Shown here piece after piece: positions 1 through 64,000 of a DNA stretch of 64,000 bases (positions are counted from its first letter, which is position 1; the number at the start of each line of letters is the position of its first letter). The translations under genes and the position numbers were made by a program. The stretch comes from Skermanella mucosa (lineage in GTDB: Bacteria; Pseudomonadota; Alphaproteobacteria; Azospirillales; Azospirillaceae). The notes below the pieces were generated by a model that had not been told where the DNA came from, did not search any database, and worked only from the letters and a program-made list of their open reading frames with translations. Location of the stretch: positions 3,282,501-3,346,500 of the forward strand of contig NZ_CP086106.1 in NCBI RefSeq assembly GCF_016765655.2, read 5' to 3'.

Positions 1-157
1 AACGATTCCCCTCGGCCCGGGCTTTCAGCGTACCGGCTGCGATCCGGCGCAGGATGGTCCTACTCGAGCAGCGCAGCAGGGAGGCGGTCTCGCCAACGGT
101 GAGGAACCGTGGCACGGCTTGGACAGGTGGCGGTGACTGGCGTCTGATCATGGTCAT
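1..157 (-). CDS. Partial excisionase/MerR-type helix-turn-helix protein (C-terminus outside window)
   Basis: Reading the minus strand from an ATG at 155-157 gives an open frame of about 52 residues that runs off the left edge. It contains PRFLTVGETASLLRCSS followed by RTILRRIAAGTLKA, the usual pattern of the short excisionase-like helix-turn-helix domain (a TVxEAAxLLxxSxRTVxRxIxxGxLxA consensus known for that family). Such proteins act as recombination directionality factors or small plasmid/phage regulators. Another ATG lies two codons downstream and the ribosome-binding site is weak, so the exact start is uncertain. Its place at the edge of a transposon-rich stretch fits a mobile element extending to the left. 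Confidence 0.55.
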   Translation of the reverse strand, partial: MTMIRRQSPPPVQAVPRFLTVGETASLLRCSSRTILRRIAAGTLKARAEGNR

Positions 158-756
158 CTCGCTGGGAGCGGAAAAGGTCGTCGACGTCGACCTAGTCACG
201 CAAAGGAGGTGATCAAACGGACATCGCGGTCGACGCCGAGGAGCCCCGCCTTCGGAACAAATTTCTGTTCTCGCCTCTCCCGGACGGCCCGCACGAAGTG
301 CGGGTAGATTCAGAGTTTAGGATTAGAGAGTTGGGGGGCGAAATCGTATGAGAATTCAATCGTTTGACCATGCTGGTATCGACCTGGCTGCGGGGCGGCG
401 GTGACCTGGCTGCGGGGCAACAGTGACCTGACTGCGGGGCAGCGGTGACCTGGACAAGCGCATTTCGCGACAACCGCCCATCGTTTGCCAGATCGCCGCG
501 GTTTCGCCGTTGGCCGCCACATCTTCAGATCGCGTTAATCTCCCGGCCATGCAAAGACTTATATCATGCTTGTTCGCCGACAGAAACTCGAGCGGGATCT
601 AGAGTCTTCCAGGCATAGATCATCGGTCTTTCTGTGATACGGCAAAAAGACCGACGACCCCTCAGTCCGTCTACCAAAACATGACGGCCATCGCTGCGCT
701 CAGGACACCGGGCCGACTATCTATCGCCATTTTTTTACATTAGTGAGGATTAGACG
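158..756. other. Intergenic stretch with tandem repeats
   Basis: I see no convincing gene here. Short open frames on the minus strand at 213-550 are products of the 22-bp repeats at 381-453. A very strong Shine-Dalgarno-like string lies at 202-214, but no sensible reading frame follows it. Confidence 0.5.
381..453. repeat. 22-bp direct tandem repeat, about 3.3 copies
   Basis: Three units begin at 381, 403 and 425, and a fourth partial unit begins at 447. Each starts with GACCTG followed by g/a, then CTGCGGGGC, and ends in a variable six bases. The copies differ at only a few positions. The array lies in a non-coding stretch. It could be an iteron-like or operator array or a remnant of an element end; nothing in the sequence decides between these. 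Confidence 0.7.
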
Positions 757-906
757 ATGACCATCAAGAGCGCCTTGAGCATTCAGCAGATCAATAGGCA
801 GACTGTGATCTTCGACGGCGAGGCGTTTGGCACCATTTGTGGATCGGCGTCCAAGCTTGGACCACGAGCTGGACCGGCTCAAGCTGCTGAATTTTTAAGG
901 AAATAA
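757..906 (+). CDS. Possible small protein of 49 residues or truncated gene
   Basis: An ATG at 757 follows a GTGAGGAT stretch 8-15 bases upstream that could serve as a ribosome-binding site, behind a T-rich run. The frame reads MTIKSALSIQQINRQTVIFD and continues to a stop at 904-906. The first half looks protein-like; the last 20 residues (GPRAGPAQAAEFLRK) do not, so this may be the truncated start of a longer gene whose remainder was lost when transposons inserted downstream. I do not recognise a family. Confidence 0.25.
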   Translation: MTIKSALSIQQINRQTVIFDGEAFGTICGSASKLGPRAGPAQAAEFLRK

Positions 907-1304
907 AGCTCTTAGGTGGCTCTTCATCGGCGCCGACAGAAGGTCACCGCTTGATGCAAATCTGCAATGTGAATTAACAAGATATGCGCCGCACACCCAT
1001 GGCGCAAGCTTGGAAGCTGATCCACATCCCGTCCACCGTTAACTCCACCTGCATCACGGCGCCATCAGCACGGCGGCCGATGGTTCATGCCTTTACAGCT
1101 GTACATCGAGAATCTCCGATCGATAGTCAGGCTGCGAAGTGCCTCGGTACATAAAGAAGGCTAGCCCGGATTATTGATGACGGGTTTGGGAGAGGCGATT
1201 GCGGGTGAGTCAAAAAGGCGCAGCGGGCGCGCTCAAGCCATTGGTTTCGTGTAGAATTTTGGTGTCTAGACAATTTCCGCACGAGCCCCGGAGGCGCACC
1301 CGCC
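907..1304. other. Intergenic, no gene seen
   Basis: Nothing supportable on either strand. The right part probably includes the left end of the IS1380-type remnant that begins at 1305, but I could not identify its inverted repeat. Confidence 0.4.
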
Positions 1305-1800
1305 GTGTCGAGCAATACAAGATTCCATCCCGGTTTGTCATCCCTTTCCGGCAAACCGGTGGTTGCTGCGTTGGACGGCGGCCGGTTGTCATCTGACAGC
1401 GGTGTTCTGCTGCTGGGCGGGATTGACCGGCACCTCGGGATTAGCGAGCGATTGGCGGGTTGCCTGCGCGATGACCGGGCGCCGGAGCGCGTCACGCACA
1501 GCTACGCCGAGATGATCCGCTTCCGCGCCTTGGCTATCGCCTGCGGCTATCCGGACGGCAACGACTGCGACGCGCTGCGCGCCGATCCGGCCTTCAAAAT
1601 GGCGGTCGGCCGATTGCCGGAGAGCGATGGGGATCTGTGTTCGCAGCCGACCATCTCGCGGCTGGAGAACAAGCCGGGGCGGGTTGCGCTGCTGCGCATG
1701 ATGGCGGCGATGATCGACCTGTTCTGCGACAGCTTCGCCCAGGTGCCGCGCCGCGTGGTGCTGGATATCGACGACACCGAGGACAAGGTCCACGGAGAGT
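1305..1800 (+). pseudogene. IS1380-family transposase, N-terminal remnant
   Basis: The frame from GTG 1305 carries the conserved start of IS1380-type DDE transposases: VVAALDGGRLSSDSGVLLL, then GYPDGNDCDALRADPAFKMA, then SQPTISRLEN and VVLDIDDTED, where the second D belongs to the catalytic DDE triad. A full protein of this family is about 430-460 residues. Here homology stops after roughly 165 residues at DDTEDKVHGE, and the frame continues with unrelated sequence to a stop at 1865. The gene was cut when the IS256-type fragment on the opposite strand became joined near 1800-1845. It is inactive. Confidence 0.85.
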
Positions 1801-1845
1801 GCGGGAGAACCGGAATTTCGTGTGAGGGCGGGCGGTTTCGCATGA

Positions 1846-2165
1846 TCAGGCGAATGCCTTTGTGAAGCGCTCACCGAAGAGGACGGCGAACTGAGCCTTT
1901 GCCATGGCCCATTCGCGTGCCGGCATGGTCCACTGTTTATCGGTCCTGTGCAAGACCAGGAAGATCAGCTTCAGGGCGGCATCGTCAGTCGGGAAGTGAC
2001 CTCGGGCGCGAACGGCCCGGCGGAGCTTGGCATTCAAGGATTCGATGGCGTCGGTGGTGTACAGGATGCGCCGGACCTCGGCCGGGAAGGCGTAGAACGG
2101 CACCACCTCGTTCCAGGCGCGGCGCCAGCGCGGGCTGATGGCCGGATACTTGCGTCCCCAAGCGC
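1846..2165 (-). pseudogene. IS256-family transposase, C-terminal remnant
   Basis: The minus-strand frame starting inside the gene (SAWGRKYPAISPRWRRAWNE, then VVPFYAFPAEVRRILYTTDA, then IESLNAKLRRAVRARGHFP) is the highly conserved end of IS256-type mutator transposases. The last acidic residue of the DDE triad lies in the IESLN segment. It ends normally at 1846 (GERFTKAFA). About 300 N-terminal residues are missing: the upstream frame passes straight into an IS5-type fragment at about 2170-2185. It has no start of its own and is inactive. Confidence 0.85.
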
Positions 2166-2386
2166 TGTCCTCGAAGAGGCCTGCAGCAGCAGCGCCCGCA
2201 GCAGCTTCTCCGGCGGGATCGATGGTCGCCCAATCCTGGAGTACAGCCCCTCGAAGGCCGGCGACATTACCTCCAGCGCCTCGTCCACGATGGCCCGGAT
2301 CGGCCGCAACGGATGGCTCGCCGGAACCCGCGCTTCACAGCTCACGTAGCTGAACAGACCCTCGCTGCGTTCGTCCAATCCCCGCA
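2166..2386 (-). pseudogene. IS5-family transposase, N-terminal remnant
   Basis: From an ATG at 2384-2386 the minus strand reads MRGLDERSEGLFSYVSCEAR and continues through HPLRPIRAIVDEAL and GRPSIPPEKLLRALLLQA. This is the DUF772-type N-terminal domain of one group of IS5-like transposases. Homology ends right after LLLQA, where YSIRSE-type sequence is expected, and is replaced by the frame that leads into the IS256 fragment. About 65-70 residues survive out of roughly 350 or more. It is inactive. Confidence 0.8.
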
Positions 2387-2442
2387 TCGTCCCCTCGCCG
2401 GCCGCAGTCTCCACCACCGAAGAGAATCACGACCGCCCGGCC

Positions 2443-2658
2443 GTGCACAGCCCTTTTTCCGCAGCCTGCTATATCCGCCAGTCGACCTTCCAGCAGGTCG
2501 GACACAATCAGGAATCGACCCGCCTGCAGTATGGCCTGGTCGATCGGGCGCGGCAGCTCGGCTGGGCGTCCGAGCGCATCGTCGTGATCGACGAGGACCT
2601 CAGCCGCTCCGGCGCCTCGGCCGAGGCCCGGGCGGGCTTCCAGCGCCGGCTGGCCGCG
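2443..2658 (+). pseudogene. Serine recombinase (resolvase/invertase type), N-terminal remnant
   Basis: The frame AACYIRQSTFQQVGHNQEST, then RLQYGLVDRARQLGW, then VIDEDLSRSGASAEARAGF matches the catalytic domain of large serine recombinases, with the nucleophile serine in the YIRQST motif and the usual RSG segment. Homology breaks off at about residue 72, where the minus-strand IS1182 fragment begins. The large recombinases of this type run to 500 or more residues. It is a dead remnant and may mark an older site-specific element at this locus. Confidence 0.75.
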
Positions 2659-3068
2659 GCCGGGCCGGCTGCCAGGTCGCGGCGCTGCCGGGCCACCGCC
2701 GCCTCGGCCTCGCGCAGGCAGTCGCGCAGGATCGGCGGGCGCCGGAACGACGCCGCGCCCGCGCCGGCCCGCACCCGCATGCCGTCCTGGACGACCGGGC
2801 CCAGGCTGGCAACGCCGGCATGCCGCAGGGCGGCGAAGCCTTCGGTGAGCAGGCGCTCGATCACCTCGGCATGGCCGACCCGGAAGTCCGCCAGGGTCTT
2901 GTGATTGACACTCATGCCGCCGCACAGCCACTGGTAGGCCGCGTGCTCGTCGTACAGCCGGGCCAGCTCGCGCGCGCTGCCGACACCCTCGACGGTGGCG
3001 TAGAGCCACAGCGCCGCCAGCACCCGCGGGTCCGCCGGCGGATGCCCCGGCCGGGTCGAAAGATTCAC
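2659..3068 (-). pseudogene. IS1182-type transposase, internal fragment
   Basis: The minus frame contains LSTRPGHPPADPRVLAALWL, then YATVEGVGSARELARL, CGGMSVNHKTLADFRVGH and SLGPVVQDGMRVRAGAGAAS. These are in the order seen in IS1182-like transposases, with the first catalytic aspartate in the QDGMRVRA segment. Both ends are missing: the upstream part joins the IS5 region near 3070, and the downstream part meets the resolvase fragment at about 2660. It is inactive. Confidence 0.75.
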
Positions 3069-3147
3069 AGGCTCTGAGAGCTTGGGAGGCCTTGCGGCTC
3101 TCCGCAGGGGTCTCCCGCTTGTTCTTGCAGATGTGAGTTGAGCGCTG

Positions 3148-3180
3148 CTCCCCTGACTGCCCGTTACGAGAGTCAGGGAG
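3148..3180. repeat. Inverted repeat, 10-11 bp arms
   Basis: CTCCCCTGACT at 3148-3158 is complementary to AGTCAGGGAG at 3171-3180, with one unpaired G and a 12-nt loop. It lies just beyond the end of the IS5-type pseudogene and may be part of that element's terminus or a rho-independent-like hairpin (no T-run follows). Confidence 0.5.
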
Positions 3181-3203
3181 GAGGCAGGCGCTTTCGGTTC
3201 GGG

Positions 3204-4027
3204 TTAACGAGGCGGTCCAGCATGATGCGGATGGCGGCGAGGGTGACCATGGCCTCGGAGACCTCCGGCAGTTCCTCGTAATCCTTTGACGGGCGCCGCC
3301 ATCGCCCAAGCCAACCGAGTGGTCTTTCGACGACCCACCGGCGCGGGACGACGACGAAACGAGGTGCCGGCGATCCGGCGGACGATGATCAGTGTCAGGT
3401 CGAGCAGGAAGCAGGCGAGCAGAACCGGCAGTCGGTTGGAGATGCTGTGGGCGAAGATCGCCTTGAGCCAACGGTACTGACCCTTGATCCGCGTCAGCAG
3501 ATCGCCGGCGTTGTCGGCATCCTGGATATTGGCGGCATGGACGAGAACACCGAGCAGGAAGCCGGAGGTATCGACCGCGACGTGACGCATCGATCGCGGA
3601 GCTTCAACGATCCATCCCTTGATCCTCTTGGCCGCATCGTAGCCGCGCGGCCCCCCTTTTCCGTCGTCCTGACGGTTCGTGTATCGAGGATGGGCACCGC
3701 CGAGCTTGGCTCCCGACCCTCCTCCCGCGGCAGTGTCAGCAGATGATGGCGCATGGTCTCCCAGACGCCGGCCTGCAGGAAAGCGCGGAAACTAGAGATA
3801 CACCGTAGGCCATGGCGGAAAACTGGGCGGCGGCCAATGCCGCCACTGGCAGCCGGTCCGCACGACGTAGAACAGGCCGTCCAGTAACTGCCGCATGTCA
3901 TCGTTCGAGGCCGCCCGCCCGGCTTCGCAGGCGGAATGAACGCCTCAAGCAGGCGATACTGGTCACAGCTCAAGGCTTGGCCGGAGCCAAAATTCCCAAC
4001 CGGCGCGCGATCTTCGGGCGTCCACAT
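3204..4027 (-). pseudogene. IS5-family (IS427-like) transposase, frameshifted
   Basis: Two minus-strand frames together give a nearly full transposase. From 4027, MWTPEDRAPVGNFGSGQALS and DQYRLLEAFIPPAKPGGRPR are followed, after shifts, by FRAFLQAGVWETMRHHLL and SAVPILDTRTVRTTEKGG (first catalytic D). The other frame then gives VAVDTSGFLLGVLVHAANIQ, DADNAGDLLTRIKGQYRWLK and the [10 protein letters not shown] end. At least three frameshifts are needed, including one near 3900, one near 3600 and one near 3370. IS427-group elements often use a single programmed shift, but the number and spread here indicate decay. Confidence 0.8.
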
Positions 4028-4124
4028 CGGCAGCCTCCACCATCAGGATTGCCCTCGTGAACAGTCGTACCGCAACCCCATCGCCGACGCTTGCAGACCT
4101 GCGCCTTACTTTCGAAACGGGCAG

Positions 4125-4689
4125 TCAGTCATCTGCTTGGCCCAGCCCTGCTGGAGCGCCGCCGAAATACAGGTCGAGGGCTGCCAGGATTATCGGCGTT
4201 CGCCGCAGTCCGGTCACGGCGCTGATCCGGTCGATCATTTCGACCGTCCCAGGCGTCAGCCACAGCTTCTTGGATACCCCCACCTTCAGCGTCGGCCGGT
4301 AATGGATGTCCCGGCCGGCGCTTCGTGCTTCGACCAGCATCGGAATCGCCTTTTCTACGATGGCGCCCGGCTGATCCTTTATCCGCTCCCAGCAGGCCGG
4401 CGAGATCCGCCCAAAATGGATACCGACATCTCTCTCGCCGCGTTGGGGCATTTCCGCTTATCTCCCCGGTCCTGAACTCGTCCATCAGCACGTGCTGCGC
4501 GAGAACGATGCTGATCTCACGCGGCGGCACCTGTATCCCCCCAGCTGCACCTTCCCGCGATGCTCTGCCTTCGGTTTCCCAAGGCCGGGCAGGTAAACCC
4601 GACCCGCCGGCCTTCGGCGCCGACCTGAGCCACTGCTCGATCAGCGCATCCTTGGCCTTCGCCAATGGCACCTTGAAAGCCACTTCCAC
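4125..4689 (-). pseudogene. Probable ribbon-helix-helix protein, frameshifted
   Basis: A GTG at 4689 follows a GAGGGGG stretch and opens a frame beginning MEVAFKVPLAKAKDALIEQW that stays protein-like to about 4455 (PPREISIVLAQHVLMDEF). A second frame from 4451 to 4125 continues with RDVGIHFGRISPACWERIKD and ends with KKLWLTPGTVEMIDRISAVT followed by GLRRTPIILAALDLYF. That end has the beta-strand, helix, helix pattern of ribbon-helix-helix DNA-binding domains. The two halves join through a shift in the GAGAGAG run near 4440, giving about 188 residues. Such proteins are often plasmid partition, antitoxin or copy-control factors. No partner toxin is visible; neighbours are transposon remnants. 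Confidence 0.45.
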
Positions 4690-4769
4690 CCCCTCGCGAA
4701 ACAGACTACTGTTCCGCGGAAGTCTACCCTACGTTAGGGACACGCACCAGCAGCTGGGGACACCGAAAT

Positions 4770-5601
4770 GGCATTGTCACGTTAACTTGGATTTGCCGTG
4801 CGAAGACGTCAGCGGTCGGTAAGTCGGCCTTTATGCCGTCATCCGGACGCAGGTTTCCTGCTTCCAGACCTCGAACGCGTTGGTACGGTAGGCGCGGTAC
4901 TCGGCAGCACTCATAAGATGCCGACGGGGATGGCTGTGCTGGAGAATGGGACCGTGGGCGGACAGGAATTGCTGGGCCTGCCGGGGTGACTTGAACCGCT
5001 TCATCCGCCGTTCGCGCTGGCGGGTCGGCAGATGCGAGTTCTCGGCGCGATTGTTCAGGTAGCGGCTTTGCCGGTGTTCAACGTGTGGGATGACCTGGCG
5101 CTTGGCCGCGGCGTAGCTTTTCAGCTGATCGGTGACCACCACCCGCAGCACATAGCGCAAGCCCTCAGCAGCTTCTTGAAGAAGCGCTTGGCCGCCCTGG
5201 TGTTGCGCCGGCTCTGCACCAGCACGTCGAGCGCCACGCCGTCCTGATCGACCGCACGCCAGAGGTAGTGCTGGACGCCGTTGATCCGGATGAACACCTC
5301 ATCCAAATGCCAGTGATCGCCCGGCCTTGGTCGGCGCCGCCGCAGTCGGTCGGCGAAAGTCTGGGCGAACTTCCGACACCAGCGCCGGATCGTTTCGTAG
5401 GAGACTACTACGCCCCGCTCCGCCAGCATGAGCTCGATGTCCCGGAAGCTGAGACAGAACGTGTGGTACAGTCAAACGGCGTGACTGATGATTTCGGCTG
5501 GGAAGCGGTGACGATGATGAGGATCAAGGACGCGTGTCATTCCGCCACCGTGCCCCACCCGAACATCAAATGCCATCTCAGTCCGTTAACGTGACGATGC
5601 C
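4770..5601. mobile_element. IS6-family insertion sequence (832 bp)
   Basis: The ends are a 17-bp inverted repeat: GGCATTGTCACGTTAAC at 4770-4786 and its complement at 5585-5601 (GGCATCGTCACGTTAAC on the minus strand), with one mismatch. The length of 832 bp and a single transposase on the minus strand fit IS6. The expected 8-bp target duplication is absent: the flanks are ACCGAAAT on the left and GGGTTAAG on the right. That is what is left after cointegrate resolution or recombination between two copies, which is how IS6 elements assemble composite regions. The transposase is dead, so the copy can only be moved in trans. Confidence 0.85.
4831..5540 (-). pseudogene. IS6-family transposase, inactivated
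   Basis: From ATG 5540 the minus strand reads RHRFPAEIISHAV, then a TGA (5472-5474, where the family has tryptophan), then LYHTFCLSFRDIELMLAERG and YETIRRWCRKFAQTFADRL. It continues through HWHLDEVFIRINGVQHYLWR with the first catalytic D and RRNTRAAKRFFKKLLR. Near 5150 the frame shifts to LRYVLRVVVTDQLKSYAAAK (second D) and RAENSHLPTRQRERRMKRF (catalytic E), and it stops at 4831. A premature stop and a frameshift therefore disrupt a protein of the usual 235 residues. Confidence 0.85.
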
Positions 5602-5652
5602 GGGTTAAGAGCCGGCGACGCACCTGTTGATGAGCCAAATCGCTGATGGCGC

Positions 5653-6900
5653 TCAGAGGACGGGAACCGTCAGCGCCCGTGCGGCTCGGTCAAGCAATGC
5701 CATCAGCTCATCCAGTTGATCGCGACCGGAATGAAGATCGAGCCGGCTGAGCATTACCGAGTCCGTCGAGGAGGCAATCTGGTCGGGGCCGAAGCCGCAC
5801 TGCCGGCATGCCGCGACATCGGCAAGAACCTCGCACCTCAGCCGCTGGCTCCGCGGCTGCCATTTCATGGTCAACAGAGTCCGTGCCCTGCGGTCCGGCA
5901 CGCTGTACCTGATCCGCAAGTCGGCCCCTCCCGCCGCCGTGAAGTAGACCTCCAAATCATCCGACCGGGTATCGCAACACTCGCGCAGTTGACCAACGAA
6001 CCCTCTGGCCCACGGATCAAGAACGTCAAGGAAACGCTCCTCATTGCGGTCAAAATCGTCAGGACTGACACTCATCCCCTCCGAGGACGGATGATTGCCG
6101 CCGTCTCGACCGCCTTCCGGCCTCAACCGTCCCGCGGACTCCGGATCTTCACCCCTGAGAAGTGCTTTCCGCAAAACCTCCTGAATGCGACCGTCTACAA
6201 GACTGGCCGGAATGGCTTCATATGGATAGGTTCTGTCGCTCTCATTGTTACAAACCGGAAGAAATTCCCGGATGAGCGTCGTTTCCGCAGCGGACACAGC
6301 CGCACGGATCTCCTCCGTGTTTCCAGCCGACAGGTCGGGGCTCGGAAGCACCCGCACATAGACGGCCGTAAACCGGGCAAGCGTCTCTTTGTCCAACCGG
6401 GAAAACGCCTGCCAGTTTTCGAGTGCGAAGCGCACCCGCTTGAACCCCGCCACCATACCGCGATCCCGCTCGATCGTCTCGGGAGCGCCCCGGCCGATCT
6501 GATCGATCAGGTCACCACTGAAGGTGGCCAGTACCCGCTCGAGCACGGTCGGCGGCAATGATACGTTGCGGCCGCGCATCGTGAAGGTACCAAGATGCTT
6601 GTCCCACCGGAACCGTGACACATCGCCGGAAAAGGGATTGTTTTTCCTCCCACGATACTTCCCGATATAGATCAGGCCCTCATCGAAGAACAAAGCATAG
6701 ATGCCGGGACCCGCGAACGAGGCAGTATCATCAAGGTGCTTGAACCGGATAACCGAATCGAACGGCGAGGGGTTGCCGGGCCAGGGCTTCTTTTCTACCA
6801 GATCGAAGAGATCGGTCCAGGAATAGTTTTGTACCTGAAGCATATGTTTCCCCAGCTTGACGCGGCCATCTTGAGTATCACGACGCATTACGGACACCAT
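5653..6900 (-). CDS. GIY-YIG-like nuclease-domain protein of unknown function (415 aa)
   Basis: Residues 66-80 read GIYALFFDEGLIYIG, with the spacing of the two signature strands of GIY-YIG nucleases. RFRWDKHL at 97-104 could supply the conserved arginine. After this the protein continues with an unrecognised middle part (about 110-270) and a C-terminal part (about 290-415) containing DLEVYFTAAGGADLRIRYSV and the pair CRQC. I do not know that C-terminal domain. The start used is 6900; in-frame ATGs at residues 5 and 20 are alternatives, and the conserved domain lies well after all of them. It stands alone between an IS6 copy and an exonuclease gene, so it may be cargo of the IS6-built region. 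GIY-YIG folds also occur in repair enzymes and defence effectors, so a nuclease role is inference only. Confidence 0.65.
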   Translation of the reverse strand: MVSVMRRDTQDGRVKLGKHMLQVQNYSWTDLFDLVEKKPWPGNPSPFDSVIRFKHLDDTASFAGPGIYALFFDEGLIYIGKYRGRKNNPFSGDVSRFRWDKHLGTFTMRGRNVSLPPTVLERVLATFSGDLIDQIGRGAPETIERDRGMVAGFKRVRFALENWQAFSRLDKETLARFTAVYVRVLPSPDLSAGNTEEIRAAVSAAETTLIREFLPVCNNESDRTYPYEAIPASLVDGRIQEVLRKALLRGEDPESAGRLRPEGGRDGGNHPSSEGMSVSPDDFDRNEERFLDVLDPWARGFVGQLRECCDTRSDDLEVYFTAAGGADLRIRYSVPDRRARTLLTMKWQPRSQRLRCEVLADVAACRQCGFGPDQIASSTDSVMLSRLDLHSGRDQLDELMALLDRAARALTVPVL

Positions 6901-7141
6901 GGCTGAGAAATAGTTGAGTCGAAGTTAATGGCTTGACCAGGAACCGGGTCCTGGAACTCCTTCGAACGTCCGGGGTGGAGAGGCTCCGCCGATGGATCCA
7001 GGGTCGCTGTCGAAGTGGTTCAAGCGGCCCCCATTCATCCGACCGGCGTGGCCGGGCGGGTGCAACGACAAGAAAGAGGATTGGCCGCTTCCGGCCGCCG
7101 GCAGGCAGGGACCATTGCGCCGCGCCCGATTGCCTCCTCGA

Positions 7142-8041
7142 TCAGGGGATCAGCATCGCCCTCGCGGCATGGCGGTCCCGCGCCGTCAGCCGGACCGGAA
7201 CGCCCGTGCAGCCGGCATTCGCCCTCAGCCACTCCAGTTCGGCATCCGCACCATCCTCCTGCAGGTCGCGGAACCATGCCCTGGCGCTGCCCGGGATCGA
7301 TCCGTCGTTCCACCGGTATCCGCGCCGCTTCAGCGCATCCTTGGCGTCGAACGGGCTGCCGATCGCCCACACCCTCGACGTCAGCATCCGTGCCCGCGCC
7401 AGCAGGCTCGCCATCGCGAGCGTTCCCGTCACCGGCAGCGTCCGGCTCAGAACCTCGACGCCCGCCAGGCAATCGACCTCGCCTCGATGTGCTCCGGCGA
7501 AGATGAAGCCCATGCGGAAGGCGACATAATCGAGCTTCGCCGAGCCGATGCCTTCGGCCTTCCAGTCGATCTCGGCCGCCGTGCAGGCCCAGGGCCTCGC
7601 CGCGAAAGCCGGCAGCCGCGCCTCGAGCTTCGGACGATCGAAGGACGCGTTGTGCGAGACCACCAGGTTCGAGGCGGCCAGCAGGTCGAGCACGGTCGCG
7701 TCGTCGATCCGCTGCCCGGCGACCATGTCCGTGGTGATGCCGGTCAGCGCGGTCACTTCCGCCGGCACTTCGGCGCCGCCGGCCGGCTGCTCCAGCCACG
7801 AACGGGCGGCCAGGATCCTGCCGAGCCTGCCGGTCGACGGGTCGTATTCCACCTGCACGGCCGCCAGTTCGATGATCTCGGCGTCGTGCTCGAGGCCGGT
7901 CGTCTCCGTGTCGACGTAGAGCAGCCGGCAGACCGTCGCATCCGGCGGCAGGTCGCCGTACCCGTCCGTTTGGCGGTAGACGTCGAAGACGCGGTAGCGG
8001 CCGGTGTCCTCCAGGGCGGCGGCCATTTCGGCCGGGGTCAT
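7142..8041 (-). CDS. DnaQ-like (DEDDh) 3'-5' exonuclease
   Basis: The three exonuclease motifs are present: VDTETTGLEHDAEIIELA (D44 and E46), VVSHNASFDRPKLE (D135) and HRGEVDCLAG (H185, D190). The arrangement is that of the DEDDh superfamily of metal-dependent 3'-5' exonucleases acting on DNA or RNA. The roughly 45 residues before motif I and the 110 after motif III are extra relative to the polymerase III epsilon core. Part of the C-terminal extension (WAIGSPFDAKDALKRRGYRW) resembles a stretch found after exonuclease domains in other stand-alone DnaQ-like proteins. It is a single gene, with no linked polymerase. Given the RNA-repair genes to the right, trimming of damaged RNA ends is possible but not shown by the sequence. 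Confidence 0.85.
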   Translation of the reverse strand: MTPAEMAAALEDTGRYRVFDVYRQTDGYGDLPPDATVCRLLYVDTETTGLEHDAEIIELAAVQVEYDPSTGRLGRILAARSWLEQPAGGAEVPAEVTALTGITTDMVAGQRIDDATVLDLLAASNLVVSHNASFDRPKLEARLPAFAARPWACTAAEIDWKAEGIGSAKLDYVAFRMGFIFAGAHRGEVDCLAGVEVLSRTLPVTGTLAMASLLARARMLTSRVWAIGSPFDAKDALKRRGYRWNDGSIPGSARAWFRDLQEDGADAELEWLRANAGCTGVPVRLTARDRHAARAMLIP

Positions 8042-8490
8042 GGCAGCGCTCCTCTCTGTGCCGGCTCACGGGCCGGATGCATCCGGTCGCCGTTCGACCA
8101 GCAACCAATACACGACCGAACATGGTGGAGGGAGTATGAAAACTTGGTTGAACCCGCGCCGTCCGGGGCAAACCGGTGGGGCCTGCGCCGAGGCGGCGCT
8201 CTCACGTCCCGTCCGGCTGTCCTGCGACGCCTGCCGCTCTCCCCTTGCCCACAGGCTTTCCTTACCCGAACTGCCGGATTTGCCGGCCCCGGCGGAACGC
8301 CGCCGTTCCCGAGCCGCCCGCCGCACCTGACCGGTCAGGCATCCGGCCGGCTGGTCACAGGACGTCGACATCAGCTTGCAGCTGCCGTGCCGGCCCGGCC
8401 TGCTCCGGCCCGCCTATACGATCGATACCTCGCGGCGATCAAACGGCCGGCGGTAGGATGATCGGCCAGGACTCCGGGGAAGGATGCCGA
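8042..8490. other. Intergenic, one weak small ORF
   Basis: The only candidate is a 64-residue frame on the plus strand at 8136-8330, starting MKTWLNPRRPGQTGGACAEA. It has a strong GGAGGGAG ribosome-binding site directly before its ATG, but its composition (many R, P, A) is that of random GC-rich sequence. I would not call it a gene without further support. Confidence 0.3.
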
Positions 8491-8826
8491 ATGCAGTTCC
8501 TGCAGGGTGACGTGCTTCTCGAACGCGTCGACGCCGTGCTGGCGAACGCCATGCCGAAACGGCCGCCGGCCGGCCGGCCGCTGCTCGTGGCACCCGGCCG
8601 CGGGGGAACCCGGTCGCACGTCCTGGCCCCGGGTTCCGACGTCGCCGCCTGGAGCCTCGCCGCCGTGCCGGACGAAACCCCGGATTATCTCGTGGTCGGG
8701 CTCCACGGCGCGCGCCTCGTCCACGAGGAGCACGCGCCCATCGATCTTCCGCAGGGAACCTACCGGGTCGTGCGTCAGCGCGAGTTCGACCCGGGCCTCG
8801 CGGCCGTCCGCCCCGTGCTGGACTGA
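8491..8826 (+). CDS. Small conserved protein of unknown function (111 aa)
   Basis: The start at ATG 8491 gives MQFLQGDVLLERVDAVLANA; the end reads LVHEEHAPIDLPQGTYRVVR followed by QREFDP. I recognise this layout (a start like xxQGDVLxERV, and HEEHxPIxLPxGTYxVxRQREY at the end) from a widespread small family of unknown role. In its relatives the middle usually contains a GHxH segment after a glutamate-rich strand; here that stretch reads APGRGGTRSHVLAPGSDVAA, so some conserved residues look lost. It stands 18 bp before the DUF6745-like gene on the same strand, a pairing I have the impression is common. Cytoplasmic; function not known. Confidence 0.65.
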   Translation: MQFLQGDVLLERVDAVLANAMPKRPPAGRPLLVAPGRGGTRSHVLAPGSDVAAWSLAAVPDETPDYLVVGLHGARLVHEEHAPIDLPQGTYRVVRQREFDPGLAAVRPVLD

Positions 8827-8844
8827 ACGGCCTTGGCACTCCTG

Positions 8845-10239
8845 ATGGACGGCACCCGATCGACGGCCGGAGCGCCTGACGACGCGGTTCGGCGCCTTTA
8901 CGCGGCATGCCACCTGAAGCCTCCCGTCGTCGTGACCGCCCGCAACGCCGCCGAGTTCAGCGTGGTCTGCGCCGCCGCGACCGCGCGCACCGGCCCGCGG
9001 CGAAGCCTGGCGATCGTTCATCTGTTCGCGCTGTGCTTCATGTTCGCGGTCACGGCCGCCCTCGCGGCGACGGCTTTCTCCGGCCCGGAGGAGAGGATCG
9101 GCCATGTTCTCGATGGCGGCACTCTCCTGATGTCCCTGCCGATGCTGATCTTCATCGCCCTGATGCCGGTGCAGACCGGGAACAGGCGGACCGAAGCGAC
9201 GCCCGGCATCGGCTGGCGCCTTGCCGGCCTGCTCCTCTGCCTCGGTGCGACCGTGCCGCCGTCGCTCGCCTTCGTGCCGGGACCGGTCACCGCGGCCCTG
9301 GCGGTCGCCGCCATGGCAAGCCAGGCGATCGTGATCGTGGTTCTCCTCGGCATCGTGCTCTGGCCGTGCTGGCGCCGTCGCGAGATCGCCGCCGACCTCG
9401 GCGCTCCGGTGCCGCTGCGCGGCGGCGAGCCGGTTCTCGGCATCGTGGAGCATCGGCTGGCCTCGGCCCTGGTCTCCGTCGACACTGCCGCTCCGCCGCC
9501 GCGGCGTGCCGGCCCGGATGCGCTCGCCCCTGCCAGGCGCGCGGAGACTGCGCGCCTCATCCAGCGCGAGGGAACCCGTGCCGCCGAGTTCTGGCACGAT
9601 GTCCGCCCCGTGCTGGGGCGCGCCGTGGCCCGGTTCGGGCCGGGCTGGGAGGTCGCCCGGCTCGGCGTTGAGAACAGGGCAGAGGCCGAACTGCCCGAGA
9701 TCCTGAACGCCGCCGTCATGATCGACCGGACGGCGGATGCCCTGTGCGTGCTCGACGGCATCGCGGTGGTGCTTCCCGCCGATGCGCCGCTGACGTTCCC
9801 GACGGAGCACGGCGCGCCGGGGCCCGGCCGCCATGCCCGCGGCGCCGTGTTCGACTGGCTCGGGTACCGGGGCGTCCTCGCGGCGGTCCTGCGGCTCCTG
9901 CCGGCCCGGGCCGGCGACCGGCTGCTCGCGCGCTACCTGACCCGGATACCCGATGCGCCCCGCCGCACGGGAGCGATCAAGGCCTTCGGGACGGCGCGGT
10001 TCTTCGAGGTGCTCTGCTCCCGCCCGGTGCAGCAGGACCGCTTCGGACGGCTCCACGTCCTCGGCCGGAGGGAAGACCCCAGCGTTTTCGTCGAAGTGGA
10101 GGATCCCGCCATTCTCCCGGACGGCTCCCGGCGGCGCTACTGGCTCGCCGTTCCGCCACATGTCGCGACGGCGCACGAGGCGGTCGCCGCGACGTTCGGA
10201 AGGACGGCGGGAGCCTACCATCCTGCCGTGGAAAGCTAG
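8845..10239 (+). CDS. DUF6745-like protein with four transmembrane segments
   Basis: The N-terminal 50 residues (DDAVRRLYAACHLKPPVVVT) and the C-terminal part (RLHVLGRREDPSVFVEVEDP, then ILPDGSRRRYWLAVPPHV, then TAHEAVAATFG) have the look of the DUF6745 family, whose members end in a similar segment. Between them lie four hydrophobic stretches at about 52-75, 90-110, 127-150 and 155-178, which would place the protein in the inner membrane. I do not know membrane segments from this family, so this may be an unusual variant. The start is ATG 8845; a TTG at 8833 is the alternative. It probably forms an operon with the 111-aa gene upstream. The biochemical function is unknown. Confidence 0.6.
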   Translation: MDGTRSTAGAPDDAVRRLYAACHLKPPVVVTARNAAEFSVVCAAATARTGPRRSLAIVHLFALCFMFAVTAALAATAFSGPEERIGHVLDGGTLLMSLPMLIFIALMPVQTGNRRTEATPGIGWRLAGLLLCLGATVPPSLAFVPGPVTAALAVAAMASQAIVIVVLLGIVLWPCWRRREIAADLGAPVPLRGGEPVLGIVEHRLASALVSVDTAAPPPRRAGPDALAPARRAETARLIQREGTRAAEFWHDVRPVLGRAVARFGPGWEVARLGVENRAEAELPEILNAAVMIDRTADALCVLDGIAVVLPADAPLTFPTEHGAPGPGRHARGAVFDWLGYRGVLAAVLRLLPARAGDRLLARYLTRIPDAPRRTGAIKAFGTARFFEVLCSRPVQQDRFGRLHVLGRREDPSVFVEVEDPAILPDGSRRRYWLAVPPHVATAHEAVAATFGRTAGAYHPAVES

Positions 10240-10438
10240 AACGCCGACGTCCCACCGGAGAATACCCGGGTCGGCCAGGGCGGCGGACGCCTGTCGGCAG
10301 CGTCAGGGGCTTCTCCTGCGGCATCGTCATCCGGCCGACGGGATGGAAAGCCGTCGCGAACCGCATCCGGGCCGATAAGCCCGCCGGCACCATGCCTGCG
10401 CATCCCTTCCCGCCCGCACACGTCCCGGGCCGCGGAGT

Positions 10439-10783
10439 TCACTCCTCCTCGAACAACATCCGGTGGATATCATCCTCCGTCATGTCGTCGGTGATCGTGT
10501 AGCGAGCCACCGGCGGTTCCCTGGCGGCTCGGAGGAGATCGGCGGGTGTCACCCGCACGCCGCCGGTCAGGCTGGTGTCGTCGGGATCAAGGATATAGCC
10601 CCGCCGTTCGGCGGCGGTGGCGACGACAGGGCTCGGTCGTGTGAGCTCCGCCCCATGCGCCGCGTCCCGCCGGTGCGCATGAGCAAGGGTCCCGCTCGTT
10701 CCCTCCGGCGGGACGCCCTCGTCCGCCCCCGGATCGGCCGCAGGGCCCGCCCGGGCCGGTTCCGTTCGCCGAACGTGATCCAT
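10439..10783 (-). CDS. Hypothetical protein (114 aa)
   Basis: The frame from ATG 10783 has a disordered, proline- and alanine-rich first half. Its second half looks genuinely coding: ERRGYILDPDDTSLTGGVRV, then TPADLLRAAREPPVARYTIT, then DDMTEDDIHRMLFEEE. The C-terminus is strongly acidic. I recognise no domain. A shorter start inside the frame is possible, because only the last 60 residues carry clear protein character. It converges on the DUF6745-like gene and has no other close neighbour. Confidence 0.45.
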   Translation of the reverse strand: MDHVRRTEPARAGPAADPGADEGVPPEGTSGTLAHAHRRDAAHGAELTRPSPVVATAAERRGYILDPDDTSLTGGVRVTPADLLRAAREPPVARYTITDDMTEDDIHRMLFEEE

Positions 10784-11203
10784 CACGCGCTCCCCTTCCG
10801 AAGTTTCGCCGAGCTTATCGTCGGCGCCGCGTCAGAACCGGACGCGGCGATACCCCGCGGTCCAGGCAAAGAGCCGGGAACACTCCTGCATTCCGCCGGT
10901 CGACGATCACGTCACCGGCCCGGCCACGGCGACGCGGCCATCACGCCGTCTTCGGGTACGCCGCCCTGTCCGATGCGGAAGGGAGAGCAGCCGCGCCCCG
11001 CTCCGGCGACAGGACGGACCGACGGCACCCTGCGGCGTCGAGCCCTTCGCCGGGTTCGGCGTCACCGGCCGCCAGCCAGGTTCATCGCATCGAAGAACGC
11101 CGCCGGCTCCCGCGCCGGAAGAAGCAGGGGTGCCCTGCGGGAGTAGGTGCCGCGGGGCCCGGCCGGCCATGCCCTGTGTCGGATGCACCGGGCGCCCGAC
11201 GCT
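10784..11203. other. Intergenic, no gene seen
   Basis: GC-rich sequence with only overlapping shadow frames on both strands. Nothing supportable. Confidence 0.4.
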
Positions 11204-11650
11204 TCAGGATCCGGGCGACGGGTCCGGTCCGGGTTCGCCGGGATCGGCGGCTTCGCCGCGCGCTGCCCGCCGGAGCTTCCAGTCGGCCCTCCTGCGCCGG
11301 AAGTGCGGCTCGTAGAGCTCGTATCGGCGCGGTGTCGGTCCGGGATCCGGCCACAGCTCGGCAAACGGCCGGGCGGCGGGCCCGATCGTCGGCCAGCGCG
11401 CCTCGAATTCCCGCGCCTCGGCCTCCGACGCGAAGCGGACGCTTAAGATCACGTCGTAGTGATCGAAAACGATCCCGGCCAGGGGCCCGAACGTCAGGTG
11501 ATCGAACTCGGTGATGCCGACACGGGCCCCGGGATGGGTGTCCGCCATCCAGCGGTCGAATGCCTCGAGGCTCGGCGGCCAGCCGAGCACGGCGAGGAAG
11601 ACGTCGCTCCCGAGGCGGACGAGAGCATGATCGCGAAAGACATGGTGCAT
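11204..11650 (-). CDS. Hypothetical protein, paralogue A of the gene at 15287-15703
   Basis: The protein (148 aa) starts MHHVFRDHALVRLGSDVFLA and continues VLGWPPSLEAFDRWMADTHP, FDHLTFGPLAGIVFDHYDVI and SVRFASEAEAREFEARWP. It aligns along its whole core with the gene at 15287-15703, so the two arose by duplication. I do not recognise the family. The alternating strands and helices of about 110 residues suggest a small alpha/beta (perhaps ferredoxin-like) fold. The last 35 residues (RRAARGEAADPGEPGPD) are low-complexity and have no counterpart in the paralogue. Confidence 0.6.
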   Translation of the reverse strand: MHHVFRDHALVRLGSDVFLAVLGWPPSLEAFDRWMADTHPGARVGITEFDHLTFGPLAGIVFDHYDVILSVRFASEAEAREFEARWPTIGPAARPFAELWPDPGPTPRRYELYEPHFRRRRADWKLRRAARGEAADPGEPGPDPSPGS

Positions 11651-12406
11651 CGTCTTGCCGGCCGACAGCCGGCTGCCGGGCAGGATCCTGCCTGTCAGGG
11701 CCGGCCGCCATAGACCGCGCCACGGTTCCCTGCCGGACCGAGCATCCTCACCGGCGCGACCGCCGCTGTAAACATCGTTGTTCCTTCCGGCAAGTCGCGG
11801 AGACCCGATCGCGACAGCATCGGTGCCGGTCCGCGAAACGCTTCGGGCGTTGAAGGGGGGCCCGGTGTTCTGGGAACATCCGGCGTCGCGCGCCGCCAGT
11901 CCCTGATCGGTTCGGCCGCGGCGCCTGTCTCGCCGCCGGCCCGCGCCCTGGTGCCACCCCTGAACTCCCGTCCCGGACCCGGAAAGCGTCGGAACCGATC
12001 ACGGCGCCCCTGTTCCCTGCCCGCCGGCCGGCAGGACCCGGCTCCGCCGCGACGAACCCGAGCGACATGACCCTGGATCGGTGGAGGGTCTGCCCGGCGA
12101 GCCTGACAGGATCCGAGCGGCGGCCTGACCATTCCGGGCTCCGGGGCCTCCCGGGGGAACTCGGCGCCCGGACGGCCTCTTCCGGCGGGTTTCCGCGCCG
12201 TCGCGTCGGCCGGCCCGTCAGTTTCTGACGGCCCGGCAGGCGATGATGGACCGGCCGAACCCGACCTTCGGGACAGGCCCGTGGCGGTCCGCAGGGTGCC
12301 GGCCGGAACCTCCGGCACGCCTGCCGCCGAGTTTCCGGCAAAGGCACGGGCATCGACAGGATCCGGCCGTCTGCAGGAACCCGGAGCCACTCTGGGGAAT
12401 ACCGCC
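11651..12406. other. Intergenic, contains one copy of a dispersed repeat
   Basis: No gene is supported. At about 11836-11893 there is a block (CGCGAAACGCTTCGGGCGTT followed by a G-run and CATCCGGCGTCGCG) that recurs with small changes at 16358-16418. Each copy lies upstream of one member of the paralogous gene pair (11204 and 15287), so it probably belongs to the duplicated unit. Confidence 0.45.
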
Positions 12407-13366
12407 ATGCTGCTGGACCTGAAGGATCTTGGATTCCGGTGGTGGAGACCGGCCGCTACCGATGCCGATGGGCAAGCAATTCCCCGGCCCGCGCTCGGCT
12501 TCGGCATCCCGCTGGCCGAACTGGGATGTCCCGTACTCGACTCGAATGAAGATCCGGCCGAAACCGCCAGGTTCGAGGACGCTGTGCGCAAGTGCTGGGC
12601 GGGGAAGTCATCCGATGATCGCCTGGTCATCCTGTCAGCCTTCGGCATCGCGTGCCCGATCGAACCCGTGGATGAGTATGCACCCTTGGACGATCCCGAC
12701 CTCTACAGGGAGTTCGCCGCCCTGACCCCGACAGCCGAGGCGGTGCGCGCGTTCGCCGGCAGGAGAGGACGGCTGGCGTTCGACGAGTTGATCGTCGCCG
12801 TGGACGCCGGCGGCACCCCGATCGTTTCAGCCGAGGCGGACAGGGCTGTGGACGTGCGGGGAACCGGCCGCGGAGCACTGGTCTACGGCGAGCCGGTGTC
12901 GCTTTGGCGGGACGAAGTTTTCGCGCTGCGCCTGTGCCTGGAGATCGATGCGGTCCTCCGCGCACGGGATGTCGGGGCCATGCGGCAGTTCGTCGAAATC
13001 GGAGAGGACACCTTCAGCTGGCTCCTGTCCGAGGAAGACCATCGGAGACTGTTGAGGGGGCCTGCGAACAAGACTGCCTTCCTCCTGCCGGAAACGCGGT
13101 GGCGGCGGATATTCGGCTCGAGCCGCGAGGTGCCGCCGGCAGCGCGCACGCACGGCAACGAGGTCAGCGCCCTGGAGCGCATGCTGCGCGGTCTCGTCCG
13201 GAGCGCGGTCTGCGCGCGCCTGAAGGATCGCGCACTGGGTCTCCAGCCGCGCTTCGAACCTGCCGCGCCGGTTCGGGGAGCGCCAGGAAGCGCCAGCCTG
13301 GAGTGCGGGTGTCTCCTGACAGCGATCTGGGCCCAGGCAGCCGCCGCCATGGCCCGGCGCCCCTGA
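12407..13366 (+). CDS. Hypothetical protein (319 aa), possibly missing its C-terminal domain
   Basis: The start at ATG 12407 gives MLLDLKDLGFRWWRPAATDA. The body contains WAGKSSDDRLVILSAFGIAC, DVRGTGRGALVYGEPVSLWR, DEVFALRLCLEIDAVLRARD and NEVSALERMLRGLVRSAVCA. The end (LECGCLLTAIWAQAAAAMAR) resembles the SLLGALWLQFAxA stretch of a common bacterial family in which a CxxC zinc-ribbon follows. Here the reading frame stops right after it, so the zinc-binding tail would be missing, perhaps by truncation. I recall that family only as uncharacterised. It is a single gene with no operon partner. Confidence 0.55.
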   Translation: MLLDLKDLGFRWWRPAATDADGQAIPRPALGFGIPLAELGCPVLDSNEDPAETARFEDAVRKCWAGKSSDDRLVILSAFGIACPIEPVDEYAPLDDPDLYREFAALTPTAEAVRAFAGRRGRLAFDELIVAVDAGGTPIVSAEADRAVDVRGTGRGALVYGEPVSLWRDEVFALRLCLEIDAVLRARDVGAMRQFVEIGEDTFSWLLSEEDHRRLLRGPANKTAFLLPETRWRRIFGSSREVPPAARTHGNEVSALERMLRGLVRSAVCARLKDRALGLQPRFEPAAPVRGAPGSASLECGCLLTAIWAQAAAAMARRP

Positions 13367-13827
13367 AAGGCGCACTGAAGCGGCCGGCCCGACGATGCCG
13401 GCAGGCCCCGCGCTGCAGTCGAGCGCAGACGCCCTGCATGACGAAGGTGCCTTGTCCTGAAACGGTGGGGACAGCTGCCTGAGGTTCGATGACGGACCGG
13501 CCGGCGGGGCTTGGCCCATGGGACAGCCGATGCGGCGCCGCGAGGTCGTCGGGCAACCCGACATCGGGTCCCTGGTGCCGGCGCGGACAGCAGCCTGCAT
13601 TCGGGTATGCGGAGTTTGTAAGCCGGAAGATCATTCGGCATGCAAAGTTGCGTCCTTCGTTCTTTTGTATGCACGTCTCATGGTTGAGTGATTGGATCAA
13701 GCCGGCGGTCTGCCGGGAGGGATGCCCTGGCGCGTCAGGCGTCTTATATGTGGAGAGCATTTTCGACAGCGACGCCGACTTTCATTAATCACCCTCGACC
13801 CTTCAGAGTTCTTACCAAGTCTCCACA
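13367..13827. other. Intergenic, no gene seen
   Basis: GC-rich to about 13600, then of lower GC to the end of the DUF4926 gene at 13828. Open frames on both strands are shadows. A remnant of the missing zinc-ribbon domain of the upstream gene could be sought here, but I did not find one. Confidence 0.4.
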
Positions 13828-14067
13828 TCATCGATCGGATCGATCATTAAAGTCCCCGCCTGACACTCCAAGTACAACTGAACCAGCGTCATCAGGAGGA
13901 ACCCAGACCACGGCCTGGATCTCGCGCGCCATGACGGTATCAACCCGCGGCGGATCGCTGAACTCGACCTCGTACGCCTCGCCATTGCCGTGGATGTGGA
14001 CTGTCGTCCCCTGCTGATCGAATACCCTGACGATCGACAGTTCGGGAACGGGTGCAGCCAGGGTCAT
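13828..14067 (-). CDS. DUF4926-like small protein (79 aa)
   Basis: The sequence ELSIVRVFDQQGTTVHIHGN, then GEAYEVEFSDPPRVDTVMAR, then EIQAVVWVPP matches the pattern of DUF4926 proteins. In that family a short beta-rich SH3-like domain contains GTVVxxxxxGxAYEVEF. These are typically last genes of small accessory operons and are often found beside toxin-like or unknown partners. Here it is the last of three minus-strand genes, 11 bp after the 180-aa gene. The family's function is unknown. Confidence 0.75.
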   Translation of the reverse strand: MTLAAPVPELSIVRVFDQQGTTVHIHGNGEAYEVEFSDPPRVDTVMAREIQAVVWVPPDDAGSVVLGVSGGDFNDRSDR

Positions 14068-14078
14068 GCCGGGATCCT

Positions 14079-14621
14079 CTACAATGACTTTTTGAAAATC
14101 TCAACTTTCAGTTGAGGTATTCGTTCGCCTTCCTGCACCAACCGAGCCTCTGTCGCTCCGTCATAGTCGATGAAGGCAATGCCGGCCGACGCCGCAAGCT
14201 TCTCCAACCAGTCGCGGAAGGGTTCCAACGTGTGTTCGGTCCACACGGCCTCGGGCGACGCATAGGACGCCGGTTTGGGGTAAAGTCCCTGTTGCCAGGC
14301 ATCGATGCACAAGCCGCAACCCCAGCCGTTGTCGAACTCCTGCAGTGAAATGTCGGAGTCCCAGATGATGTCCCAGCACTCTCCACCACGCACGGCATAG
14401 ATTTCGATTCCGCGGTGGTTGAGAGAGCATCGAAGGCAGTCCCAACCCTCGATACTGAAGCTGACCTGGTTGGGATCGATGTCGGCGACCCTCAGCGGCA
14501 ACCGAGTGCGTTCGAGCCACGCCAGAAAGATTGCCGAGACATCGATCATCGCGATTTCCTCGATGCTGTTGTCGTAAGCAGCTTGCGGCCTGGAAATCCA
14601 GTGATGGTCATTCATCATCAT
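14079..14621 (-). CDS. Hypothetical protein (180 aa), possibly immunity-type
   Basis: Reading from ATG 14621, the protein contains FLAWLERTRLPLRVADIDPN, FSIEGWDCLRCSLNHRGIEI, ECWDIIWDSDISLQEFDNGW and a C-terminal TLEPFRDWLEKLAASAGIAF. Several WD and cysteine residues are clustered, but I recognise no domain. An internal start at 14547 (MIDVSAIFLA) would give 155 residues. The gene overlaps the end of the 68-aa gene upstream by 14 nt and is followed by a DUF4926 gene, so the three form one unit. Small acidic proteins of this kind next to DUF4926 genes are often immunity-like, which is only an inference here. Confidence 0.6.
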   Translation of the reverse strand: MMMNDHHWISRPQAAYDNSIEEIAMIDVSAIFLAWLERTRLPLRVADIDPNQVSFSIEGWDCLRCSLNHRGIEIYAVRGGECWDIIWDSDISLQEFDNGWGCGLCIDAWQQGLYPKPASYASPEAVWTEHTLEPFRDWLEKLAASAGIAFIDYDGATEARLVQEGERIPQLKVEIFKKSL

Positions 14622-14814
14622 CCACGAAAGGTTCTGACGTGCTGACTCGAATCGAGTATCCCGCTGGAGTGCGACGCACCCGGTAATCCACTACTGCCTT
14701 GCCATCGACAAGGAACTCATCAGCCTGATGGAGAACTTCGTCGGCGAGCCGACACTGTTCATCGGCCGGCAAGGCGATGAACAGGACCACAAGAGATCGG
14801 TAATCTATATCCAT
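14608..14814 (-). CDS. Hypothetical small protein (68 aa), first of a three-gene unit
   Basis: Frame from ATG 14814: MDIDYRSLVVLFIALPADEQ, then CRLADEVLHQADEFLVDGKA, then VVDYRVRRTPAGYSIRVSTS and an acidic FVDDDE end. The stop overlaps the start of the next gene (14-nt overlap), typical of translational coupling. No domain is recognised. Confidence 0.5.
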   Translation of the reverse strand: MDIDYRSLVVLFIALPADEQCRLADEVLHQADEFLVDGKAVVDYRVRRTPAGYSIRVSTSEPFVDDDE

Positions 14815-15286
14815 CGGTTTAGCACCTTTCGATGTTTCGTTAGATTCCCAGGCATGAAGATGATTGCGACGTCAACGATCATTTCAGAACGATCAGGGTT
14901 GTCAAATCCACGGCCGAGAAGGCGTGCGTCGCGAGAATTCGACCCTGTCAGCGGTCTCGCGTTCCTCCACAGCGACAAGGCCACGATGAGGTCCGAGACG
15001 TAGACCAGCATTCACCCGGTCAAAGGGCCGACCCTCCCGGCGGTCTCTGCTCTGGCCTCCGATCCGGTGGCGGACCCGCGATGGGCCGACATGGAAAGGG
15101 CGGTCAATCCGGCATCCGTTTCCGCTTCCCTGACGCTCTCCCCGGCGGTGCACCGGAAAGAGCGGAGGCCGCCGAAGCCATGCCCCGGCATGGCTGGAAC
15201 GATGCCGGAAGCGCCGATGTCATGAAGGCAAGTGCGGATTTCAGCCGGACGGAAGCTCGCGATATCCGGAGCGGCCGATTCCTGCC
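14815..15286. other. Intergenic, one doubtful small ORF
   Basis: A minus-strand frame at 14805-15011 (MLVYVSDLIVALSLWRNARP, 68 codons) overlaps the start of the 68-aa gene by 10 nt and could be a fourth member of that unit. Its composition gives no clear support. The rest shows nothing. Confidence 0.3.
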
Positions 15287-15703
15287 TCAGGCGGGATCAC
15301 TGTCATCGGAGGCCTTCTTCCGTCGCCTCTCCATTTCCGCGACGCGGCGCAGAAGTTCCGGCCGGAACGGCACCAGCGTCGGCGGTGTCGGGCCGCGGTC
15401 GGGCCACAATGATGCATAGGGTCCGGCCGCGAGGCCACGCGTCGGCCAGAGCGCCTCGAATTTCAATGCTCCGTCTTCCGTCGGGAAGCGGATCCGGAGG
15501 ATCACGTCATAATTGTCAAATACGATTTCTGCCAGCGGACCGAACGGCAGATAGTCGAATCGGGTCATCTCGACACCGGCTTCGGGATGAGCATCGGCGA
15601 TCCAGTGGTTGAAAGCCTCCAGGCGTGCCGACCAACCGATGACGGCTAAAAGGATGTCGCACTCGCGGCGAACAACCGCATGATCGGGGAAGATGTGGTG
15701 CAT
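15287..15703 (-). CDS. Hypothetical protein, paralogue B of the gene at 11204-11650
   Basis: The start at ATG 15703 gives MHHIFPDHAVVRRECDILLA, then VIGWSARLEAFNHWIADAHP, FDYLPFGPLAEIVFDNYDVI and RIRFPTEDGALKFEALWP. These segments match paralogue A position by position, with roughly half of the residues identical, so the duplication is not recent. The C-terminus (RRVAEMERRRKKASDDSD) is basic then acidic and differs from A. A longer frame reaches 16039, but the shared start with A supports 15703. The function is unknown. Confidence 0.6.
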   Translation of the reverse strand: MHHIFPDHAVVRRECDILLAVIGWSARLEAFNHWIADAHPEAGVEMTRFDYLPFGPLAEIVFDNYDVILRIRFPTEDGALKFEALWPTRGLAAGPYASLWPDRGPTPPTLVPFRPELLRRVAEMERRRKKASDDSDPA

Positions 15704-16491
15704 TGCTTTTCCGGCCTGATGCCGGTGATCCGGTTGAACCCGGGATTGACGCTTCGACAGGGAAGCGGGGCACCGAGATAGCACGCTTTGCTCGAGAGCG
15801 GGAGCCCGGCGGCACGGACACTGCGTCAGATCCTGGCGCACCGTCGGTTGACGTCGGTAGCCTCCGTGCCAGCATGGACAGCTGCGGCAAACCGTGAGGA
15901 GCCCTCCGATGCAACGACCGAGCCCCCGCCGCCTCCGCGGCAGGACAGACGATCCACCCCGCCGGACCGCGTTCCCGACAGCGATGCGGCGCGACTTCTT
16001 CCGGACGGCCGACCCGCCCTTATGCCGCAGCCCGGTCATCGAGCACGGAGGATCCCGGACAGGCTGCCGGCATCGCGCAAAGGCTCTCCGACACCGTGAG
16101 CCGGACCATCGTCACCGCCGCGGTGACCGGCACCGGCACCGGCAGCCGGTGCAGCGCCGGCATGGGCAACGCCGCACAAGTCCGGCGGCTGCGCCCCGCC
16201 AGCACCCGACCTGCCGCGGATCCGGCGCGGCCTGATATCCCTCTGCGCCACGGACCGTCTGCGTGACGGACCGTCTGCTCCGCGAGGCTCCGGGCTGGAC
16301 TTGACCGCGCTCCGATACCTGCCACACTGCCGGCCGGGGCTGCCGCAGCCCCGGGTTCGCGAAACGTTTCGGACGTTTGAGCGGGGGATCCGGCTCGCCG
16401 GGGTGCATCCGGCGTCGCGGCCCGCCCGGCGGGTATCGGGTCCCGCCGGGAGAATATTCGGAAACAACGTCAGGGCGGAGCTGTCGTTTTC
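15704..16491. other. Intergenic, contains second copy of a dispersed repeat
   Basis: The block at 16358-16418 (CGCGAAACGTTTCGGACGTT, then a G-rich run and CATCCGGCGTCGCGG) matches the one at 11836-11893. No gene is supported between the paralogue and the zinc-ribbon gene; the long overlapping frames on both strands are GC-driven. Confidence 0.4.
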
Positions 16492-16728
16492 ATGACCGAG
16501 AACGCATGCAGAATGTGCGGGCGCCTGCTGGATCAGCCGTCCGACCCACTCTCCCCCGACTGCGGCGGCGACTGCTGGGGGTGCATCGGCGAGATCGAGG
16601 CGGTCGGCGGATATAACCCCAGCCTGCGCGCGGTTCGGGCGGAGATCGCCGCGGGCATCCGCAAACCGATAGCCGACCTTCCTGACGACGACGGCCTGGA
16701 CGATGATGACTGGGACGACGGCTCGTGA
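16492..16728 (+). CDS. Small zinc-ribbon-like protein (78 aa)
   Basis: MTENACRMCGRLLDQPSDPL is followed by CGGDCWGCIGEIEAVGGYNP. The cysteine pattern CxxC...CxxxCxxC would suit binding of one zinc ion. The tail is very acidic (DDDGLDDDDWDDG). I have an impression of similar short proteins beginning with this cysteine pattern in other proteobacteria, without a known role. It stands alone; the start is ATG 16492. The acidic tail may mediate contact with a basic partner or RNA-binding protein, which is speculation. Confidence 0.6.
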   Translation: MTENACRMCGRLLDQPSDPLSPDCGGDCWGCIGEIEAVGGYNPSLRAVRAEIAAGIRKPIADLPDDDGLDDDDWDDGS

Positions 16729-16905
16729 GCTTTTTCACGCTTCACATCCGCCAGCGGGACTGCAGCAACGAAAAAGAACTCGGTTCAGCCTCACCCGCAA
16801 GGGATACGCGGCACTCCTGGTCTGGATAGCCCGGGGCGACTGTGTCCCTTCCATGTCGACTGGACGTCCTTCAGCGAGTGCGAAACGTCCCACAAGGTTG
16901 ACGTA

Positions 16906-17383
16906 ATGCTCTTCGTCGTCCGGAACAACGTCAGGGAGGCGGTCTGCCGCCTGAACATGAATACCCACGGTGAGGTCAGCTACGGGCGGGTCGGCCCCGG
17001 CGAAACGCTTGCCATGCGGGAAGAGGCTGAGGACACGGAGCCGTTCGCGAACGATGGAGGCAGGATCGGCAGCACGGTTCCCCATGTCACCGCGAACGAC
17101 GACGGCGACATGGGGAACCGGTTCCGCCTGCCTCGGCAAGACAATGCGGCCTTGGCGGCATGGCTGGCATCGCCGTCCCCGCCCGCCGGTGGAATGGCGG
17201 ACCGCCGGCGACCGAGCGACCGCCGGCGGCGTCGATGTGACGCTGCATGCCGGATCGGCGGACGGAACCGCCGTCCCGGAGGCGCTGGACAGCCTGGCCT
17301 TGAAGATGACGCCTCACTTCGATGTCCCGTTCGATCAGGTCCGGAGCGGCAAGGGCGCCGGTGAGGAACCCCGCGTTCCGTGA
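16906..17383 (+). pseudogene. Hypothetical gene, probably frameshifted
   Basis: The frame from ATG 16906 (MLFVVRNNVREAVCRLNMNT, then HGEVSYGRVGPGETLAMREE) looks coding up to about 17190 (RLPRQDNAALAAWLASPSPP). There the protein-like sequence moves to another plus frame: RTAGDRATAGGVDVTLHAGS, ALDSLALKMTPHFDVPFDQV, with a stop at 17383. A single shift near 17190-17200 would join them into about 155 residues. In-frame coding may also extend upstream to about 16850 (CPFHVDWTSFSECETSHKVD), so the true start could be earlier. No family is recognised. Confidence 0.4.
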
Positions 17384-17489
17384 GACAGGCGGGCGGATTC
17401 CACCGGGTGTGGCGCGGAGCAAACCGCCCGTTAACGTCCCGATAAACGCAGGGGATCTATGCTCGGTCTCTTCGTAGGAGGCTTCCCGC

Positions 17490-18464
17490 ATGCCGGCCGA
17501 TCTCTCGAACATGCTGTCCGTCGCGGTGTCCGCCCGCGCGCTCTTCGACCTGGAAGAGGATCACCTGTTCTTCGAACGCAACGGCGTCGACGCCTACCGC
17601 GCTTACCAGAAGGCGCGCTTCGACGCGCCTCCCGGGCCCGGGACGGCGTTCCCGCTGGTCAAGGCCCTGCTCGGCCTCAACGCGACCATCGGGCGCGAGG
17701 TCGTGACCGTCACGCTGGTGTCGCGGAACTCGCCGGATCTCGGCCACCGGCTGACGCGCGCCGCCGCTTTCCACGGGATCGCCATCAGCCGCTGGGCGTT
17801 CACCAGCGGCGAATCCGTCGGCCGGTACCTGCGGGCCTTCCAGGCCGACATGTTCCTGTCGCGCGAGGCGGACGCCGTCGAGCAGGCGCTCGAGGCCGGA
17901 ATCGCCGCGGGCGTGGTCTACCCGGCGGCCCGTGCCTACGAGGTGTCGGATGCGCTCACCTTCGCCTTCGACGGTGACGCCGTGCTGTTCGACGGCGAGA
18001 GCGAAAGGATCTATCGGGAGCAGGGCCTCGAGGCGTTCCAGGCCAACGAGTCGCTGTTGGCCAGGACGCCCATGGGCGCCGGCCCGTTCGGCCGGCTGCT
18101 CAAGACGATCTCCAGCCTGCAGAAGCTGATCCCGGCGCACGATCCGCCGATCCGGGTGGCGCTGGTGACGGCGCGCAACGCGCCGGCCCATGAGCGGGTG
18201 CTGCACACGCTGGACGCCTGGGACGTCCGGGTCGACCAGATGTTCATGCTCGGCGGCCTCGAGAAGAGCTCCTTCCTGGCGGTCCTCAGGCCGCATATCT
18301 TCTTCGACGACCAGGACCATCACGCCGGCCCCGCCGCCGCTCACGTTCCCTCCGTGAGGGTGCCCTACCGCGCGGGCGCCTCGGCGCCGGACCTTGCAGG
18401 CGCCAAGATCCTGGGCACGCCGGCGCCCCTGATTGCTGAAGCGGCCTCCCGTCCGGCATCCTGA
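17490..18464 (+). CDS. Cytosolic 5'-nucleotidase (cN-I family)
   Basis: The 324-aa protein follows the layout of the 5'-nucleotidase family PF06189, which dephosphorylates nucleoside 5'-monophosphates in the cytosol: AVSARALFDLEEDHLFFERN near the start, VVTVTLVSRNSPDLGHRL, then FDGDAVLFDGESERIYREQG at about 158-177, RVALVTARNAPAHERVLHTL and FMLGGLEKSSFLAVLRPHIF followed by FDDQ. The aspartates in the FDGDAVLF and FFDDQ motifs are the expected HAD-like metal-binding residues. A GGAGG ribosome-binding site precedes ATG 17490. It lies about 2.3 kb upstream of the RNA-repair operon on the same strand. Hydrolysis of nucleotides released from damaged RNA would be a plausible link but is inference. 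Confidence 0.85.
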   Translation: MPADLSNMLSVAVSARALFDLEEDHLFFERNGVDAYRAYQKARFDAPPGPGTAFPLVKALLGLNATIGREVVTVTLVSRNSPDLGHRLTRAAAFHGIAISRWAFTSGESVGRYLRAFQADMFLSREADAVEQALEAGIAAGVVYPAARAYEVSDALTFAFDGDAVLFDGESERIYREQGLEAFQANESLLARTPMGAGPFGRLLKTISSLQKLIPAHDPPIRVALVTARNAPAHERVLHTLDAWDVRVDQMFMLGGLEKSSFLAVLRPHIFFDDQDHHAGPAAAHVPSVRVPYRAGASAPDLAGAKILGTPAPLIAEAASRPAS

Positions 18465-18591
18465 CCGGCCCCTTTTCCGCCGGTCGAAATCCGCGGCAAC
18501 AGGGCGGAAGCGGAGCACTCCGCTGAGCGGACGGTCAGGTCGACGACGCCGATATGATGGCGGACGCACGGGATCGCTCAGGCGGCGCGCA

Positions 18592-18762
18592 CTACCTCAC
18601 CTTGGGGTGGACCAGATCCATCCGGCTCACCCGCCCACTGGCGAAGGTGTGGATCTCGACGTGGTTAAGGAAAAATTTGGTGACGTCCGGCGACGGCAAG
18701 TCCTTGGGCGGCGAAAAGCCCCACTCGTCGCCGCCGTTCAGGGTGCCGGAACTGTTCAGCAC
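18592..18762 (-). pseudogene. Gene remnant (about 57 codons) of unknown family
   Basis: On the minus strand a frame with coding character reads LNSSGTLNGGDEWGFSPPKD, then LPSPDVTKFFLNHVEIHTFA and SGRVSRMDLVHP before a stop at 18592-18594. A stop lies 15 bases before the possible GTG start at 18762, so this is either a short gene or the end of a longer one. I do not recognise it. It is about 190 bp downstream of the 196-aa gene on the same strand. Confidence 0.35.
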
Positions 18763-18951
18763 TGCATATGTTCACGAAGCCGACCGGCATTGATCCGGCC
18801 AATCCTCCGATGCCACCGGATACGAAGTTGGAGCCGTTTCGACCCTATCTGATACGATGCATCAGGGAGTTTGAGGTCAGTCGGGCAGCAAGAACGGCTG
18901 GAGCCAGGACGCCTGAGTGATCTCAACCGGAAATTCCAGACTTGTGCTCGA

Positions 18952-19542
18952 TCACCGCATGTGCGGCGGTAACTCGTAGACCATGCCCTTGAACCTGCGG
19001 TGCGGCACCAAGCCGGCCTCTTCGTAGATGGGTGTCGGGTCGGGGGAATCGATGCCGATCCGCTGGGTGATCCAGACCATGGAGACGCCGTCGTCGGGGT
19101 CGCCCGGTTCGATCCAGGTCAGGGCCGCTCCGTTGCGGCGGAGTTCCTGGAGATAGCCGAGGGCCAGTTTGAGATCTCCCAATGTCGTGAAGATCTTGAT
19201 CCCTTCCTCGATGTCGTACCATAACTCGCCGCCCGGCACCCGTTTGAGAAACGCGTAGTCCCAATCGCCATTGGGCTCCCAAGTGCTGACGATCTTACCC
19301 CGGAGGCGAGGCTTCCAGCCCTCGAGTCGAATGCGTTCCCAATACTCCTTGTCATCGCTGTAGTAGATCGGCAGCTCGATGTCGAGGCCGGCGGCCCAGG
19401 CAATGGGGTTCGGGTCACCGTGGATGCTGATCGTCAGGGGGAAGAGTTCCGGATGGGCCAGGTAATCTCCGTTGGTACGGTCAAGAAAATACAGACTTTC
19501 CGGATTGCTCGGGTTGTCGGGCGTGTCGATGCCGTCAGTCAT
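18952..19542 (-). CDS. Hypothetical protein (196 aa), possibly immunity-type
   Basis: Reading from ATG 19542: ESLYFLDRTNGDYLAHPELF, then PLTISIHGDPNPIAWAAGLD, YWERIRLEGWKPRLRGKIVS and WITQRIGIDSPDPTPIYEEA. The composition is acidic and rich in W and Y, as in many contact-dependent-inhibition or polymorphic-toxin immunity proteins, but I recognise no named family. It is divergent from the GNAT-like gene at 19570; only 27 bp separate the two starts, so they share a promoter region. Confidence 0.6.
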   Translation of the reverse strand: MTDGIDTPDNPSNPESLYFLDRTNGDYLAHPELFPLTISIHGDPNPIAWAAGLDIELPIYYSDDKEYWERIRLEGWKPRLRGKIVSTWEPNGDWDYAFLKRVPGGELWYDIEEGIKIFTTLGDLKLALGYLQELRRNGAALTWIEPGDPDDGVSMVWITQRIGIDSPDPTPIYEEAGLVPHRRFKGMVYELPPHMR

Positions 19543-19569
19543 GGCGTTCTCCGATCCGCTGGGACGGAG

Positions 19570-20025
19570 ATGGTCGCCCGCCTGTCACCGGGCATCAAGC
19601 CCAATCTGAATTATCAGACGGGCTCCCGAGACCTTCGAGATCGCCTCACCCCCAGTAGTTACAGCAAGCTGTACCAGATCATCAATCGGGAGAAGAAGCA
19701 GGGGATTGGCACGATTGCGATAGAGGAACTGTGCCAGATCATCGACCAGCATGGCCACCGGATCGTCCTGTCGCCAGGCCAGCGGGACATTGGGCACGGC
19801 ACTACGTCACGGTCGCGTCTCGTCCGGCTCCATAGGATGCTCGGCTTCATCGAGAACAAGGGTCGGAACAAGGATTTCACCTTCTTGGAGGGAGTGTACC
19901 GGGAGCCTGGGCCAAATACCGGCCGAGGGGTTCCGTTATGGCCGATATCCGCCGCTACATCGGTTGTGTCGACTGCTCCGCCATTCTCCTGGAGGGCATG
20001 CAGCATCCCGACGGTCTCGCCCTGA
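19570..20025 (+). CDS. GNAT-like protein, probably a fragment
   Basis: From ATG 19570 the frame reads SYSKLYQIINREKKQGIGTI, AIEELCQIIDQHGHRIVLSP and SRSRLVRLHRMLGFIENKGR followed by NKDF and a YREPG end. The RLxRxxxxLGFxxNKGRNKDF stretch is a known ending of acetyltransferase-like (GNAT) domains found in large polymorphic-toxin or phage polyvalent proteins, where it is preceded by a much longer protein. After residue 119 the frame loses protein character, so translation may end differently or the gene is truncated. Its divergent neighbour might be its partner; this is inference. Confidence 0.45.
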   Translation: MVARLSPGIKPNLNYQTGSRDLRDRLTPSSYSKLYQIINREKKQGIGTIAIEELCQIIDQHGHRIVLSPGQRDIGHGTTSRSRLVRLHRMLGFIENKGRNKDFTFLEGVYREPGPNTGRGVPLWPISAATSVVSTAPPFSWRACSIPTVSP

Positions 20026-20756
20026 GCGTAACCCCTGGGCGGCGTGCGGACCTTCGTCGTCCTTCACGGTCCCTCCAAGACCCTGCCGGGCTGCATCCTC
20101 CCGGTCTGCACCATGATGCCGTTCAAGAACGATCTCTCGATAGTCGGCAGTGTGCCGGCGACGCACGACTACAGTCCCCTGCTCTCAATCCTCATCCGCC
20201 CAGTCCAGCGAGACGGCATCGATGAAGGTCCGGCCCTCCTCGTCGTGCGGGCTACGGGAAACCGGCGGCGACTGGCGCCGCGCTTCCGCCGCGAACCCCG
20301 GAGCCCGAACATCCGGCGCTCCCGGGGTGACGGGACGCAGCCCCTGCTCCCTCAGGGGGTTCCGGCCCGGCCGGATCGTGCAACGCTTCCCGTCCCTCCA
20401 TCACGGCGAACCCTCGCAAACCGACACGCGGCCGGGCGTGCCGGACCGGTGCCGGATGATCGCGGTCCCGGCCGCGGCCGGCAAGGGGCTCCCCGGCCTT
20501 CCGTCCGAGCCACCCCGCCCCTCACGTCAGATCCTGGCGCCCGGCCGCTTGACGGCCGCAGCGATCGTGACAGCATGGGATCGACGGCGGGCAAGTGCGG
20601 CGCCCGCCGGAGAATCGATCCCGCCGTTCCGGAGCCCATCCTGACACACGCAAGCCCCCGCGCACCGAGCATCCTCGAAACCGGGTTTTCCCGATCGCGC
20701 CCTGAACCGTCCAGGCAGGAGCCGGAACGCGACCGGCGCGGCGGGGAACTGAGCGC
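20026..20756. other. Intergenic, possible decayed gene at its left end
   Basis: A plus-strand start at 19938 (MADIRRYIGCVDCSAILLEG) has a GAGGGG ribosome-binding site and looks coding for about 30 codons. Coding character then shifts frame at about 20040 to RTFVVLHGPSKTLPGCILPV and SPLLSILIRPVQRD, ending near 20240. This could be a frameshifted 100-residue gene of unknown family. From 20250 to the Hen1 start nothing is seen except presumably the promoter of the RNA-repair operon; I could not identify a sigma-54-type element. Confidence 0.35.
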
Positions 20757-22112
20757 ATGCTGCTGACCCTGAGCACGACCCACCGGCCGGCGACCGACCT
20801 GGGATTCCTGCTGCACAAGCACCCCGACAGGGCGCAGCAGGAAAGCCTGAGCTTCGGCACGGCGCACCTGTTCTACCCGGATGCTGGCGAGGAGCGCTGC
20901 ACCTTCGCCCTGCTGCTCGAGGTCGATCCGGTGGCGCTGGTGCGCGGCCGCGACGGCGCCGGGCCGCTCGACCAGTACGTCAGCGACCGGCCCTACGTCG
21001 CATCCTCGTTCCTCAGCGTCGCCCTGTCCCGGACCCTGGGCACCGCGCTGGCCGGGCGCTGCGCCCAAAGGCCCGGGCTCGCGGCATCCAACCTGCCGTT
21101 GGAGGCGCGGATCGTGCCGCTGTCGTGCCGCGGCGGTGCCGACATCGTCCGCCGGCTGTTCGACCCGCTCGGCTACGAGGTCGGGGCCGAGCCGCTGCCC
21201 CTCGACCCTCTCCACCCGGAGTGGGGTCTGGGCTGCCTTTACGCCGTGACCCTGAGGGCGGACTGCCGGCTGGCCGACCTGCTCACCCACCTGGCGGTCC
21301 TGGTCCCGGTGCTCGACGACGCCAAGCACTACTATGTCGGCGCCGACGAGGTCGAGAAGCTGCTGCGCCGGGGCGAGGGCTGGCTGGCCGGCCACCCGGA
21401 CCGGGACCTGATCGCGCGGCGCTACCTGCGCCACCAGCACGGCCTCGCCGCGGCCGCCCTGCTGCGGCTCGACGCGGACGAGGCGCCGGTCCGGGCCGGC
21501 GACGACGAGGACGCGCTCGAGGCACCGATCCGCCTCAACGACCTGCGCCTCGATGCCGTGGCCGCCGAACTGGAGGCCTGCGGCGCCGCCACCGTGCTCG
21601 ACCTCGGCTGCGGCGAGGGCCGGCTGCTCCGGCGTCTCGCGGACCAGGGCCGGTATGCCTCGCTCGTCGGTGTCGACGCCTCGCCGGTCGCCCTCGAGCG
21701 CGCCGGCCGAAGGCTCGGCGCGCGGACCGGGGTCAGGCTCCGGCAGGGCGCGCTGACCTACCGGGACCGCCGCCTCGCCGGCTTCGACGCGGCGGCGGTG
21801 GTCGAGGTCGTCGAGCACATCGACCCGGAGAGGCTGCCCGCCTTCGAGGAGGCCGTCTTCCGGACCGCCCGCCCCGGCACGGTCGTCCTGACAACGCCGA
21901 ACCGGGACTACAACGGCAGGTTCGCGACCCTGGCCGCCGGCACGATGCGGCACCCGGACCACCGCTTCGAGTGGAGCCGGGACGAGTTCCGCGCCTGGGC
22001 GGACGGGGTTTGCGCCCGCTTCGGCTACACCGTGCGGCTCAGTCCGGTCGGCGAGCCCGATCCGGTGCTCGGGCCGCCGACCCAGATGGGAGTCTTCACC
22101 CGATGCAGCTGA
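20757..22112 (+). CDS. hen1: Hen1, RNA 3'-terminal ribose 2'-O-methyltransferase
   Basis: The 451-aa protein has the bacterial Hen1 two-part layout. The N-terminal half (about 1-240, with STTHRPATDLGFLLHKHPDR and YVASSFLSVALSRTLG) is the domain known to contact and activate the Pnkp ligase. The C-terminal half is a Rossmann methyltransferase: VLDLGCGEGRLLRRL at about 279 binds S-adenosylmethionine, and VVEVVEHIDPERLPAFEE at about 346-363 carries the glutamates and histidine that hold the catalytic metal. These are followed by TTPNRDYN and MRHPDHRFEW (last metal histidine). It methylates the 2'-OH at the 3' end of cleaved RNA before ligation, which makes the repaired site resistant to the same ribotoxin. 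Its stop overlaps the pnkp start by 10 nt. Confidence 0.95.
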   Translation: MLLTLSTTHRPATDLGFLLHKHPDRAQQESLSFGTAHLFYPDAGEERCTFALLLEVDPVALVRGRDGAGPLDQYVSDRPYVASSFLSVALSRTLGTALAGRCAQRPGLAASNLPLEARIVPLSCRGGADIVRRLFDPLGYEVGAEPLPLDPLHPEWGLGCLYAVTLRADCRLADLLTHLAVLVPVLDDAKHYYVGADEVEKLLRRGEGWLAGHPDRDLIARRYLRHQHGLAAAALLRLDADEAPVRAGDDEDALEAPIRLNDLRLDAVAAELEACGAATVLDLGCGEGRLLRRLADQGRYASLVGVDASPVALERAGRRLGARTGVRLRQGALTYRDRRLAGFDAAAVVEVVEHIDPERLPAFEEAVFRTARPGTVVLTTPNRDYNGRFATLAAGTMRHPDHRFEWSRDEFRAWADGVCARFGYTVRLSPVGEPDPVLGPPTQMGVFTRCS

Positions 22113-24622
22113 GCATTCCGGACTTCTCCCTGGTGCTCCTGGTCGGGCCGTCGGGCTCGGGCAAGTCGACCTTCGCGCGCCGCTGCTTCACCACGACCGA
22201 AATCGTCTCCTCCGACGCCTGCCGCGCCCTGGTCGCCGACGACGAGACCGACCAGGCGGCGACACCCGCCGCGTTCGAAGTTCTCCGCCTGATCGTCGCC
22301 AAGCGCCTGGAGGCGCGCCGCCTGACCGTGATCGACGCCACCAATGTCCGGGCCGAGGACCGGCGGGGCCTGGTCGAGCTGGCCAGGACCCACCACGCGC
22401 TCGCCGTCGCGATCGTGTTCGACGTCGGCGAGGAGGTCTGCCATGCGCGCAACCGCGACCGCCCCGACCGCCAATTCGGCCCGCACGTCGTGCGCAACCA
22501 GGCGGCGGCGCTGCGCCGGTCGCTCAAGGGCCTTGGACGGGAAGGATTCCGCTTCGTCCACCGCCTGGCGTCCGCGCAGGAGGCCGACGCGGCCGAAATC
22601 GAGCGCCGGCCGCTGTGGACCGACCGGCGCTCCGAGACCGGGCCCTTCGACATCATCGGCGACGTCCACGGCTGCCACGACGAGCTGGTCCGGCTGCTGC
22701 GCGACCTCGGCTACGTGGTTGAGGACGGACCCGAGCCCCGGGTGGTGCCGCCGTCCGGGCGCAAGGCCGTGTTCCTCGGCGACCTGGTCGACCGCGGCCC
22801 CGCGGCACCCGCGGTGCTGCGCCTCGTCATGGGCATGATCGAAGCCGGCGACGCGCTGTGCGTGCCCGGCAACCACGAGGCCAAGCTGCTGCGCGCCCTC
22901 AAGGGCGGCAATGTCAAGCCGACCCACGGGCTGGCCGAGACTCTGGCGCAGTTCGCGGCGGAGCCGCCGGAGTTCGCGAGCCGGACCGCGGCCTTCATCG
23001 ACGGTCTGGTCAGCCACTACGTGCTCGACGGCGGCCGGCTGGTGGTCGCCCATGCCGGGATGAAGGAGTCGATGCAGAACCGGGCGTCGGGCGCCGTCCG
23101 CGCCTTCGCGCTGTTCGGCGAGACCAGCGGCGAGAGCGACGAGTTCGGCCTGCCGGTGCGCCACGACTGGGCGCGGGACTACCGGGGTGCCGCATCGGTG
23201 GTCTACGGCCACACCCCGGTGGCGGAGGCGCACTGGGTCAACCGCACGATCTGCATCGACACCGGCTGCGTCTTCGGCGGCCGCCTGACGGCGCTGCGCT
23301 GGCCCGAGCGCCAGCTGGTCTCGGTGCCGGCGGCCCGGACCTGGTGCGAGCCCGTCCGGCCGCTCGACCGCGGCGATGCCGACGGCGGCACGCTCGACAT
23401 CGGCGACGTGCTGGGCAAGCGCATCATCGAAACCCGCCTGCACCGGACCGTCACGATCCGCGAGGACAACGCCGCGGCGGCGCTGGAGACCATGAGCCGG
23501 TTCGCGGCCGACCCCAGGTGGCTGATCTACCTGCCGCCGACCATGTCGCCCTCCGAGACCTCGTGGGAGCCGGCGCTGCTCGAGCACCCGGCCGAGGCCT
23601 TTGCGTACTACCGAAGCGCCGGCATCGGCCGCGTGGTCTGCGAGGAGAAGCACATGGGCTCGCGCGCCGTCGTGATCGCCTGCCGCGACGCCGACGCGGC
23701 GCGGCGGCGCTTCAGCGCTGGCGCCGGTACGGGAATCGTCCACACCCGCACCGGCCGACCGTTCTTCGCCGATGCGTCCCTCCAGGAGGCGCTACTCGAC
23801 CGGGTGCGCGAGGGTCTTGATCGGGCCGGGTTCTGGGACCGGTTCGGGACCGACTGGGTGTGCCTGGATGCCGAGCTGATGCCGTGGTCGGCCAAGGCGC
23901 GGGCGCTGCTCGCCGGGCAGTACGCCCCGGTCGGCGCCGCCGCCCGGGCCGGCCTCATGGAGGCCGAAGCGCTGCTCGCCCGGACGGCGGCCCGCGGCGT
24001 GGACGTCGCGGCGCTGACCGACCGGACCGGACGGCGGGCGGCGGCGGCGCGGGCCTTCACCGACGCCTACCGCCGCTACTGCTGGCCGGTCGGGTCGGTG
24101 GAGGATCTCCGGCTGGCGCCCTTCCACCTGCTGGCGACCGAGGGCCGGACCCATGTCGACCGGGACCATGCCTGGCACATGGAGACGCTCGGCGACATCG
24201 CCGCGGCCGGCGCGCCGTTCGCGCCGACCGCCTGGCGTTCGGTTGACCTCGATGACGCGGCGTCCTGCGCCGCCGCGGTGTCCTGGTGGGAGGCGCTGAC
24301 GGGCGCCGGCGGCGAGGGCATGGTGGTCAAGCCCGCCGCCTTCGTCGCCGCGGGTGCGCGGGGGCCGGTGCAGCCGGCGCTCAAATGCCGCGGCCGCGAG
24401 TACCTGCGCCTGATCTACGGGCCGGAATACGACTTCCCGGAGAACCTGGAGCGGCTGCGCGCCCGCGGCCTGGGCGCCAAGCGCTCGCTGGCGCTGCGGG
24501 AGTTCGCGCTGGGCGTCGAGGGACTGGAGCGCTTCGTCGCGGGCGAGCCGCCCGCGCGCGTCCATGAATGCGTCTTCGGCGTGCTCGCCCTGGAGAGCGA
24601 GCCGGTCGACCCGCGGCTTTGA
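22103..24622 (+). CDS. pnkp: Pnkp, polynucleotide kinase-phosphatase-ligase
   Basis: The 839-aa protein carries all three catalytic modules of bacterial Pnkp in order. The 5'-kinase has the P-loop VGPSGSGKST at 14-23 and lid segment RNRDRPDRQFG. The calcineurin-like 2',3'-phosphatase has GDVHGCHDEL at about 186, GDLVDRGP at about 226, GNHE at about 255, then HAG and YGHTPV. The ligase/adenylyltransferase has EEKHMGSRAV, where K near 516 accepts AMP, and later motifs VCLDAELMPW and GGEGMVVKPA. Established work shows that Pnkp seals ribotoxin-cut tRNA only with Hen1, and the 10-nt overlap with hen1 fits that. The length is near the usual 850-870. The frame is open far upstream, but ATG 22103 places the P-loop correctly. 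Confidence 0.95.
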   Translation: MQLSIPDFSLVLLVGPSGSGKSTFARRCFTTTEIVSSDACRALVADDETDQAATPAAFEVLRLIVAKRLEARRLTVIDATNVRAEDRRGLVELARTHHALAVAIVFDVGEEVCHARNRDRPDRQFGPHVVRNQAAALRRSLKGLGREGFRFVHRLASAQEADAAEIERRPLWTDRRSETGPFDIIGDVHGCHDELVRLLRDLGYVVEDGPEPRVVPPSGRKAVFLGDLVDRGPAAPAVLRLVMGMIEAGDALCVPGNHEAKLLRALKGGNVKPTHGLAETLAQFAAEPPEFASRTAAFIDGLVSHYVLDGGRLVVAHAGMKESMQNRASGAVRAFALFGETSGESDEFGLPVRHDWARDYRGAASVVYGHTPVAEAHWVNRTICIDTGCVFGGRLTALRWPERQLVSVPAARTWCEPVRPLDRGDADGGTLDIGDVLGKRIIETRLHRTVTIREDNAAAALETMSRFAADPRWLIYLPPTMSPSETSWEPALLEHPAEAFAYYRSAGIGRVVCEEKHMGSRAVVIACRDADAARRRFSAGAGTGIVHTRTGRPFFADASLQEALLDRVREGLDRAGFWDRFGTDWVCLDAELMPWSAKARALLAGQYAPVGAAARAGLMEAEALLARTAARGVDVAALTDRTGRRAAAARAFTDAYRRYCWPVGSVEDLRLAPFHLLATEGRTHVDRDHAWHMETLGDIAAAGAPFAPTAWRSVDLDDAASCAAAVSWWEALTGAGGEGMVVKPAAFVAAGARGPVQPALKCRGREYLRLIYGPEYDFPENLERLRARGLGAKRSLALREFALGVEGLERFVAGEPPARVHECVFGVLALESEPVDPRL

Positions 24623-24635
24623 GGAGGAAGACAGA

Positions 24636-25031
24636 GTGGGTTTCGTCTATCTGCAGGTCAAGGCGCGCCGCTACGTCGAAGTGGGCCCGGGAACCTACCG
24701 GCGCCAGGATTTCTTTCGGAGGCCGGACGCCGACATGGACGAGGAGGATCTGGCCGTCCTGATGCATGGCATGAAGCAACTGGCGGACGGCGCCGGCGCG
24801 GAGCCGAACCGGCCGCTCACCGGCATCGGCATCCGCGGCTTCAACGACCTGAGGCACACGCTTCACCTGGAGTTCGACTGCCAGGAGGTCGTCGGCGAGA
24901 CCGGGACGGAGTTCCTCGACCTCATGCGCTGCCGCCACGTCGTCACGGGCGAGGTGATCGGGTTGTACAACCTCGTGCCCAGGCCGATCCTCCGCGATAC
25001 CTTGAGCGCACCGGGTGCGACTGATGACTGA
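24636..25031 (+). CDS. Hypothetical protein linked to the Hen1-Pnkp operon (131 aa)
   Basis: A GTG at 24636 with a GAGGAGG ribosome-binding site gives a frame starting GFVYLQVKARRYVEVGPGTY and continuing RRQDFFRRPDADMDEEDLAV, FNDLRHTLHLEFDCQEVVGE and ending TGEVIGLYNLVPRPILRDTL. It begins 13 bp after pnkp and overlaps the next gene by 8 nt, so it is part of the operon. I recognise no family. The strand-rich sequence with an amphipathic FDCQEV segment suggests a small soluble alpha/beta protein. An accessory role in RNA repair is inferred from position only. Confidence 0.7.
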   Translation: MGFVYLQVKARRYVEVGPGTYRRQDFFRRPDADMDEEDLAVLMHGMKQLADGAGAEPNRPLTGIGIRGFNDLRHTLHLEFDCQEVVGETGTEFLDLMRCRHVVTGEVIGLYNLVPRPILRDTLSAPGATDD

Positions 25032-25902
25032 ACTCGGCCGCCGGACGGTCCTGGGATGGCTGGCGGCGGGCGGCGGTGCTGCCAGCCTGGGTGCGGGCAC
25101 CCTGCCGCGGCCATTCCCTGGGGACCGTCACTTCCTGAAGGCGACCGAATGGCTGCAGCGCATCCCGCTGTCCGGCTTCGGCGAGGCGGCGTCCCGTGCC
25201 GCCCGCGCCGTCGCGGCCTCGCCGCTCGCCGTCCCGTGGGAGGAAATCAGCAAGACTCCGGGCTTTGTGCCGGACGACCGCGATGAAGAGTGGGTGCGGC
25301 CGGCCCTTGCGGTGTTCGCGGTCGACAGCACCGGCTGGTACGCCCTGCCCGAAGCCGTCGACCGCGCCCGGGCAGCGGCGGCAGCCGGTGCGCGTGCCGC
25401 CGTCTTCACCGCGTCGGACCGCGGCCTGTCCTGGCCGGGGCCGGCGGCGCCCCGGCTTGCCCGGATCTGCGTTCCCTGCCAGGCAGGAGGCGACGAGGCC
25501 GCCCTGGCGGCCGCCATGCTCGCCCTCATCGGGCCCGCGCGCGGCGTCGGCTGCATCGGGATCGACATGGCCGACCTCGATGACGTCGTGTTCCCGGGAG
25601 GAGACGGCCTCGCGCTCGGCGCCACCGTGGCTCCCGGCCTGGCGGGGGATGCCGGCGGGCTGATCGCGGAGCAGGCGCAAGCACTCGGCATCGGGCTTGG
25701 AAGAACGAGCCGCGCCCTGATCAGCGCCGTCATGACAGAGGACTGCACCCTCCGGCACCTCGATGCCGCCATCGGATCGGTCAGGGACGTCATCGGGGAC
25801 GTTGCCGGTCGCGAGGACATCTCCGTCGCCTGCTCCGCACAATTCCTCACCCACGCGCACTCCCGGCTGGCAGCGACGCTGCTGGCGTTCGTCGACCTAT
25901 GA
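25024..25902 (+). CDS. Protein with FtsZ-C-terminal-like domain and possible Tat-type start
   Basis: ATG 25024 overlaps the preceding stop. Residues 7-25 (GRRTVLGWLAAGGGAASLG) look like a twin-arginine signal or an N-terminal hydrophobic helix. The C-terminal 130 residues, VGCIGIDMADLDDVVFPGGD, then GLALGATVAPG, AEQAQALGIGLGRTSRALIS and VMTEDCTLRHLDAAIGSVRD, follow the pattern of the FtsZ C-terminal domain. The pattern compared is VDFADVxxVLxxGGxAxxGxG...A...ARxxLVxITGGxDLTLxExxxA. The GTPase domain with its GGGTGTG loop is not visible; the preceding 100 residues (ALAVFAVDSTGWYALPEAVD) may be a degenerate remnant. It would be a tubulin-like relative without polymerising GTPase. It probably belongs to the repair operon. 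Function unknown; the family call is mine and tentative. Confidence 0.55.
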   Translation: MTELGRRTVLGWLAAGGGAASLGAGTLPRPFPGDRHFLKATEWLQRIPLSGFGEAASRAARAVAASPLAVPWEEISKTPGFVPDDRDEEWVRPALAVFAVDSTGWYALPEAVDRARAAAAAGARAAVFTASDRGLSWPGPAAPRLARICVPCQAGGDEAALAAAMLALIGPARGVGCIGIDMADLDDVVFPGGDGLALGATVAPGLAGDAGGLIAEQAQALGIGLGRTSRALISAVMTEDCTLRHLDAAIGSVRDVIGDVAGREDISVACSAQFLTHAHSRLAATLLAFVDL

Positions 25903-26189
25903 CAGGCGGAGAGCATTTGGACACCCCATGCCCCGCTGCCGGACGGATGCGCCCGGCAATCCCGGAAAGCGCCGGCGACGATTCCGGTCCCGGCCTCAGG
26001 AACGCCGTGGCGGTCCGGTTCCGAACCGCAGCCGGTGCTGCGGTCCGCCCGGTGATGAGCCGGGGCGAACGACATCGTCTCCGACGGCCGGCCGATGCCG
26101 CTTGCCGTCGCGGTGCGGCCTCCCGGATGCCCATGACATGCCGGCCCGAGGCCTCGCCCGGGCACCGGGCGCGCGGCACGCTGCCGGTC

Positions 26190-26500
26190 TCAGGGAGTGT
26201 TCCCGCCCGGACCTGCGGACGCTTCGGGAAAAGAGGCGCCGATGCCCGGCCCGTTCAGGATGCGCATCTGGTCGTCGCGGGCCGGCGCACCTGTCAGGCC
26301 GAGCGGGACGATTTCGCCCCGGCTGAGGCGACCGGCGGTTTCATGCGCCGCCCGCAGCCCGAGGCCCCAGCCGGACAGCGTCCTGATCAGGGTGACCGGT
26401 TCGGGAACCTCGCCGCCGAGACGCAGGATCACATCGCCGGCAATCTCCGGCGTCCGGGGAATGGACTCCGTATGCCGTCGCGTCCGGTATCCGTCGTCAT
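26190..26500 (-). pseudogene. Small protein with ribosomal L7/L12-C-like motif, apparently frameshifted
   Basis: An ATG at 26500 with an AGGAGGGG ribosome-binding site opens MTTDTGRDGIRSPFPG. The protein-like sequence then continues one frame over as TPEIAGDVILRLGGEVPEPV, then TLIRTLSGWGLGLRAAHETA and GRLSRGEIVPLGL to a stop at 26190. A single shift in the CCCC run near 26457 joins them into about 100 residues. The IRTLSGWGLGLRAAHETAGR stretch resembles the IRELTGLGLKEAKDLVE helix of the ribosomal L7/L12 C-terminal domain. An in-frame GTG at about 26432 could also start a short intact version. Its opposite orientation to the repair genes excludes it from the operon. Ribosome contact is speculation. 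Confidence 0.4.
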
Positions 26501-26823
26501 TCGCCCCTCCTGTTCACGCCGGCCGCTCCCCGACGCCGGGAACGCCCGGCTGTCATCATGACGCGCGGGCTGCTCCGGGTAAAGCGGGCGCCCTGGTCAC
26601 CACCAGTGAAGGCCCAGCTCCCTCAGCCCCGGCCGCGGCAGCCGCAGGACCAGGACGGTAAGCCGGGGCAGGCACCTCGCGGCGCCCGTCCCGCCGGCTC
26701 GGAGCCGGAACTGCGTAGCCTCGCATCGAGCCCGGCAGGAGGGGCCATGGTCAACCGCAGCACCGGCGAAGCGGGCATCGCGCCCGCCTGCCGGCAGCAC
26801 CAATCCCTGCCTGGAGGGGAAGC
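26501..26823. other. Leader region of rtcB with two adjacent hairpins
   Basis: No gene is seen. Just before rtcB, GCGGGC at 26771-26776 pairs with GCCCGC at 26782-26787, and it is followed at once by the perfect 10-bp palindrome CTGCCGGCAG at 26788-26797. A GGAGGGGA ribosome-binding site (26814-26821) precedes the start codon. The hairpins could be a transcription attenuator or an RNA feature bound by the encoded ligase; in GC-rich DNA they could also be chance. Confidence 0.4.
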
Positions 26824-28038
26824 ATGAATAATCCGGTCATCACCGAGCGCGGACCCGGGGTCCGCCTGATCGCGTCTCCGTCCACCTGGATCGAGGGCGA
26901 AGCCCTGCGCCAGCTGGACGAGGTCGCGAAGTTCCCCGGCATGCGCCTCAGCGTCGGCATGCCCGACCTCCATCCCGGCAAGGGATCGCCGGTCGGGGCC
27001 GCGTTCCTGTCGGAGGGCGCCGTCTACCCGTCGCTGGTCGGCTCCGACATCGGCTGCGGCATGTCGCTGTGGGCGACCGACCTGCCCGCCCGCAAGGCCC
27101 GGCCGGAGCGCCTGGCCGGCCGGCTCGACGGCATCGACCGGCCCTGGGAGGGCGACACCGCCGCCTGGCTCGTCGAGCGCGGGCTGGAGCCGACCGAGCA
27201 CGACGCGGCACTCGGCACGCCCGGCCGCGGCAACCACTTCATCGAGATCCAGCAGGTCCATGAGGCCCGCGACCGCGACGCCCTGGCGGCGCTCGGCCTC
27301 GCGGAGGACCGGCTGTGCGTGATCGCCCACTCGGGCTCGCGCGGCCTCGGCGAGGCCGTCCTGCGCCGCCATGCCGCCCGCTTCGGGGCGGCGGGTGCGG
27401 CACCCGGCTCGCCCGAGGGCGCGGAGTACCTGGCGGCGCACGACCGCGCCGTCCGCTGGGCCGAGGCGAACCGCGACCTGTGCGCCCGCCGGGCGCTGGA
27501 CGCGATCGGCGCCGGGGGAGTCCGCGTCCTCGACGTCTGCCACAACAGCGTGACGGCAGCGCTAATCGACGGCTGCGCGTGCTGGCTTCACCGCAAGGGA
27601 GCCGCCCCGGCGGACCGGGGGCCGGTGGTCATCCCGGGCTCGCGCGGCGACCTCAGCTTCCTGGTCCGGCCTGACCCTGGCCGGGAGGATGCGCTGCGGT
27701 CGCTGGCGCACGGGGCGGGCCGCAAGCTCGCCCGCCACGAGGCGAAAGGCAAGCTCAAGGGCCTCCACCGGCGCGAGGACCTGGAGCGCAACCCGTTCGG
27801 CGGGCGCGTCGTCTGCGGCGACGAGCTGCTGCTCTGGGAGGAGGCCCCGGAATGCTACAAGGACGCTTCCTCGGTAGTCGGCGACCTCAAGGCGGCGGGC
27901 CTGGTCTCCGTCATCGCCGCGTTCCGGCCGGTGGTCACGTTCAAGACCTCGCAGGGTGCCCGCGACGAGACCCGCGGGAACCGCGGCGGCTGGAAGCGGG
28001 AGCGCCGGGAGGCCCGCGACGCCGGGCGGCGGCGATGA
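26824..28038 (+). CDS. rtcB: RtcB-type RNA 3'-phosphate/5'-OH ligase (PrfH-linked RtcB2 subtype)
   Basis: The 404-aa protein contains the RtcB active-site motifs in order: [17 protein letters not shown] at about 44, GSDIGCGM at about 73 (manganese ligands D and C), [10 protein letters not shown] at about 134, HSGSRGLG at about 169, CHN at about 238, [11 protein letters not shown] at about 270 and [10 protein letters not shown] at about 295. The histidine of AHGAGRK is expected to carry GMP. RtcB joins 2',3'-cyclic-phosphate or 3'-phosphate RNA ends to 5'-OH ends using GTP. The length is shorter than the tRNA-splicing type (about 480) and near that of the subtype paired with PrfH. Its stop overlaps the prfH start (ATGA), so the two are co-translated. 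A basic [17 protein letters not shown] tail follows the catalytic core. Confidence 0.95.
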
Positions 28039-28658
28039 CCTGGCTGCTGCTGACGGCCGGGCGGGGGCCGGCCGAGTGCCGGATGGCGGTGGCGGGCCTG
28101 TCCAGGATCCTGCTCGCCGAGGCCGCCGAGGCCGGCGTCGCGGCCGAGGTGATCGGGGCGGAGACGGCGCCGCACGGCCTGATGTCGGCGCTCGTCTCGC
28201 TGCGGGGAGACGGCGCCGAGACCCTGGCGCGCTCCTGGGAGGGCACCGTCCAGTGGATCTGTCCGAGCCCGCTCCGGCCGGGCTGGGGACGCAAGAACTG
28301 GTTCGTGGGAGTCTCCAGGCTCTCGCCGCCGCCCCCGTCCCCGGATCTCGGCGACCGGGACCTCCGGATCGAGACCATGCGGTCGTCCGGACCCGGCGGC
28401 CAGCACGTGAACACGACCGAGTCGGCGGTCCGGATCACGCACCTGCCGACTGGAACGGTGGCACTCGCCCGCGAGGAGCGCAGTCAGCACCGCAACCGCG
28501 CGCTGGCATCGGCACGGCTGGCGGCGGCGCTGGATGGGCTGAAAAGCGAGGCGGACCGGGTCGCCGCGCGCCGGCGCTGGTCCCGCCACGACGCGCTGGA
28601 ACGGGGTAACCCGGTGCGGATCTACGTGGGCGAGCGCTTCACGCGGCGGGCGCCATGA
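28035..28658 (+). CDS. prfH: PrfH, release-factor-like ribosome rescue protein
   Basis: The 207-aa protein has the class-I release-factor catalytic domain: [19 protein letters not shown] places the GGQ tripeptide at about 120-124, followed by [20 protein letters not shown]. The codon-recognition domain of RF1/RF2 is absent. In its place are the short N-terminal part and the [18 protein letters not shown] segment typical of PrfH. Published work on PrfH-RtcB2 pairs indicates that PrfH frees peptides from ribosomes cut in the 16S rRNA decoding centre (colicin E3-type damage), so that the RNA can be resealed by RtcB. The tail is basic ([17 protein letters not shown]), as expected for ribosome binding. 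The ATGA overlap with rtcB supports one functional unit. Confidence 0.93.
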
Positions 28659-28765
28659 GGCGTGGGACAGCCATTCGGCGCTCCCGGTCGGGTCGAGCCT
28701 GCAGGACCGGCCTGCACGGCCCCGGTCGGAAGGGAACATGGATATGCCAACACGGGAGATCAGGC

Positions 28766-29287
28766 TTGGACAAGCTGACGGTTGCCGCGGTTCTGGACCG
28801 CATCGTCTTCGCGGAACCCGACACGTTCGACGCGGCCGACGGCAGGCTGCTGGCCGCCCTGATCCCGGAGCGCCGGCGTCGCCTGTTCGGCGCCAGCATC
28901 GCGGCGAAGATGCCGGGAGGCACGACCTCGGGCAGTGCGGCCGGTGTCGGCAGCGTCGACCTGAAGAACGACGACCGGGAGTTCACGGCCGAGGTCGGGG
29001 CCGACGACTTCGTCCGCGTCGGCCAGTACAAGCTCCTGCGCGACCGCGACGGCATCGAGATCTGGCAGGTCATGAGCGATACGCTGGACGACGAGCCGAA
29101 GGGCGCGCTGCTCAGACTCGACTCCGCCGGCGAGCCGACCGCCCTGCTGATGTTCGCGCCGAGACGCCTGCGCCTCCCCTTCCTGATCGGCAACCTCATC
29201 CTCCAGCGCGCAGGATGGAGAGACTGGAAGCGCCCGGTCCGGGCCGGCGCAGCCGGTGGCGCCTGTGCCGGGCGGACCCCGGGTTGA
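28766..29287 (+). CDS. Hypothetical protein downstream of prfH (173 aa)
   Basis: Coding character begins at about 28766, where a TTG follows a GGGAGATCAGG stretch; the frame upstream of that is arginine-rich noise. It reads DKLTVAAVLDRIVFAEPDTF, LIPERRRRLFGASIAAKMPG, NDDREFTAEVGADDFVRVGQ, YKLLRDRDGIEIWQVMSDTL and PFLIGNLILQRAGWRDWKRP. No domain is recognised. It starts about 107 bp after prfH on the same strand and may be co-transcribed. The last 20 residues look like read-through sequence. Start choice is uncertain. Confidence 0.5.
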   Translation: MDKLTVAAVLDRIVFAEPDTFDAADGRLLAALIPERRRRLFGASIAAKMPGGTTSGSAAGVGSVDLKNDDREFTAEVGADDFVRVGQYKLLRDRDGIEIWQVMSDTLDDEPKGALLRLDSAGEPTALLMFAPRRLRLPFLIGNLILQRAGWRDWKRPVRAGAAGGACAGRTPG

Positions 29288-29573
29288 CGGGGTGCCCCAC
29301 GGCCGGGTTCACGGGCCCGCGGCGCTCGCCTGCAGCAACCGCGCGGTGATGCCGGCCGGGACACGGCGGCGCTCGCGGGCCCGCGGTTCCGGCGCCTGTG
29401 CCGGAGGATCCCGGCGGCATCCGGACGTCGGTACCAGACGCCGCCGTCCTGCCGGGCGCCTTAGCACAAAGCTAACCCGATTGCCCGACCATGCCGGGAG
29501 CGGCCCCTGCCGCATCGGACGGGGGACGCACAAGCAATGGCACGCAGCACCGGCGTCGAAACAGGAGAAGGTC

Positions 29574-32500
29574 ATGCGGCGGTACCGGGGAAACATCCTG
29601 CTCTCGGCAGGCGATCTGGTGACCTTCGTCGGGTGCCGGCATGCCAGCGCCCTCGACCGCCGCGCGCTCGACGAGGATCTCGAGCGTACCGCCGACGACG
29701 CCACGCTGAGACTGCTCCAGGAGCGCGGGATCGAGCATGAACGCGCGTTCCGCGACGACCTGGCCCGCCGGGGCCTGCGGGTGGTCGAGATCCCTGACGG
29801 CCCCGACCTCGCGGAGCGCGTCCGGCTGACGCTCGCCGCCCTGCGCTCCGGCGCCGACGTCGTCTACCAGGGCGCCCTGCTCGACGGCGGCTGGCACGGC
29901 TTCGCCGACTTCCTGATCCGCACGGATGAGGGCGTGGCGGGCGGCTACGGCTACGAGGTCGCCGACACCAAGCTCGCCAGGACCGCCAAGCCCCGGCACG
30001 TCATCCAGCTCGCGGTCTACACCGAGCTGCTGGCGCGCGTCGCGGGTGCAACTCCCCGGCTGATGCGGGTTCGCCTCGGCAGCGGCGAGGAGGCCGTGGT
30101 GCCGTTCCTGGACGTCGCGGCCTATGTGCGCTACGCCCGGGCAAGGCTCGAGGACTTCCTGTCCGGCGGGACGCCGGCCGGCACCACGGCCGAGCCCTGC
30201 GCCCAGTGCGACGTCTGCCACTGGCGCGGGACCTGCCTGGACGCGTGGGACGGCGCCGACCATCTGAGCCTGGTCGCCAACATCAGCCGAACCCAGATCC
30301 GCAGGCTGTCCGCGGCCGGCATCGGCACCGTGGCGGCACTCGCGGCATTGCCCGAAACCGCCGCGGTTCCCGGCATGACGGAAGAGACGCTGCGGCGGCT
30401 ACGCTCACAGGCCGCCCTGCAGGTTTCGGTGCGCGGGCGGGACGACCGGCGGTGGGAACCGCTGCCGGCAGGCCCCGGGCGCGGCTTCGGCCGCCTGCCG
30501 GCGCCGACCGCGCACGACCTCTTCTTCGACATGGAGGGCGACCCGCTGTATCCCGGCGGCCTGGAATACCTGTTCGGCGTCCAGGCCGGCGACGCCGCGA
30601 CCGGGCGGTTCCAAGCCTTCTGGGGCCACGACCGGGCCGGCGAGAAGCAGGCGTTCGAGGCATTCATGGACTTCGCCGAAGACCACCTCGCCCGTCACCC
30701 GGACGCCTTCATCTACCACTACAACCACTACGAGGTGACGGCGCTGAAGCGCCTCGCGATGGGCCACGGCAGCCGCGAGGCGACGCTCGACGGGATGCTG
30801 CGCCGGCACCGCTTCGTCGACCTCTACGCGGTGGTGCGCGAGGCGATCCGCACCTCGGAGCCGGGATACTCGCTCAAGAACATCGAGCGCTTCTACCTGG
30901 GTCCGCGCGGCGGCGACGTCGCCAACGCCGCCGACAGCATCGTGGCCTACGAGGAGTGGCGGCGGGGTGGCGACGACTCCCTGCTGAGGCGGATCGAGGA
31001 CTACAACGCGGTGGACTGCCGGTCGACGGCCGGGCTGCGCGACTGGCTGGTGTCGATCCGTCCGGTAGGGCTTGGGTGGTTCGACGCGGAACCGGACGGT
31101 GCGGACGCGGCGGCGCTGGAAAGGCAGCGGGCGGCGGAGGCCGAGCGGCAGGCGCTGGAAGCCCTGCTCCTCGGCGGAGCGCCTGACGGGGAGCTGCCGG
31201 TCCGCCGGCTGATCGCCGACCTCGCGGAGTTTCACCGGCGCGCCCAGAAGCCGGACTGGTGGGCCCTGTTCGACCGCCAGACGCGCGCCGAGGACGAACT
31301 GGTCGACGATGCCGAGTGCCTGGGCGCACTCATTCTCGACGGCCGCTCTACTCCGGTGGGCCGCTCCCTTCTCTATACATACCGCTTCCCGCCGCAGGAC
31401 ACGAAGCTGCGCGCCGGCGACAGGCCGACGGTCGCCGCCACCGGGAGCCCGGCCGGGACGATCGAGAGCCTGGATCTCCGCGGCGGCACGGTGGTGATCC
31501 GGCGCGGAACCCGGCAGGAGCCGCTGCCGTCCGACCTCTGCCTCGGGCCGCCGCTCCCCGTCGAGGACACGGTGCTGCGCGCCGCGATCCGGCGCTTCGC
31601 CGGCAGCGTCGCGGCCGGCGACGGCCGGTTCGCGGCGCTGGAGGCGATCGTCCGGCGCGAGCCGCCCCGGTTAGCCGGCCGCGCGCCGGGAGCCCCGGTG
31701 GTTGCCGCCGGTTCCGGCCTGCTCGAGGGCAGCGTCGCAGCCATTGCGGCGCTGGACGGGAGCTACCTGGTCGTCCAGGGCCCGCCCGGCACCGGCAAGA
31801 CCTACACGGCGAGCCACGCCATCCTCGACCTGCTCCGGCGCGGCCGGCGCGTCGGCGTGTCCTCCAACTCGCACAAGGCGATCAACAACCTGCTGGCCGC
31901 CGTCGAGAGGCTCGCGGCCGACACCGGCTTCACCTTCCGCGGCGTCAAGAAGTCCGCGGCCGGCGACGGCTCCGCCCTGAACGGCAGGCTGATCGGGGAC
32001 GTCTTCAACAACGCCGAGGTCGATGATGCCCTCGATGGCGGCGCCCGGCTGGTCGCCGGCACGGCGTGGCTGCTGGCCCGCCCGGAACTCGAGGGCAGGC
32101 TCGACACCCTGTTCGTCGACGAGGCGGGACAGGTGTCGCTCGCCAACCTCGTGGCCATGGGGACCAGCGCGGGCAACATCGTGCTGGTCGGCGACCAGAT
32201 GCAGCTGAGCCAGCCGGTCCAGGGCACCCACCCGGGGGGCTCGGGCGCCGGAGTCCTCGAGCACCTGCTCGGCGGCCACGCGACGGTGCCGCCCGACCGC
32301 GGCGTCTTCCTGGACGCCAGCCACCGCATGCACCCGGATGTCTGCGGCTGGGTCTCGGAGACCATCTACGACGGCCGGCTGATTGCCGCACCGGGAACCG
32401 CGTCCCAGGTCCTCGAGCTCGGGCCCGGCGCCCACCCTGCCCTGGCGCCCGCGGGCGTGCGCTTCGTGGCGGTCCCGCATGCGGGGCGGGCGCAGCGCTC

Positions 32501-33002
32501 GCCCGAGGAGGCCGAGGTGGTGCGGGCGGTCTGGTCGAGCCTGATGGGGCAGCGCTACCGCGACCGCCACGGCCGGGCCCACGCCTTCGGGCCGGACAAC
32601 GTCCTCGTGGTGGCCCCCTACAACGTGCAGGTCAACCATCTGGCGGAGATCCTGCCGTCCGGCGCCCGGGTCGGCACGGTCGACCGCTTCCAGGGCCAGG
32701 AGGCGGAGGTGGTGATCGTCTCGATGACGACGTCGAGCGGCGACGACCTGCCGCGCGGCGTCGAGTTCCTGTTCTCGCGCAACCGCCTGAACGTCGCGCT
32801 GTCGCGCGCCCGCAGCCTCGCCGTCGTCGTCGCCAGTCCGCGCCTGCTGGAGGTCCAGTGCGCCACGATCGAGCAGATGCGCCTGGTGAACACGCTGTGC
32901 CGGGCCTACGAATGGTCGCTCGGCCTCGATCCGGCGCAGGCGCGCCGGCGGGCAGCGCTTCCCGACCCGCCGCGTGGAGAGGCTTTGGCCGCCGCCGGCT
33001 GA
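29574..33002 (+). CDS. TM0106-type RecB-like nuclease fused to SF1 (Upf1-like) helicase
   Basis: The 1142-aa protein has three parts. Residues about 1-225 form a RecB-like nuclease: GYEVADTKLARTAKPRHVIQ at about 125 carries the D and K of the PD-(D/E)xK core, and CAQCDVCHWRGTC at about 208-220 with an early cysteine (GCRHAS) could bind an iron-sulphur cluster. Residues about 310-505 form an RNase H-like (DEDD/YprB-type) part: DLFFDMEGDPLYPGGLEYLF, HYNHYEVTALKRL and GYSLKNIERFYLG. Residues about 720-1110 form an SF1 helicase: GPPGTGKTYTASHA at about 735, LFVDEAGQVSLANLVAMG at about 848 and GTVDRFQGQEAEVVIVSMTT near 1035. ATG 29574 has an AGGAGAAGG site. Such proteins process nucleic acid ends; in this position it could act on damaged RNA or on invading DNA. 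Confidence 0.85.
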   Translation: MRRYRGNILLSAGDLVTFVGCRHASALDRRALDEDLERTADDATLRLLQERGIEHERAFRDDLARRGLRVVEIPDGPDLAERVRLTLAALRSGADVVYQGALLDGGWHGFADFLIRTDEGVAGGYGYEVADTKLARTAKPRHVIQLAVYTELLARVAGATPRLMRVRLGSGEEAVVPFLDVAAYVRYARARLEDFLSGGTPAGTTAEPCAQCDVCHWRGTCLDAWDGADHLSLVANISRTQIRRLSAAGIGTVAALAALPETAAVPGMTEETLRRLRSQAALQVSVRGRDDRRWEPLPAGPGRGFGRLPAPTAHDLFFDMEGDPLYPGGLEYLFGVQAGDAATGRFQAFWGHDRAGEKQAFEAFMDFAEDHLARHPDAFIYHYNHYEVTALKRLAMGHGSREATLDGMLRRHRFVDLYAVVREAIRTSEPGYSLKNIERFYLGPRGGDVANAADSIVAYEEWRRGGDDSLLRRIEDYNAVDCRSTAGLRDWLVSIRPVGLGWFDAEPDGADAAALERQRAAEAERQALEALLLGGAPDGELPVRRLIADLAEFHRRAQKPDWWALFDRQTRAEDELVDDAECLGALILDGRSTPVGRSLLYTYRFPPQDTKLRAGDRPTVAATGSPAGTIESLDLRGGTVVIRRGTRQEPLPSDLCLGPPLPVEDTVLRAAIRRFAGSVAAGDGRFAALEAIVRREPPRLAGRAPGAPVVAAGSGLLEGSVAAIAALDGSYLVVQGPPGTGKTYTASHAILDLLRRGRRVGVSSNSHKAINNLLAAVERLAADTGFTFRGVKKSAAGDGSALNGRLIGDVFNNAEVDDALDGGARLVAGTAWLLARPELEGRLDTLFVDEAGQVSLANLVAMGTSAGNIVLVGDQMQLSQPVQGTHPGGSGAGVLEHLLGGHATVPPDRGVFLDASHRMHPDVCGWVSETIYDGRLIAAPGTASQVLELGPGAHPALAPAGVRFVAVPHAGRAQRSPEEAEVVRAVWSSLMGQRYRDRHGRAHAFGPDNVLVVAPYNVQVNHLAEILPSGARVGTVDRFQGQEAEVVIVSMTTSSGDDLPRGVEFLFSRNRLNVALSRARSLAVVVASPRLLEVQCATIEQMRLVNTLCRAYEWSLGLDPAQARRRAALPDPPRGEALAAAG

Positions 33003-33037
33003 GTCCGGACGCGGCACGACGGAGAGGAGATGATCGC

Positions 33038-33589
33038 TTGGCGGTGCGTCCCAGGATCCAGCGTGCGTTCCTCGCCTGGTACGCGCGGGCCCGCTTCCGG
33101 TTTCCGGCGCCGCTCGGGATCGCGCGCCGGACGGATCGCCGGATCGAGCTGGTGTCCCCGACCTCGTCGCCGGACCTGTCGGCGGTGCTGACCCGCTCGG
33201 CCATCGTGGTTTTTGTCGAACCGGCAGGCGCCGGCCGGAAGGTTGTCAGGATCTTCGAAGCGGAGCCCGTCAGGGTGCCCGGAGGCTACGCCTGCCGCCG
33301 CGCCGCGCGGGAGCCCGGGCGGCTGTTCCCGAACCGGGACGCGCTCTGGACAGAGCGGTTGTTCGAGGCGTTCCTCGCCTGGACCCACGGGAACGCGGCA
33401 GGGGAGCACGGGGTCCGCTTCGACCGGAGAAGCGGTGGCGCGGCCTGCGCCAGGCTCCTGACGGACGATCAGGGGCAGGAGGCATCGCCCGGGGCGGGAA
33501 CGCTGCCGAAGAGCAAGCGGCGGCTCTCCAGGGCGCAGATCGCGATGATGACACCGGACGACCTGCTCCGCTGGCTGGACGGCCGATGA
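33038..33589 (+). CDS. Hypothetical protein after the nuclease-helicase gene (183 aa)
   Basis: A TTG at 33038 lies 7 bases after GGAGAGGAGA; a GTG two codons later is the alternative. The protein reads RPRIQRAFLAWYARARFRFP, RIELVSPTSSPDLSAVLTRS, VRIFEAEPVRVPGGYACRRA and LSRAQIAMMTPDDLLRWLDG. It starts 35 bp after the nuclease-helicase gene and is likely co-transcribed. The LSRAQIAMMTPDDLLRWLDG end resembles a short helical binding motif, but I recognise no family. Confidence 0.6.
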   Translation: MAVRPRIQRAFLAWYARARFRFPAPLGIARRTDRRIELVSPTSSPDLSAVLTRSAIVVFVEPAGAGRKVVRIFEAEPVRVPGGYACRRAAREPGRLFPNRDALWTERLFEAFLAWTHGNAAGEHGVRFDRRSGGAACARLLTDDQGQEASPGAGTLPKSKRRLSRAQIAMMTPDDLLRWLDGR

Positions 33590-33743
33590 CGGATCAAGGG
33601 TGTCGCCCCGGTGGCGGCGGCGAGCACTTCGCACCTCTCCGCCGCCTACGCATCCCGGGCCTTCGGTTGCCGTCCCTGGAGGGGAGCGGGGCGACGGGGC
33701 AGGATACGATGCCGTGTCCCGGCCGGGAACTCCCCGCGCAGCG

Positions 33744-33939
33744 GTTCAGGATTTTCTTCGGCCTTGAGGCCCCGCGCGATCTCGCGGGCTCGGGAGGACT
33801 GACCTGCGGGGATTACGCCGTTGTCCGGCGCCGCATGGAATTCCACGGAGGCGGGGCACATGCGCCGTCCCTGTGCCGGTGGCTGGGTGAGGAACTGGCG
33901 CTTCGGGACGACCCGCCCTGCCGCATCGGCTATGTTTGA
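33744..33939 (+). pseudogene. Duplicated C-terminal fragment of the AAA+ ATPase at 40255-42383
   Basis: The frame FRIFFGLEAPRDLAGSGGLT, CGDYAVVRRRMEFHGGGAHA and RWLGEELALRDDPPCRIGYV matches the last 65 residues of the tandem AAA+ ATPase almost residue for residue. Homology begins abruptly at about 33744, inside the ATPase sequence. It is therefore the left edge of the segmental duplication and not an independent gene. Confidence 0.85.
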
Positions 33940-34155
33940 GAGAGGAGGCGGAAATGCGCGCCCATGCTTTCCGGGCAGTGACCGGCACCTGCAGGGCATC
34001 CACGGCCGATCGCCGCTCTTCAAGGGACGGGTTACCGCGGGGTGTGCCGGGTTGACGGGAACAAGCAGCGATCGGGCTCTCGTCACCCCCGGCGGTCGGC
34101 CGGCCGGAGTGGGAGCGGCGGCGGGTCCGCGCATCGGCAGCACCGAACGGTCACG

Positions 34156-34512
34156 ATGCTTTTGATCCGCAACCCGGACAGCCCTGACGGAATGCCTCCG
34201 GGCGACGGTCCGATCCGCTGCGTCGCGCGGCCGGACCAGCTCATCTGCTGGCGCGGAGTAAAGCCGGGCCACGCCGAGGTCATGGCAGCCACCGGCGTCG
34301 AGGGCGTGCGCATCGTTCTGCCGAGGCGAGGATTGGTCGCCGTGAACATGGACGTGATCGAGCAGGCTGACCGTCTGGACTGGTTGTTTGAACCGGAACA
34401 TCGCGGGGCCGATCCACCGGAGCTGCAAGAGATCGTCGAGGCGTGGCTGCGCGCCCATCCCCGTCTCCAGCGGCTCGTGCCGCCGGCCTTCAGCCTGGTC
34501 TGGTATTTTTGA
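34156..34512 (+). CDS. Hypothetical protein (118 aa), intact copy 1
   Basis: Frame from ATG 34156: MLLIRNPDSPDGMPPGDGPI, then RCVARPDQLICWRGVKPGHA, EVMAATGVEGVRIVLPRRGL, VAVNMDVIEQADRLDWLFEP and ending HPRLQRLVPPAFSLVWYF. I recognise no family. A near-identical gene follows the ATPase in the second copy but is split there by IS21. That pairing suggests the protein works with the AAA+ ATPase, perhaps as substrate or adaptor. The conserved order (ATPase, this gene, then a convergent exonuclease) supports this loosely. Confidence 0.65.
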   Translation: MLLIRNPDSPDGMPPGDGPIRCVARPDQLICWRGVKPGHAEVMAATGVEGVRIVLPRRGLVAVNMDVIEQADRLDWLFEPEHRGADPPELQEIVEAWLRAHPRLQRLVPPAFSLVWYF

Positions 34513-34630
34513 TGGAAAGATGGACTTCACCTTGAGGGTCGGGAGCATCGTGCACCCTGCCGGTCTCCCGGCATCGGTTCGGCTCCTCGGGCGTCGTGCA
34601 AGCAGGCCTTGAGCCGAAGCTGGGCACCAG

Positions 34631-35173
34631 TCACATCGCCGGGGCGTCGGCCTTGCCGAACGGCCGGTCGAGCAACAGGCTGATCGCACAGGCGATCCGC
34701 CGCGCATCCGGTGCGGCCCGGTGCCGCGCCGGATGGCGCCGGTACGCTTCGGCCAGCGCCCGTTCGCGCTCCCGGGAAGACGCGAGCGGTTCCGACCACC
34801 CCCAGAAATCCGTCAGGTGGAACGGTGGCGGACGGATGCGGGCAGCCGCGCAGAGGACGCCGAGCCAGTAGCTGTCTGCGGCGATGTTGTCGGATAGTAC
34901 CCGTCGGCCGCGCACGGCCGCGGCGACCTGTTCGAGCACGTCGCCGGGCGGCTCTCCTTGACGCTGCAGCATTGCCCTGGAAAGCCCGTGGAGACCCTCC
35001 GCAGCGGGATCCCACGTCCCGTCGCGCAGCCAGACCGGTGCCGGCCGGATGAACCAGGCTGATACGCTCGCGTCCGGAAATGCGACGGCGACCTCTATCG
35101 GATAGCTTTGTGGCGGTAATGCGCTCGCCTCGAGGTCGAGAACGGCCCAATCCTGATCGGGAACGCAGGTCAT
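34631..35173 (-). CDS. DEDDh 3'-5' exonuclease-like protein, copy 1 (180 aa)
   Basis: WAVLDLEASALPPQSYPIEV gives motif I (D13, E15). RRVLSDNIAADSYWLGVL around residue 95 provides the motif II aspartate, and HRAAPDARRIACAI near the end gives H151 and D156 of motif III. The spacing fits a minimal DnaQ/DEDDh fold of about 180 residues, resembling exonuclease-domain proteins that trim RNA or DNA 3' ends. The gene is convergent with the 118-aa gene. A second intact copy lies at 45627-46169. Its substrate is unknown. Confidence 0.75.
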   Translation of the reverse strand: MTCVPDQDWAVLDLEASALPPQSYPIEVAVAFPDASVSAWFIRPAPVWLRDGTWDPAAEGLHGLSRAMLQRQGEPPGDVLEQVAAAVRGRRVLSDNIAADSYWLGVLCAAARIRPPPFHLTDFWGWSEPLASSRERERALAEAYRRHPARHRAAPDARRIACAISLLLDRPFGKADAPAM

Positions 35174-35233
35174 GACGGCTCTCCCCGGCGCGAGAATCGC
35201 TGTGCGGGATGTCGCAAGAGCAGGGGGCCCGGG

Positions 35234-35419
35234 TTAGAGGGGACCCGCTGTCCCAGGGGACCGCGATAGGTGGTCAAGCCCGCAGCCGCCGCGGGGCCAG
35301 GCTCGAGGGTCCACCGCGGTCAAGCGCATCCGGTAGACGCTCCGGCTTACATAAGCGCCGGTCAAGGTGAGCATCGACAGATACCCGATGAACACTCTCC
35401 ACGGGCTGAAATTCTCCAT
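35234..35419 (-). CDS. Possible small membrane protein (61 aa)
   Basis: MENFSPWRVFIGYLSMLTLT is followed by GAYVSRSVYRMRLTAV. One hydrophobic stretch at about 8-25 could span the membrane. The second half (PRAWPRGGCGLDHLSRSPGT) is low in protein character. It could be the last gene of the minus-strand unit 36072-35498. Weak support only. Confidence 0.3.
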   Translation of the reverse strand: MENFSPWRVFIGYLSMLTLTGAYVSRSVYRMRLTAVDPRAWPRGGCGLDHLSRSPGTAGPL

Positions 35420-35497
35420 CGCCGCTCAGGCCAGCAGCATACCGAGGTCGACTGAGCCGAGCGCCGCGACGACAACGGCCGGGACGTAGCGCGGCTT

Positions 35498-35731
35498 TCA
35501 CGGCAAGTCCTCAAGCCGCGTTCGGACCCGACAGCGCAGCTTCCCGATCAAATATTTTGAGCGTACCAGCTCGACCATGTCCTTCGTCGTCATCAGGGTA
35601 TGGACGGCATCGTCGCAGGCATCGGCCACGGCGGGCCGGAAGTCCTCCGGTTCAAGCACGACCGTCGCCGTCATTATCGCCATCGCGGCGACCCAGATCG
35701 ATCCGGTCACCCACCAGGCGGTGGCGCTCAC
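35498..35731 (-). CDS. Small protein with one transmembrane helix (77 aa)
   Basis: MSATAWWVTGSIWVAAMAIM (hydrophobic helix at about 5-24) is followed by TATVVLEPEDFRPAVADACD and VHTLMTTKDMVELVRSKYLI. Its start overlaps the stop of the 114-aa coiled-coil gene by 4 nt (ATGA), so the two are translationally coupled. A small membrane-anchored protein paired with a coiled-coil protein suggests a complex at the membrane; no family is recognised. Confidence 0.55.
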   Translation of the reverse strand: MSATAWWVTGSIWVAAMAIMTATVVLEPEDFRPAVADACDDAVHTLMTTKDMVELVRSKYLIGKLRCRVRTRLEDLP

Positions 35732-36072
35732 GGCTTCGGCTTGAACTCGGGAAACGGCGGAAGCGGCGGTTCCAGCTTCCGCTCGATCGCGTCCAATCGC
35801 TGATTCAGCCGGTCCATACGTCTCTGCAGATTGGCATACATCTCCCAGGTCGTGGCCTCATCCCGCAACCGGTCGCTCAGCGACGGCTCAACCGGTGCCC
35901 TGCGCATGATGGCGCGGTTCATCTCCAACAGCGTGACGCTCATCTCGCGGCGCTCCAGCACCAGTTGGCGCAGATCGGCCGCCATCGTGTCAAGCCGTCT
36001 GCTGATCCGGAGCAGATCGGCGGTGGACAGCTTATCGTCGTTCTCCGCACCGGTCGTGAGGTTGTCGTCCAT
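35728..36072 (-). CDS. Coiled-coil protein (114 aa)
   Basis: From ATG 36072: DDKLSTADLLRISRRLDTMA, then ADLRQLVLERREMSVTLLEM, NRAIMRRAP and WEMYANLQRRMDRLNQRLDA followed by IERKLE. Heptad-like leucines run through about residues 17-52 and 80-102, so two coiled coils are likely, ending in a proline-rich tail (PPLPPFPEFKPKP). It overlaps the TM-protein gene by 4 nt. The function is unknown. Confidence 0.6.
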   Translation of the reverse strand: MDDNLTTGAENDDKLSTADLLRISRRLDTMAADLRQLVLERREMSVTLLEMNRAIMRRAPVEPSLSDRLRDEATTWEMYANLQRRMDRLNQRLDAIERKLEPPLPPFPEFKPKP

Positions 36073-36540
36073 AGTCCCCTCCCTCGCTCTCGCGACACCA
36101 CGCTACCCGACCTGACCGGCATCTGGAGCCGTCGCCGGCGAGCTAGCTCGGACGTCTGGTTGTCGCAAAGGATATACGGCAGGTCGGGCACGGGGTGGTT
36201 CGTGGTCCGCTGGAAGCCCGCTGGATGCGTCCTGAGCCTCCGGAAGGGCTTGAGGCCAAACGCCGGCACCGCGTCCGGTGACTCGGAAATCGGCGGCCGT
36301 CGCTGGGATGAACCGCACCGGTTTTACGGTGGACGGTTGGTTGAGTTACGCCGTCATGGCGGCTTCGTCAGTTTGGGCATATATCGGGAGGGGCATCCCT
36401 TGAACGAAGCCGCCCCTTGGGGAGAGCTTGTCGCCGGCACGGCCGCATCAACCTGATCAGTCCAGGGAGCCCGGCCGGGTCAGGCCTGTTCCTCCAGGCA
36501 GGACGATACGCGGCAGCGAATTCCAGACGGGGAGAACTCC
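36073..36540. other. Intergenic, no gene seen
   Basis: The region between divergent units presumably holds promoters for the coiled-coil gene (minus) and the 36541 gene (plus). Open frames are shadows. Confidence 0.4.
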
Positions 36541-37172
36541 ATGACTTCATATTCAATCCCGCTCGCCCGGCAGGTCAGCGATCATCTCGATGAGATCTGC
36601 CGGAGGCTGAGCCTCCTATCCGCCGAACTCCTTGGACTGATCCTCGCTAGGCTGATCGAGGTCGACCGGACGTGGCGCTCGAGCGGAATGGCCGGAGTCA
36701 TGCCGAACCGGCGTCCGGAAACCGGTGATCCCGACCGTCAGGAGCCTGAGGCGGTGCGGCTCGTCGTCGAGGTGAGCGATGACGTGGCCACGGGCTACGG
36801 CGATATCTGTTCGCGTCTCGGCGTATCACCCGACGCTTTCCTGACAATGATGGCGGGAGGGCTGGTCGAGCAGGACGCCGGGCTGGTGAGCAAAGGCCGC
36901 GGGGGGCTGGACACCTTCCGGCCCCCGGATGGGAGGATTATGCGCTGGAAAGGACGGTGGAGCACGGCATCTACCCGGCGACCGGCGACATCCGGCCAGG
37001 CACCAGGCTGGTCTGGCCTGCCGATAAGCCGTTCCCGCTCAGCGACGGCCAGTGTGCGGCCCTGGTCCGCGGCCACATGGTCCGCTGGGGCGGAACGGTG
37101 GACGAGTACCTGACGGAATTGCCCGGAAAGTACGAACTGGTCGACGGCTTCCTGCGTGTCCATGAGACGTGA
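36541..37172 (+). pseudogene. Hypothetical gene, frameshifted at a C-run
   Basis: From ATG 36541 the frame reads MTSYSIPLARQVSDHLDEIC and RLVVEVSDDVATGYGDICSR, then LGVSPDAFLTMMAGGLVEQD, coding-like to about 36920. The continuation is one frame over: GWEDYALERTVEHGIYPATG, DIRPGTRLVWPADKPFPLSD and LTELPGKYELVDGFLRVHET with a stop at 37172. The switch lies at the CCCCC run at about 36923-36928. Joined, it would be about 210 residues. The first part holds two similar segments (SDHLDEICRRLS... and SDDVATGYGDICSRLG), a possible internal repeat of a small helical, perhaps ribbon-helix-helix-like unit. Slippage or a sequencing error could also explain the shift. Confidence 0.45.
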
Positions 37173-38522
37173 GGCCGTTGCAGGCCCGCTCCGGGCGGAC
37201 GGCCGGCGCCTTCTTCCGCTTGGGCGGGTCCTCCCTTCCAGGACCTGCCATGGCTGGATCGCCGTGCCTGTCCTTGCAGGATGATCGGGCGAAGCAGGCT
37301 TGCCGGCCTGAATGGCGAACAAAGGCGGGCTGGGGCAGCTGCCCGATGCGGGCCGGCGACGGGGCCGGACCAAGTCAGCCGCCCTGCGCGGCACGGTCGC
37401 AGCGCTTGCCCGACGGCATCGGGATGCTGCGAAGCGGCGGAGCGTGCCGGCCGGTGCCTTGGCGATGGGCGGCGCAGACCTTCATCCGCTGGATTCGGTC
37501 CAACGTCCGGGAGCGGCTTTTCGACCGGTCCCCGGAGCGTGGCTCGGCGTCGACAGGGACGGGGCTGCTCCCGGAGGCCCCTCCATCAGAGCGCACCACA
37601 AGGCGGCCATCTCCGCCCGGAACGACTCGGTCATGGTGTTGTCCCAGATCAGCCTCCGCTTCCTGCGCATCGATGCAAGAAGGCGGTTGTCGTGGGGCCA
37701 CCGCCGGCATTCGCAAGGTTCTCCACGATACCGCCGGCGCGGCGAATGCATCGGCCTGATGACCTGAAGATGCCACGACAGGATGGACAACCGGCGGACC
37801 AGCCGGTTGCCCGCACCCGGGATACCATTCCCGCAATGAAGGCAGATCCGCTCGAAAAAGCGCTTTCCCTTCCAAAGACGTATCCTGCGCCTTTCGTTCA
37901 GCCGGGAAAATCCCCGGCGCTGAGGCCGCCGGCGTCCTCTCTTCAGCTGCATCCGCACCCTCCACCTCCCGATGCCGCAGACGGAAACGCCGCGACTGGA
38001 CGGCGCCTCATCGCATGCGGGCGAGCCGGGCACAAGACGAGCACGCCTGACATGCTTCGGCGCGGTCATGTTCGCGGCCTTCCTTGCCGCAGAAACTCCT
38101 CGATCTTACGCCCCCGTGGTCTACCCGCCGTGATCGACCGGAAAGTGACCGACCGCTCCCGGGTCGCCGTTGCGGTCACGACCAGACGGCGTACGGGACT
38201 TCGTGTCGACCAGCTGCATCGAAGGGGTGCGCGTGACCCTGGAGCCGGGCTGCCTGTTATGAGGACATGCGGCGCCTGATAATCTGTCAGGGCGGAAAGC
38301 AGGGGGTCGTCATGCTGCAGGCATCGGGCACGAGAGAAGGCGATGAAGCGCGTGCAGGCTACTTGGGTGGGCAATGATGTACGGACAAATAATTTCGGCC
38401 CGGTCCCGCAGGATCAGCGCCCGAATTGGAGTCTCCGGGATCCTGGCATGGACACCCGGTGCCTGAAGGCTCTGGGAAAGAGGTTCGCTCAGCGTTGATG
38501 GTACAGCATTGAAGGACGGACA
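37173..38522. other. Long stretch without a supported gene (1.35 kb)
   Basis: Overlapping frames up to 332 codons exist on both strands, but all have the skewed R/P/A-rich composition of GC-driven shadows. The only patch with protein character is on the minus strand near 37690-37560 (LLASMRRKRRLIWDNTMTES, then FRAEMAALWCALM), which could be a gene remnant. Nothing else was recognised. Confidence 0.4.
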
Positions 38523-38951
38523 ATGGCCGACGAATTCCATTTGGACCGATTTGTCCGGGCTCAGGAGCCGGTCATCGCACGGGTTCGGCGGGAGCTTGCC
38601 GCCGGGCGGAAAGACAGCCACTGGATGTGGTTCGTGTTTCCGCAAATCGCCGGGCTGGGGTACAGCGCGATGGCTCGCCGGTATGCCATCCAGTCACTGG
38701 CCGAAGCACGCGCCTACCTGGAGCACCCGGTTCTCGGCTCACGGCTGGTAGAACTCACAAGGGTGGTCAACCAGGTGAAGGGCCGATCGGTCCACGAGAT
38801 CTTCGGGAGACCGGATGACTTGAAGTTCCACTCGTCAATGACCCTCTTCGCCCTGGCCAAGCCTGACGGCTCGGCTTTCCACGACGCACTGCAGAGGCAT
38901 TTCGGCGGCGCCCTGGATAGAGGTACCGTCGAAAGGCTCGAGCACTCCTGA
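38523..38951 (+). CDS. DUF1810 family protein (142 aa)
   Basis: FHLDRFVRAQEPVIARVRRE, then GRKDSHWMWFVFPQIAGLGY, SAMARRYAIQSLAEARAYLE and RSVHEIFGRPDDLKFHSSMT are the hallmark strings of DUF1810 (YbiA-adjacent type), in particular the HWMWFVFPQ and DDxKFHSSMTLF motifs. The length is the full family length. Members are conserved in bacteria with no proven activity. The conserved W, H and D residues suggest ligand or nucleotide binding. It stands alone, close to the WYL regulator on the opposite strand. Confidence 0.9.
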   Translation: MADEFHLDRFVRAQEPVIARVRRELAAGRKDSHWMWFVFPQIAGLGYSAMARRYAIQSLAEARAYLEHPVLGSRLVELTRVVNQVKGRSVHEIFGRPDDLKFHSSMTLFALAKPDGSAFHDALQRHFGGALDRGTVERLEHS

Positions 38952-39129
38952 CCGGAACCGCCGGAGATCCCTGGATCGGGTCGTGCGCGCCGGACGGACG
39001 ACCGTCAGCAGCGGGGCGCCGCACGGCGATGCAGCGGGTCGCGCTCCCGGCCGCTTTCCTCCGCAATCCGCCGGGAACGTGGACTTCCGCCACTGAAGCT
39101 CGGAGCCGGGGTGAGTCTGCCGCTCCACC

Positions 39130-40164
39130 TCAGACGGCACCGTGGCGGACCGATGCATCCGACAGCATCCGGGCATAGTCCCGACGTAGGGAAATCGGCT
39201 CGATGATCTCGACATGGGGTTCCCAGGTGAACAGGTGCCAGCAGAGCTCCTTGAGCCCGCCGGCGCGGAACCGGACGAGCAGCGCGCCGTCCGGCCCGGC
39301 TTCCTTGGCTTCGTCGTCATGGAACCGGTGCGACGCGGCGTCGGCGGCACGGGCCGGATCGAAGCGCAGCACGATGTCGGCCGGCTGCTCCTGGAAGATG
39401 CCGAACGACTGGGCGGCGTAGCGGCGCAGGTCGAAGTCCGGGGGGCGGTCCGCCGTCTCTGCCAAGGGCTCCACCTTGCCGATGTTCGGCAGGCTGTACA
39501 GCCGCGGCTGGGTCCTGCCGTCCGGCACTGCGACGAGATAGTGCCGAACGCCGTAGAGCAGGCCGAGCGGCGACACGGTCCGCCAGCCCGCCTTCCCGCC
39601 GCCGCGCGGCGAATAGTACAGGCGTACCCGCTCCATCGCCTTGAAGGCATGGCGGAGCGGGGCGAGTACCTCGGGCGTCACGACCGGACGGGGTCCCGGC
39701 CGCGCGGCAAGCCCCTCGGCCTCGATCAGGGCCGCGAGGTCGGGCTCCATGCGGGCGAGTTCCCGAGGCCGTAGTGATGCCCGCAGCTTGACGGCAAGCC
39801 GGCCCAGGATGACGGCCCGCACCTCGAGTCCCTCGCGCCGCAGCGCCTGCTCCGCCGCCTCCATCTCGAGCAGCTCCTCCGGGGTGACGGCGACCAGCTC
39901 GCCGAGCGTGCCGGGGGCAATGCGCCAGCGCTTCACCGGTTCGTCGGAGGGAACCACTTCGACGCGGTCGCCGAATGCCCGGACCACGACATCGCGCATG
40001 CGCTCGGCCGTGCGCCGGCTGACGTGGAATTCCTCCTGGATGTCCTGCAGCGAAACGCCCAGGCGCGTTCCCTGCATCATCAGCAGGAGCTGGAAGATGT
40101 TATCGATCTGGCCGTAGGCCAAGGATGCCTCCGTGACTGCGCCTGGCGGCGAATGCCGGGCCAT
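39130..40164 (-). CDS. WYL-domain transcriptional regulator
   Basis: From ATG 40164 the 344-aa protein begins with a winged helix-turn-helix (QIDNIFQLLLMMQGTRLGVS, LQDIQEEFHVSRRTAERMRD) at about 15-60. The WYL region follows at about 165-240: LRHAFKAMERVRLYYSPRGG, WRTVSPLGLLYGVRHYLVAV, PRLYSLPNIGKVEPLAE. The C-terminal extension (FRAGGLKELCWHLFTWEPHV) follows, typical of this family. WYL regulators sense ligands such as nucleic-acid ends or nucleotides and control repair and defence operons. The gene is divergent from the AAA+ ATPase, with about 90 bp between starts, so it probably regulates that gene and itself. A longer frame to 40242 exists but would run into the ATPase promoter. Confidence 0.88.
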   Translation of the reverse strand: MARHSPPGAVTEASLAYGQIDNIFQLLLMMQGTRLGVSLQDIQEEFHVSRRTAERMRDVVVRAFGDRVEVVPSDEPVKRWRIAPGTLGELVAVTPEELLEMEAAEQALRREGLEVRAVILGRLAVKLRASLRPRELARMEPDLAALIEAEGLAARPGPRPVVTPEVLAPLRHAFKAMERVRLYYSPRGGGKAGWRTVSPLGLLYGVRHYLVAVPDGRTQPRLYSLPNIGKVEPLAETADRPPDFDLRRYAAQSFGIFQEQPADIVLRFDPARAADAASHRFHDDEAKEAGPDGALLVRFRAGGLKELCWHLFTWEPHVEIIEPISLRRDYARMLSDASVRHGAV

Positions 40165-40254
40165 CCTATGCGTCAGATGTTGACGGACCGTTTCTTGACG
40201 ACCGGCGCAGGCGTGAGACCATGCGACCGGATTCAACGGCATGGAGCCCGGCTG

Positions 40255-42383
40255 GTGGACGTACCCGACTTCGACGACCTTTGCGAACGGCCCCTATCCG
40301 CGCCGGCAGTCCGCACCGACAGCCGGATCGCCGGCGACTACCTGCGCACTGCGGTCACCGGTCCGTTCGGCCCCGCCGTCGTGCCGGTGCTCGCGTCCTG
40401 GCTGGCCAAGTGGCGCGGTTTCCTCGGGCTGCCGGCCGGAAACGACCTTGACGAAGCCCTGAGCCGGTTGGCGGACTGCAGACACGGCGGCAATCCGGAT
40501 CCGGGGAAAAAAGACGACAAGGCATTGCGCAGGGCTCTCGATTGCATCGGCGCGGTGACGGGAGCCGGCGAGGACGACCCGGTCTCCCGCAATCTCACGC
40601 TGCTCGGCGGCATGCTCGCGGCCGATCCGCGCGACATGGAGATCCTGGGCCTGCTGCTGAACTGCGCGCGCATCGACGCCGTCCGCAGACTCGCCGACGC
40701 GCTGGGCCGGGATCTGGGCAGCCCCCCGCGCTGTATAGCGGCACTGCTCGGCCGTGATCCCGAGGATATCCGCCGCCGGATCCTCCCGGGGGCCTGGCTG
40801 GTCCGGTCGGGGCTCGTCATGAGGGTGGAGGGATCCGGGGGCTTGGTCGGTTACGGCTGCTTCTTTGATGTCCCCGAGCGGGTGGAGACGGCCCTGACAA
40901 GGTGTTGGCCGGATGCGGAGAGCCTGCGCCGGGTGCTGGTCGGGCGCACCGCCGCGCCGACGCTCGATTGGGACGATTTCTCCTGGCTGCCCCAGGCGGA
41001 CCAGCTGGCGCGCCTGCTCGCCGGTGCGCTGGACGCGCGGGCGCGCGGCGTCAGCGTGCTGCTGGTCGGGCCGCCCGGCACTGGCAAGACCGAGCTTTGT
41101 GCGGCGCTGGCCGCCCGGGCAGGTGCTGTCCTGCATGCCATCGGCGAGAGCGACGACGAGGGATTTGAGCCCGGGCGCGGGACGCGGCTGGCCGAGCTGC
41201 GGATGGCGCAGCGGCTGCTCGCCGGAAGAGGCCGAAGCCTTGTCCTGTTCGACGAGATGGAGGACCTGCTGGCCCTGCCCCGTGGCGAGCAGGGGGCAAA
41301 GGTCTGGCTTAACCGGCTGGTGGAGGATAACCCCGTCCCGATCCTGTGGACCAGCAACAAGGTCGGCCGCTTCGACCCCGCGTTCCTGCGCCGGATGAGC
41401 ATGATCGTCCAGGTCGAGACTCCCGGCCCTGCGGCGCGGTCGGCCGTCTGGCGCCGGCTCGCCGGCCGCGAGCAGCTGGACCGGCTCGATGAGGCCGAAC
41501 TCGTCCCGCTGGCGCGGACCAGCAACGCCGCACCCGGCCTCGTCGCCACGGCGCTGCGTTCGGCGAAGCTGGCCGGGGGCGGCCGGGACGACATCGCAGC
41601 GGTGCTCGATGCCATGGTGCCGCTCGTGACCGGTAGGGAACGGCCAACGATGCGCAGACACGGCAGTTCCGCCGACTTCTCGCCCGGCCTGCTCAACGCC
41701 GGCATGGACCTCGGTGCGCTTGCGGACGGACTTCGCCGCCGCGGCCGGGACCGGTGCTTCACCCTGCTGCTGCACGGCGAGCCGGGCACCGGCAAGAGCG
41801 TTTACGCCCGCTATCTGGCGGCACAGCTCGGGTACGAGGTGATCGAGAAGCGCGCCTCGGACCTGTTCTCGTGCTTCGTCGGCGGGACCGAACAGAACAT
41901 CGCCGCAGCATTCCGGGAGGCGGCGCGGGACGGCGGTTTGCTGATCTTCGACGAGGCCGACAGCCTGATCGCCGAGACGAGGCCGACAGCCTGATCGCCG
42001 ACCGCCGCGACGCGGAGCACTCCTGGGAGTGGACGCAGGTCAACGAGTTCCTGGCCGCGATGGACGCGCACACCGGCCCGGTCGCGGCGACGACGAACCG
42101 GATCGATCGGCTCGATCCCGCCTGCCTGCGCCGCTTCGACCTCAAGATCCGTCTGTCGCCGCTGACGGCAATACAGGCGGGCGAGGCCTTCAGGTTTTTC
42201 TTCGGTGTTGAGGCCCCGCGCGAACTGGCACGCTTAGGGGGACTGACCTGCGGGGATTACGCCGTCGTCCGGCGGCGCATGGAGTTTCAGGGAGACGCAG
42301 CGGATGCGACATCCCTGTGCCGGATGCTGGATGAGGAACTGGCGCTGCGCGGCAGCACGCCCTACCAGATCGGCTATGTCTGA
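40255..42383 (+). pseudogene. Tandem AAA+ ATPase, broken by a 26-bp duplication
   Basis: Two AAA+ modules are visible. The first has VLLVGPPGTGKTELCAALAA (Walker A) at about 41060 and SLVLFDEMEDLLALPRGEQG (Walker B). The second has LLLHGEPGTGKSVYARYLAA at about 41766 and GLLIFDEADSLIA. At that point an exact tandem duplication (41951-42002) shifts the frame and the first frame stops at 41994. The correct continuation (DRRDAEHSWEWTQVNEFLAA, then RIDRLDPACLRRFDLKIRL) is in another frame to 42383. Removal of 26 bp restores one protein of about 700 residues. The start is uncertain; GTG 40255 gives VDVPDFDDLCERPL. Tandem AAA+ proteins of this kind remodel protein or RNA-protein complexes. It is divergent from the WYL regulator. 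Confidence 0.8.
41951..42002. repeat. 26-bp tandem duplication inside the ATPase Walker B region
   Basis: ACGAGGCCGACAGCCTGATC plus GCCG occurs at 41951-41974 and again, without mismatch, at 41977-42000, separated by AG. The period is 26 bp, which is not a multiple of three, so the reading frame is lost. Deletion of one unit restores FDEADSLIADRRDAEHSWEW. Confidence 0.95.
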
Positions 42384-42942
42384 GAGACGAGGCAGCAGTA
42401 TGCGCCGATGCTTTCCGGGCAGTGACCGGCACCTGGAGGCCGTCCGCGACTGATCGCCGTCCCGCTATTCAAGGGACGGTTTACCACGGAGTGTGCCGCG
42501 ATGACGGGAACAAGCAGCGATCTGGCTCTCGTCACCCCCGACGGTCGGCCGGCCGGAGCGGCAGCGGGTCCGCGCATCGGCAACACCGAACGGTCACGAT
42601 GCTCCTGATCCGCAATCCGGACAGCCCTGACGGAATGCCCCCGGGCGACGGTCCGATCCGCTGCGTCGCGCGGCCGGACCATCTCATCTGCTGGCGCGGA
42701 GTAGAGCCGGGCCACGCCGAGGTCATGGCAGCCACCGGCGTCGAGGGTGTCAATCGGCTTCGAATAACCAGCCAGCATCGGCGTCCAATATCCAACCATT
42801 CTTTTGGTTGCAGAATCTCTTGTCCAGGGAGTCCACGGGAGGGACCCGCGCGCGCCGCGGAGTGCCCGTCATGACCGACGTAGCGGCGCGTGTGGGAGGG
42901 AACCTGTGGGCCCCCCTGGACAAGGCACGGGCGGAAGGAAGG

Positions 42943-43674
42943 TCAGGAGCGGTTCTTGAACCGCCAGCTTTCGTTCCCGGTCTCCAGGATGTCGCAGTGG
43001 TGCGTCAGCCGGTCGAGCAGGGCGGCCGTCATCTTGGTGTCGCCCCCGAAGACGGACGGCCACTCGGCGAAGCTCAGGTTCGTCGTGATGAACACCGACG
43101 TCCGGGAATAGAGCTTGCTCAGCGTATGGAACAGCAGCTGGCCGCCATTCTGGGAGAACGGCAGGTAGCCGAGCTCGTCCAGCACCACCAGATCGACGCG
43201 GGTCAGCTGGTCGGCGAGCTTGCCGGCCTGACCGGCCCGGGCCTCGGCCTCCAGCCGGTTCACCAGGTCGATGACGTTGAAGAACCGGGCGCGCGCGCCG
43301 CGGCGTACGCAGTTGGCGGTGATGGCGATGCAGATGTGCGTCTTGCCGGAACCGGTTCCGCCGACGAACACGGCGTTGCGCTGGGTCTCCAGGAAGCCGC
43401 CGTCGTGCAGGTCGCGCACCAGCGCTTCGTTCACCGGGCTGGCCGCGAAGTCGAACTCGGCAAGCGTCCTGGCCAGCGGCAGCCTGGCCGCGCCGAGCTG
43501 GTAGCGGATTGAGCGCGCCTTCTTCTCGGCGCGCTCCGCGGCCAGCAGGTCGCCCAGGATCTGCTGGACGGTGCGCTGCCGCTTCAGGCCGTCCGCCATC
43601 ACCTCGTCGTAGACCGCGCGCATTCCCGCCAGGCTGAGCTCGGCCATCATCGCCATCAGCTCATGCCGCTCCAT
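42943..43674 (-). CDS. istB: IstB, AAA+ ATPase helper of IS21 transposition
   Basis: The 243-aa protein has the IstB layout: an N-terminal helical region ([20 protein letters not shown]), then the Walker [16 protein letters not shown] at about 105, the Walker [21 protein letters not shown], and [20 protein letters not shown] with the sensor asparagine. IstB forms ATP-dependent decamers on target DNA and stimulates IstA. Its start overlaps the end of istA by 14 nt, the usual coupling in this family. Length and motifs are intact. Confidence 0.95.
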
Positions 43675-45178
43675 GACAGCTCTCCCGTGCCGCGCGCAGG
43701 CCGTCGTAGCGCGCGCAGTCGGCGGCCGGTTCGATCGTCAGCGTCAGCGCCGCCGGCACTGCCACGGGCGGCGTCGGGGTGACGTCGTGGCGCCGGGCGA
43801 GGATGTTCAGGATGACGTCCCGGCTGTGCGTCCCGCTCGCCAGCGCCTCGCGGCAGGCGGCCTCCACCGCGTCCAGGCCGTCGGTCAGGATGGCGGCGAG
43901 AATGCCGACGAACTGCCGGTCGGCTTCGTCGGAGCGGCCCAGCCGGGCCCTCACCTTGGCCAGGGCCGCAGGCAGCTCCCACTGCCGGAACGGCGCCCCG
44001 TTGCGCAGCGCGCCGGGCTTGCGGGCGAGAACCGGCAGGTAGTGCAGCGGATCGTAGATCGTGTGGCCGTGCCCGAAGGCCCGCCGGTGCTCGGCCACCA
44101 CCGTCCCATCGCACCACGCCACGAGCCGGTCGGCGTAGGCGCGTACCTGCACCGGCTTGCCGGCGGCCGCCGCCGCCACGCTGTAGCGGTTGCGCTCGAA
44201 GCGGATCAGGCAGGTCTTCGACGCGCTGGCCGTGATCTCGTGGAAGCCGTCGAAGGCGTTGGCCACGGCGACCAGCGCCGGCCGCTCCGCCTCGAACACC
44301 GCCCACACCGTCCGGTTCGGGAACTCGGTATGCGGTGCGGTGCGCGCCCACGCTTCCACGGCGTGGCGCAGCCGCTCGTTTACTTCCTCCAGCGTCGCCG
44401 CCCGCAGGCGTGGGATGAACAGGCGGTGGCGCAACGTGCCGACCTGGTTCTCGACCTGCCCCTTCTCCCAGCCCGAGGCCGGAGTGCAGGCCACCGGCTC
44501 GACCAGATAGTGCGAGCACATCTGGGCGAAGCGGCGGTTGAAGCGCCGCTCCTTGCCGACGAACACGGCGTCAACCGCCGTCTTCATGTTGTCGTAGATG
44601 CCGCGCTCGCACAGGCCGCCGTAGAATGCCGCGGCGCGGGCGTGGGCGTCGAACACCATCTCCTGGGTCTGGCGCGGGTAGACCGCCACGAACGGCATCC
44701 GGCTGTGGCACAGGCGCACGTGGGCCACCTGCACCTTCGTCGTCACCCCGTCCAGGACGATCCACTCCTCCGCCCAGTCGAACTGGTAAGCCTCGCCCGG
44801 TGCGAAGGTCAGCGGCACGAATGCCTCGGCCGTCGTCGCCGGCTGGCGCCGCTTCCATCGCGTGATATAGCGCCGCACGGCGTCGTAGCCGCCCTCGAAC
44901 CCGGCCGCTGTCAACTGGTTGAAGAGCCCCCGGTAGTCGAGCCGGTCGCGCGCCGGCCGGCGGTCGTTCTCCGCGATCAGCCGTTCCAGCTCCGCCTGGA
45001 ACTGCCCCAGCTTCGGATACGGCTGCCGCGTCCGCTCGTACCGCGGCGCCGTCTCACCGGACCGCAGGTACTTCGTCACTGTCTCCCGGTTGATCTTCAA
45101 CGCCCGGGCGATGGCCCGAACGCTCCGCCCCTTCGCGTGCTCCCGCCGTATCCGCGCGATCGTCTCCACTGTCAGCAT
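43661..45178 (-). CDS. istA: IstA, DDE transposase of IS21
   Basis: The 505-aa protein begins with a helix-turn-helix ([38 protein letters not shown]). The catalytic core follows: [20 protein letters not shown] (first D), [20 protein letters not shown] (second D), [20 protein letters not shown] (E). A basic C-terminal part follows. The length is normal for IS21 transposases and no frame break is seen. It acts with IstB, which is encoded downstream with a 14-nt overlap. Confidence 0.95.
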
Positions 45179-45626
45179 CCCCGCGTGCCACCCCCTCGTC
45201 CAACCAAGGGTGGTATTGTGCCAGATCCGAGGCGGCCGGTTATTGGACGCCGATCACCTCCGAAACTGGCTTACTGTTCCACGCCGATGCACATCGAGGG
45301 CGTGCGCATCGTCCTGCCGAGACGAGGATTGGTCGCCGTGAATATGGACGTGATCGAGCAGGCTGACCGTCTGGACTGGTTGTTCGAGCCGGATCATCGC
45401 GGGGCCGATCCACCGGATCTGCAGGATATCATCGAAGCATGGCTGCGTGCCCATCCCCGTCTCCAGCGGCTCGTGCCCCCGGCCTTCAGCCTAGTCTGGT
45501 ATTGTTGATAGAAGGGCGAACCTGGTCGTGAGGATCGGAAGCATCGTGCACCCTGCCGGTCTCCCTGCATCGCTTCGGCCCCTTGGGCGTCGTGCAAGCA
45601 GGCTTTGAGCCGAAGCTGGGCACCAG

Positions 45627-46169
45627 TCACATCGCCGGGGCGTCGGTCTTGCCGAACGGCCGGTCGAGCAGCAGGCTGATCGCACAGGCGATCCGCCGCG
45701 CATCCGGTGCTGCCCGGTGCCGCGCCGGATGGCGCCGGTACGCTTCGGCCAGCGCCCGTTCGCGTTCCCGAGGCGACGCGAGCGGTTCCGACCACCCCCA
45801 GAAATCCGTCAGGTAAAACGGTGGCGGACGGATGCGGGCAGCCGCGCAAACAACGCCGAGCCAGTAGCTGTCTGCGGCGATGTTGTCGGATAGGACCTGA
45901 CGGCCGCGCACGGCCGCGGAGACCTGTTCAACCACGTGGCCGGGCGGCTCTCCTTGACCCTGCAGCATTGCCCTGGAAAGCCTGTGGAGACGCTCCGCAG
46001 CGGGATCCCACTTCCCGTCGCGCAGCCAGACTGGCGCCGGCTGGATAAGCCAGGCTATCACGTCGGCGTCCGGAAATGCGACGGCGATCTCTACCGGATA
46101 GCTTCGTGGCGGCAATGCGCTCGCCTCGAGATCGAGAACGGCCCAATCCTGATTGGGGACGTAGGTCAT
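45627..46169 (-). CDS. DEDDh 3'-5' exonuclease-like protein, copy 2 (180 aa)
   Basis: Almost identical to the gene at 34631-35173, with the same motifs: WAVLDLEASALPPRSYPVEI (D13, E15), QVLSDNIAADSYWLGVV and HRAAPDARRIACAI (H151, D156). Differences are single substitutions, such as ADVIAWLIQPAP for ASVSAWFIRPAP. Copy 2 remains open although both neighbouring genes in its unit are broken. That argues either for selection on the exonuclease or for very recent damage to the others. Confidence 0.75.
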   Translation of the reverse strand: MTYVPNQDWAVLDLEASALPPRSYPVEIAVAFPDADVIAWLIQPAPVWLRDGKWDPAAERLHRLSRAMLQGQGEPPGHVVEQVSAAVRGRQVLSDNIAADSYWLGVVCAAARIRPPPFYLTDFWGWSEPLASPRERERALAEAYRRHPARHRAAPDARRIACAISLLLDRPFGKTDAPAM

Positions 46170-46252
46170 AATGGCCAGCCTTCAAGAAGTACTGTGGGAG
46201 TGTGACAGGAGCTTGTCCGGGCGCGCATAGTGGCGACCCGTTGCCTCAAAGC

Positions 46253-46270
46253 CCCTATAACCGTATAGGG
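46253..46270. repeat. Perfect 7-bp-arm inverted repeat
   Basis: CCCTATA at 46253-46259 and TATAGGG at 46264-46270 flank ACCG. It lies between the end of the duplicated block and the IS3 remnant. It could be an operator or a remnant end; no T-run follows it. Confidence 0.45.
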
Positions 46271-46492
46271 CGATTCAACGTCTTGGCGGAGATCGTCAAC
46301 GGCCTCTAGAAGACCGAGTTGATTCGGCGCCGCGGCCGATGGCACATCCTGAAATCCGTCGAGTTCGCCATCCTGGAAGGGGTGGACTGGTTCAATCACA
46401 AGCGCCTCCCAAAGTCCATCGGCAACATTACCTCCGCTTGGGTCGAGATACTCTACTATGCTCAAGCCGAGGATGTTGCGATGGTAGCGTGA
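46271..46492 (+). pseudogene. IS3-family transposase, C-terminal remnant
   Basis: The plus frame FNVLAEIVNGL, a stop codon at 46307-46309, then KTELIRRRGRWHILKSVEFA and ILEGVDWFNHKRLPKSIGNI up to AEDVAMVA matches the end of IS3-type transposases (AETINGLYKTELIxxRGPW...WFNHxRLLxxIGxIPPAE). The catalytic E lies in the KTELI segment. The in-frame TAG replaces a tyrosine codon, and the catalytic core upstream is missing. It marks the left edge of the defence-like island. Confidence 0.8.
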
Positions 46493-46584
46493 CTCAACCA
46501 AACCGGACTTTGACGAACCGAGTGCGGTTCACCTCATATCCATGCAACAAGCTGTGTCTTAGCAAGAAACCACGTTGAATTAAC

Positions 46585-46597
46585 CCTTACGATAAGG
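46585..46597. promoter_or_regulatory. Candidate operator upstream of the CapW-like gene
   Basis: CCTTA-CGA-TAAGG is a perfect inverted repeat 59-71 bp before the regulator's start codon, in a locally AT-rich stretch. WYL regulators of the CapW/BrxR type repress their own promoter through inverted repeats, so this is a reasonable operator candidate. Position and symmetry are the only evidence. Confidence 0.35.
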
Positions 46598-46655
46598 TAG
46601 GAACCTTGATAGAAAATTCTGAGTGCGGCAATTAACCTGATTGACCTGAGGGCCG

Positions 46656-47551
46656 ATGGGAGCGGACAGGCGGCAGAACGGGGCGATTTTCTGGGGCGTC
46701 GCGCAACGCTTGGCGTTCATCGACACGTGGTTCTACTGGGGAGGCAGCGTCAGCCGCGTCGACCTGGCGCGCCGCTTTTGCATCTGCACCCAGCAGGCGT
46801 CGGCCGACTTGGGACGGTACGCCGAAATTGCTCCTGGCGACATGGCGTACAACCGGAGCCTAAAGCGATATAAAGCTTCGGAGATCTTTCAGCTCGCGAT
46901 TGTCAAGCCCGATCCGGCACGCTACTTGGCACAGCTTCTGATAGGCGACAGGGCGGCGAATGAAGCGGATTCCTGGCTGGACACGCCGCCAGCGTTCGAC
47001 CTCGTGTCGGGACCTTTGCGCCGCATCGACCCGGTTGTCCTCAAGCGTTACGTGGCAGCGGTCAGGGATGTCGCCCCGATCAAAGTCTTCTACCAGTCTA
47101 TGTCTCTATGTCAAAGTCGGAGCCTGATTGGCGTCGACCTTCGTCTCATACCCTCGCCATCGACGGGGTCCGATGGCATTCCCGTGCAGCCTGTTATGAG
47201 GACGATGTCTTCAAAGACTTTGTCATAGCCCAGATGCCAGACGTCCGACATCCCGAACCGTCCTGCTTCGACGCCAAGACAGACATCGCCTGCCATACAC
47301 GGATCCGGGCCATCATCGGCCTTCATTCCAAGCTTTCCGGCGGTCAGAGGAAGGTGGTCGAGACCGATTGCGGAATGACGGGAGGCGTCGCGGTAATAGA
47401 CGTGCGGCGGTGCTTCCATTTCTACTTTTTGAAGTGGTTCGGCCTCGATGTGGACGCATCGACGCGCCGGTCGGAAATCCAGCATATCATTCTGCTCAAC
47501 AGTGAAAACGTCATGGCGGCGGTGAACGGGCAGACGGGGGAAACATGCTGA
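46656..47551 (+). pseudogene. CapW/BrxR-type WYL regulator, frameshifted by an 8-bp duplication
   Basis: From ATG 46656 the N-terminal winged helix reads RLAFIDTWFYWGGSVSRVDL, ARRFCICTQQASADLGRYAE, IAPGDMAYNRSLKRYKA. This is very close to the start of CapW/BrxR regulators that guard CBASS, BREX and related islands. At 47097-47112 an exact 8-bp duplication shifts the frame, and the first frame ends at 47228. The WYL part continues in the second frame: MSKSEPDWRRPSSHTLAIDG, VRWHSRAACYEDDVFKDFVI and a C-terminal HFYFLKWFGLDVDASTRRSE to 47551. Removing 8 bp gives one protein of about 295 residues. It lies on the same strand as the large operon and is its likely repressor. Loss of repressor would derepress the operon, unless the repeat varies reversibly. 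Confidence 0.82.
47097..47112. repeat. 8-bp tandem duplication disrupting the CapW-like gene
   Basis: TCTATGTC occurs twice in direct succession (47097-47104 and 47105-47112). One copy gives the in-frame reading FYQSMSKSEPDWRR; two copies shift the frame. Confidence 0.95.
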
Positions 47552-48033
47552 GCCCAAACACGCTTGCCTTTTTGGGCCCTTTGGACCATTCCTTCCCCCG
47601 CATCGGCCTTTCAGCCACGCGTTCGACAGCGACTACGGTTTCCATAGTGTCACAGAATAAACAGGCCGCTTCACCAGCTCCGTTCACAGCTAACGGTGGC
47701 CAATCCGTCAGTGGTCCGGGTGCACTGGGTTCTGCCTCTTGGTTCTCGTCCGCCGCCTACGCATCCCCAACAACCGATGCAGGTATCAATATCGATGATA
47801 CAACTCCGAGCTTTCAATGCATCCAAGGGTGCGATCTAAACGGGTGTCACCGTTTTGCTCACCCTCATCTCCGCCCTGCTTGGACGTCCCCTGCGGGGCG
47901 GCTTGGCTGTATTTGGCGGGCTGAACCTTGGTGGCTCAGTAGAGCCGGTTCACAATCCAATGGGCGTGGTAGAGCTTGCCCTATGAAGGGCATTACGACC
48001 GTGTTGCTTCCTGTAACTGCGCACTAAGCAATC
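47552..48033. other. Intergenic, no supported gene
   Basis: A frame at 47545-48027 (MLSPNTLAFLGPLDHSFPRI, 160 codons) starts within the regulator's stop. Its sequence is rich in S, P, T and R without pattern, and it spans what should be the promoter of the large operon. I treat it as non-coding. A 47950-48189 minus frame is also doubtful. Confidence 0.4.
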
Positions 48034-48216
48034 ATGGATCTCTCCAATGACGCGGCAACAAAAATTTATTTTATTTATCTTCCAACGCCCATGCACATAG
48101 AAAATCTCTCCAAGATCCTTGACAGAACGATCGTTCAATTGGAAAGGGGTCTGCGGCGACTTGATCGAGTTGAGGAATTGCGCTTCCAAGCCTACGGAGA
48201 CCTAGTCCAATGGTGA
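48034..48216 (+). CDS. Small ORF translationally coupled to the large helicase gene (60 aa)
   Basis: MDLSNDAATKIYFIYLPTPM is followed by HIENLSKILDRTIVQLERGL and RRLDRVEELRFQAYGDLVQW. The latter is helical with charged residues and fits a small antitoxin- or adaptor-like protein. Its stop overlaps the start of the next gene by 7 nt, typical of coupling. A shorter start at 48091 (MHIENLSK) is possible. There is no family recognition, and no strong ribosome-binding site is seen. Confidence 0.45.
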   Translation: MDLSNDAATKIYFIYLPTPMHIENLSKILDRTIVQLERGLRRLDRVEELRFQAYGDLVQW

Positions 48217-51200
48217 ACATTGTTCCGATGGGCCGCGGCCCTCACAGCCGCGAAGTTGCGGGCTTGGAACTCCTGAAGGCCAAGCTGCCGGACGACTGGA
48301 CGATCTTTACGAACCTCGACTTGGCCCGGCCCCGCGGCGGGGCTCGGGAAATCGACGTCATCCTCATCGCGGCGGACCGCATCCTGCTCATCGACCTCAA
48401 GGACTGGCATGGGCGCATCGAGTCCATGAACGGATGCTGGGTGCAGAACGGAATGGACCGCGGGCGCTCGCCGGTCGCGAAGATCCTGGAGAACCGCCGG
48501 GATCTGGAACTGCTGCTGAAGGGATACCTGGAGAGGCTGGCGCGCCGCCAAGGTGGGCGCTCACGGGACGTCATCGTGCCACTGGTGCAGGGCCTTGTCG
48601 TTCTGACGCAGCAGCCGAACATCGACGGCATCGCGGAGACGGAGCGCGAGGCCGTCCACATGATCGACCCGTTCCTCCGCATGATCGCGAGTCCGAAGGC
48701 GCGCATCGATCGGCTGGGCAAGCCTAGGCACGAGGTCGTGCTCACGAGCGCCGAATGGCGCAAGAAGCTTGGCGGTTTTTTCAGGGCCGGCGATGGGGCC
48801 TTCTGTCATGGTGAGCGGCAGTACGGCCCGTTTCAGGCGCTCTCTGAAAACTCCTCGTTCCGCCACCAGACCGGCATGTTCGCGGAGTACGACGCCGAGG
48901 ACCGGGTGACCGCCAATGCGGCGGGCCTGCTTCGGCTGTGGGACTTCACCAAGGCGGACTCCCGGTTCCAGACCGAAGAGGGACGCCACGACATCGCCGG
49001 CCGCGAAAAGATCGTCATCGCCGCCCTCAACAACCTTCATGAAGAGTTCCGCACCAGCATATTGCAGCCGCGCGTCGACGACCATGAGCGCAGCGTCCGC
49101 TATTGGGAGGTGTTCGACCGGAGCCGGCGCCTGAAGCGCCTTTCGGAGTTCATGGCCTCGGAGGTTACCCGGCTGGCGCGGGAAGACAGGCTCGCCCTGG
49201 CGCAACAGCTCATCGCGAAGGTAGCCGCGCTGCATGAGGTGGACGCGGTCCATCTCGACATCGGGACGCACAGCGTGTGGTTGGAGACGCCGACGACGGT
49301 GCGGCTGTCCCACCTGTTCTCCGCCAGCATTCCGGAAACCAAGTCGCTCGGCGACAAGCGCTACCAGTTCCTGAGCAGCACGGCCCTGCCGGAGGACATC
49401 GTCGGTCAGGCCACCGCCAAGGCCGCCGACAAGAAGCGGCGGGACGTGTTCCTGCTCGGCGTCGCGGTGCACGGCCTGCTGTTCGGTCGTATGCCCGACG
49501 CGCCGAGCGGCCTTGGGGTGCTGGAGTGGGATCCCGCCGTCGATGAGGAGGGCAAGTTCGGCGGCCTGTGCAGTTGGTTCGGGCGGGCGCTCAACTTTGT
49601 GCCGGAAGAGCGCTTCCCGGATGCCCAGGCGATGCTGGAAGCGTTCGACGACGCCATGTCCGACAGGCTCCTCCAGCAGGCTGCGTTGGAGGGGCTGGAG
49701 AGGTTCCGGACCATTCCAAATCAGCGCGTGCTCTACCGGGACTTTCCAGAGGAGGAGTTGCTGCGGGAGGACAACCGCATCCTGATGTGGCGGAGCGTCT
49801 GGAACGGCAACCCGGTCCTGGTGAAGATGTGGCGGCGCACGTGCTGGGGCGACCAGAGCAAGGAACTGGTCCGCATCCACGACTTTCTGGAGTCCGCTGA
49901 CGGCTTCCGGCGGTCGCCGCCGGAAGGCGTTGCGGCCATCCGGCACGTGGCTTGGGTGGACGACGCCATCGTGCTTGTCCAGGACTGGCACGGGCTTCCG
50001 AATCTCACGGACGCCGTCGCCTTGGTGCCGGAACGGTGGAACTCGGAAGCGACCGTGCTGGAGTTCATCCTGCGGCTCGCACGCCGCGTGACCGCCCTGC
50101 ACGAGGCGGGACACCCGCACGGCGACCTCAAGCCGGAGAACATCCTGGCGCCGCAGGAAGGCGACCCGGAGCCGATCCTGATCGACTTCTTCGATTTCAC
50201 CCCAGTTGACGACGGCGAGATCCGGACGTCCGCGTACACGCCCCCAGGAGGCGGCGGGCGCGACGAGCGCGACATATATGCCGTCACGAAGATTGCCGAG
50301 GAGCTAACCGGAGCATGGACATCCGACGCTGGCCGCGCGGTAGCAAGGGCGGTTGCGGATTGCCGCAGGGTCGGCAGCGAGAACCTGACCCTGCTCCCGC
50401 TCATCGAGACCATTGACGCCCTGCTCCACCCGCCCAAAGCGGTCGCCCGCAGGCGCCTGGTCCTGGGCCTCGTGGAGGCCACCCCCGGCGCGCTATTGCC
50501 GGACGAAGGCGAATTCTGCTTCCGGTTCGCCAAGGATCGGCCGACGTTCTACATCCGCGGAGCGTTCGAGGAGATCCAGATCGAGCTCGACTGGAAAATG
50601 AAGCCACTGCGGGCGAAGCGCGTTCCGCTCGAACAGGGACGCATCGCCGGGTTTTCCCGCTTCGAGTTCATGAAGGTGGTCATGGACGTGGAGGTCCGCG
50701 GCACCCCGGCGTACGACTGGGGAGACTTGGCCGACATCCTGAATGAGCCGGACGTCCTGGAGCACTGGGGGTTGGTCGCCAAGGCGGCGGTCGGGACGAC
50801 GCCAAGACGCCCCTCGAAGGAAACGGATTTCCTTGATGAAGCGGCGGTGGACGGCGAGGCCGCGGAAGACGAACTGTGTGAAGAGATCGCAGGCCGTTCC
50901 GCGGCGGGGGCGCCGGGCACAGGCATCGACAGCATCGACATCCCAACCCTCTGGCGACGGCTCATGGACGCCGAGGAGGCCCTGACGACGGACGGCGTTG
51001 CGTTAGGGAACAGCATCGAGGTCAGAGGCACGCAGCGTCACGCCGTGCCCTTCGAGCTGGAGAACGGCGCGTTCGATTACAAAAAGGATGACCGGGTAAC
51101 GGTCGAAAAGTACAAAAAGGGTCGGTGGGTAAGATTCGGCAAGCTTGACCACACGGTTTCGGACGCCGAGCGTCTCATGATCATTCCCTTCAACCAGCCG

Positions 51201-53210
51201 ACAGGGCTGGGAGGGTCGGCGGTGTCCGAAGGGGAAAGACTCCGGTTCGAGAGCCATTTCGAGAACCAGAGCCGCAATCGGCGGGAAGCCGCCATTTCCC
51301 GCATACTCCGCCGCGGCTCGGTCGCCGCCGGGCTCATCGACGCGTTCAACCCCCGCTCGGGAGCGGAGCCGGCAAAAGAGGCCGTCGCCGTCGATGAACC
51401 CCAGCTGGAGTCCCGGTACGGGCTCAACGACGACCAAGTCGAGGCGTTCAGGCGCATCGTTGCGACGCGCCCGGTGGGCTTGGTCCAGGGGCCGCCCGGC
51501 ACCGGCAAGACGAAATTCATCGCCGCGCTGGCCCATTATGCGCTGACTTCCGGCATTGCCAAGAACGTCCTGCTCGCAAGCCAGTCGCACGAGGCCGTCA
51601 ACAACGCCGCCGAAGCGGTGATGAAGCTCATGGGCGAGGCCGACGAACCTCTCCGCATGATCCGCGTCAGCCAGGAGGGCGCGGTGTCGAAGATGCTGCT
51701 GCCCTACCATACGTCGCGGGTCGAAAGCGCCTACAAGGACCGTTTGAAAGCGCAGTTCAAGCGCCGGATGAAGATTGTTGGCCGATACTTGGGCGTTCCC
51801 GACGAGTTTACGGCGCAGCTGGTGTTCCTGGAGCGGGTTGTCGGACCGCTTGCTGAGCGGTTCTACCGGGAGCAGGCCAAGCCCAAGGCCGACGGCCGGA
51901 CGCCGGAAGAGGCGCTGACCCGGCTGCTCGACAAAATGGGCGCCCCGGCGGAGCCGTCCGCTTACGAAGACAGCGGCGCCTTGGTCCGGTCCGTCGTCGC
52001 CCGGTTGTCGGCGCGCCACCCCCAGGTCAGCGAGGCCGTCGTCCGCAAGATCCGGTCGGCGATCCGGCTCGGCAACGACTTCATCGGCGTCGTCTCGTCC
52101 GAGCGCCGCAGCTTCGAGACGTTCCTTGCCGGCACCCGGCAGATCGTGGCCGGAACCTGCGTCGGCCTGGGACGCGGGGCGCTGGGTCTGACGCAGATAC
52201 CGTTCGACCTCGTCATCGTGGACGAGGCTGCCCGGTGCACAGCGAGCGAACTGGCTGTCCCCATCCAGGCCGGGCGCTGGATCGTGCTGGTCGGCGACCA
52301 GTCTCAGTTGGAGCCCCACCACAAGCCGGAAATCGTCAGCCAAGTCAGCAGCGACCTCGGGATCGGCCCTGAGGAAATCATCATGAGCGACTTCGAGAGG
52401 CTGTTCGGCTCGAGGTACGGCGCGGCGGCATCCCACCAGCTCTCCCGGCAGTACCGCATGCTGCCGCCCATCGGCCGCATCGTCTCCCAGGCGTTCTATG
52501 GCGGCAGCCTGCGGCACGAGCGGACGACGCCCATCGTCCCGCCGGACGTCCTCCCGGAGGAGCTGGGGAGCGTTGTCAGTTGGCTGGAGACCGATTCCCT
52601 GGGCACGAGCGCCTTCCAGACCGAAGAAGGAACCAGCCTCGTCAACCGAAAAGAGGCGGAGCTGATCATCAGTCTCCTGCGCGCGTGGGACGATCATGAC
52701 CCCTTCCAGCAATGGCTGGCCAACCAGCCGGAAGACCGGCATGCCATCGGTCTCATCTGCACCTACGGCGCGCAACGCGATCTCCTGGACAAGCGGGTCC
52801 GCCAGGCCGGGCTGACCGAGGCCATGCGCCGCAACATAAAGGTCGGCACGGTCGACAGCTATCAGGGCAAGGAAAACCCTATCGTCGTGCTCTCGCTCAC
52901 GCGCAACAACGCGGACGGCGCGCCTGCGGACGGCCGCCGCGAAGTCAGGGAAGGCTTCATGGCCCGCGCCAACCGGATAAACGTGGCGGCCAGCCGCGCC
53001 ATGGACCGCCTCGTCCTGGTCGGCGCCCGCTCGCGCTGGCCGAAGCGGGGGCCGATGGGTCTGGTTGCCGCCGCGTTCGAGCGGGAGCTGGCCATCGGCG
53101 AGGCGTCGGTCATCGACGCTCAGGACTTCATGGAAAAGATCCGCAACGCATCGAAAGCATTGAGGCGGAAGGCGTCCGTCAAGGAGCCCGCCGCTGGAGG
53201 AGCGCCATGA
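48210..53210 (+). CDS. NERD-pseudokinase-kinase-SF1 helicase protein (1666 aa)
   Basis: Four parts can be read. A NERD nuclease-related domain at about 15-150 has GGAREIDVILIAADRILLID followed by LKDWHG, giving the D and K of a PD-(D/E)xK-like core. A first kinase-like region at about 225-480 has a weak loop (VDAVHLDIGTHSVWLE) that lacks the catalytic residues. A second kinase region at about 490-740 has HEAGHPHGDLKPENILAPQE near 636, with the HGDLKPEN loop intact, and ILIDFFDF in place of DFG. An Upf1-like SF1 helicase at about 1070-1630 has LVQGPPGTGKTKFIAALAHY near 1094, VIVDEAARCTASELAVPI near 1338, and GTVDSYQGKENPIVVLSLTR near 1547. Kinase plus COG1112-like helicase is the layout of MkoA of the Mokosh defence system; NERD plus kinase recalls PglW. 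I know no described system with exactly this order. Confidence 0.85.
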   Translation: MVNIVPMGRGPHSREVAGLELLKAKLPDDWTIFTNLDLARPRGGAREIDVILIAADRILLIDLKDWHGRIESMNGCWVQNGMDRGRSPVAKILENRRDLELLLKGYLERLARRQGGRSRDVIVPLVQGLVVLTQQPNIDGIAETEREAVHMIDPFLRMIASPKARIDRLGKPRHEVVLTSAEWRKKLGGFFRAGDGAFCHGERQYGPFQALSENSSFRHQTGMFAEYDAEDRVTANAAGLLRLWDFTKADSRFQTEEGRHDIAGREKIVIAALNNLHEEFRTSILQPRVDDHERSVRYWEVFDRSRRLKRLSEFMASEVTRLAREDRLALAQQLIAKVAALHEVDAVHLDIGTHSVWLETPTTVRLSHLFSASIPETKSLGDKRYQFLSSTALPEDIVGQATAKAADKKRRDVFLLGVAVHGLLFGRMPDAPSGLGVLEWDPAVDEEGKFGGLCSWFGRALNFVPEERFPDAQAMLEAFDDAMSDRLLQQAALEGLERFRTIPNQRVLYRDFPEEELLREDNRILMWRSVWNGNPVLVKMWRRTCWGDQSKELVRIHDFLESADGFRRSPPEGVAAIRHVAWVDDAIVLVQDWHGLPNLTDAVALVPERWNSEATVLEFILRLARRVTALHEAGHPHGDLKPENILAPQEGDPEPILIDFFDFTPVDDGEIRTSAYTPPGGGGRDERDIYAVTKIAEELTGAWTSDAGRAVARAVADCRRVGSENLTLLPLIETIDALLHPPKAVARRRLVLGLVEATPGALLPDEGEFCFRFAKDRPTFYIRGAFEEIQIELDWKMKPLRAKRVPLEQGRIAGFSRFEFMKVVMDVEVRGTPAYDWGDLADILNEPDVLEHWGLVAKAAVGTTPRRPSKETDFLDEAAVDGEAAEDELCEEIAGRSAAGAPGTGIDSIDIPTLWRRLMDAEEALTTDGVALGNSIEVRGTQRHAVPFELENGAFDYKKDDRVTVEKYKKGRWVRFGKLDHTVSDAERLMIIPFNQPTGLGGSAVSEGERLRFESHFENQSRNRREAAISRILRRGSVAAGLIDAFNPRSGAEPAKEAVAVDEPQLESRYGLNDDQVEAFRRIVATRPVGLVQGPPGTGKTKFIAALAHYALTSGIAKNVLLASQSHEAVNNAAEAVMKLMGEADEPLRMIRVSQEGAVSKMLLPYHTSRVESAYKDRLKAQFKRRMKIVGRYLGVPDEFTAQLVFLERVVGPLAERFYREQAKPKADGRTPEEALTRLLDKMGAPAEPSAYEDSGALVRSVVARLSARHPQVSEAVVRKIRSAIRLGNDFIGVVSSERRSFETFLAGTRQIVAGTCVGLGRGALGLTQIPFDLVIVDEAARCTASELAVPIQAGRWIVLVGDQSQLEPHHKPEIVSQVSSDLGIGPEEIIMSDFERLFGSRYGAAASHQLSRQYRMLPPIGRIVSQAFYGGSLRHERTTPIVPPDVLPEELGSVVSWLETDSLGTSAFQTEEGTSLVNRKEAELIISLLRAWDDHDPFQQWLANQPEDRHAIGLICTYGAQRDLLDKRVRQAGLTEAMRRNIKVGTVDSYQGKENPIVVLSLTRNNADGAPADGRREVREGFMARANRINVAASRAMDRLVLVGARSRWPKRGPMGLVAAAFERELAIGEASVIDAQDFMEKIRNASKALRRKASVKEPAAGGAP

Positions 53211-54754
53211 GCCAGAGTCCGCTGAAACGCACGACCCTATCGCTCGGCAAGCCGAAGCCGCCTCCGGAGCCCGAAGAGGACAAGGCCATCGACATCGGCG
53301 TCTTCGACGTCCGGCTGCCCTGCCGGAAGTTCAGCGTGACTCACAAGGTCACCAAAGAGGCGGACCTGTCCCTGACGCTGGAGTTCCTGTTGCGCCTGGT
53401 TCACGCGGCGGACGGCATCCCAGAAGAGGACGTGGCCGCCTTCTTCGGGTTTGACCATCGCGAGTTCAGCTTCGTCGTTGGCGAAGCGGAAAGCAAAGGC
53501 TATGTGTCGAGACGGGACGGCCGTCTCTGGATTATGGATGCCGGTCGGAATCTGTTCAGGGCTGATGAGGAAGTCCCCCAGATATACAAGGTCGAACAGG
53601 AGATCGAACGGGTGGGGTTCGACCTTCTGGCTTTCGCGCCTACGGATCCAGACAGCATGAACGACTTCGACCGGGCGCTGCCGGAACTGGAGCCGTACGA
53701 CCCACGGGCTTTTGCCGAACCCAGCATCCGTGTACGGGAAAGATTCCGTCACTTCTTCCGGCAGTTTAAGACATCCACCGACGGCAACGGCAGATTCCGC
53801 GAACTCTACTCGATTGATTCGGTCAAGGCGGAAGACAGGTATTCCTGCGTGGTCACAATCGTCGCAAGATCGTCGTCGCTCAATCCCGGGGCGCCGATAG
53901 CCAACCTGGAGCGGTGGATGTCGGGTCTGGACCTCGCCGAGCGGTCGGCGGTCGAAGATGCCGCGGCGCGCCACCTGGCGAAGCTCCGGATCAGTCGGCA
54001 GCCCACCGACGCGGACGCCTACGGCTGCCTGCTGGATCTGGCGCCGGAGTACCTTCGGGAGTACGCGCGGCGGGACGGCTTCGCTGTCGAGCGCTTCTTC
54101 AAGGAGACGGTGAAGCGCGCCGGCGAGTTCCGGCAGGACCGGATGACGGTGGGAATCGTTGGGTCGCTTCTCACCGAGGGTAACCTTCCCCGGCTCGTCA
54201 AGGCGGCCGAACTGACGGCTCAGGCGTTCAAGTCCAGGGCGAGCGCCGATGCGGATGCGGGGGGCGGATCGCCGCAGCCCAGTGTCGGCGGCCTGGTCTG
54301 GGTCGTACCCGGCACGCCGGGCTGGGGCGAGACGCGTGTGCTGCCGAACGTCCTGGAGGAACTGGCCAAGAACCATCCGGAGTCGGCGGGGCCGGATGCC
54401 AGCGAGGCCGATTTCATCACGCTCGCCGTGACCGCCGGCCGGCCGCGGCGTCATATCGAGCAGGCGTTCAGCCACCTGCTGGAGGGGCCCGAGGCCCCCA
54501 TGTTCCCGGGCCGCCTTGAGATCCTGCTGCTGCCGGGACGGGTCGCAGCCGTCCTCGTCCATGCTCCGGTCGGCGCGGCCGAGGCCGTGGCGGTGCCGCT
54601 CGGAGTCCTGAGCTTTGACCCCGACGTGGTCGAGCGCGTCACGGCCTTCGTCGGGAACCGGATTTTCTCCATCAGCAATCCCCATTGGCAGCGGATCCCG
54701 ATGGAGGTCTGGCAGGCGGCGAAGGCCATGTTCGGCATCGCGGAGACCGGATAG
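53207..54754 (+). CDS. Operon partner of the helicase, winged-helix-like N-terminus (515 aa)
   Basis: The start overlaps the helicase stop (ATGA). After a disordered start (LSLGKPKPPPEPEEDKAID), residues about 50-110 (LEFLLRLVHAADGIPEEDVA, AFFGFDHREFSFVVGEAESK, GYVSRRDGRLWIMDAGRNLF) look like a winged helix. The middle (residues 120-330) is mostly helical (LDLAPEYLREYARRDGFAVE). The C-terminus contains RLEILLLPGRVAAVLVHAPV and LGVLSFDPDVVERVTAFVGN, strand-rich and unrecognised. I looked for the HxK...D signature of PLD nucleases and did not find it here. The tight coupling means stoichiometric production with the helicase. Its role may be nucleic-acid recognition. Confidence 0.75.
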   Translation: MSQSPLKRTTLSLGKPKPPPEPEEDKAIDIGVFDVRLPCRKFSVTHKVTKEADLSLTLEFLLRLVHAADGIPEEDVAAFFGFDHREFSFVVGEAESKGYVSRRDGRLWIMDAGRNLFRADEEVPQIYKVEQEIERVGFDLLAFAPTDPDSMNDFDRALPELEPYDPRAFAEPSIRVRERFRHFFRQFKTSTDGNGRFRELYSIDSVKAEDRYSCVVTIVARSSSLNPGAPIANLERWMSGLDLAERSAVEDAAARHLAKLRISRQPTDADAYGCLLDLAPEYLREYARRDGFAVERFFKETVKRAGEFRQDRMTVGIVGSLLTEGNLPRLVKAAELTAQAFKSRASADADAGGGSPQPSVGGLVWVVPGTPGWGETRVLPNVLEELAKNHPESAGPDASEADFITLAVTAGRPRRHIEQAFSHLLEGPEAPMFPGRLEILLLPGRVAAVLVHAPVGAAEAVAVPLGVLSFDPDVVERVTAFVGNRIFSISNPHWQRIPMEVWQAAKAMFGIAETG

Positions 54755-54810
54755 CGCCGTGTCCTGGGCCATGTTCGGCATCGCGGAGTCCGGATAGCGC
54801 CGTGTCCTGG
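54725..54810. repeat. 43-bp tandem duplication across the stop of the 515-aa gene
   Basis: Units at 54725-54767 and 54768-54810 are identical except for one base (GAGACC versus GAGTCC). Each contains the last codons (AMFGIAE), a stop and the first 13 bases of the intergenic sequence. The duplication leaves the protein unchanged and lengthens the spacer before the DUF262 gene to 116 bp. Confidence 0.95.
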
Positions 54811-54870
54811 ATGACCCTAAAATTGCGGATCTCAACAAGTACTGACGGCGCTTGACGCGATGGAGGCCGA

Positions 54871-56772
54871 ATGCCCGGCATATTCACGACCCACCCGATC
54901 TTCCTCTCCCAACTGCTCGACGGGCTGAGGTCGGGGAGAATCCAGCTGCCCGACTTCCAGAGGGGGTGGGTCTGGGACGACGACCGCATCAAGGGCGTTC
55001 TCGCCAGCGTCTCCCGAGACTTTCCGGTCGGCGCGGTGATGATGCTTCAGACCGGCGGCAAGCTGCGGTTCGAGCCGCGTCCCGTCGAAGGCGTGAAGGA
55101 GCCCGCCTGCAAAGACCCCGAGCAACTCATCCTCGATGGCCAGCAGCGTCTGACATCGCTGTTCCAGGCGACGATCTTCGGCGCCCCGGCCGCCACCGTG
55201 AACGCCAAGAAGCAGAGGATCGAGCGCTGGTACTACTTCGATATCGAGAAAAGCGTCGCCTCGCCCGAACTCCGTGAGGAAGCGGTCGAAAGCCTGCCGC
55301 CCAGCCGGAAGCGGGAGCTCATCACCGGCAAGGTGGAGCTCGACCTCTCCACGCGCGAATTGGAGTACGAGAACCTGATGTTCCCGTGCTCCTCGCTGTT
55401 CAACGCGTTCGAGTGGCAAAACGGATTCCTGGCCTACTGGAAGTACGACCCGCAGAAGACGGAATTGTTCGCGAAGTTCCAGGCGGAAGTCATTCAACGG
55501 TTCATGCAGTACCAGATCCCCGTGATCACGCTCACGGACCAGGTCAGCAAGGAGGCCGTCTGCCACGTCTTCGAGAAGGTGAACACCGGCGGCGTCACCC
55601 TGACGGCGTTCGAGTTGCTGACGGCCAGCTTCGCCGCCGACGCGCAGGGATTCCGGCTCCGCGACGACTGGCTGGGGCCGGCCGGCAAGGGCGACGGCAT
55701 ACGCAAGACCCTCGGGGTGCACCCGGCCCTGAAGAAGCATCGGGTGCTGGAAAAGACGGCCTCCACCGACTTCCTCCAGGCGGTGGCGCTCTACCACACC
55801 TACCGCAAGCGCCTCGATGCGGCGGCCAACGGCGTCAAGGACGAGCACCTGCCCTCGGTCAGCTGCACCCGGGCCACCATCCTGAACCTGACGTTGGACA
55901 ATTACCTGAGCGCCCGCAAGCCGGCTCTGGACGGCTTGCTGGCGGCCGGGAAGTTCATCCGCGAACTCCGCATCTTCCGCTCGGAAGACCTTCCCTACCA
56001 GTCGCAGCTGGTGCCGCTTTCCATCATCCTGGCCTGCCTGGGGCCGGACTGGGAGGGGCACGGCATCAAGCAGAAGCTCCGACGCTGGTACTGGTGCGGC
56101 GTCCTCGGTGAACTCTATGGCGGCGCCATCGAAACCAGGTTCGCCCGCGACGTTCCGGAGGTGCTCGCCTGGATCAAGGGCGGCCCGGAACCTCGGACCG
56201 TGACCGATGCGGCCTTCAACCCGACACGGCTGCTGACCCTGCGGACCCGCGGCAGCGCCGCCTACAAGGGCGTCTACGCGCTCCTGATGGAGAAAGGCGG
56301 GCTCGACTTCCGGACCGGCAACCCCATCAACATCCAGGTGTTCGAGGAGGAGGCCATCGATATCCACCACATCTTTCCGAAGAAGTGGTGTGCCGGGAAC
56401 GCCGTCGATGCCCGTGAGATGGACTGCATCGTTAACAAGACCGCCATCTCCGCCCGCACGAACCGCATGATCGGCGGCAAGGCTCCTTCCGCTTACCTGC
56501 CGGGTCTGGAGAAGAAGTTCCAGATCGGCCCGGAAAAGCTGAAAAGCTTCCTTGAAACCCACGTCATCGCGCCCGAGTTGCTGCGCCAGGACGACTTCCA
56601 GGGCTTCTTCGCCGCCCGCAGCAAGGCGCTCCTGGACATCATCGCCGAGGCCATGGGCAAGGAGGTACAGGTCACAGCCGAACTACCGAGCGGCCAGGAG
56701 GCCATGATCGAGGATGACGAATCCAACGCCGCCGACCTTGATGACGAACTAGAAGAGCAGGCGGCCGCGTAG
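54871..56772 (+). CDS. DUF262 and HNH (GmrSD-like) nuclease (633 aa)
   Basis: The N-terminal DUF262 domain has RIQLPDFQRGWVWDDDRIKG at about 24-43 and LILDGQQRLTSLFQATIF at about 88, the ParB/GmrS-type NTPase signature QxPxFQRxxxW...DGQQRLT. The C-terminal part has AIDIHHIFPKKWC at about 497-509 and NKTAISARTNRMIGGKAPSA, the DUF1524-type HNH/His-Me nuclease. The middle has YYFDIEKSV and KVNTGGVTLTAFELLTASF (the VNTGG segment usual in DUF262). In GmrSD such proteins bind nucleotides and cut DNA with modified bases. In this operon the partner genes differ from GmrSD, so it may be the effector of a kinase/helicase sensor. ATG 54871 begins 116 bp after the previous stop. Confidence 0.88.
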   Translation: MPGIFTTHPIFLSQLLDGLRSGRIQLPDFQRGWVWDDDRIKGVLASVSRDFPVGAVMMLQTGGKLRFEPRPVEGVKEPACKDPEQLILDGQQRLTSLFQATIFGAPAATVNAKKQRIERWYYFDIEKSVASPELREEAVESLPPSRKRELITGKVELDLSTRELEYENLMFPCSSLFNAFEWQNGFLAYWKYDPQKTELFAKFQAEVIQRFMQYQIPVITLTDQVSKEAVCHVFEKVNTGGVTLTAFELLTASFAADAQGFRLRDDWLGPAGKGDGIRKTLGVHPALKKHRVLEKTASTDFLQAVALYHTYRKRLDAAANGVKDEHLPSVSCTRATILNLTLDNYLSARKPALDGLLAAGKFIRELRIFRSEDLPYQSQLVPLSIILACLGPDWEGHGIKQKLRRWYWCGVLGELYGGAIETRFARDVPEVLAWIKGGPEPRTVTDAAFNPTRLLTLRTRGSAAYKGVYALLMEKGGLDFRTGNPINIQVFEEEAIDIHHIFPKKWCAGNAVDAREMDCIVNKTAISARTNRMIGGKAPSAYLPGLEKKFQIGPEKLKSFLETHVIAPELLRQDDFQGFFAARSKALLDIIAEAMGKEVQVTAELPSGQEAMIEDDESNAADLDDELEEQAAA

Positions 56773-56913
56773 CCCGCCTCTTCTGCTTGTGCAACGATGG
56801 CGATACGGGAGGCCTCAGTGCTAAACGAAAGCAAATTTGCCGGAATGCGCGTGCGTACTGAAGTTCACCGCGAACGAATTCAATAACAATAGTGCAGAGC
56901 ACCGGGGCACGAC

Positions 56914-58161
56914 ATGTCTAATCAAGTCTTCGAGTGGCTTTCAATGGATGCAATCGGAAATCTCATCGCACGCGCGCGCGATCGCGTCGTGCTCGCGGCG
57001 CCGGGTATCGATGAGGGGGTCGCCGCCGCGCTGCGGTTGGCCGGGGAGAACCTGCCTCCGGCCAAGGTCCAGGTCATTCTCGACATCGACGAGGACAATT
57101 GCCGCGTGGGCTACGGGAACATCGACGGCTACTCCGGCCTGCTCGAAACCACCATCAGCATCCGGCGGTGCCGGGGGCTGAGGATCGGCTTCCTGTTGGC
57201 TGACAACACGGGCTACATCTTCGGGATGCCGCCCCTCATGATCGAGGCGCCGTCGCGTCTGGCGGGATGCCCGAACGCGATCCGGGCGACCCCGGACCAG
57301 ATCGAGGCCCTCGTCGCGGCGACGGCGCCCTCGGCCGGGTCGAGCCCGTCGCCGGCCGCCAAGCCGGAGATCGGCGTCGAGGCAGTTCCGGACGAGGAAA
57401 TCAAGCGCATCGAGAAGAGCATTCAGGACAATCCGGTCCAGGATTTCGACCTCGGCCGGGTTGTGCGGGTGTTCTCCGCCCACGTCCAGTTCGTCGACCT
57501 GAGCGTCGAGGGGGCGCAGCTTCAAAACCATACGGTAAAGATCCCAGCGGAGCTCCTCACCGTCGTCAAGGACAAGGACACGCGGGACCGTCTGACCGCG
57601 GCGTTCCGCATGATCTCCGACGGAAGCCGGATCGGCGGCGACAAGGTGCGCGCGGCCGCCAACGAGGTCAGGAAGGGATTCATCCGGGTCCACCCGACTT
57701 ACGGGGGTGTCATTCTCAAATCCAAGAGGGCAAAGTTCGATGAGCGGGTGAAGGAGCTCCAGACGGAGTTGGAAAAGCACAAGCAAGCGGTTCGGAGGCA
57801 GTTCTCCAGAGAGTCCGAGAACTCGAAGAAGGATCTGGTTCACGCGTTCTGGAGGGCGGTGCGCGCCAATCCTCCAAGCGACCTTCAGGCACAAATGGCC
57901 GGTGATAAGCCAACGGCCGAAGAGGCCAAGGAGTACCTGAAGTACCTGCTCGACAGGGCTTTCCCGGACGTGGATGAAGTGTGCGATGCGATGAAGGTCT
58001 CCGTAGTGATGAAGGACGTGACCTGGGACACCCTGAACGATCGGACGTTTGTTGATTGGCTGCAGAGTCAGTTTCCGGTGAACAAGGAGCTCAGGAAGCC
58101 CTTCGAGGAATATCGGGCGGCAAAGCAGAGGACGGACACGGCATTGAGGGTGCCCGCGTAA
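56914..58161 (+). CDS. Fourth large gene of the operon, possible degenerate PLD-like fold (415 aa)
   Basis: The N-terminal 120 residues read LIARARDRVVLAAPGIDEGV, AAALRLAGENLPPAKVQVIL, DIDEDNCRVGYGNIDGYSGL and GLRIGFLLADNTGYIFGMPP followed by LMIEA. This resembles the strand order of a PLD-type half-domain (A..VVLxxPgx...AL...VxVxLD...GLRIGxxxADdxGxIFxxxPL). The HKD residues are replaced (RIGF for HxK). The C-terminal two thirds (residues 130-415) form a helical region with KELQTELEKHKQAVRRQFSR and GGVILKSKRAKFDERVKE, possibly coiled coil, and an end rich in K, D and R. Mokosh type I pairs an MkoA-like helicase with a PLD protein, so the parallel is noteworthy. Function and family are unproven. 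Confidence 0.7.
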   Translation: MSNQVFEWLSMDAIGNLIARARDRVVLAAPGIDEGVAAALRLAGENLPPAKVQVILDIDEDNCRVGYGNIDGYSGLLETTISIRRCRGLRIGFLLADNTGYIFGMPPLMIEAPSRLAGCPNAIRATPDQIEALVAATAPSAGSSPSPAAKPEIGVEAVPDEEIKRIEKSIQDNPVQDFDLGRVVRVFSAHVQFVDLSVEGAQLQNHTVKIPAELLTVVKDKDTRDRLTAAFRMISDGSRIGGDKVRAAANEVRKGFIRVHPTYGGVILKSKRAKFDERVKELQTELEKHKQAVRRQFSRESENSKKDLVHAFWRAVRANPPSDLQAQMAGDKPTAEEAKEYLKYLLDRAFPDVDEVCDAMKVSVVMKDVTWDTLNDRTFVDWLQSQFPVNKELRKPFEEYRAAKQRTDTALRVPA

Positions 58162-58196
58162 AGGGGAAGCTCACAGAAGGGCAAGGAGAACGGCAG

Positions 58197-58409
58197 ATGT
58201 GGTTTAGTGCACGGACGCCGCGGTTCAGTGTACAGCCCCTTGTAGCCTTCCCTCCAGGTCTGGTCCCTGACAACAAAACGCGCTATGAAGGTCTTCGACC
58301 CAAGCTAATCGCACAGACGGCTCGGCACGTCCTATATGATCTCTTTAAGAGCCAGGCCGCCTTCGGAAGATGTTTCGATCGCCTAGAAGAGGGACTTCCG
58401 GTTGACTGA
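58197..58409 (+). CDS. Small ORF at the end of the operon (70 aa)
   Basis: ATG 58197 with AAGGAGAACGGCAG before it reads MWFSARTPRFSVQPLVAFPP, then GLVPDNKTRYEGLRPKLIAQ and TARHVLYDLFKSQAAFGRCF. It starts 35 bp after the PLD-like gene on the same strand, so it is probably co-transcribed. There is no family recognition. It may be a truncated gene, because the serine-recombinase remnant begins less than 100 bp downstream. Confidence 0.45.
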   Translation: MWFSARTPRFSVQPLVAFPPGLVPDNKTRYEGLRPKLIAQTARHVLYDLFKSQAAFGRCFDRLEEGLPVD

Positions 58410-58494
58410 GGCGTTGTTCCTGATCTCGGTGACCGCAGTGCGTTGAGTCGAGTTTTGCGCCGAGCCCGACAATCTTAGGTTACACAATCGTCTA

Positions 58495-58638
58495 TTCCTA
58501 CACTTTATGGCGCCCGCACTCTACTCCCGAAAGGTTGAGGAACTGGGAACGTTGCTGGCCGACGCCAAGTTGGAAGCTGAGGCAATGGATGGGATCGCTG
58601 CACTTATCGAGTGGGGGGTGATGGCGCCGCGTTCCTGA
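58495..58638 (+). pseudogene. Serine recombinase, C-terminal remnant
   Basis: The frame reads LHFMAPALYSRKVEELGTLL, then ADAKLEAEAMDGIAALIEWG and a stop at 58636-58638. This resembles the coiled end of large serine recombinases (LHPxMAxxYRRKVEEL...LRxLIExVxLxP). It has neither catalytic nor zinc-ribbon parts. A remnant of the N-terminal half of another serine recombinase sits at 2443. It marks the right edge of the defence-like island and suggests the island arrived by recombinase-mediated integration. Confidence 0.45.
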
Positions 58639-59459
58639 GAATCCGTGCTCTCCGGCAAACTGGCACATATTGTGTCGCCGTGTGACGGAGGCCGACCAAA
58701 CCACAGTTGTCCGACCATGGGAGTTGGCCGGGCGTCAGCTGTCAGTGGTTACGGGGGCAAAATCTGACATGCAAATTACAGGTTGCAAGCCCGATAGATT
58801 TTATTCCGTTGGTGTCCACACACTCAAGCATATATCCACTGATACTCATCAAGCCAAGGGCAGCGGAAGTAGGCTGTCAGCAGTTTTCCCTTCCGCCAGC
58901 CAATGGAATGTGCCACATTGCTGCTCCAATCAAGGCGTGCTAGTACGGATCCCGCCTATATGGAATAGAGATTCTCAGCAATTTAGAGTTAGGTTGGACG
59001 TCCTAGTCCCCCAACCAACTTCCCTCCCAAAGCCTTGTTTTCCCAGCGCTTCCGGCCGGCACCTTTTAGCAAGTCGGCGGTGTGGTTCAGTCACGGAAAC
59101 CGTATCGCTCTGTCAGCGGTGACAATGATCTGCCTGCAAGCCGATCGTGAACAAGGAAGTCGCCAGAACAACCGGCACGAAATCTCCCGCCCCCCCACTC
59201 CGCCGGCAAGGGCGCGGAACGCGGTGGTTCCTATGCCGGGGTGCTGCCCGACGCTTCGTTCTGATGCATGCCGCTAGCGCTGCTGCGTGAGGGTTACCAA
59301 AAGCTCAGAGCCTCTATCAGCCGGCAAAGTCCCCATGAAAGTGCCCTTGCGAACTGCTGTCAGATCGGGCTTCGGCCAGCGGTCCTCTTGACCGTGATCA
59401 AGCCGGGGAATGGAAGCGGCGGCGATGATGATCCATGCACCAAATTCAGGAATCTTGGC
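58639..59459. other. Intergenic, no gene seen; lower GC in the centre
   Basis: Between the recombinase remnant and nnrS, I see no supported gene. The stretch 58780-59010 is noticeably less GC-rich than the rest, consistent with foreign origin. The junction to chromosomal sequence probably lies between 59000 and 59400. No attachment-site-like repeat was identified. Confidence 0.4.
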
Positions 59460-60653
59460 ATGGTCATATCCGGCATCGGCGGCGCCAGCGGCCGCCCCAG
59501 GCGCCTCGTCCTCTTCACCCTCGGCTTTCGCCCCTTCTATCTCTTGGCGGCCGGCCTGGCGGTGGCGTGGATTCCCCTGTGGATCGGCATCTGGCACGGG
59601 CACCTCGCCCTTCCCGGAAGTTTCGCCCCGCCGGCATGGCATGCCCATGAAATGCTGTTTGGATTCACGTCGGCGGTGCTGGTCGGGTTCCTCTTCACGG
59701 CCATTCCCAACTGGACCGGCCGTCCGACCCCCACCGGCATCCCGCTGGCCGGGCTGGCCGGGATCTGGCTTGCCGGACGCGCGTCCCTGCTGATGGACGG
59801 GCTGCCCTGGCAGGCGGTCGCCGCGATCGATGTCGCTTTCCTGCCCCTGGCGGCGGCGGCCATGCTGCCGCCCCTGGTTGCGACCGGCAACCGGCGCAAC
59901 ATCGCGTTCCCGTTCGCCCTGATGGCTCTCGGGGCCGCCAACCTCCTGTTCCATCTGGACGCGGCCGGAATGCCGGTGCCGGCGGCGGAGGCCACGCGGG
60001 GCGTGCTCGGGATCATGATGGTGATCCTGGTGGTGATGGGCGGCCGGGTGATCCCGTTCTTCACCGCAAACCGGCTGCCGGAGGTGTCGATCCGCCGGAG
60101 CGGCAGGCTGGACCGTTGCGTCACGGCGGCGGTCGTCGCGACCGCGATCCTGTCCGTGGCGGCGCCCTCGACCATCGTCGGCGGCCTCGCGGCGCTGGCG
60201 GCCGCCGCGCTGCTCCTGTATCGCGGCCTGCGCTGGATGCCCTGGGCGACGCGGAAGCATCCGATGCTGTGGGTGCTTCATGCCGGGCATGCCTGGATCG
60301 CCGTCGCTCTGCTGCTCGGCGCGGGATCGTCCCTTGGACTGGGCCTGCCGGCCGGCGCGGCCGATCATGCCTTCACCATCGGTGGCGTCGGTGTCCTGAC
60401 GCTGGGGATGATGGCCCGCACGGCCCGCGGCCATACCGGGCGGCCGATCGAGGCGACGCGCCTGATGACCGCCGCCTTCGCGATCGTCAATGCCGCGGCG
60501 CTGGTCCGGGTCTTCGGGCCGATGATCTCGATGGAGTGGCAGGCGCCGGCGATAGGCGTGTCCGGCGTTCTCTGGGCGGTCGCGTTCCTGCTCTATCTGG
60601 TGGAATTCGCCCCGATCCTGACCAGCACCCGGGTCGATGGCCGGCCGGGATGA
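59460..60653 (+). CDS. nnrS: NnrS-family heme/copper membrane protein
   Basis: The 397-aa protein has about twelve hydrophobic segments and the NnrS signatures: LGFRPFYLLAAGLAVAW near residue 20, WHAHEMLFGFTSAVLVGFLF near 60 (conserved histidines) and TAIPNWTGRPTPTGIPL. MVILVVMGGRVIPFFTANRL at about 180 and MARTARGHTGRPIEA near the end are also typical. NnrS proteins are inner-membrane haem- and copper-containing proteins that protect against nitric-oxide stress and are controlled by NO-sensing regulators. The start is ATG 59460; the open frame extends further upstream without family similarity. It ends 6 bp from the stop of the convergent Crp/Fnr gene. The pairing with narK and a regulator is typical of denitrifiers. 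Confidence 0.92.
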   Translation: MVISGIGGASGRPRRLVLFTLGFRPFYLLAAGLAVAWIPLWIGIWHGHLALPGSFAPPAWHAHEMLFGFTSAVLVGFLFTAIPNWTGRPTPTGIPLAGLAGIWLAGRASLLMDGLPWQAVAAIDVAFLPLAAAAMLPPLVATGNRRNIAFPFALMALGAANLLFHLDAAGMPVPAAEATRGVLGIMMVILVVMGGRVIPFFTANRLPEVSIRRSGRLDRCVTAAVVATAILSVAAPSTIVGGLAALAAAALLLYRGLRWMPWATRKHPMLWVLHAGHAWIAVALLLGAGSSLGLGLPAGAADHAFTIGGVGVLTLGMMARTARGHTGRPIEATRLMTAAFAIVNAAALVRVFGPMISMEWQAPAIGVSGVLWAVAFLLYLVEFAPILTSTRVDGRPG

Positions 60654-60659
60654 GGACTC

Positions 60660-61364
60660 TCAGTCCGGAATCTCGGGGTCGGAGAAGGAAGCCGTCCGCA
60701 GCCGTGCCATGTCGGCGATGGTGACGGTGGCTCCGGAGGTCTGGACGCCGGCGGAACGCAGGTTGGCGAAGGCGCGGGACAGGTTCTCCGGAGTGGTGCC
60801 GAGACGCGTCGCCAGCAGCGCCTTCTCGACCGGCAGCGTCAGGGTCGCCGGGCCGTCAGGTCCCTCGGGCCGCTCCCCGGCCAGCGCCAGCAGATAGCAG
60901 CCGAGACGTTCGGTCGCGGAGCGGAGCTTCAGATCCTTGATCTGGCGGACCAGCATGCGGTAATGCCGGGCCAGGGAGGCAAGCATCTTGGATGCCAACG
61001 CCGCGTCGGTGGAAACGCGCTCCCGCAGTTGCTTCGCCGGAATCAGCATCACCCGCGAGCGATGCAGCGTCCTGGCCGTCATCAGGTAGGGCGCATCCGT
61101 CAATACGGCGGCCAGGATGAAGCTCTCCCCGGGTTCCATGAACTCCACCACGACCTGCTTGCCGTCGGCGCCCTCGCCGATCAGACCCACTCTCCCGTCG
61201 ATCAGGATGTGCAGGAAGTCCGGCGGCTCGCCCTGGCTGAACAGGACGGCATCGGCGGGGAGATCCTGGACGATCGCACCCTGGAGCAGAACGACCAGGT
61301 CGCTCGCCGGCAAGGAGTTGAAGACCGGGTGGCTGGAGATCCAATCCCTATCCGAGTTCTTCAT
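60660..61364 (-). CDS. Crp/Fnr-family regulator (DNR/NnrR-type)
   Basis: From ATG 61364 the 234-aa protein has a cyclic-nucleotide-binding fold (LPADAVLFSQGEPPDFLHIL, GKQVVVEFMEPGESFILAAV). A dimer helix follows (ASLARHYRMLVRQIKDLKLR). Then comes a helix-turn-helix (LPVEKALLATRLGTTPENLS, RAFANLRSAGV), in which the E..S R recognition residues match the FNR subgroup that binds TTGAC/T-N4-A/GTCAA. No N-terminal cluster of cysteines is seen, so it is not an iron-sulphur FNR; a haem- or NO-responsive type (DNR, NnrR) is more likely. It probably controls narK, nnrS and itself through the two boxes upstream. It is transcribed divergently from narK. Confidence 0.88.
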   Translation of the reverse strand: MKNSDRDWISSHPVFNSLPASDLVVLLQGAIVQDLPADAVLFSQGEPPDFLHILIDGRVGLIGEGADGKQVVVEFMEPGESFILAAVLTDAPYLMTARTLHRSRVMLIPAKQLRERVSTDAALASKMLASLARHYRMLVRQIKDLKLRSATERLGCYLLALAGERPEGPDGPATLTLPVEKALLATRLGTTPENLSRAFANLRSAGVQTSGATVTIADMARLRTASFSDPEIPD

Positions 61365-61414
61365 GTCATGGCACCCCGTCCAATAAAATCGCAGCAGATT
61401 TACAGTCACCAGAA

Positions 61415-61428
61415 TTGATATTTATCAA
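61415..61428. promoter_or_regulatory. FNR/DNR box 1
   Basis: TTGAT-ATTT-ATCAA is a perfect FNR-type palindrome 51 bp upstream of the Crp/Fnr gene's start codon, in an AT-rich patch. The position suits control of the regulator itself. Confidence 0.85.
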
Positions 61429-61482
61429 TCCATAACTCAACAAACATCAAAATCCAACATCCTGTCGGATTTACTGTCAAGT

Positions 61483-61496
61483 TTGACCTGAGTCAA
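61483..61496. promoter_or_regulatory. FNR/DNR box 2
   Basis: TTGAC-CTGA-GTCAA is a perfect palindrome of the FNR/DNR type, about 90 bp before the narK start, a usual distance for activation of a downstream promoter. Confidence 0.85.
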
Positions 61497-61586
61497 GCTT
61501 GCCGCCCCCTCGTGATCTTATAACGCCTCGGGAGAAAGGCTCGCGACCTCGATAACGCGATCTTCCCGAACCTGTGGGGTAACGGC

Positions 61587-62951
61587 ATGCAAGGGGCCAA
61601 ACCGGAGGTGACGACCGCTCAGCAGACGCGGGCGCTCACCCTGAGCACCGTGGCCTTCACCGTGTGTTTCGCGGTGTGGACCATCTTCGCGATCATCGGC
61701 ATCCAGATTAAGAAGGATCTGGGCCTCTCGGAAACTGAATTCGGCCTGCTCGTCGGCACGCCGATCCTGACCGGCTCGTTAAGCCGGCTGATGCTGGGCG
61801 TCTGGGCCGACCGCTACGGCGGCCGCATCGTCAACGTGGCGATCATGGTGGCCGCCGCGCTGGCGACCTGGGTCCTGACCTGGGCGGAAACCTATGGCGA
61901 GTTCCTCGTCGCGGCGCTCGGCGTCGGCCTGTCGGGCGGCGGCTTCGCGGTCGGCGTCGCCTACGTGTCGCGCTGGTACCCGCGGGAGAAGCAGGGGACC
62001 GCGCTGGGCATCTTCGGGATGGGCAATGTCGGCGCCGCCGTCACCAAGTTCGTCGCTCCCTTCGTGATGGTCGCGTTCGGCTGGGAGGCCGTGGCCCAGG
62101 TGTGGGCGGTCGGGCTTCTGGTCATGGCGGCCGTGTTCTGGTTCATGACGGAGGACGATCCGGTCATTCGCTCGCGGCGGCAGAGCAACGCCGCGCCGCC
62201 TAGTTTGGCGGCCCAGTTCGCCCCGCTGGCCAACATCCAGGTCTGGCGGTTCTCGCTGTATTATTTCTTCGTGTTCGGGGCCTTCGTCGCGCTGGCGCTC
62301 TGGTTGCCGCGCTATTATGTCGGCGCCTACGGGCTCGACATCAAGACGGCGGGCATGCTGGGCGCCGCCTACTCGATCCCGGCCTCGATCTTCCGCGCGT
62401 TCGGCGGCGTGCTGTCCGACCGGATCGGCGCCCGCCGCGTCATGTACTGGACCTTCGCCGTGGGCGTCGCCTGCACGTTCGTCCTGTCCTATCCCTCGAC
62501 GGACTACACGGTCCACGGCATCCGCGGCGACATCACATTCTCCTTCGGCATCGACGTCGTCGCCTTCACGATCCTGACCTTCCTGCTGGGCTTCTTCATG
62601 TCGCTCGGCAAGGCCGCGGTCTACAAGCACATCCCGGTCTACTACCCGGACAATGTCGGCTCGGTCGGCGGCATCGTCGGACTGATCGGAGGGCTCGGCG
62701 GTTTCATCCTGCCGCTCGCCTTCGGCGCGCTGAACGACCTGACCGGCGTCTGGTCCAGCTGCTTCATGCTGCTGTTCCTGATCGTCGCGGTCTCCTTCCT
62801 GTGGATGCACGCGGCCATCGTGCGGATGGAACGCCGGCGCTATCCCGATCTCGGCAGGGCCGACGCGGTGCCCGAACTGGCCGAGGGCGTGACCGCCAAT
62901 CCCGTCCCCGCGTCCGCCCGAACCCCGATCCCCCAAGGCCGTACCGCCTGA
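61587..62951 (+). CDS. narK: NarK-type nitrate/nitrite transporter (MFS)
   Basis: The 454-aa protein has twelve predicted membrane helices and NarK features: the MFS motif LMLGVWADRYGGR near residue 75, and the nitrate-signature helices GVGLSGGGFAVGVAYVSRWY, then PREKQGTALGIFGMGNVGAA in helix 5 and GGIVGLIGGLGGFILPLAFG in helix 11. Arginines in helices 2 and 8 are expected to bind nitrate. ATG 61587 is preceded by FNR/DNR boxes, as for NarK in denitrifiers, where NarK1 imports nitrate with protons and NarK2 exchanges nitrate for nitrite. A second narK follows 16 bp later, so the two probably form an operon. Confidence 0.93.
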   Translation: MQGAKPEVTTAQQTRALTLSTVAFTVCFAVWTIFAIIGIQIKKDLGLSETEFGLLVGTPILTGSLSRLMLGVWADRYGGRIVNVAIMVAAALATWVLTWAETYGEFLVAALGVGLSGGGFAVGVAYVSRWYPREKQGTALGIFGMGNVGAAVTKFVAPFVMVAFGWEAVAQVWAVGLLVMAAVFWFMTEDDPVIRSRRQSNAAPPSLAAQFAPLANIQVWRFSLYYFFVFGAFVALALWLPRYYVGAYGLDIKTAGMLGAAYSIPASIFRAFGGVLSDRIGARRVMYWTFAVGVACTFVLSYPSTDYTVHGIRGDITFSFGIDVVAFTILTFLLGFFMSLGKAAVYKHIPVYYPDNVGSVGGIVGLIGGLGGFILPLAFGALNDLTGVWSSCFMLLFLIVAVSFLWMHAAIVRMERRRYPDLGRADAVPELAEGVTANPVPASARTPIPQGRTA

Positions 62952-62967
62952 GAAGAGGAGCACCCTC

Positions 62968-64000
62968 ATGACAGACCAAACCGCGGTCCGGGCTCCGGGC
63001 CATGTGCTGACCGACTGGCGTCCCGAGGACGCCGCCTTCTGGGCGGAAACCGGCAAGCGGGCCGCCCGGCGAAACCTGTGGATCTCGATCCCGGCCCTGC
63101 TGCTGTCCTTCGCCGTCTGGATGGTGTGGAGCGTCGTCGTCGTCAACCTGCCCGCCATCGGCTTCGCCTTCGACAACGGCCAGCTCTTCTGGCTGGCGGC
63201 CCTGCCGGGCCTGTCCGGGGCGACGCTGCGGCTGTTCTACAGTTTCATGGTGCCGATCTTCGGCGGCCGCGCCTGGACCACGCTGAGCACCGCCAGCCTG
63301 CTTCTGCCGGCCCTCGGCATCGGAATCGCGGTCCAGGATCCGGCGACGCCCTACTCCGTCTTCCTGGTGCTGGCGCTGCTGTGCGGCTTCGGCGGCGGAA
63401 ACTTCGCCTCCAGCATGTCCAATATCAGCTTCTTCTTCCCCAAGGCGCAGAAGGGCCTGGCGCTGGGGTTGAACGCCGGCCTGGGCAACCTGGGTGTCAG
63501 CGTCGTGCAGTTCGTCGTGCCGCTGGTGATCACCGCCGGCATCTTCGGCACCCTCGGCGGGGAGGCGCAGACCTGGGCCAAGGGCGACGTGACCAAGGCG
63601 ATGTGGCTGCAGAACGCCGGCTTCGTGTGGGTCCCCTTCATCGTGCTGAGCACGCTTGCCGCCTGGTTCGGCATGAACGACATCGCGGACGCCAAGGCGT
63701 CGTTCGCCGACCAGGCCGTGATCTTCAAGCGTAAGCACAACTGGATCATGTGCTGGCTCTATATCGGGACGTTCGGCTCCTTCATCGGGTTCTCCGCCGG
63801 GTTCCCGCTGCTGACCAAGATCCAGTTCCCGGGCGTCGATCCGCTGGCCTACGCCTTCCTGGGTCCGCTGGTCGGAGCCTTCTCCCGCTCCGTCAGCGGC
63901 GGCATCTCCGACCGGTTCGGCGGCGCGCGGGTCACGGTCTGGGTCTTCGCGGCGATGATCGCGGCCAGCGTCGGCGTGATCTTCTTCCTGGGATTCCCCG
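62968..64000 (+). CDS. Second NarK-type transporter, truncated by window end
   Basis: ATG 62968 has an AGAAGAGGAG site. The 344 codons visible begin VLTDWRPEDAAFWAETGKRA, followed by membrane helices ISIPALLLSFAVWMVWSVVV and the NarK signature GFGGGNFASSMSNISFFFPK and GLALGLNAGLGNLGVSVVQF. The N-terminal DWRPEDxxFW segment is typical of the NarK2/NarU branch. It is translationally independent of the first narK but on the same strand. The other half lies outside the window. Confidence 0.92.
   Translation, partial: MTDQTAVRAPGHVLTDWRPEDAAFWAETGKRAARRNLWISIPALLLSFAVWMVWSVVVVNLPAIGFAFDNGQLFWLAALPGLSGATLRLFYSFMVPIFGGRAWTTLSTASLLLPALGIGIAVQDPATPYSVFLVLALLCGFGGGNFASSMSNISFFFPKAQKGLALGLNAGLGNLGVSVVQFVVPLVITAGIFGTLGGEAQTWAKGDVTKAMWLQNAGFVWVPFIVLSTLAAWFGMNDIADAKASFADQAVIFKRKHNWIMCWLYIGTFGSFIGFSAGFPLLTKIQFPGVDPLAYAFLGPLVGAFSRSVSGGISDRFGGARVTVWVFAAMIAASVGVIFFLGFP

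Follow-up and report, generated by a model that had tools for sequence, protein, structure and literature searches.

The window analysed here, a stretch of 64,000 nucleotides of the Skermanella mucosa genome, carries between positions 48034 and 58409 a run of six same-strand open reading frames (ORFs) encoding proteins of 60, 1666, 515, 633, 415 and 70 aa (Table 1). The ORFs agree with the initial annotation, and coordinate arithmetic reproduces the spacing given there, with overlaps of 7 and 4 nt followed by gaps of 116, 141 and 35 bp. The length of the 515-aa protein is counted from the ATG at 53207; a longer ORF prediction of 680 aa begins upstream.

Table 1. Features of the locus and its upstream flank; positions are counted from the first nucleotide of the window.
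Feature	Position	Strand	Basis or remark
IS21-type istA/istB pair	42943..45178	-	PF01695, 233.7 bits; PF22483, 75.3 bits; PF00665, 33.3 bits
BrxR/WYL-type regulator, 5' part	46656..47228	+	tblastn to the WYL regulator of locus L007, E 7e-9
BrxR/WYL-type regulator, 3' part, other frame	47108..47551	+	tblastn to the next part of that L007 gene, E 8e-13
60-aa ORF	48034..48216	+	no family over cut-off; 7-nt overlap with mkoA
mkoA, 1666 aa: NERD, pseudokinase and kinase regions, Upf1-like SF1 helicase	48210..53210	+	PADLOC PDLC03921, Pfam, motifs
mkoB, 515 aa	53207..54754	+	PADLOC PDLC03923; weak winged-helix similarity near the N-terminus; lacks HxKx4D
GmrSD/BrxU-like DUF262 NTPase, 633 aa, with C-terminal HNH-like motif	54871..56772	+	PF03235; DGQQR, HH[IV]FP; putative type IV restriction-like accessory enzyme
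P415, 415 aa: predicted pseudo-PLD domain (about 1-166), then a conserved middle part, a long helix and a KDVT motif, also conserved	56914..58161	+	unnamed accessory family
70-aa ORF, weakly like a LysR regulator fragment	58197..58409	+	NF052633, E 0.0015

The giant protein of this run had been likened to MkoA of Mokosh type I, a likeness which the PADLOC profile PDLC03921 confirms with a near full-length match of 1541.7 bits (residues 4-1640, model positions 3-1603 of 1607). The NERD, kinase and SF1 helicase regions read in it also stand: the Pfam scan found the NERD domain (PF08378), the helicase over cut-off (PF13086/PF13087) and the kinase (PF00069) at 31.0 bits, just under the cut-off of 31.7. 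The motifs GPPGTGKT, DEAA and HGDLKPEN can be read in the protein, and such motifs are kept in relatives, the kinase motif HGD[LI]xPxN being present in all nine aligned MkoA sequences and the Walker A motif in the six relatives checked; the NERD domain is likewise conserved among relatives. A PglW/Pgl identity was considered and rejected, the match covering residues 10-429 only with 88.8 bits versus 1541.7 for MkoA, and none of the BREX core genes PglZ, PglX and BrxC was found among the locus proteins scanned.

The gene adjoining mkoA, which it overlaps by 4 nt, encodes the MkoB of the locus, since the 515-aa protein matches the PADLOC MkoB profile PDLC03923 over residues 23-485 with 339 bits. 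This match shows that MkoB had been misassigned earlier, when the 415-aa protein (P415) was proposed as its counterpart; profile comparison finds P415 unrelated to MkoB (hhalign probability 0.1%). Near its N-terminus MkoB has weak matches to the MarR family. The HxKx4D motif is absent from MkoB of this branch in 12 of 12 sequences, the window's own and 11 relatives, a count made on 12 of 15 copies after leaving out L013, annotated in pieces, and L070 and L073, which carry no annotation. The mkoA-mkoB core is thus, as far as sequence comparison goes, a pair similar to Mokosh type I, with near full-length matches in adjacent, overlapping genes. It differs from Mokosh type I in the two extra genes downstream of mkoAB and in an MkoB that lacks HxKx4D, whereas PMC11672841 portrays type I as having a PLD nuclease encoded by a gene of its own. 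Because of the missing HKD motif, the core is named here Mokosh type I-like, after the NERD-bearing model pair of PADLOC, and not canonical.

The DUF262/HNH-type protein reported beside the MkoA-like gene is present as well, PF03235 scoring 100.7 bits where the cut-off is 33.2. The motifs DGQQR and HH[IV]FP are each found in 12 of 12 aligned DUF262 sequences, the window's own included, where the latter reads HHIFP. For the C-terminal nuclease region the Pfam scan returned a weak HNH_4 match (E 0.13, under cut-off). Judged by these motifs, the 633-aa protein appears to be an intact GmrSD/BrxU-like NTPase-HNH protein: it shares with the BrxU/GmrSD type IV restriction enzymes the DUF262 NTPase, DGQQR and the HNH-like motif, and it differs from them in that DUF1524 is not listed by the Pfam scan, with the weak HNH_4 match in its place, and from BrxU in having a Mokosh-like partner, not BREX. 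Members of the family were also found in a type I RM operon, with a 4-nt overlap (L054), in type III RM-like operons (L010, L057) and downstream of DrmA-DrmB-DrmC (L017).

The two small ORFs, earlier counted among the parts of the system, do not hold that place. Compared with 14 MkoAB loci, the 60-aa ORF gave nothing credible (best E 0.23) and is probably not a conserved part of the system; the 70-aa ORF, whose likeness to a piece of a LysR regulator reaches 17.5 bits against the NF052633 cut-off of 540, is probably a remnant. Upstream, a CapW/BrxR-type regulator had been described; a BrxR/WYL-type gene does lie there, but it is interrupted, as its two ORFs are in different frames. The gene it was compared with, the WYL regulator of L007, opens a BREX operon and matches PF13280 (WYL) at 55.6 bits; of the two ORFs in the window, the 5' part gave no Pfam hit and the 3' part none over cut-off. 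The interruption of this regulator may have altered expression of the locus. Mobile-element remnants had been placed at both ends: the upstream element is an IS21-type pair, and the downstream one stays a candidate, the genes scanned on that side encoding NnrS, a Crp-like regulator and an MFS transporter.

P415, the last of the large proteins, stayed without a name after Pfam, PADLOC and NCBIfam scans. The degenerate PLD fold attributed to it is recovered by prediction in residues 1-166, in which the catalytic HxKx4D is replaced by Rx[GA]x4D in all 16 aligned sequences, the window's own included. P415 is therein unlike the PLD nucleases and pseudo-PLD proteins compared (NucT, Nuc, SauUSI and BfiI; FAM83B and TrmBL2), since H and K are changed to R and G/A and the Asp alone is kept; it is also unlike them in its C-terminal half of about 250 aa, for which no clear fold match was found. 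The copy in the window forms a deep branch, being 33-35% identical to the two relatives with which it was compared, and copies residing in different defence systems share up to 52-67% identity.

In 13 of 22 distinct loci, a raw count that includes the window, P415 shares a run of genes on one strand with recognised defence genes, which belong to BREX, type I RM, DrmD and DUF499/DUF1156 systems and to a methylase-helicase-ATPase operon found in viral contigs. Gaps to operon neighbours range from -4 to 375 bp, and overlaps of 1-4 nt occur in BREX (L007, L035), a truncated type I RM system (L069), DUF499-type operons (L037, L038) and L039. Four loci were dropped before this count: the matches in L022 (56 residues, E 1.2e-4) and in L036 (67 residues) are doubtful, L025 and L020 are one contig, with equal length and ORFs, and the P415 and AAA proteins of L040 are identical to those of L039; the tree further left out L021 (broken) and L069 (truncated). 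Given its well-supported branches, that tree requires no fewer than two changes of label for each of the contexts BREX, type I RM and DrmD, which suggests that P415 has been recruited repeatedly into defence systems.

The initial annotation had taken the four large genes for one integrated, undescribed system, and had made their recurrence elsewhere one of the points on which this proposal depended. In such a composite MkoAB would sense phage nucleic acid and license the DUF262-HNH nuclease, with P415 as a bridge. The single strand, the 4-nt overlap and the gaps of 116 and 141 bp speak for it, and this tight layout is also compatible with a single functional system of rare occurrence, the P415 of the window being a deep branch; the MkoB without the HKD motif points the same way, as a neighbour could then supply the nuclease. 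However, mkoA, mkoB, the DUF262 gene and the P415 gene were found together in no other locus examined: the 14 other MkoAB loci all lack both add-ons, the 11 DUF262 loci all lack MkoB and P415, and the 21 other P415 loci all lack MkoB and a close DUF262 relative. Distant matches to the helicase and to DUF262 do occur, in L067, L028 and L010. The MkoB neighbourhoods came from 9 of the 14 matching plasmid records and five genomes besides the window's own, and the DUF262 neighbourhoods, a partial sample, from 6 of 30 plasmid records and five such genomes. Since the set was found in this genome only and the add-on families recur beside other defence systems, and as MkoA retains its own conserved NERD domain, the integrated composite is unsupported and we hold it to be improbable; as its core closely resembles a system already known, the locus does not represent a new kind of defence. 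That the locus is an island of three independent units with no functional link, MkoAB, a stand-alone type IV restriction enzyme and P415 as a small system of its own, appears rather unlikely. Several loci (L016, L018, L053, L056) do have a DUF262 relative beside which no defence partner was recognised, and in 9 of the 22 P415 loci, some of them on short contigs, no defence gene was recognised in the same-strand run; against this stand the operons in which P415 overlaps its neighbours by 1-4 nt, a placement suggesting co-expression with the host system.

Two other explanations concern P415 alone. It may be an abortive-infection effector or toxin, triggered when a phage anti-restriction protein inhibits the host restriction system, as PARIS is by Ocr; several of its host systems are indeed BREX or type I RM, and backup suicidal effectors and PARIS-like modules answering Ocr are a BREX theme in the portion of PMC12839542 that treats them. 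No catalytic motif was recognised in P415, and the absence of a clear fold match in the C-terminal half also counts against a toxin, which we regard as a doubtful reading. Mokosh, moreover, is not known to be a target of Ocr. No more probable is a role as negative regulator restraining the nuclease activity of the host system; such a role would suit a pseudo-enzyme fold with a conserved pocket that adjoins very different nucleases, but most host-system copies are not known to carry P415, and its rarity in the searches agrees with this.

The reading which we consider likely is that of a horizontally acquired anti-phage locus, made of a Mokosh type I-like core and two separately exchangeable same-strand accessory genes. 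The analysis shows the gene identities, the unbroken motifs in mkoA and in the DUF262 gene, the predicted fold, the contexts and that no second copy of the set was found; joint action of the genes, and the mechanism in all its steps, are inferred. The MkoA helicase would probably sense and process foreign nucleic acid, its kinase and NERD domains would regulate or execute the response, and MkoB would probably serve as a DNA- or partner-binding subunit. By analogy with BrxU for BREX, the DUF262-HNH protein would probably cut modified phage DNA in an NTP-dependent manner as a second layer. P415, a PLD-fold protein probably devoid of catalytic activity, would use a putative pocket, marked by invariant Arg, Asp and Glu residues, to bind a ligand, a nucleic-acid end or a partner helicase; it may oligomerise via its long helix and act as an adaptor or sensor fitting various helicase- or translocase-based systems.

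The new part of the locus is the P415 family. We tentatively propose that it constitutes an undescribed pseudo-PLD accessory family, recruited repeatedly into helicase/translocase-based defence operons that differ in mechanism (BREX, type I RM, DrmD, DUF499/DUF1156, methylase-helicase-ATPase and Mokosh-like), to which it would contribute a shared function, perhaps the detection of host systems inhibited by phage or of stalled or free DNA ends. Extra genes embedded in a defence operon are a theme known from BREX, in the auxiliary and backup effectors treated in PMC12839542, and P415 resembles these in its placement; the auxiliary-effector section of that paper names HNH, HKD, PD-(D/E)XK, TOPRIM/OLD, HEPN, PIN and Schlafen effectors, and P415 is unlike them in that no inactive PLD protein is named in that section. 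A Mokosh branch in which no PLD nuclease motif can be recognised in MkoB bears on the identity of the Mokosh effector. P415 in turn matters as a single family with members in BREX, type I RM, DrmD and further operons; if it gives the same function to such different machines, this would point to a step common to them.

The open reading frames of the locus, their coordinates and their spacings were borne out as initially annotated, and since the four large ORFs are open and have relatives elsewhere, they are regarded as genes rather than chance frames. Residues 4-1640 of the giant protein score 1541.7 bits with the PADLOC MkoA model PDLC03921, and the 515-aa protein scores 339 bits with the MkoB model PDLC03923. 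In Pfam searches the giant protein presents a NERD domain (53.3 bits) and both helicase halves, AAA_11 (114 bits) and AAA_12 (116 bits); a kinase domain falls just below the cut-off (31.0 vs 31.7). The NERD motif E-x-D...[DE]-x-K and the kinase motif HGD[LI]xPxN are kept in 9/9 aligned MkoA sequences, window included, and the window protein and the 6 relatives checked all have Walker A. The pseudokinase region of the initial annotation corresponds to residues ~336-376, where H-x-D is kept and, in the aligned relatives, Ser replaces the usual Asn.

Features of the window and of comparison loci (L-numbers; from other genomes, plasmids and viral contigs); RM, restriction-modification
Source	Position	Strand	Feature	Remarks
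Window	39130-40242	minus	second WYL/WCX-domain regulator	on the far side of the IS21 pair, several kb upstream of the locus
Window	42943-45178		IS21 pair	upstream, between second WYL/WCX regulator and locus
Window	46656-47228		WYL regulator, 5' part	matches WYL regulator opening the L007 BREX operon, E 7e-9
Window	47108-47551		WYL regulator, 3' part	matches consecutive part of same L007 regulator, E 8e-13
Window	48210-53210	plus	mkoA	1666 aa
Window	53207-54754	plus	mkoB	515 aa; within longer mechanical ORF 52712-54754; start gives 4-nt overlap with end of mkoA
Window	54871-56772	plus	DUF262 gene	633 aa
Window	56914-58161	plus	P415	415 aa
L007			P415 between pglX and pglZ (BREX)	gaps -1, -4; annotated
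L035			P415 between pglX and pglZ (BREX)	gaps -4, 45; BrxC-, PglX-, BrxL-like by score
L026, L032, L034, L068, L069			P415 with type I RM	L069 truncated
L029			P415 adjoining DrmD helicase	926 bits
L067	502-9700	minus	P415 with DrmD helicase	DrmD helicase behind SF1 helicase-REase
L037			P415 behind DUF499, DUF1156 methylase, PLD-SNF2 helicase
L038			P415 behind same PLD-SNF2 helicase as L037
L039			P415 behind methylase and AAA ATPase	twin L040 has PLD-SNF2 helicase in front
L020	3588-4799	minus	stand-alone P415
L010	6917-16395		GmrSD-like DUF262 gene between weakly Res-like and type III Mod-like genes	Mod 1210 bits
L057	5500-13998		order as L010 minus one extra L010 ORF	Mod-like gene scanned in L010 only

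Type I Mokosh has been described as an STK-helicase gene with a separate PLD nuclease gene (PMC11672841), and NERD and PLD-like domains are given for it (PMC10952713). In the window MkoB, however, and in the 11 relatives checked alongside, the catalytic PLD motif HxKx4D is absent. As a trait of the NERD-bearing Mokosh I branch, lack of this motif was observed in 12/12 MkoB proteins (among them those of the window, L011, L012 and L058-L062), which share an invariant His (H452, window numbering) and a nearby invariant Gly (G466). The other PADLOC MkoB model, PDLC03922, matches the window protein only at residues 31-139, and its positions 311-433 are met by DrmC, the DISARM PLD protein of L017; from these matches, the PLD part of MkoB seems to belong to the PDLC03922 branch. 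The core is therefore termed Mokosh type I-like. The winged helix initially proposed for the 515-aa protein found faint echoes in an N-terminal MarR-type similarity (E 0.035, an unrelated secreted protein scoring better at 0.0055) and by profile (E 0.19). The PDLC03923 type is rare: within the class, the window's own genome is the only one of 385 to have it; a single-protein MkoB search returned 6/369 phylum genomes, own included, and 14 plasmid records.

The 633-aa protein matches GmrSD_N with 100.7 bits and carries DGQQR and an HNH-type HHIFP motif, DGQQR and HH[IV]FP both being kept in 12/12 aligned sequences. Relatives were found by tblastn in 30 plasmid records and, at E 1e-40 or better, in 6/369 genomes drawn from the phylum (own included). 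Eleven neighbourhoods, from 6 of the 30 plasmids and 5 genomes, were inspected. In L054 the DUF262 gene belongs to a type I RM operon, with an overlap of 4 nt; it lies opposite such an operon in L055, after DrmA-DrmB-DrmC in L017, and behind a helix-turn-helix gene in L009 and L015, with methylase genes further down in L009; four loci (L016, L018, L053, L056) showed no recognised defence partner. The arrangement seen in L010 and L057 may be a version of type III RM that incorporates a type IV-like enzyme. Such placement among defence genes resembles that of the DUF262-DUF1524 enzyme BrxU, whose gene sits between brxC and pglX and which gives protection complementary to that of BREX (PMC8565348).

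The fourth protein, P415, belongs to a family left unnamed by Pfam, PADLOC and NCBIfam, with a predicted pseudo-PLD fold at its N-terminus (~1-166). Searches blind to gene context recovered it in 1/82 genomes of the order (the window's own), in 4/385 of the class (own and one doubtful match counted) and, by profile, in 4/398 of the phylum (own included), while pattern scanning across 84,980 species genomes gave at least 13 loci (one doubtful, one a contig already found in the class search). It also occurs on 4 viral contigs and 2 plasmids, with no match among phage records. After drops, 22 distinct loci remained, window included, and in 13 of them (raw count) P415 and recognised defence genes share a same-strand run. 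Some assignments are looser: the L035 PglZ match reaches 22.0 bits, below the cut-off of 25; two unrecognised ORFs separate the RM genes from P415 in L032; and the L026 locus has a gap of 375 bp as well as a gene of YgjP type. The L037 and L038 proteins are close copies (89.5% identical). In L067 the operon comprises P415, an SF1 helicase, a DrmD-like helicase and a protein of 478 aa that was not recognised; the SF1 helicase has a C-terminal MTES_1575 REase domain, scores 223 bits with PADLOC MkoC and is preceded by P415. The IMG/VR contigs L039 and L040 were seen to share the methylase, AAA ATPase and P415 genes, followed by other same-strand genes, so that this defence operon may be carried by a phage or prophage.

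In the remaining 9 loci (L008, L020, L021, L024, L027, L028, L030, L031, L033) the P415 run yielded no recognised defence gene when neighbours were checked against 24 reference proteins, the L008 annotations and single Pfam scans of L024 and L028. Defence genes may have been overlooked near some of these, and several lie on short contigs or close to contig ends; L008 has an annotated McrC fragment ~1.7 kb downstream, and in L028 a type I RM operon accompanied by a distant DUF262 protein lies ~2.3 kb off on the opposite strand. One TAG is counted inside the search match for the stand-alone copy of L020 (noted together with L004); with an ORF of 402 aa vs 418 aa in its close relative L030, the L020 protein may be slightly truncated.

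P415 identity crosses system boundaries: the type I RM copy of L034 is 67.2% identical to that of L029 (DrmD) and 51.9% to that of L007 (BREX), the DUF499 copy of L037 is 64.1% identical to that of L026 (type I RM), and the two BREX copies share only 26.6%. On a tree of 20 rows, 8 carrying a context label, well-supported branches imply that each of the three labels (BREX, type I RM, DrmD) changed separately at least twice, and the labels clustered no more than shuffled ones (200/200 shuffles as low). The tree suggests that P415 was recruited more than once, and each change may be either a gain or a loss. The window, L067 and L068 proteins form long branches, and the join of window and L067 (34.7% identity) may be false.

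The initial annotation proposed that the four genes form one composite system, a reading that is not supported by these collections, where the set does not recur; this was the outcome named in advance as counting against it. With the four window proteins used in tblastn against the fetched neighbourhoods, 14/14 other MkoAB loci, covered for at least ~8.6 kb downstream of MkoB, gave no DUF262 or P415 match; 0/11 DUF262 loci had an MkoB or P415 match and 0/21 P415 loci an MkoB match or close DUF262 relative, with flanks from <0.1 kb (contig ends) up to ~15 kb. The only matches were distant ones to the L067 SF1 helicase (E 2e-6), the L028 DUF262 protein (E 2e-5) and an L010 SF1-type helicase (E 2e-11). 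The four genes may nevertheless be a rare real system, since the P415 lineage of the window is itself rare. Directly upstream, a BrxR/WYL-type regulator (46656-47551) is split over two frames, its L007 counterpart having a WYL domain of 55.6 bits; this indicates either an interrupted, decayed gene or an assembly error. Downstream lie NnrS, Crp-like regulator and MFS transporter genes. The GC content is 0.58-0.66 at 46-58 kb vs 0.73-0.74 at 20-34 kb, but it also varies in the first 20 kb (0.59-0.73) and at 34-46 kb (0.67-0.70), so that composition lends weak support to horizontal acquisition.

The most likely reading of the locus is a Mokosh-like core plus a pair of accessory genes, in which the DUF262-HNH enzyme would extend the defence range to modified DNA and P415 would act as a non-catalytic PLD-fold adaptor or sensor. 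What the analysis shows directly is which genes are present, that motifs are intact, what fold is predicted and in which contexts the genes occur, and the functions are inferred. No description of the P415 family was found in the literature searched, which was covered in part. The core is close to a known kind of defence, and what is new is the P415 family.
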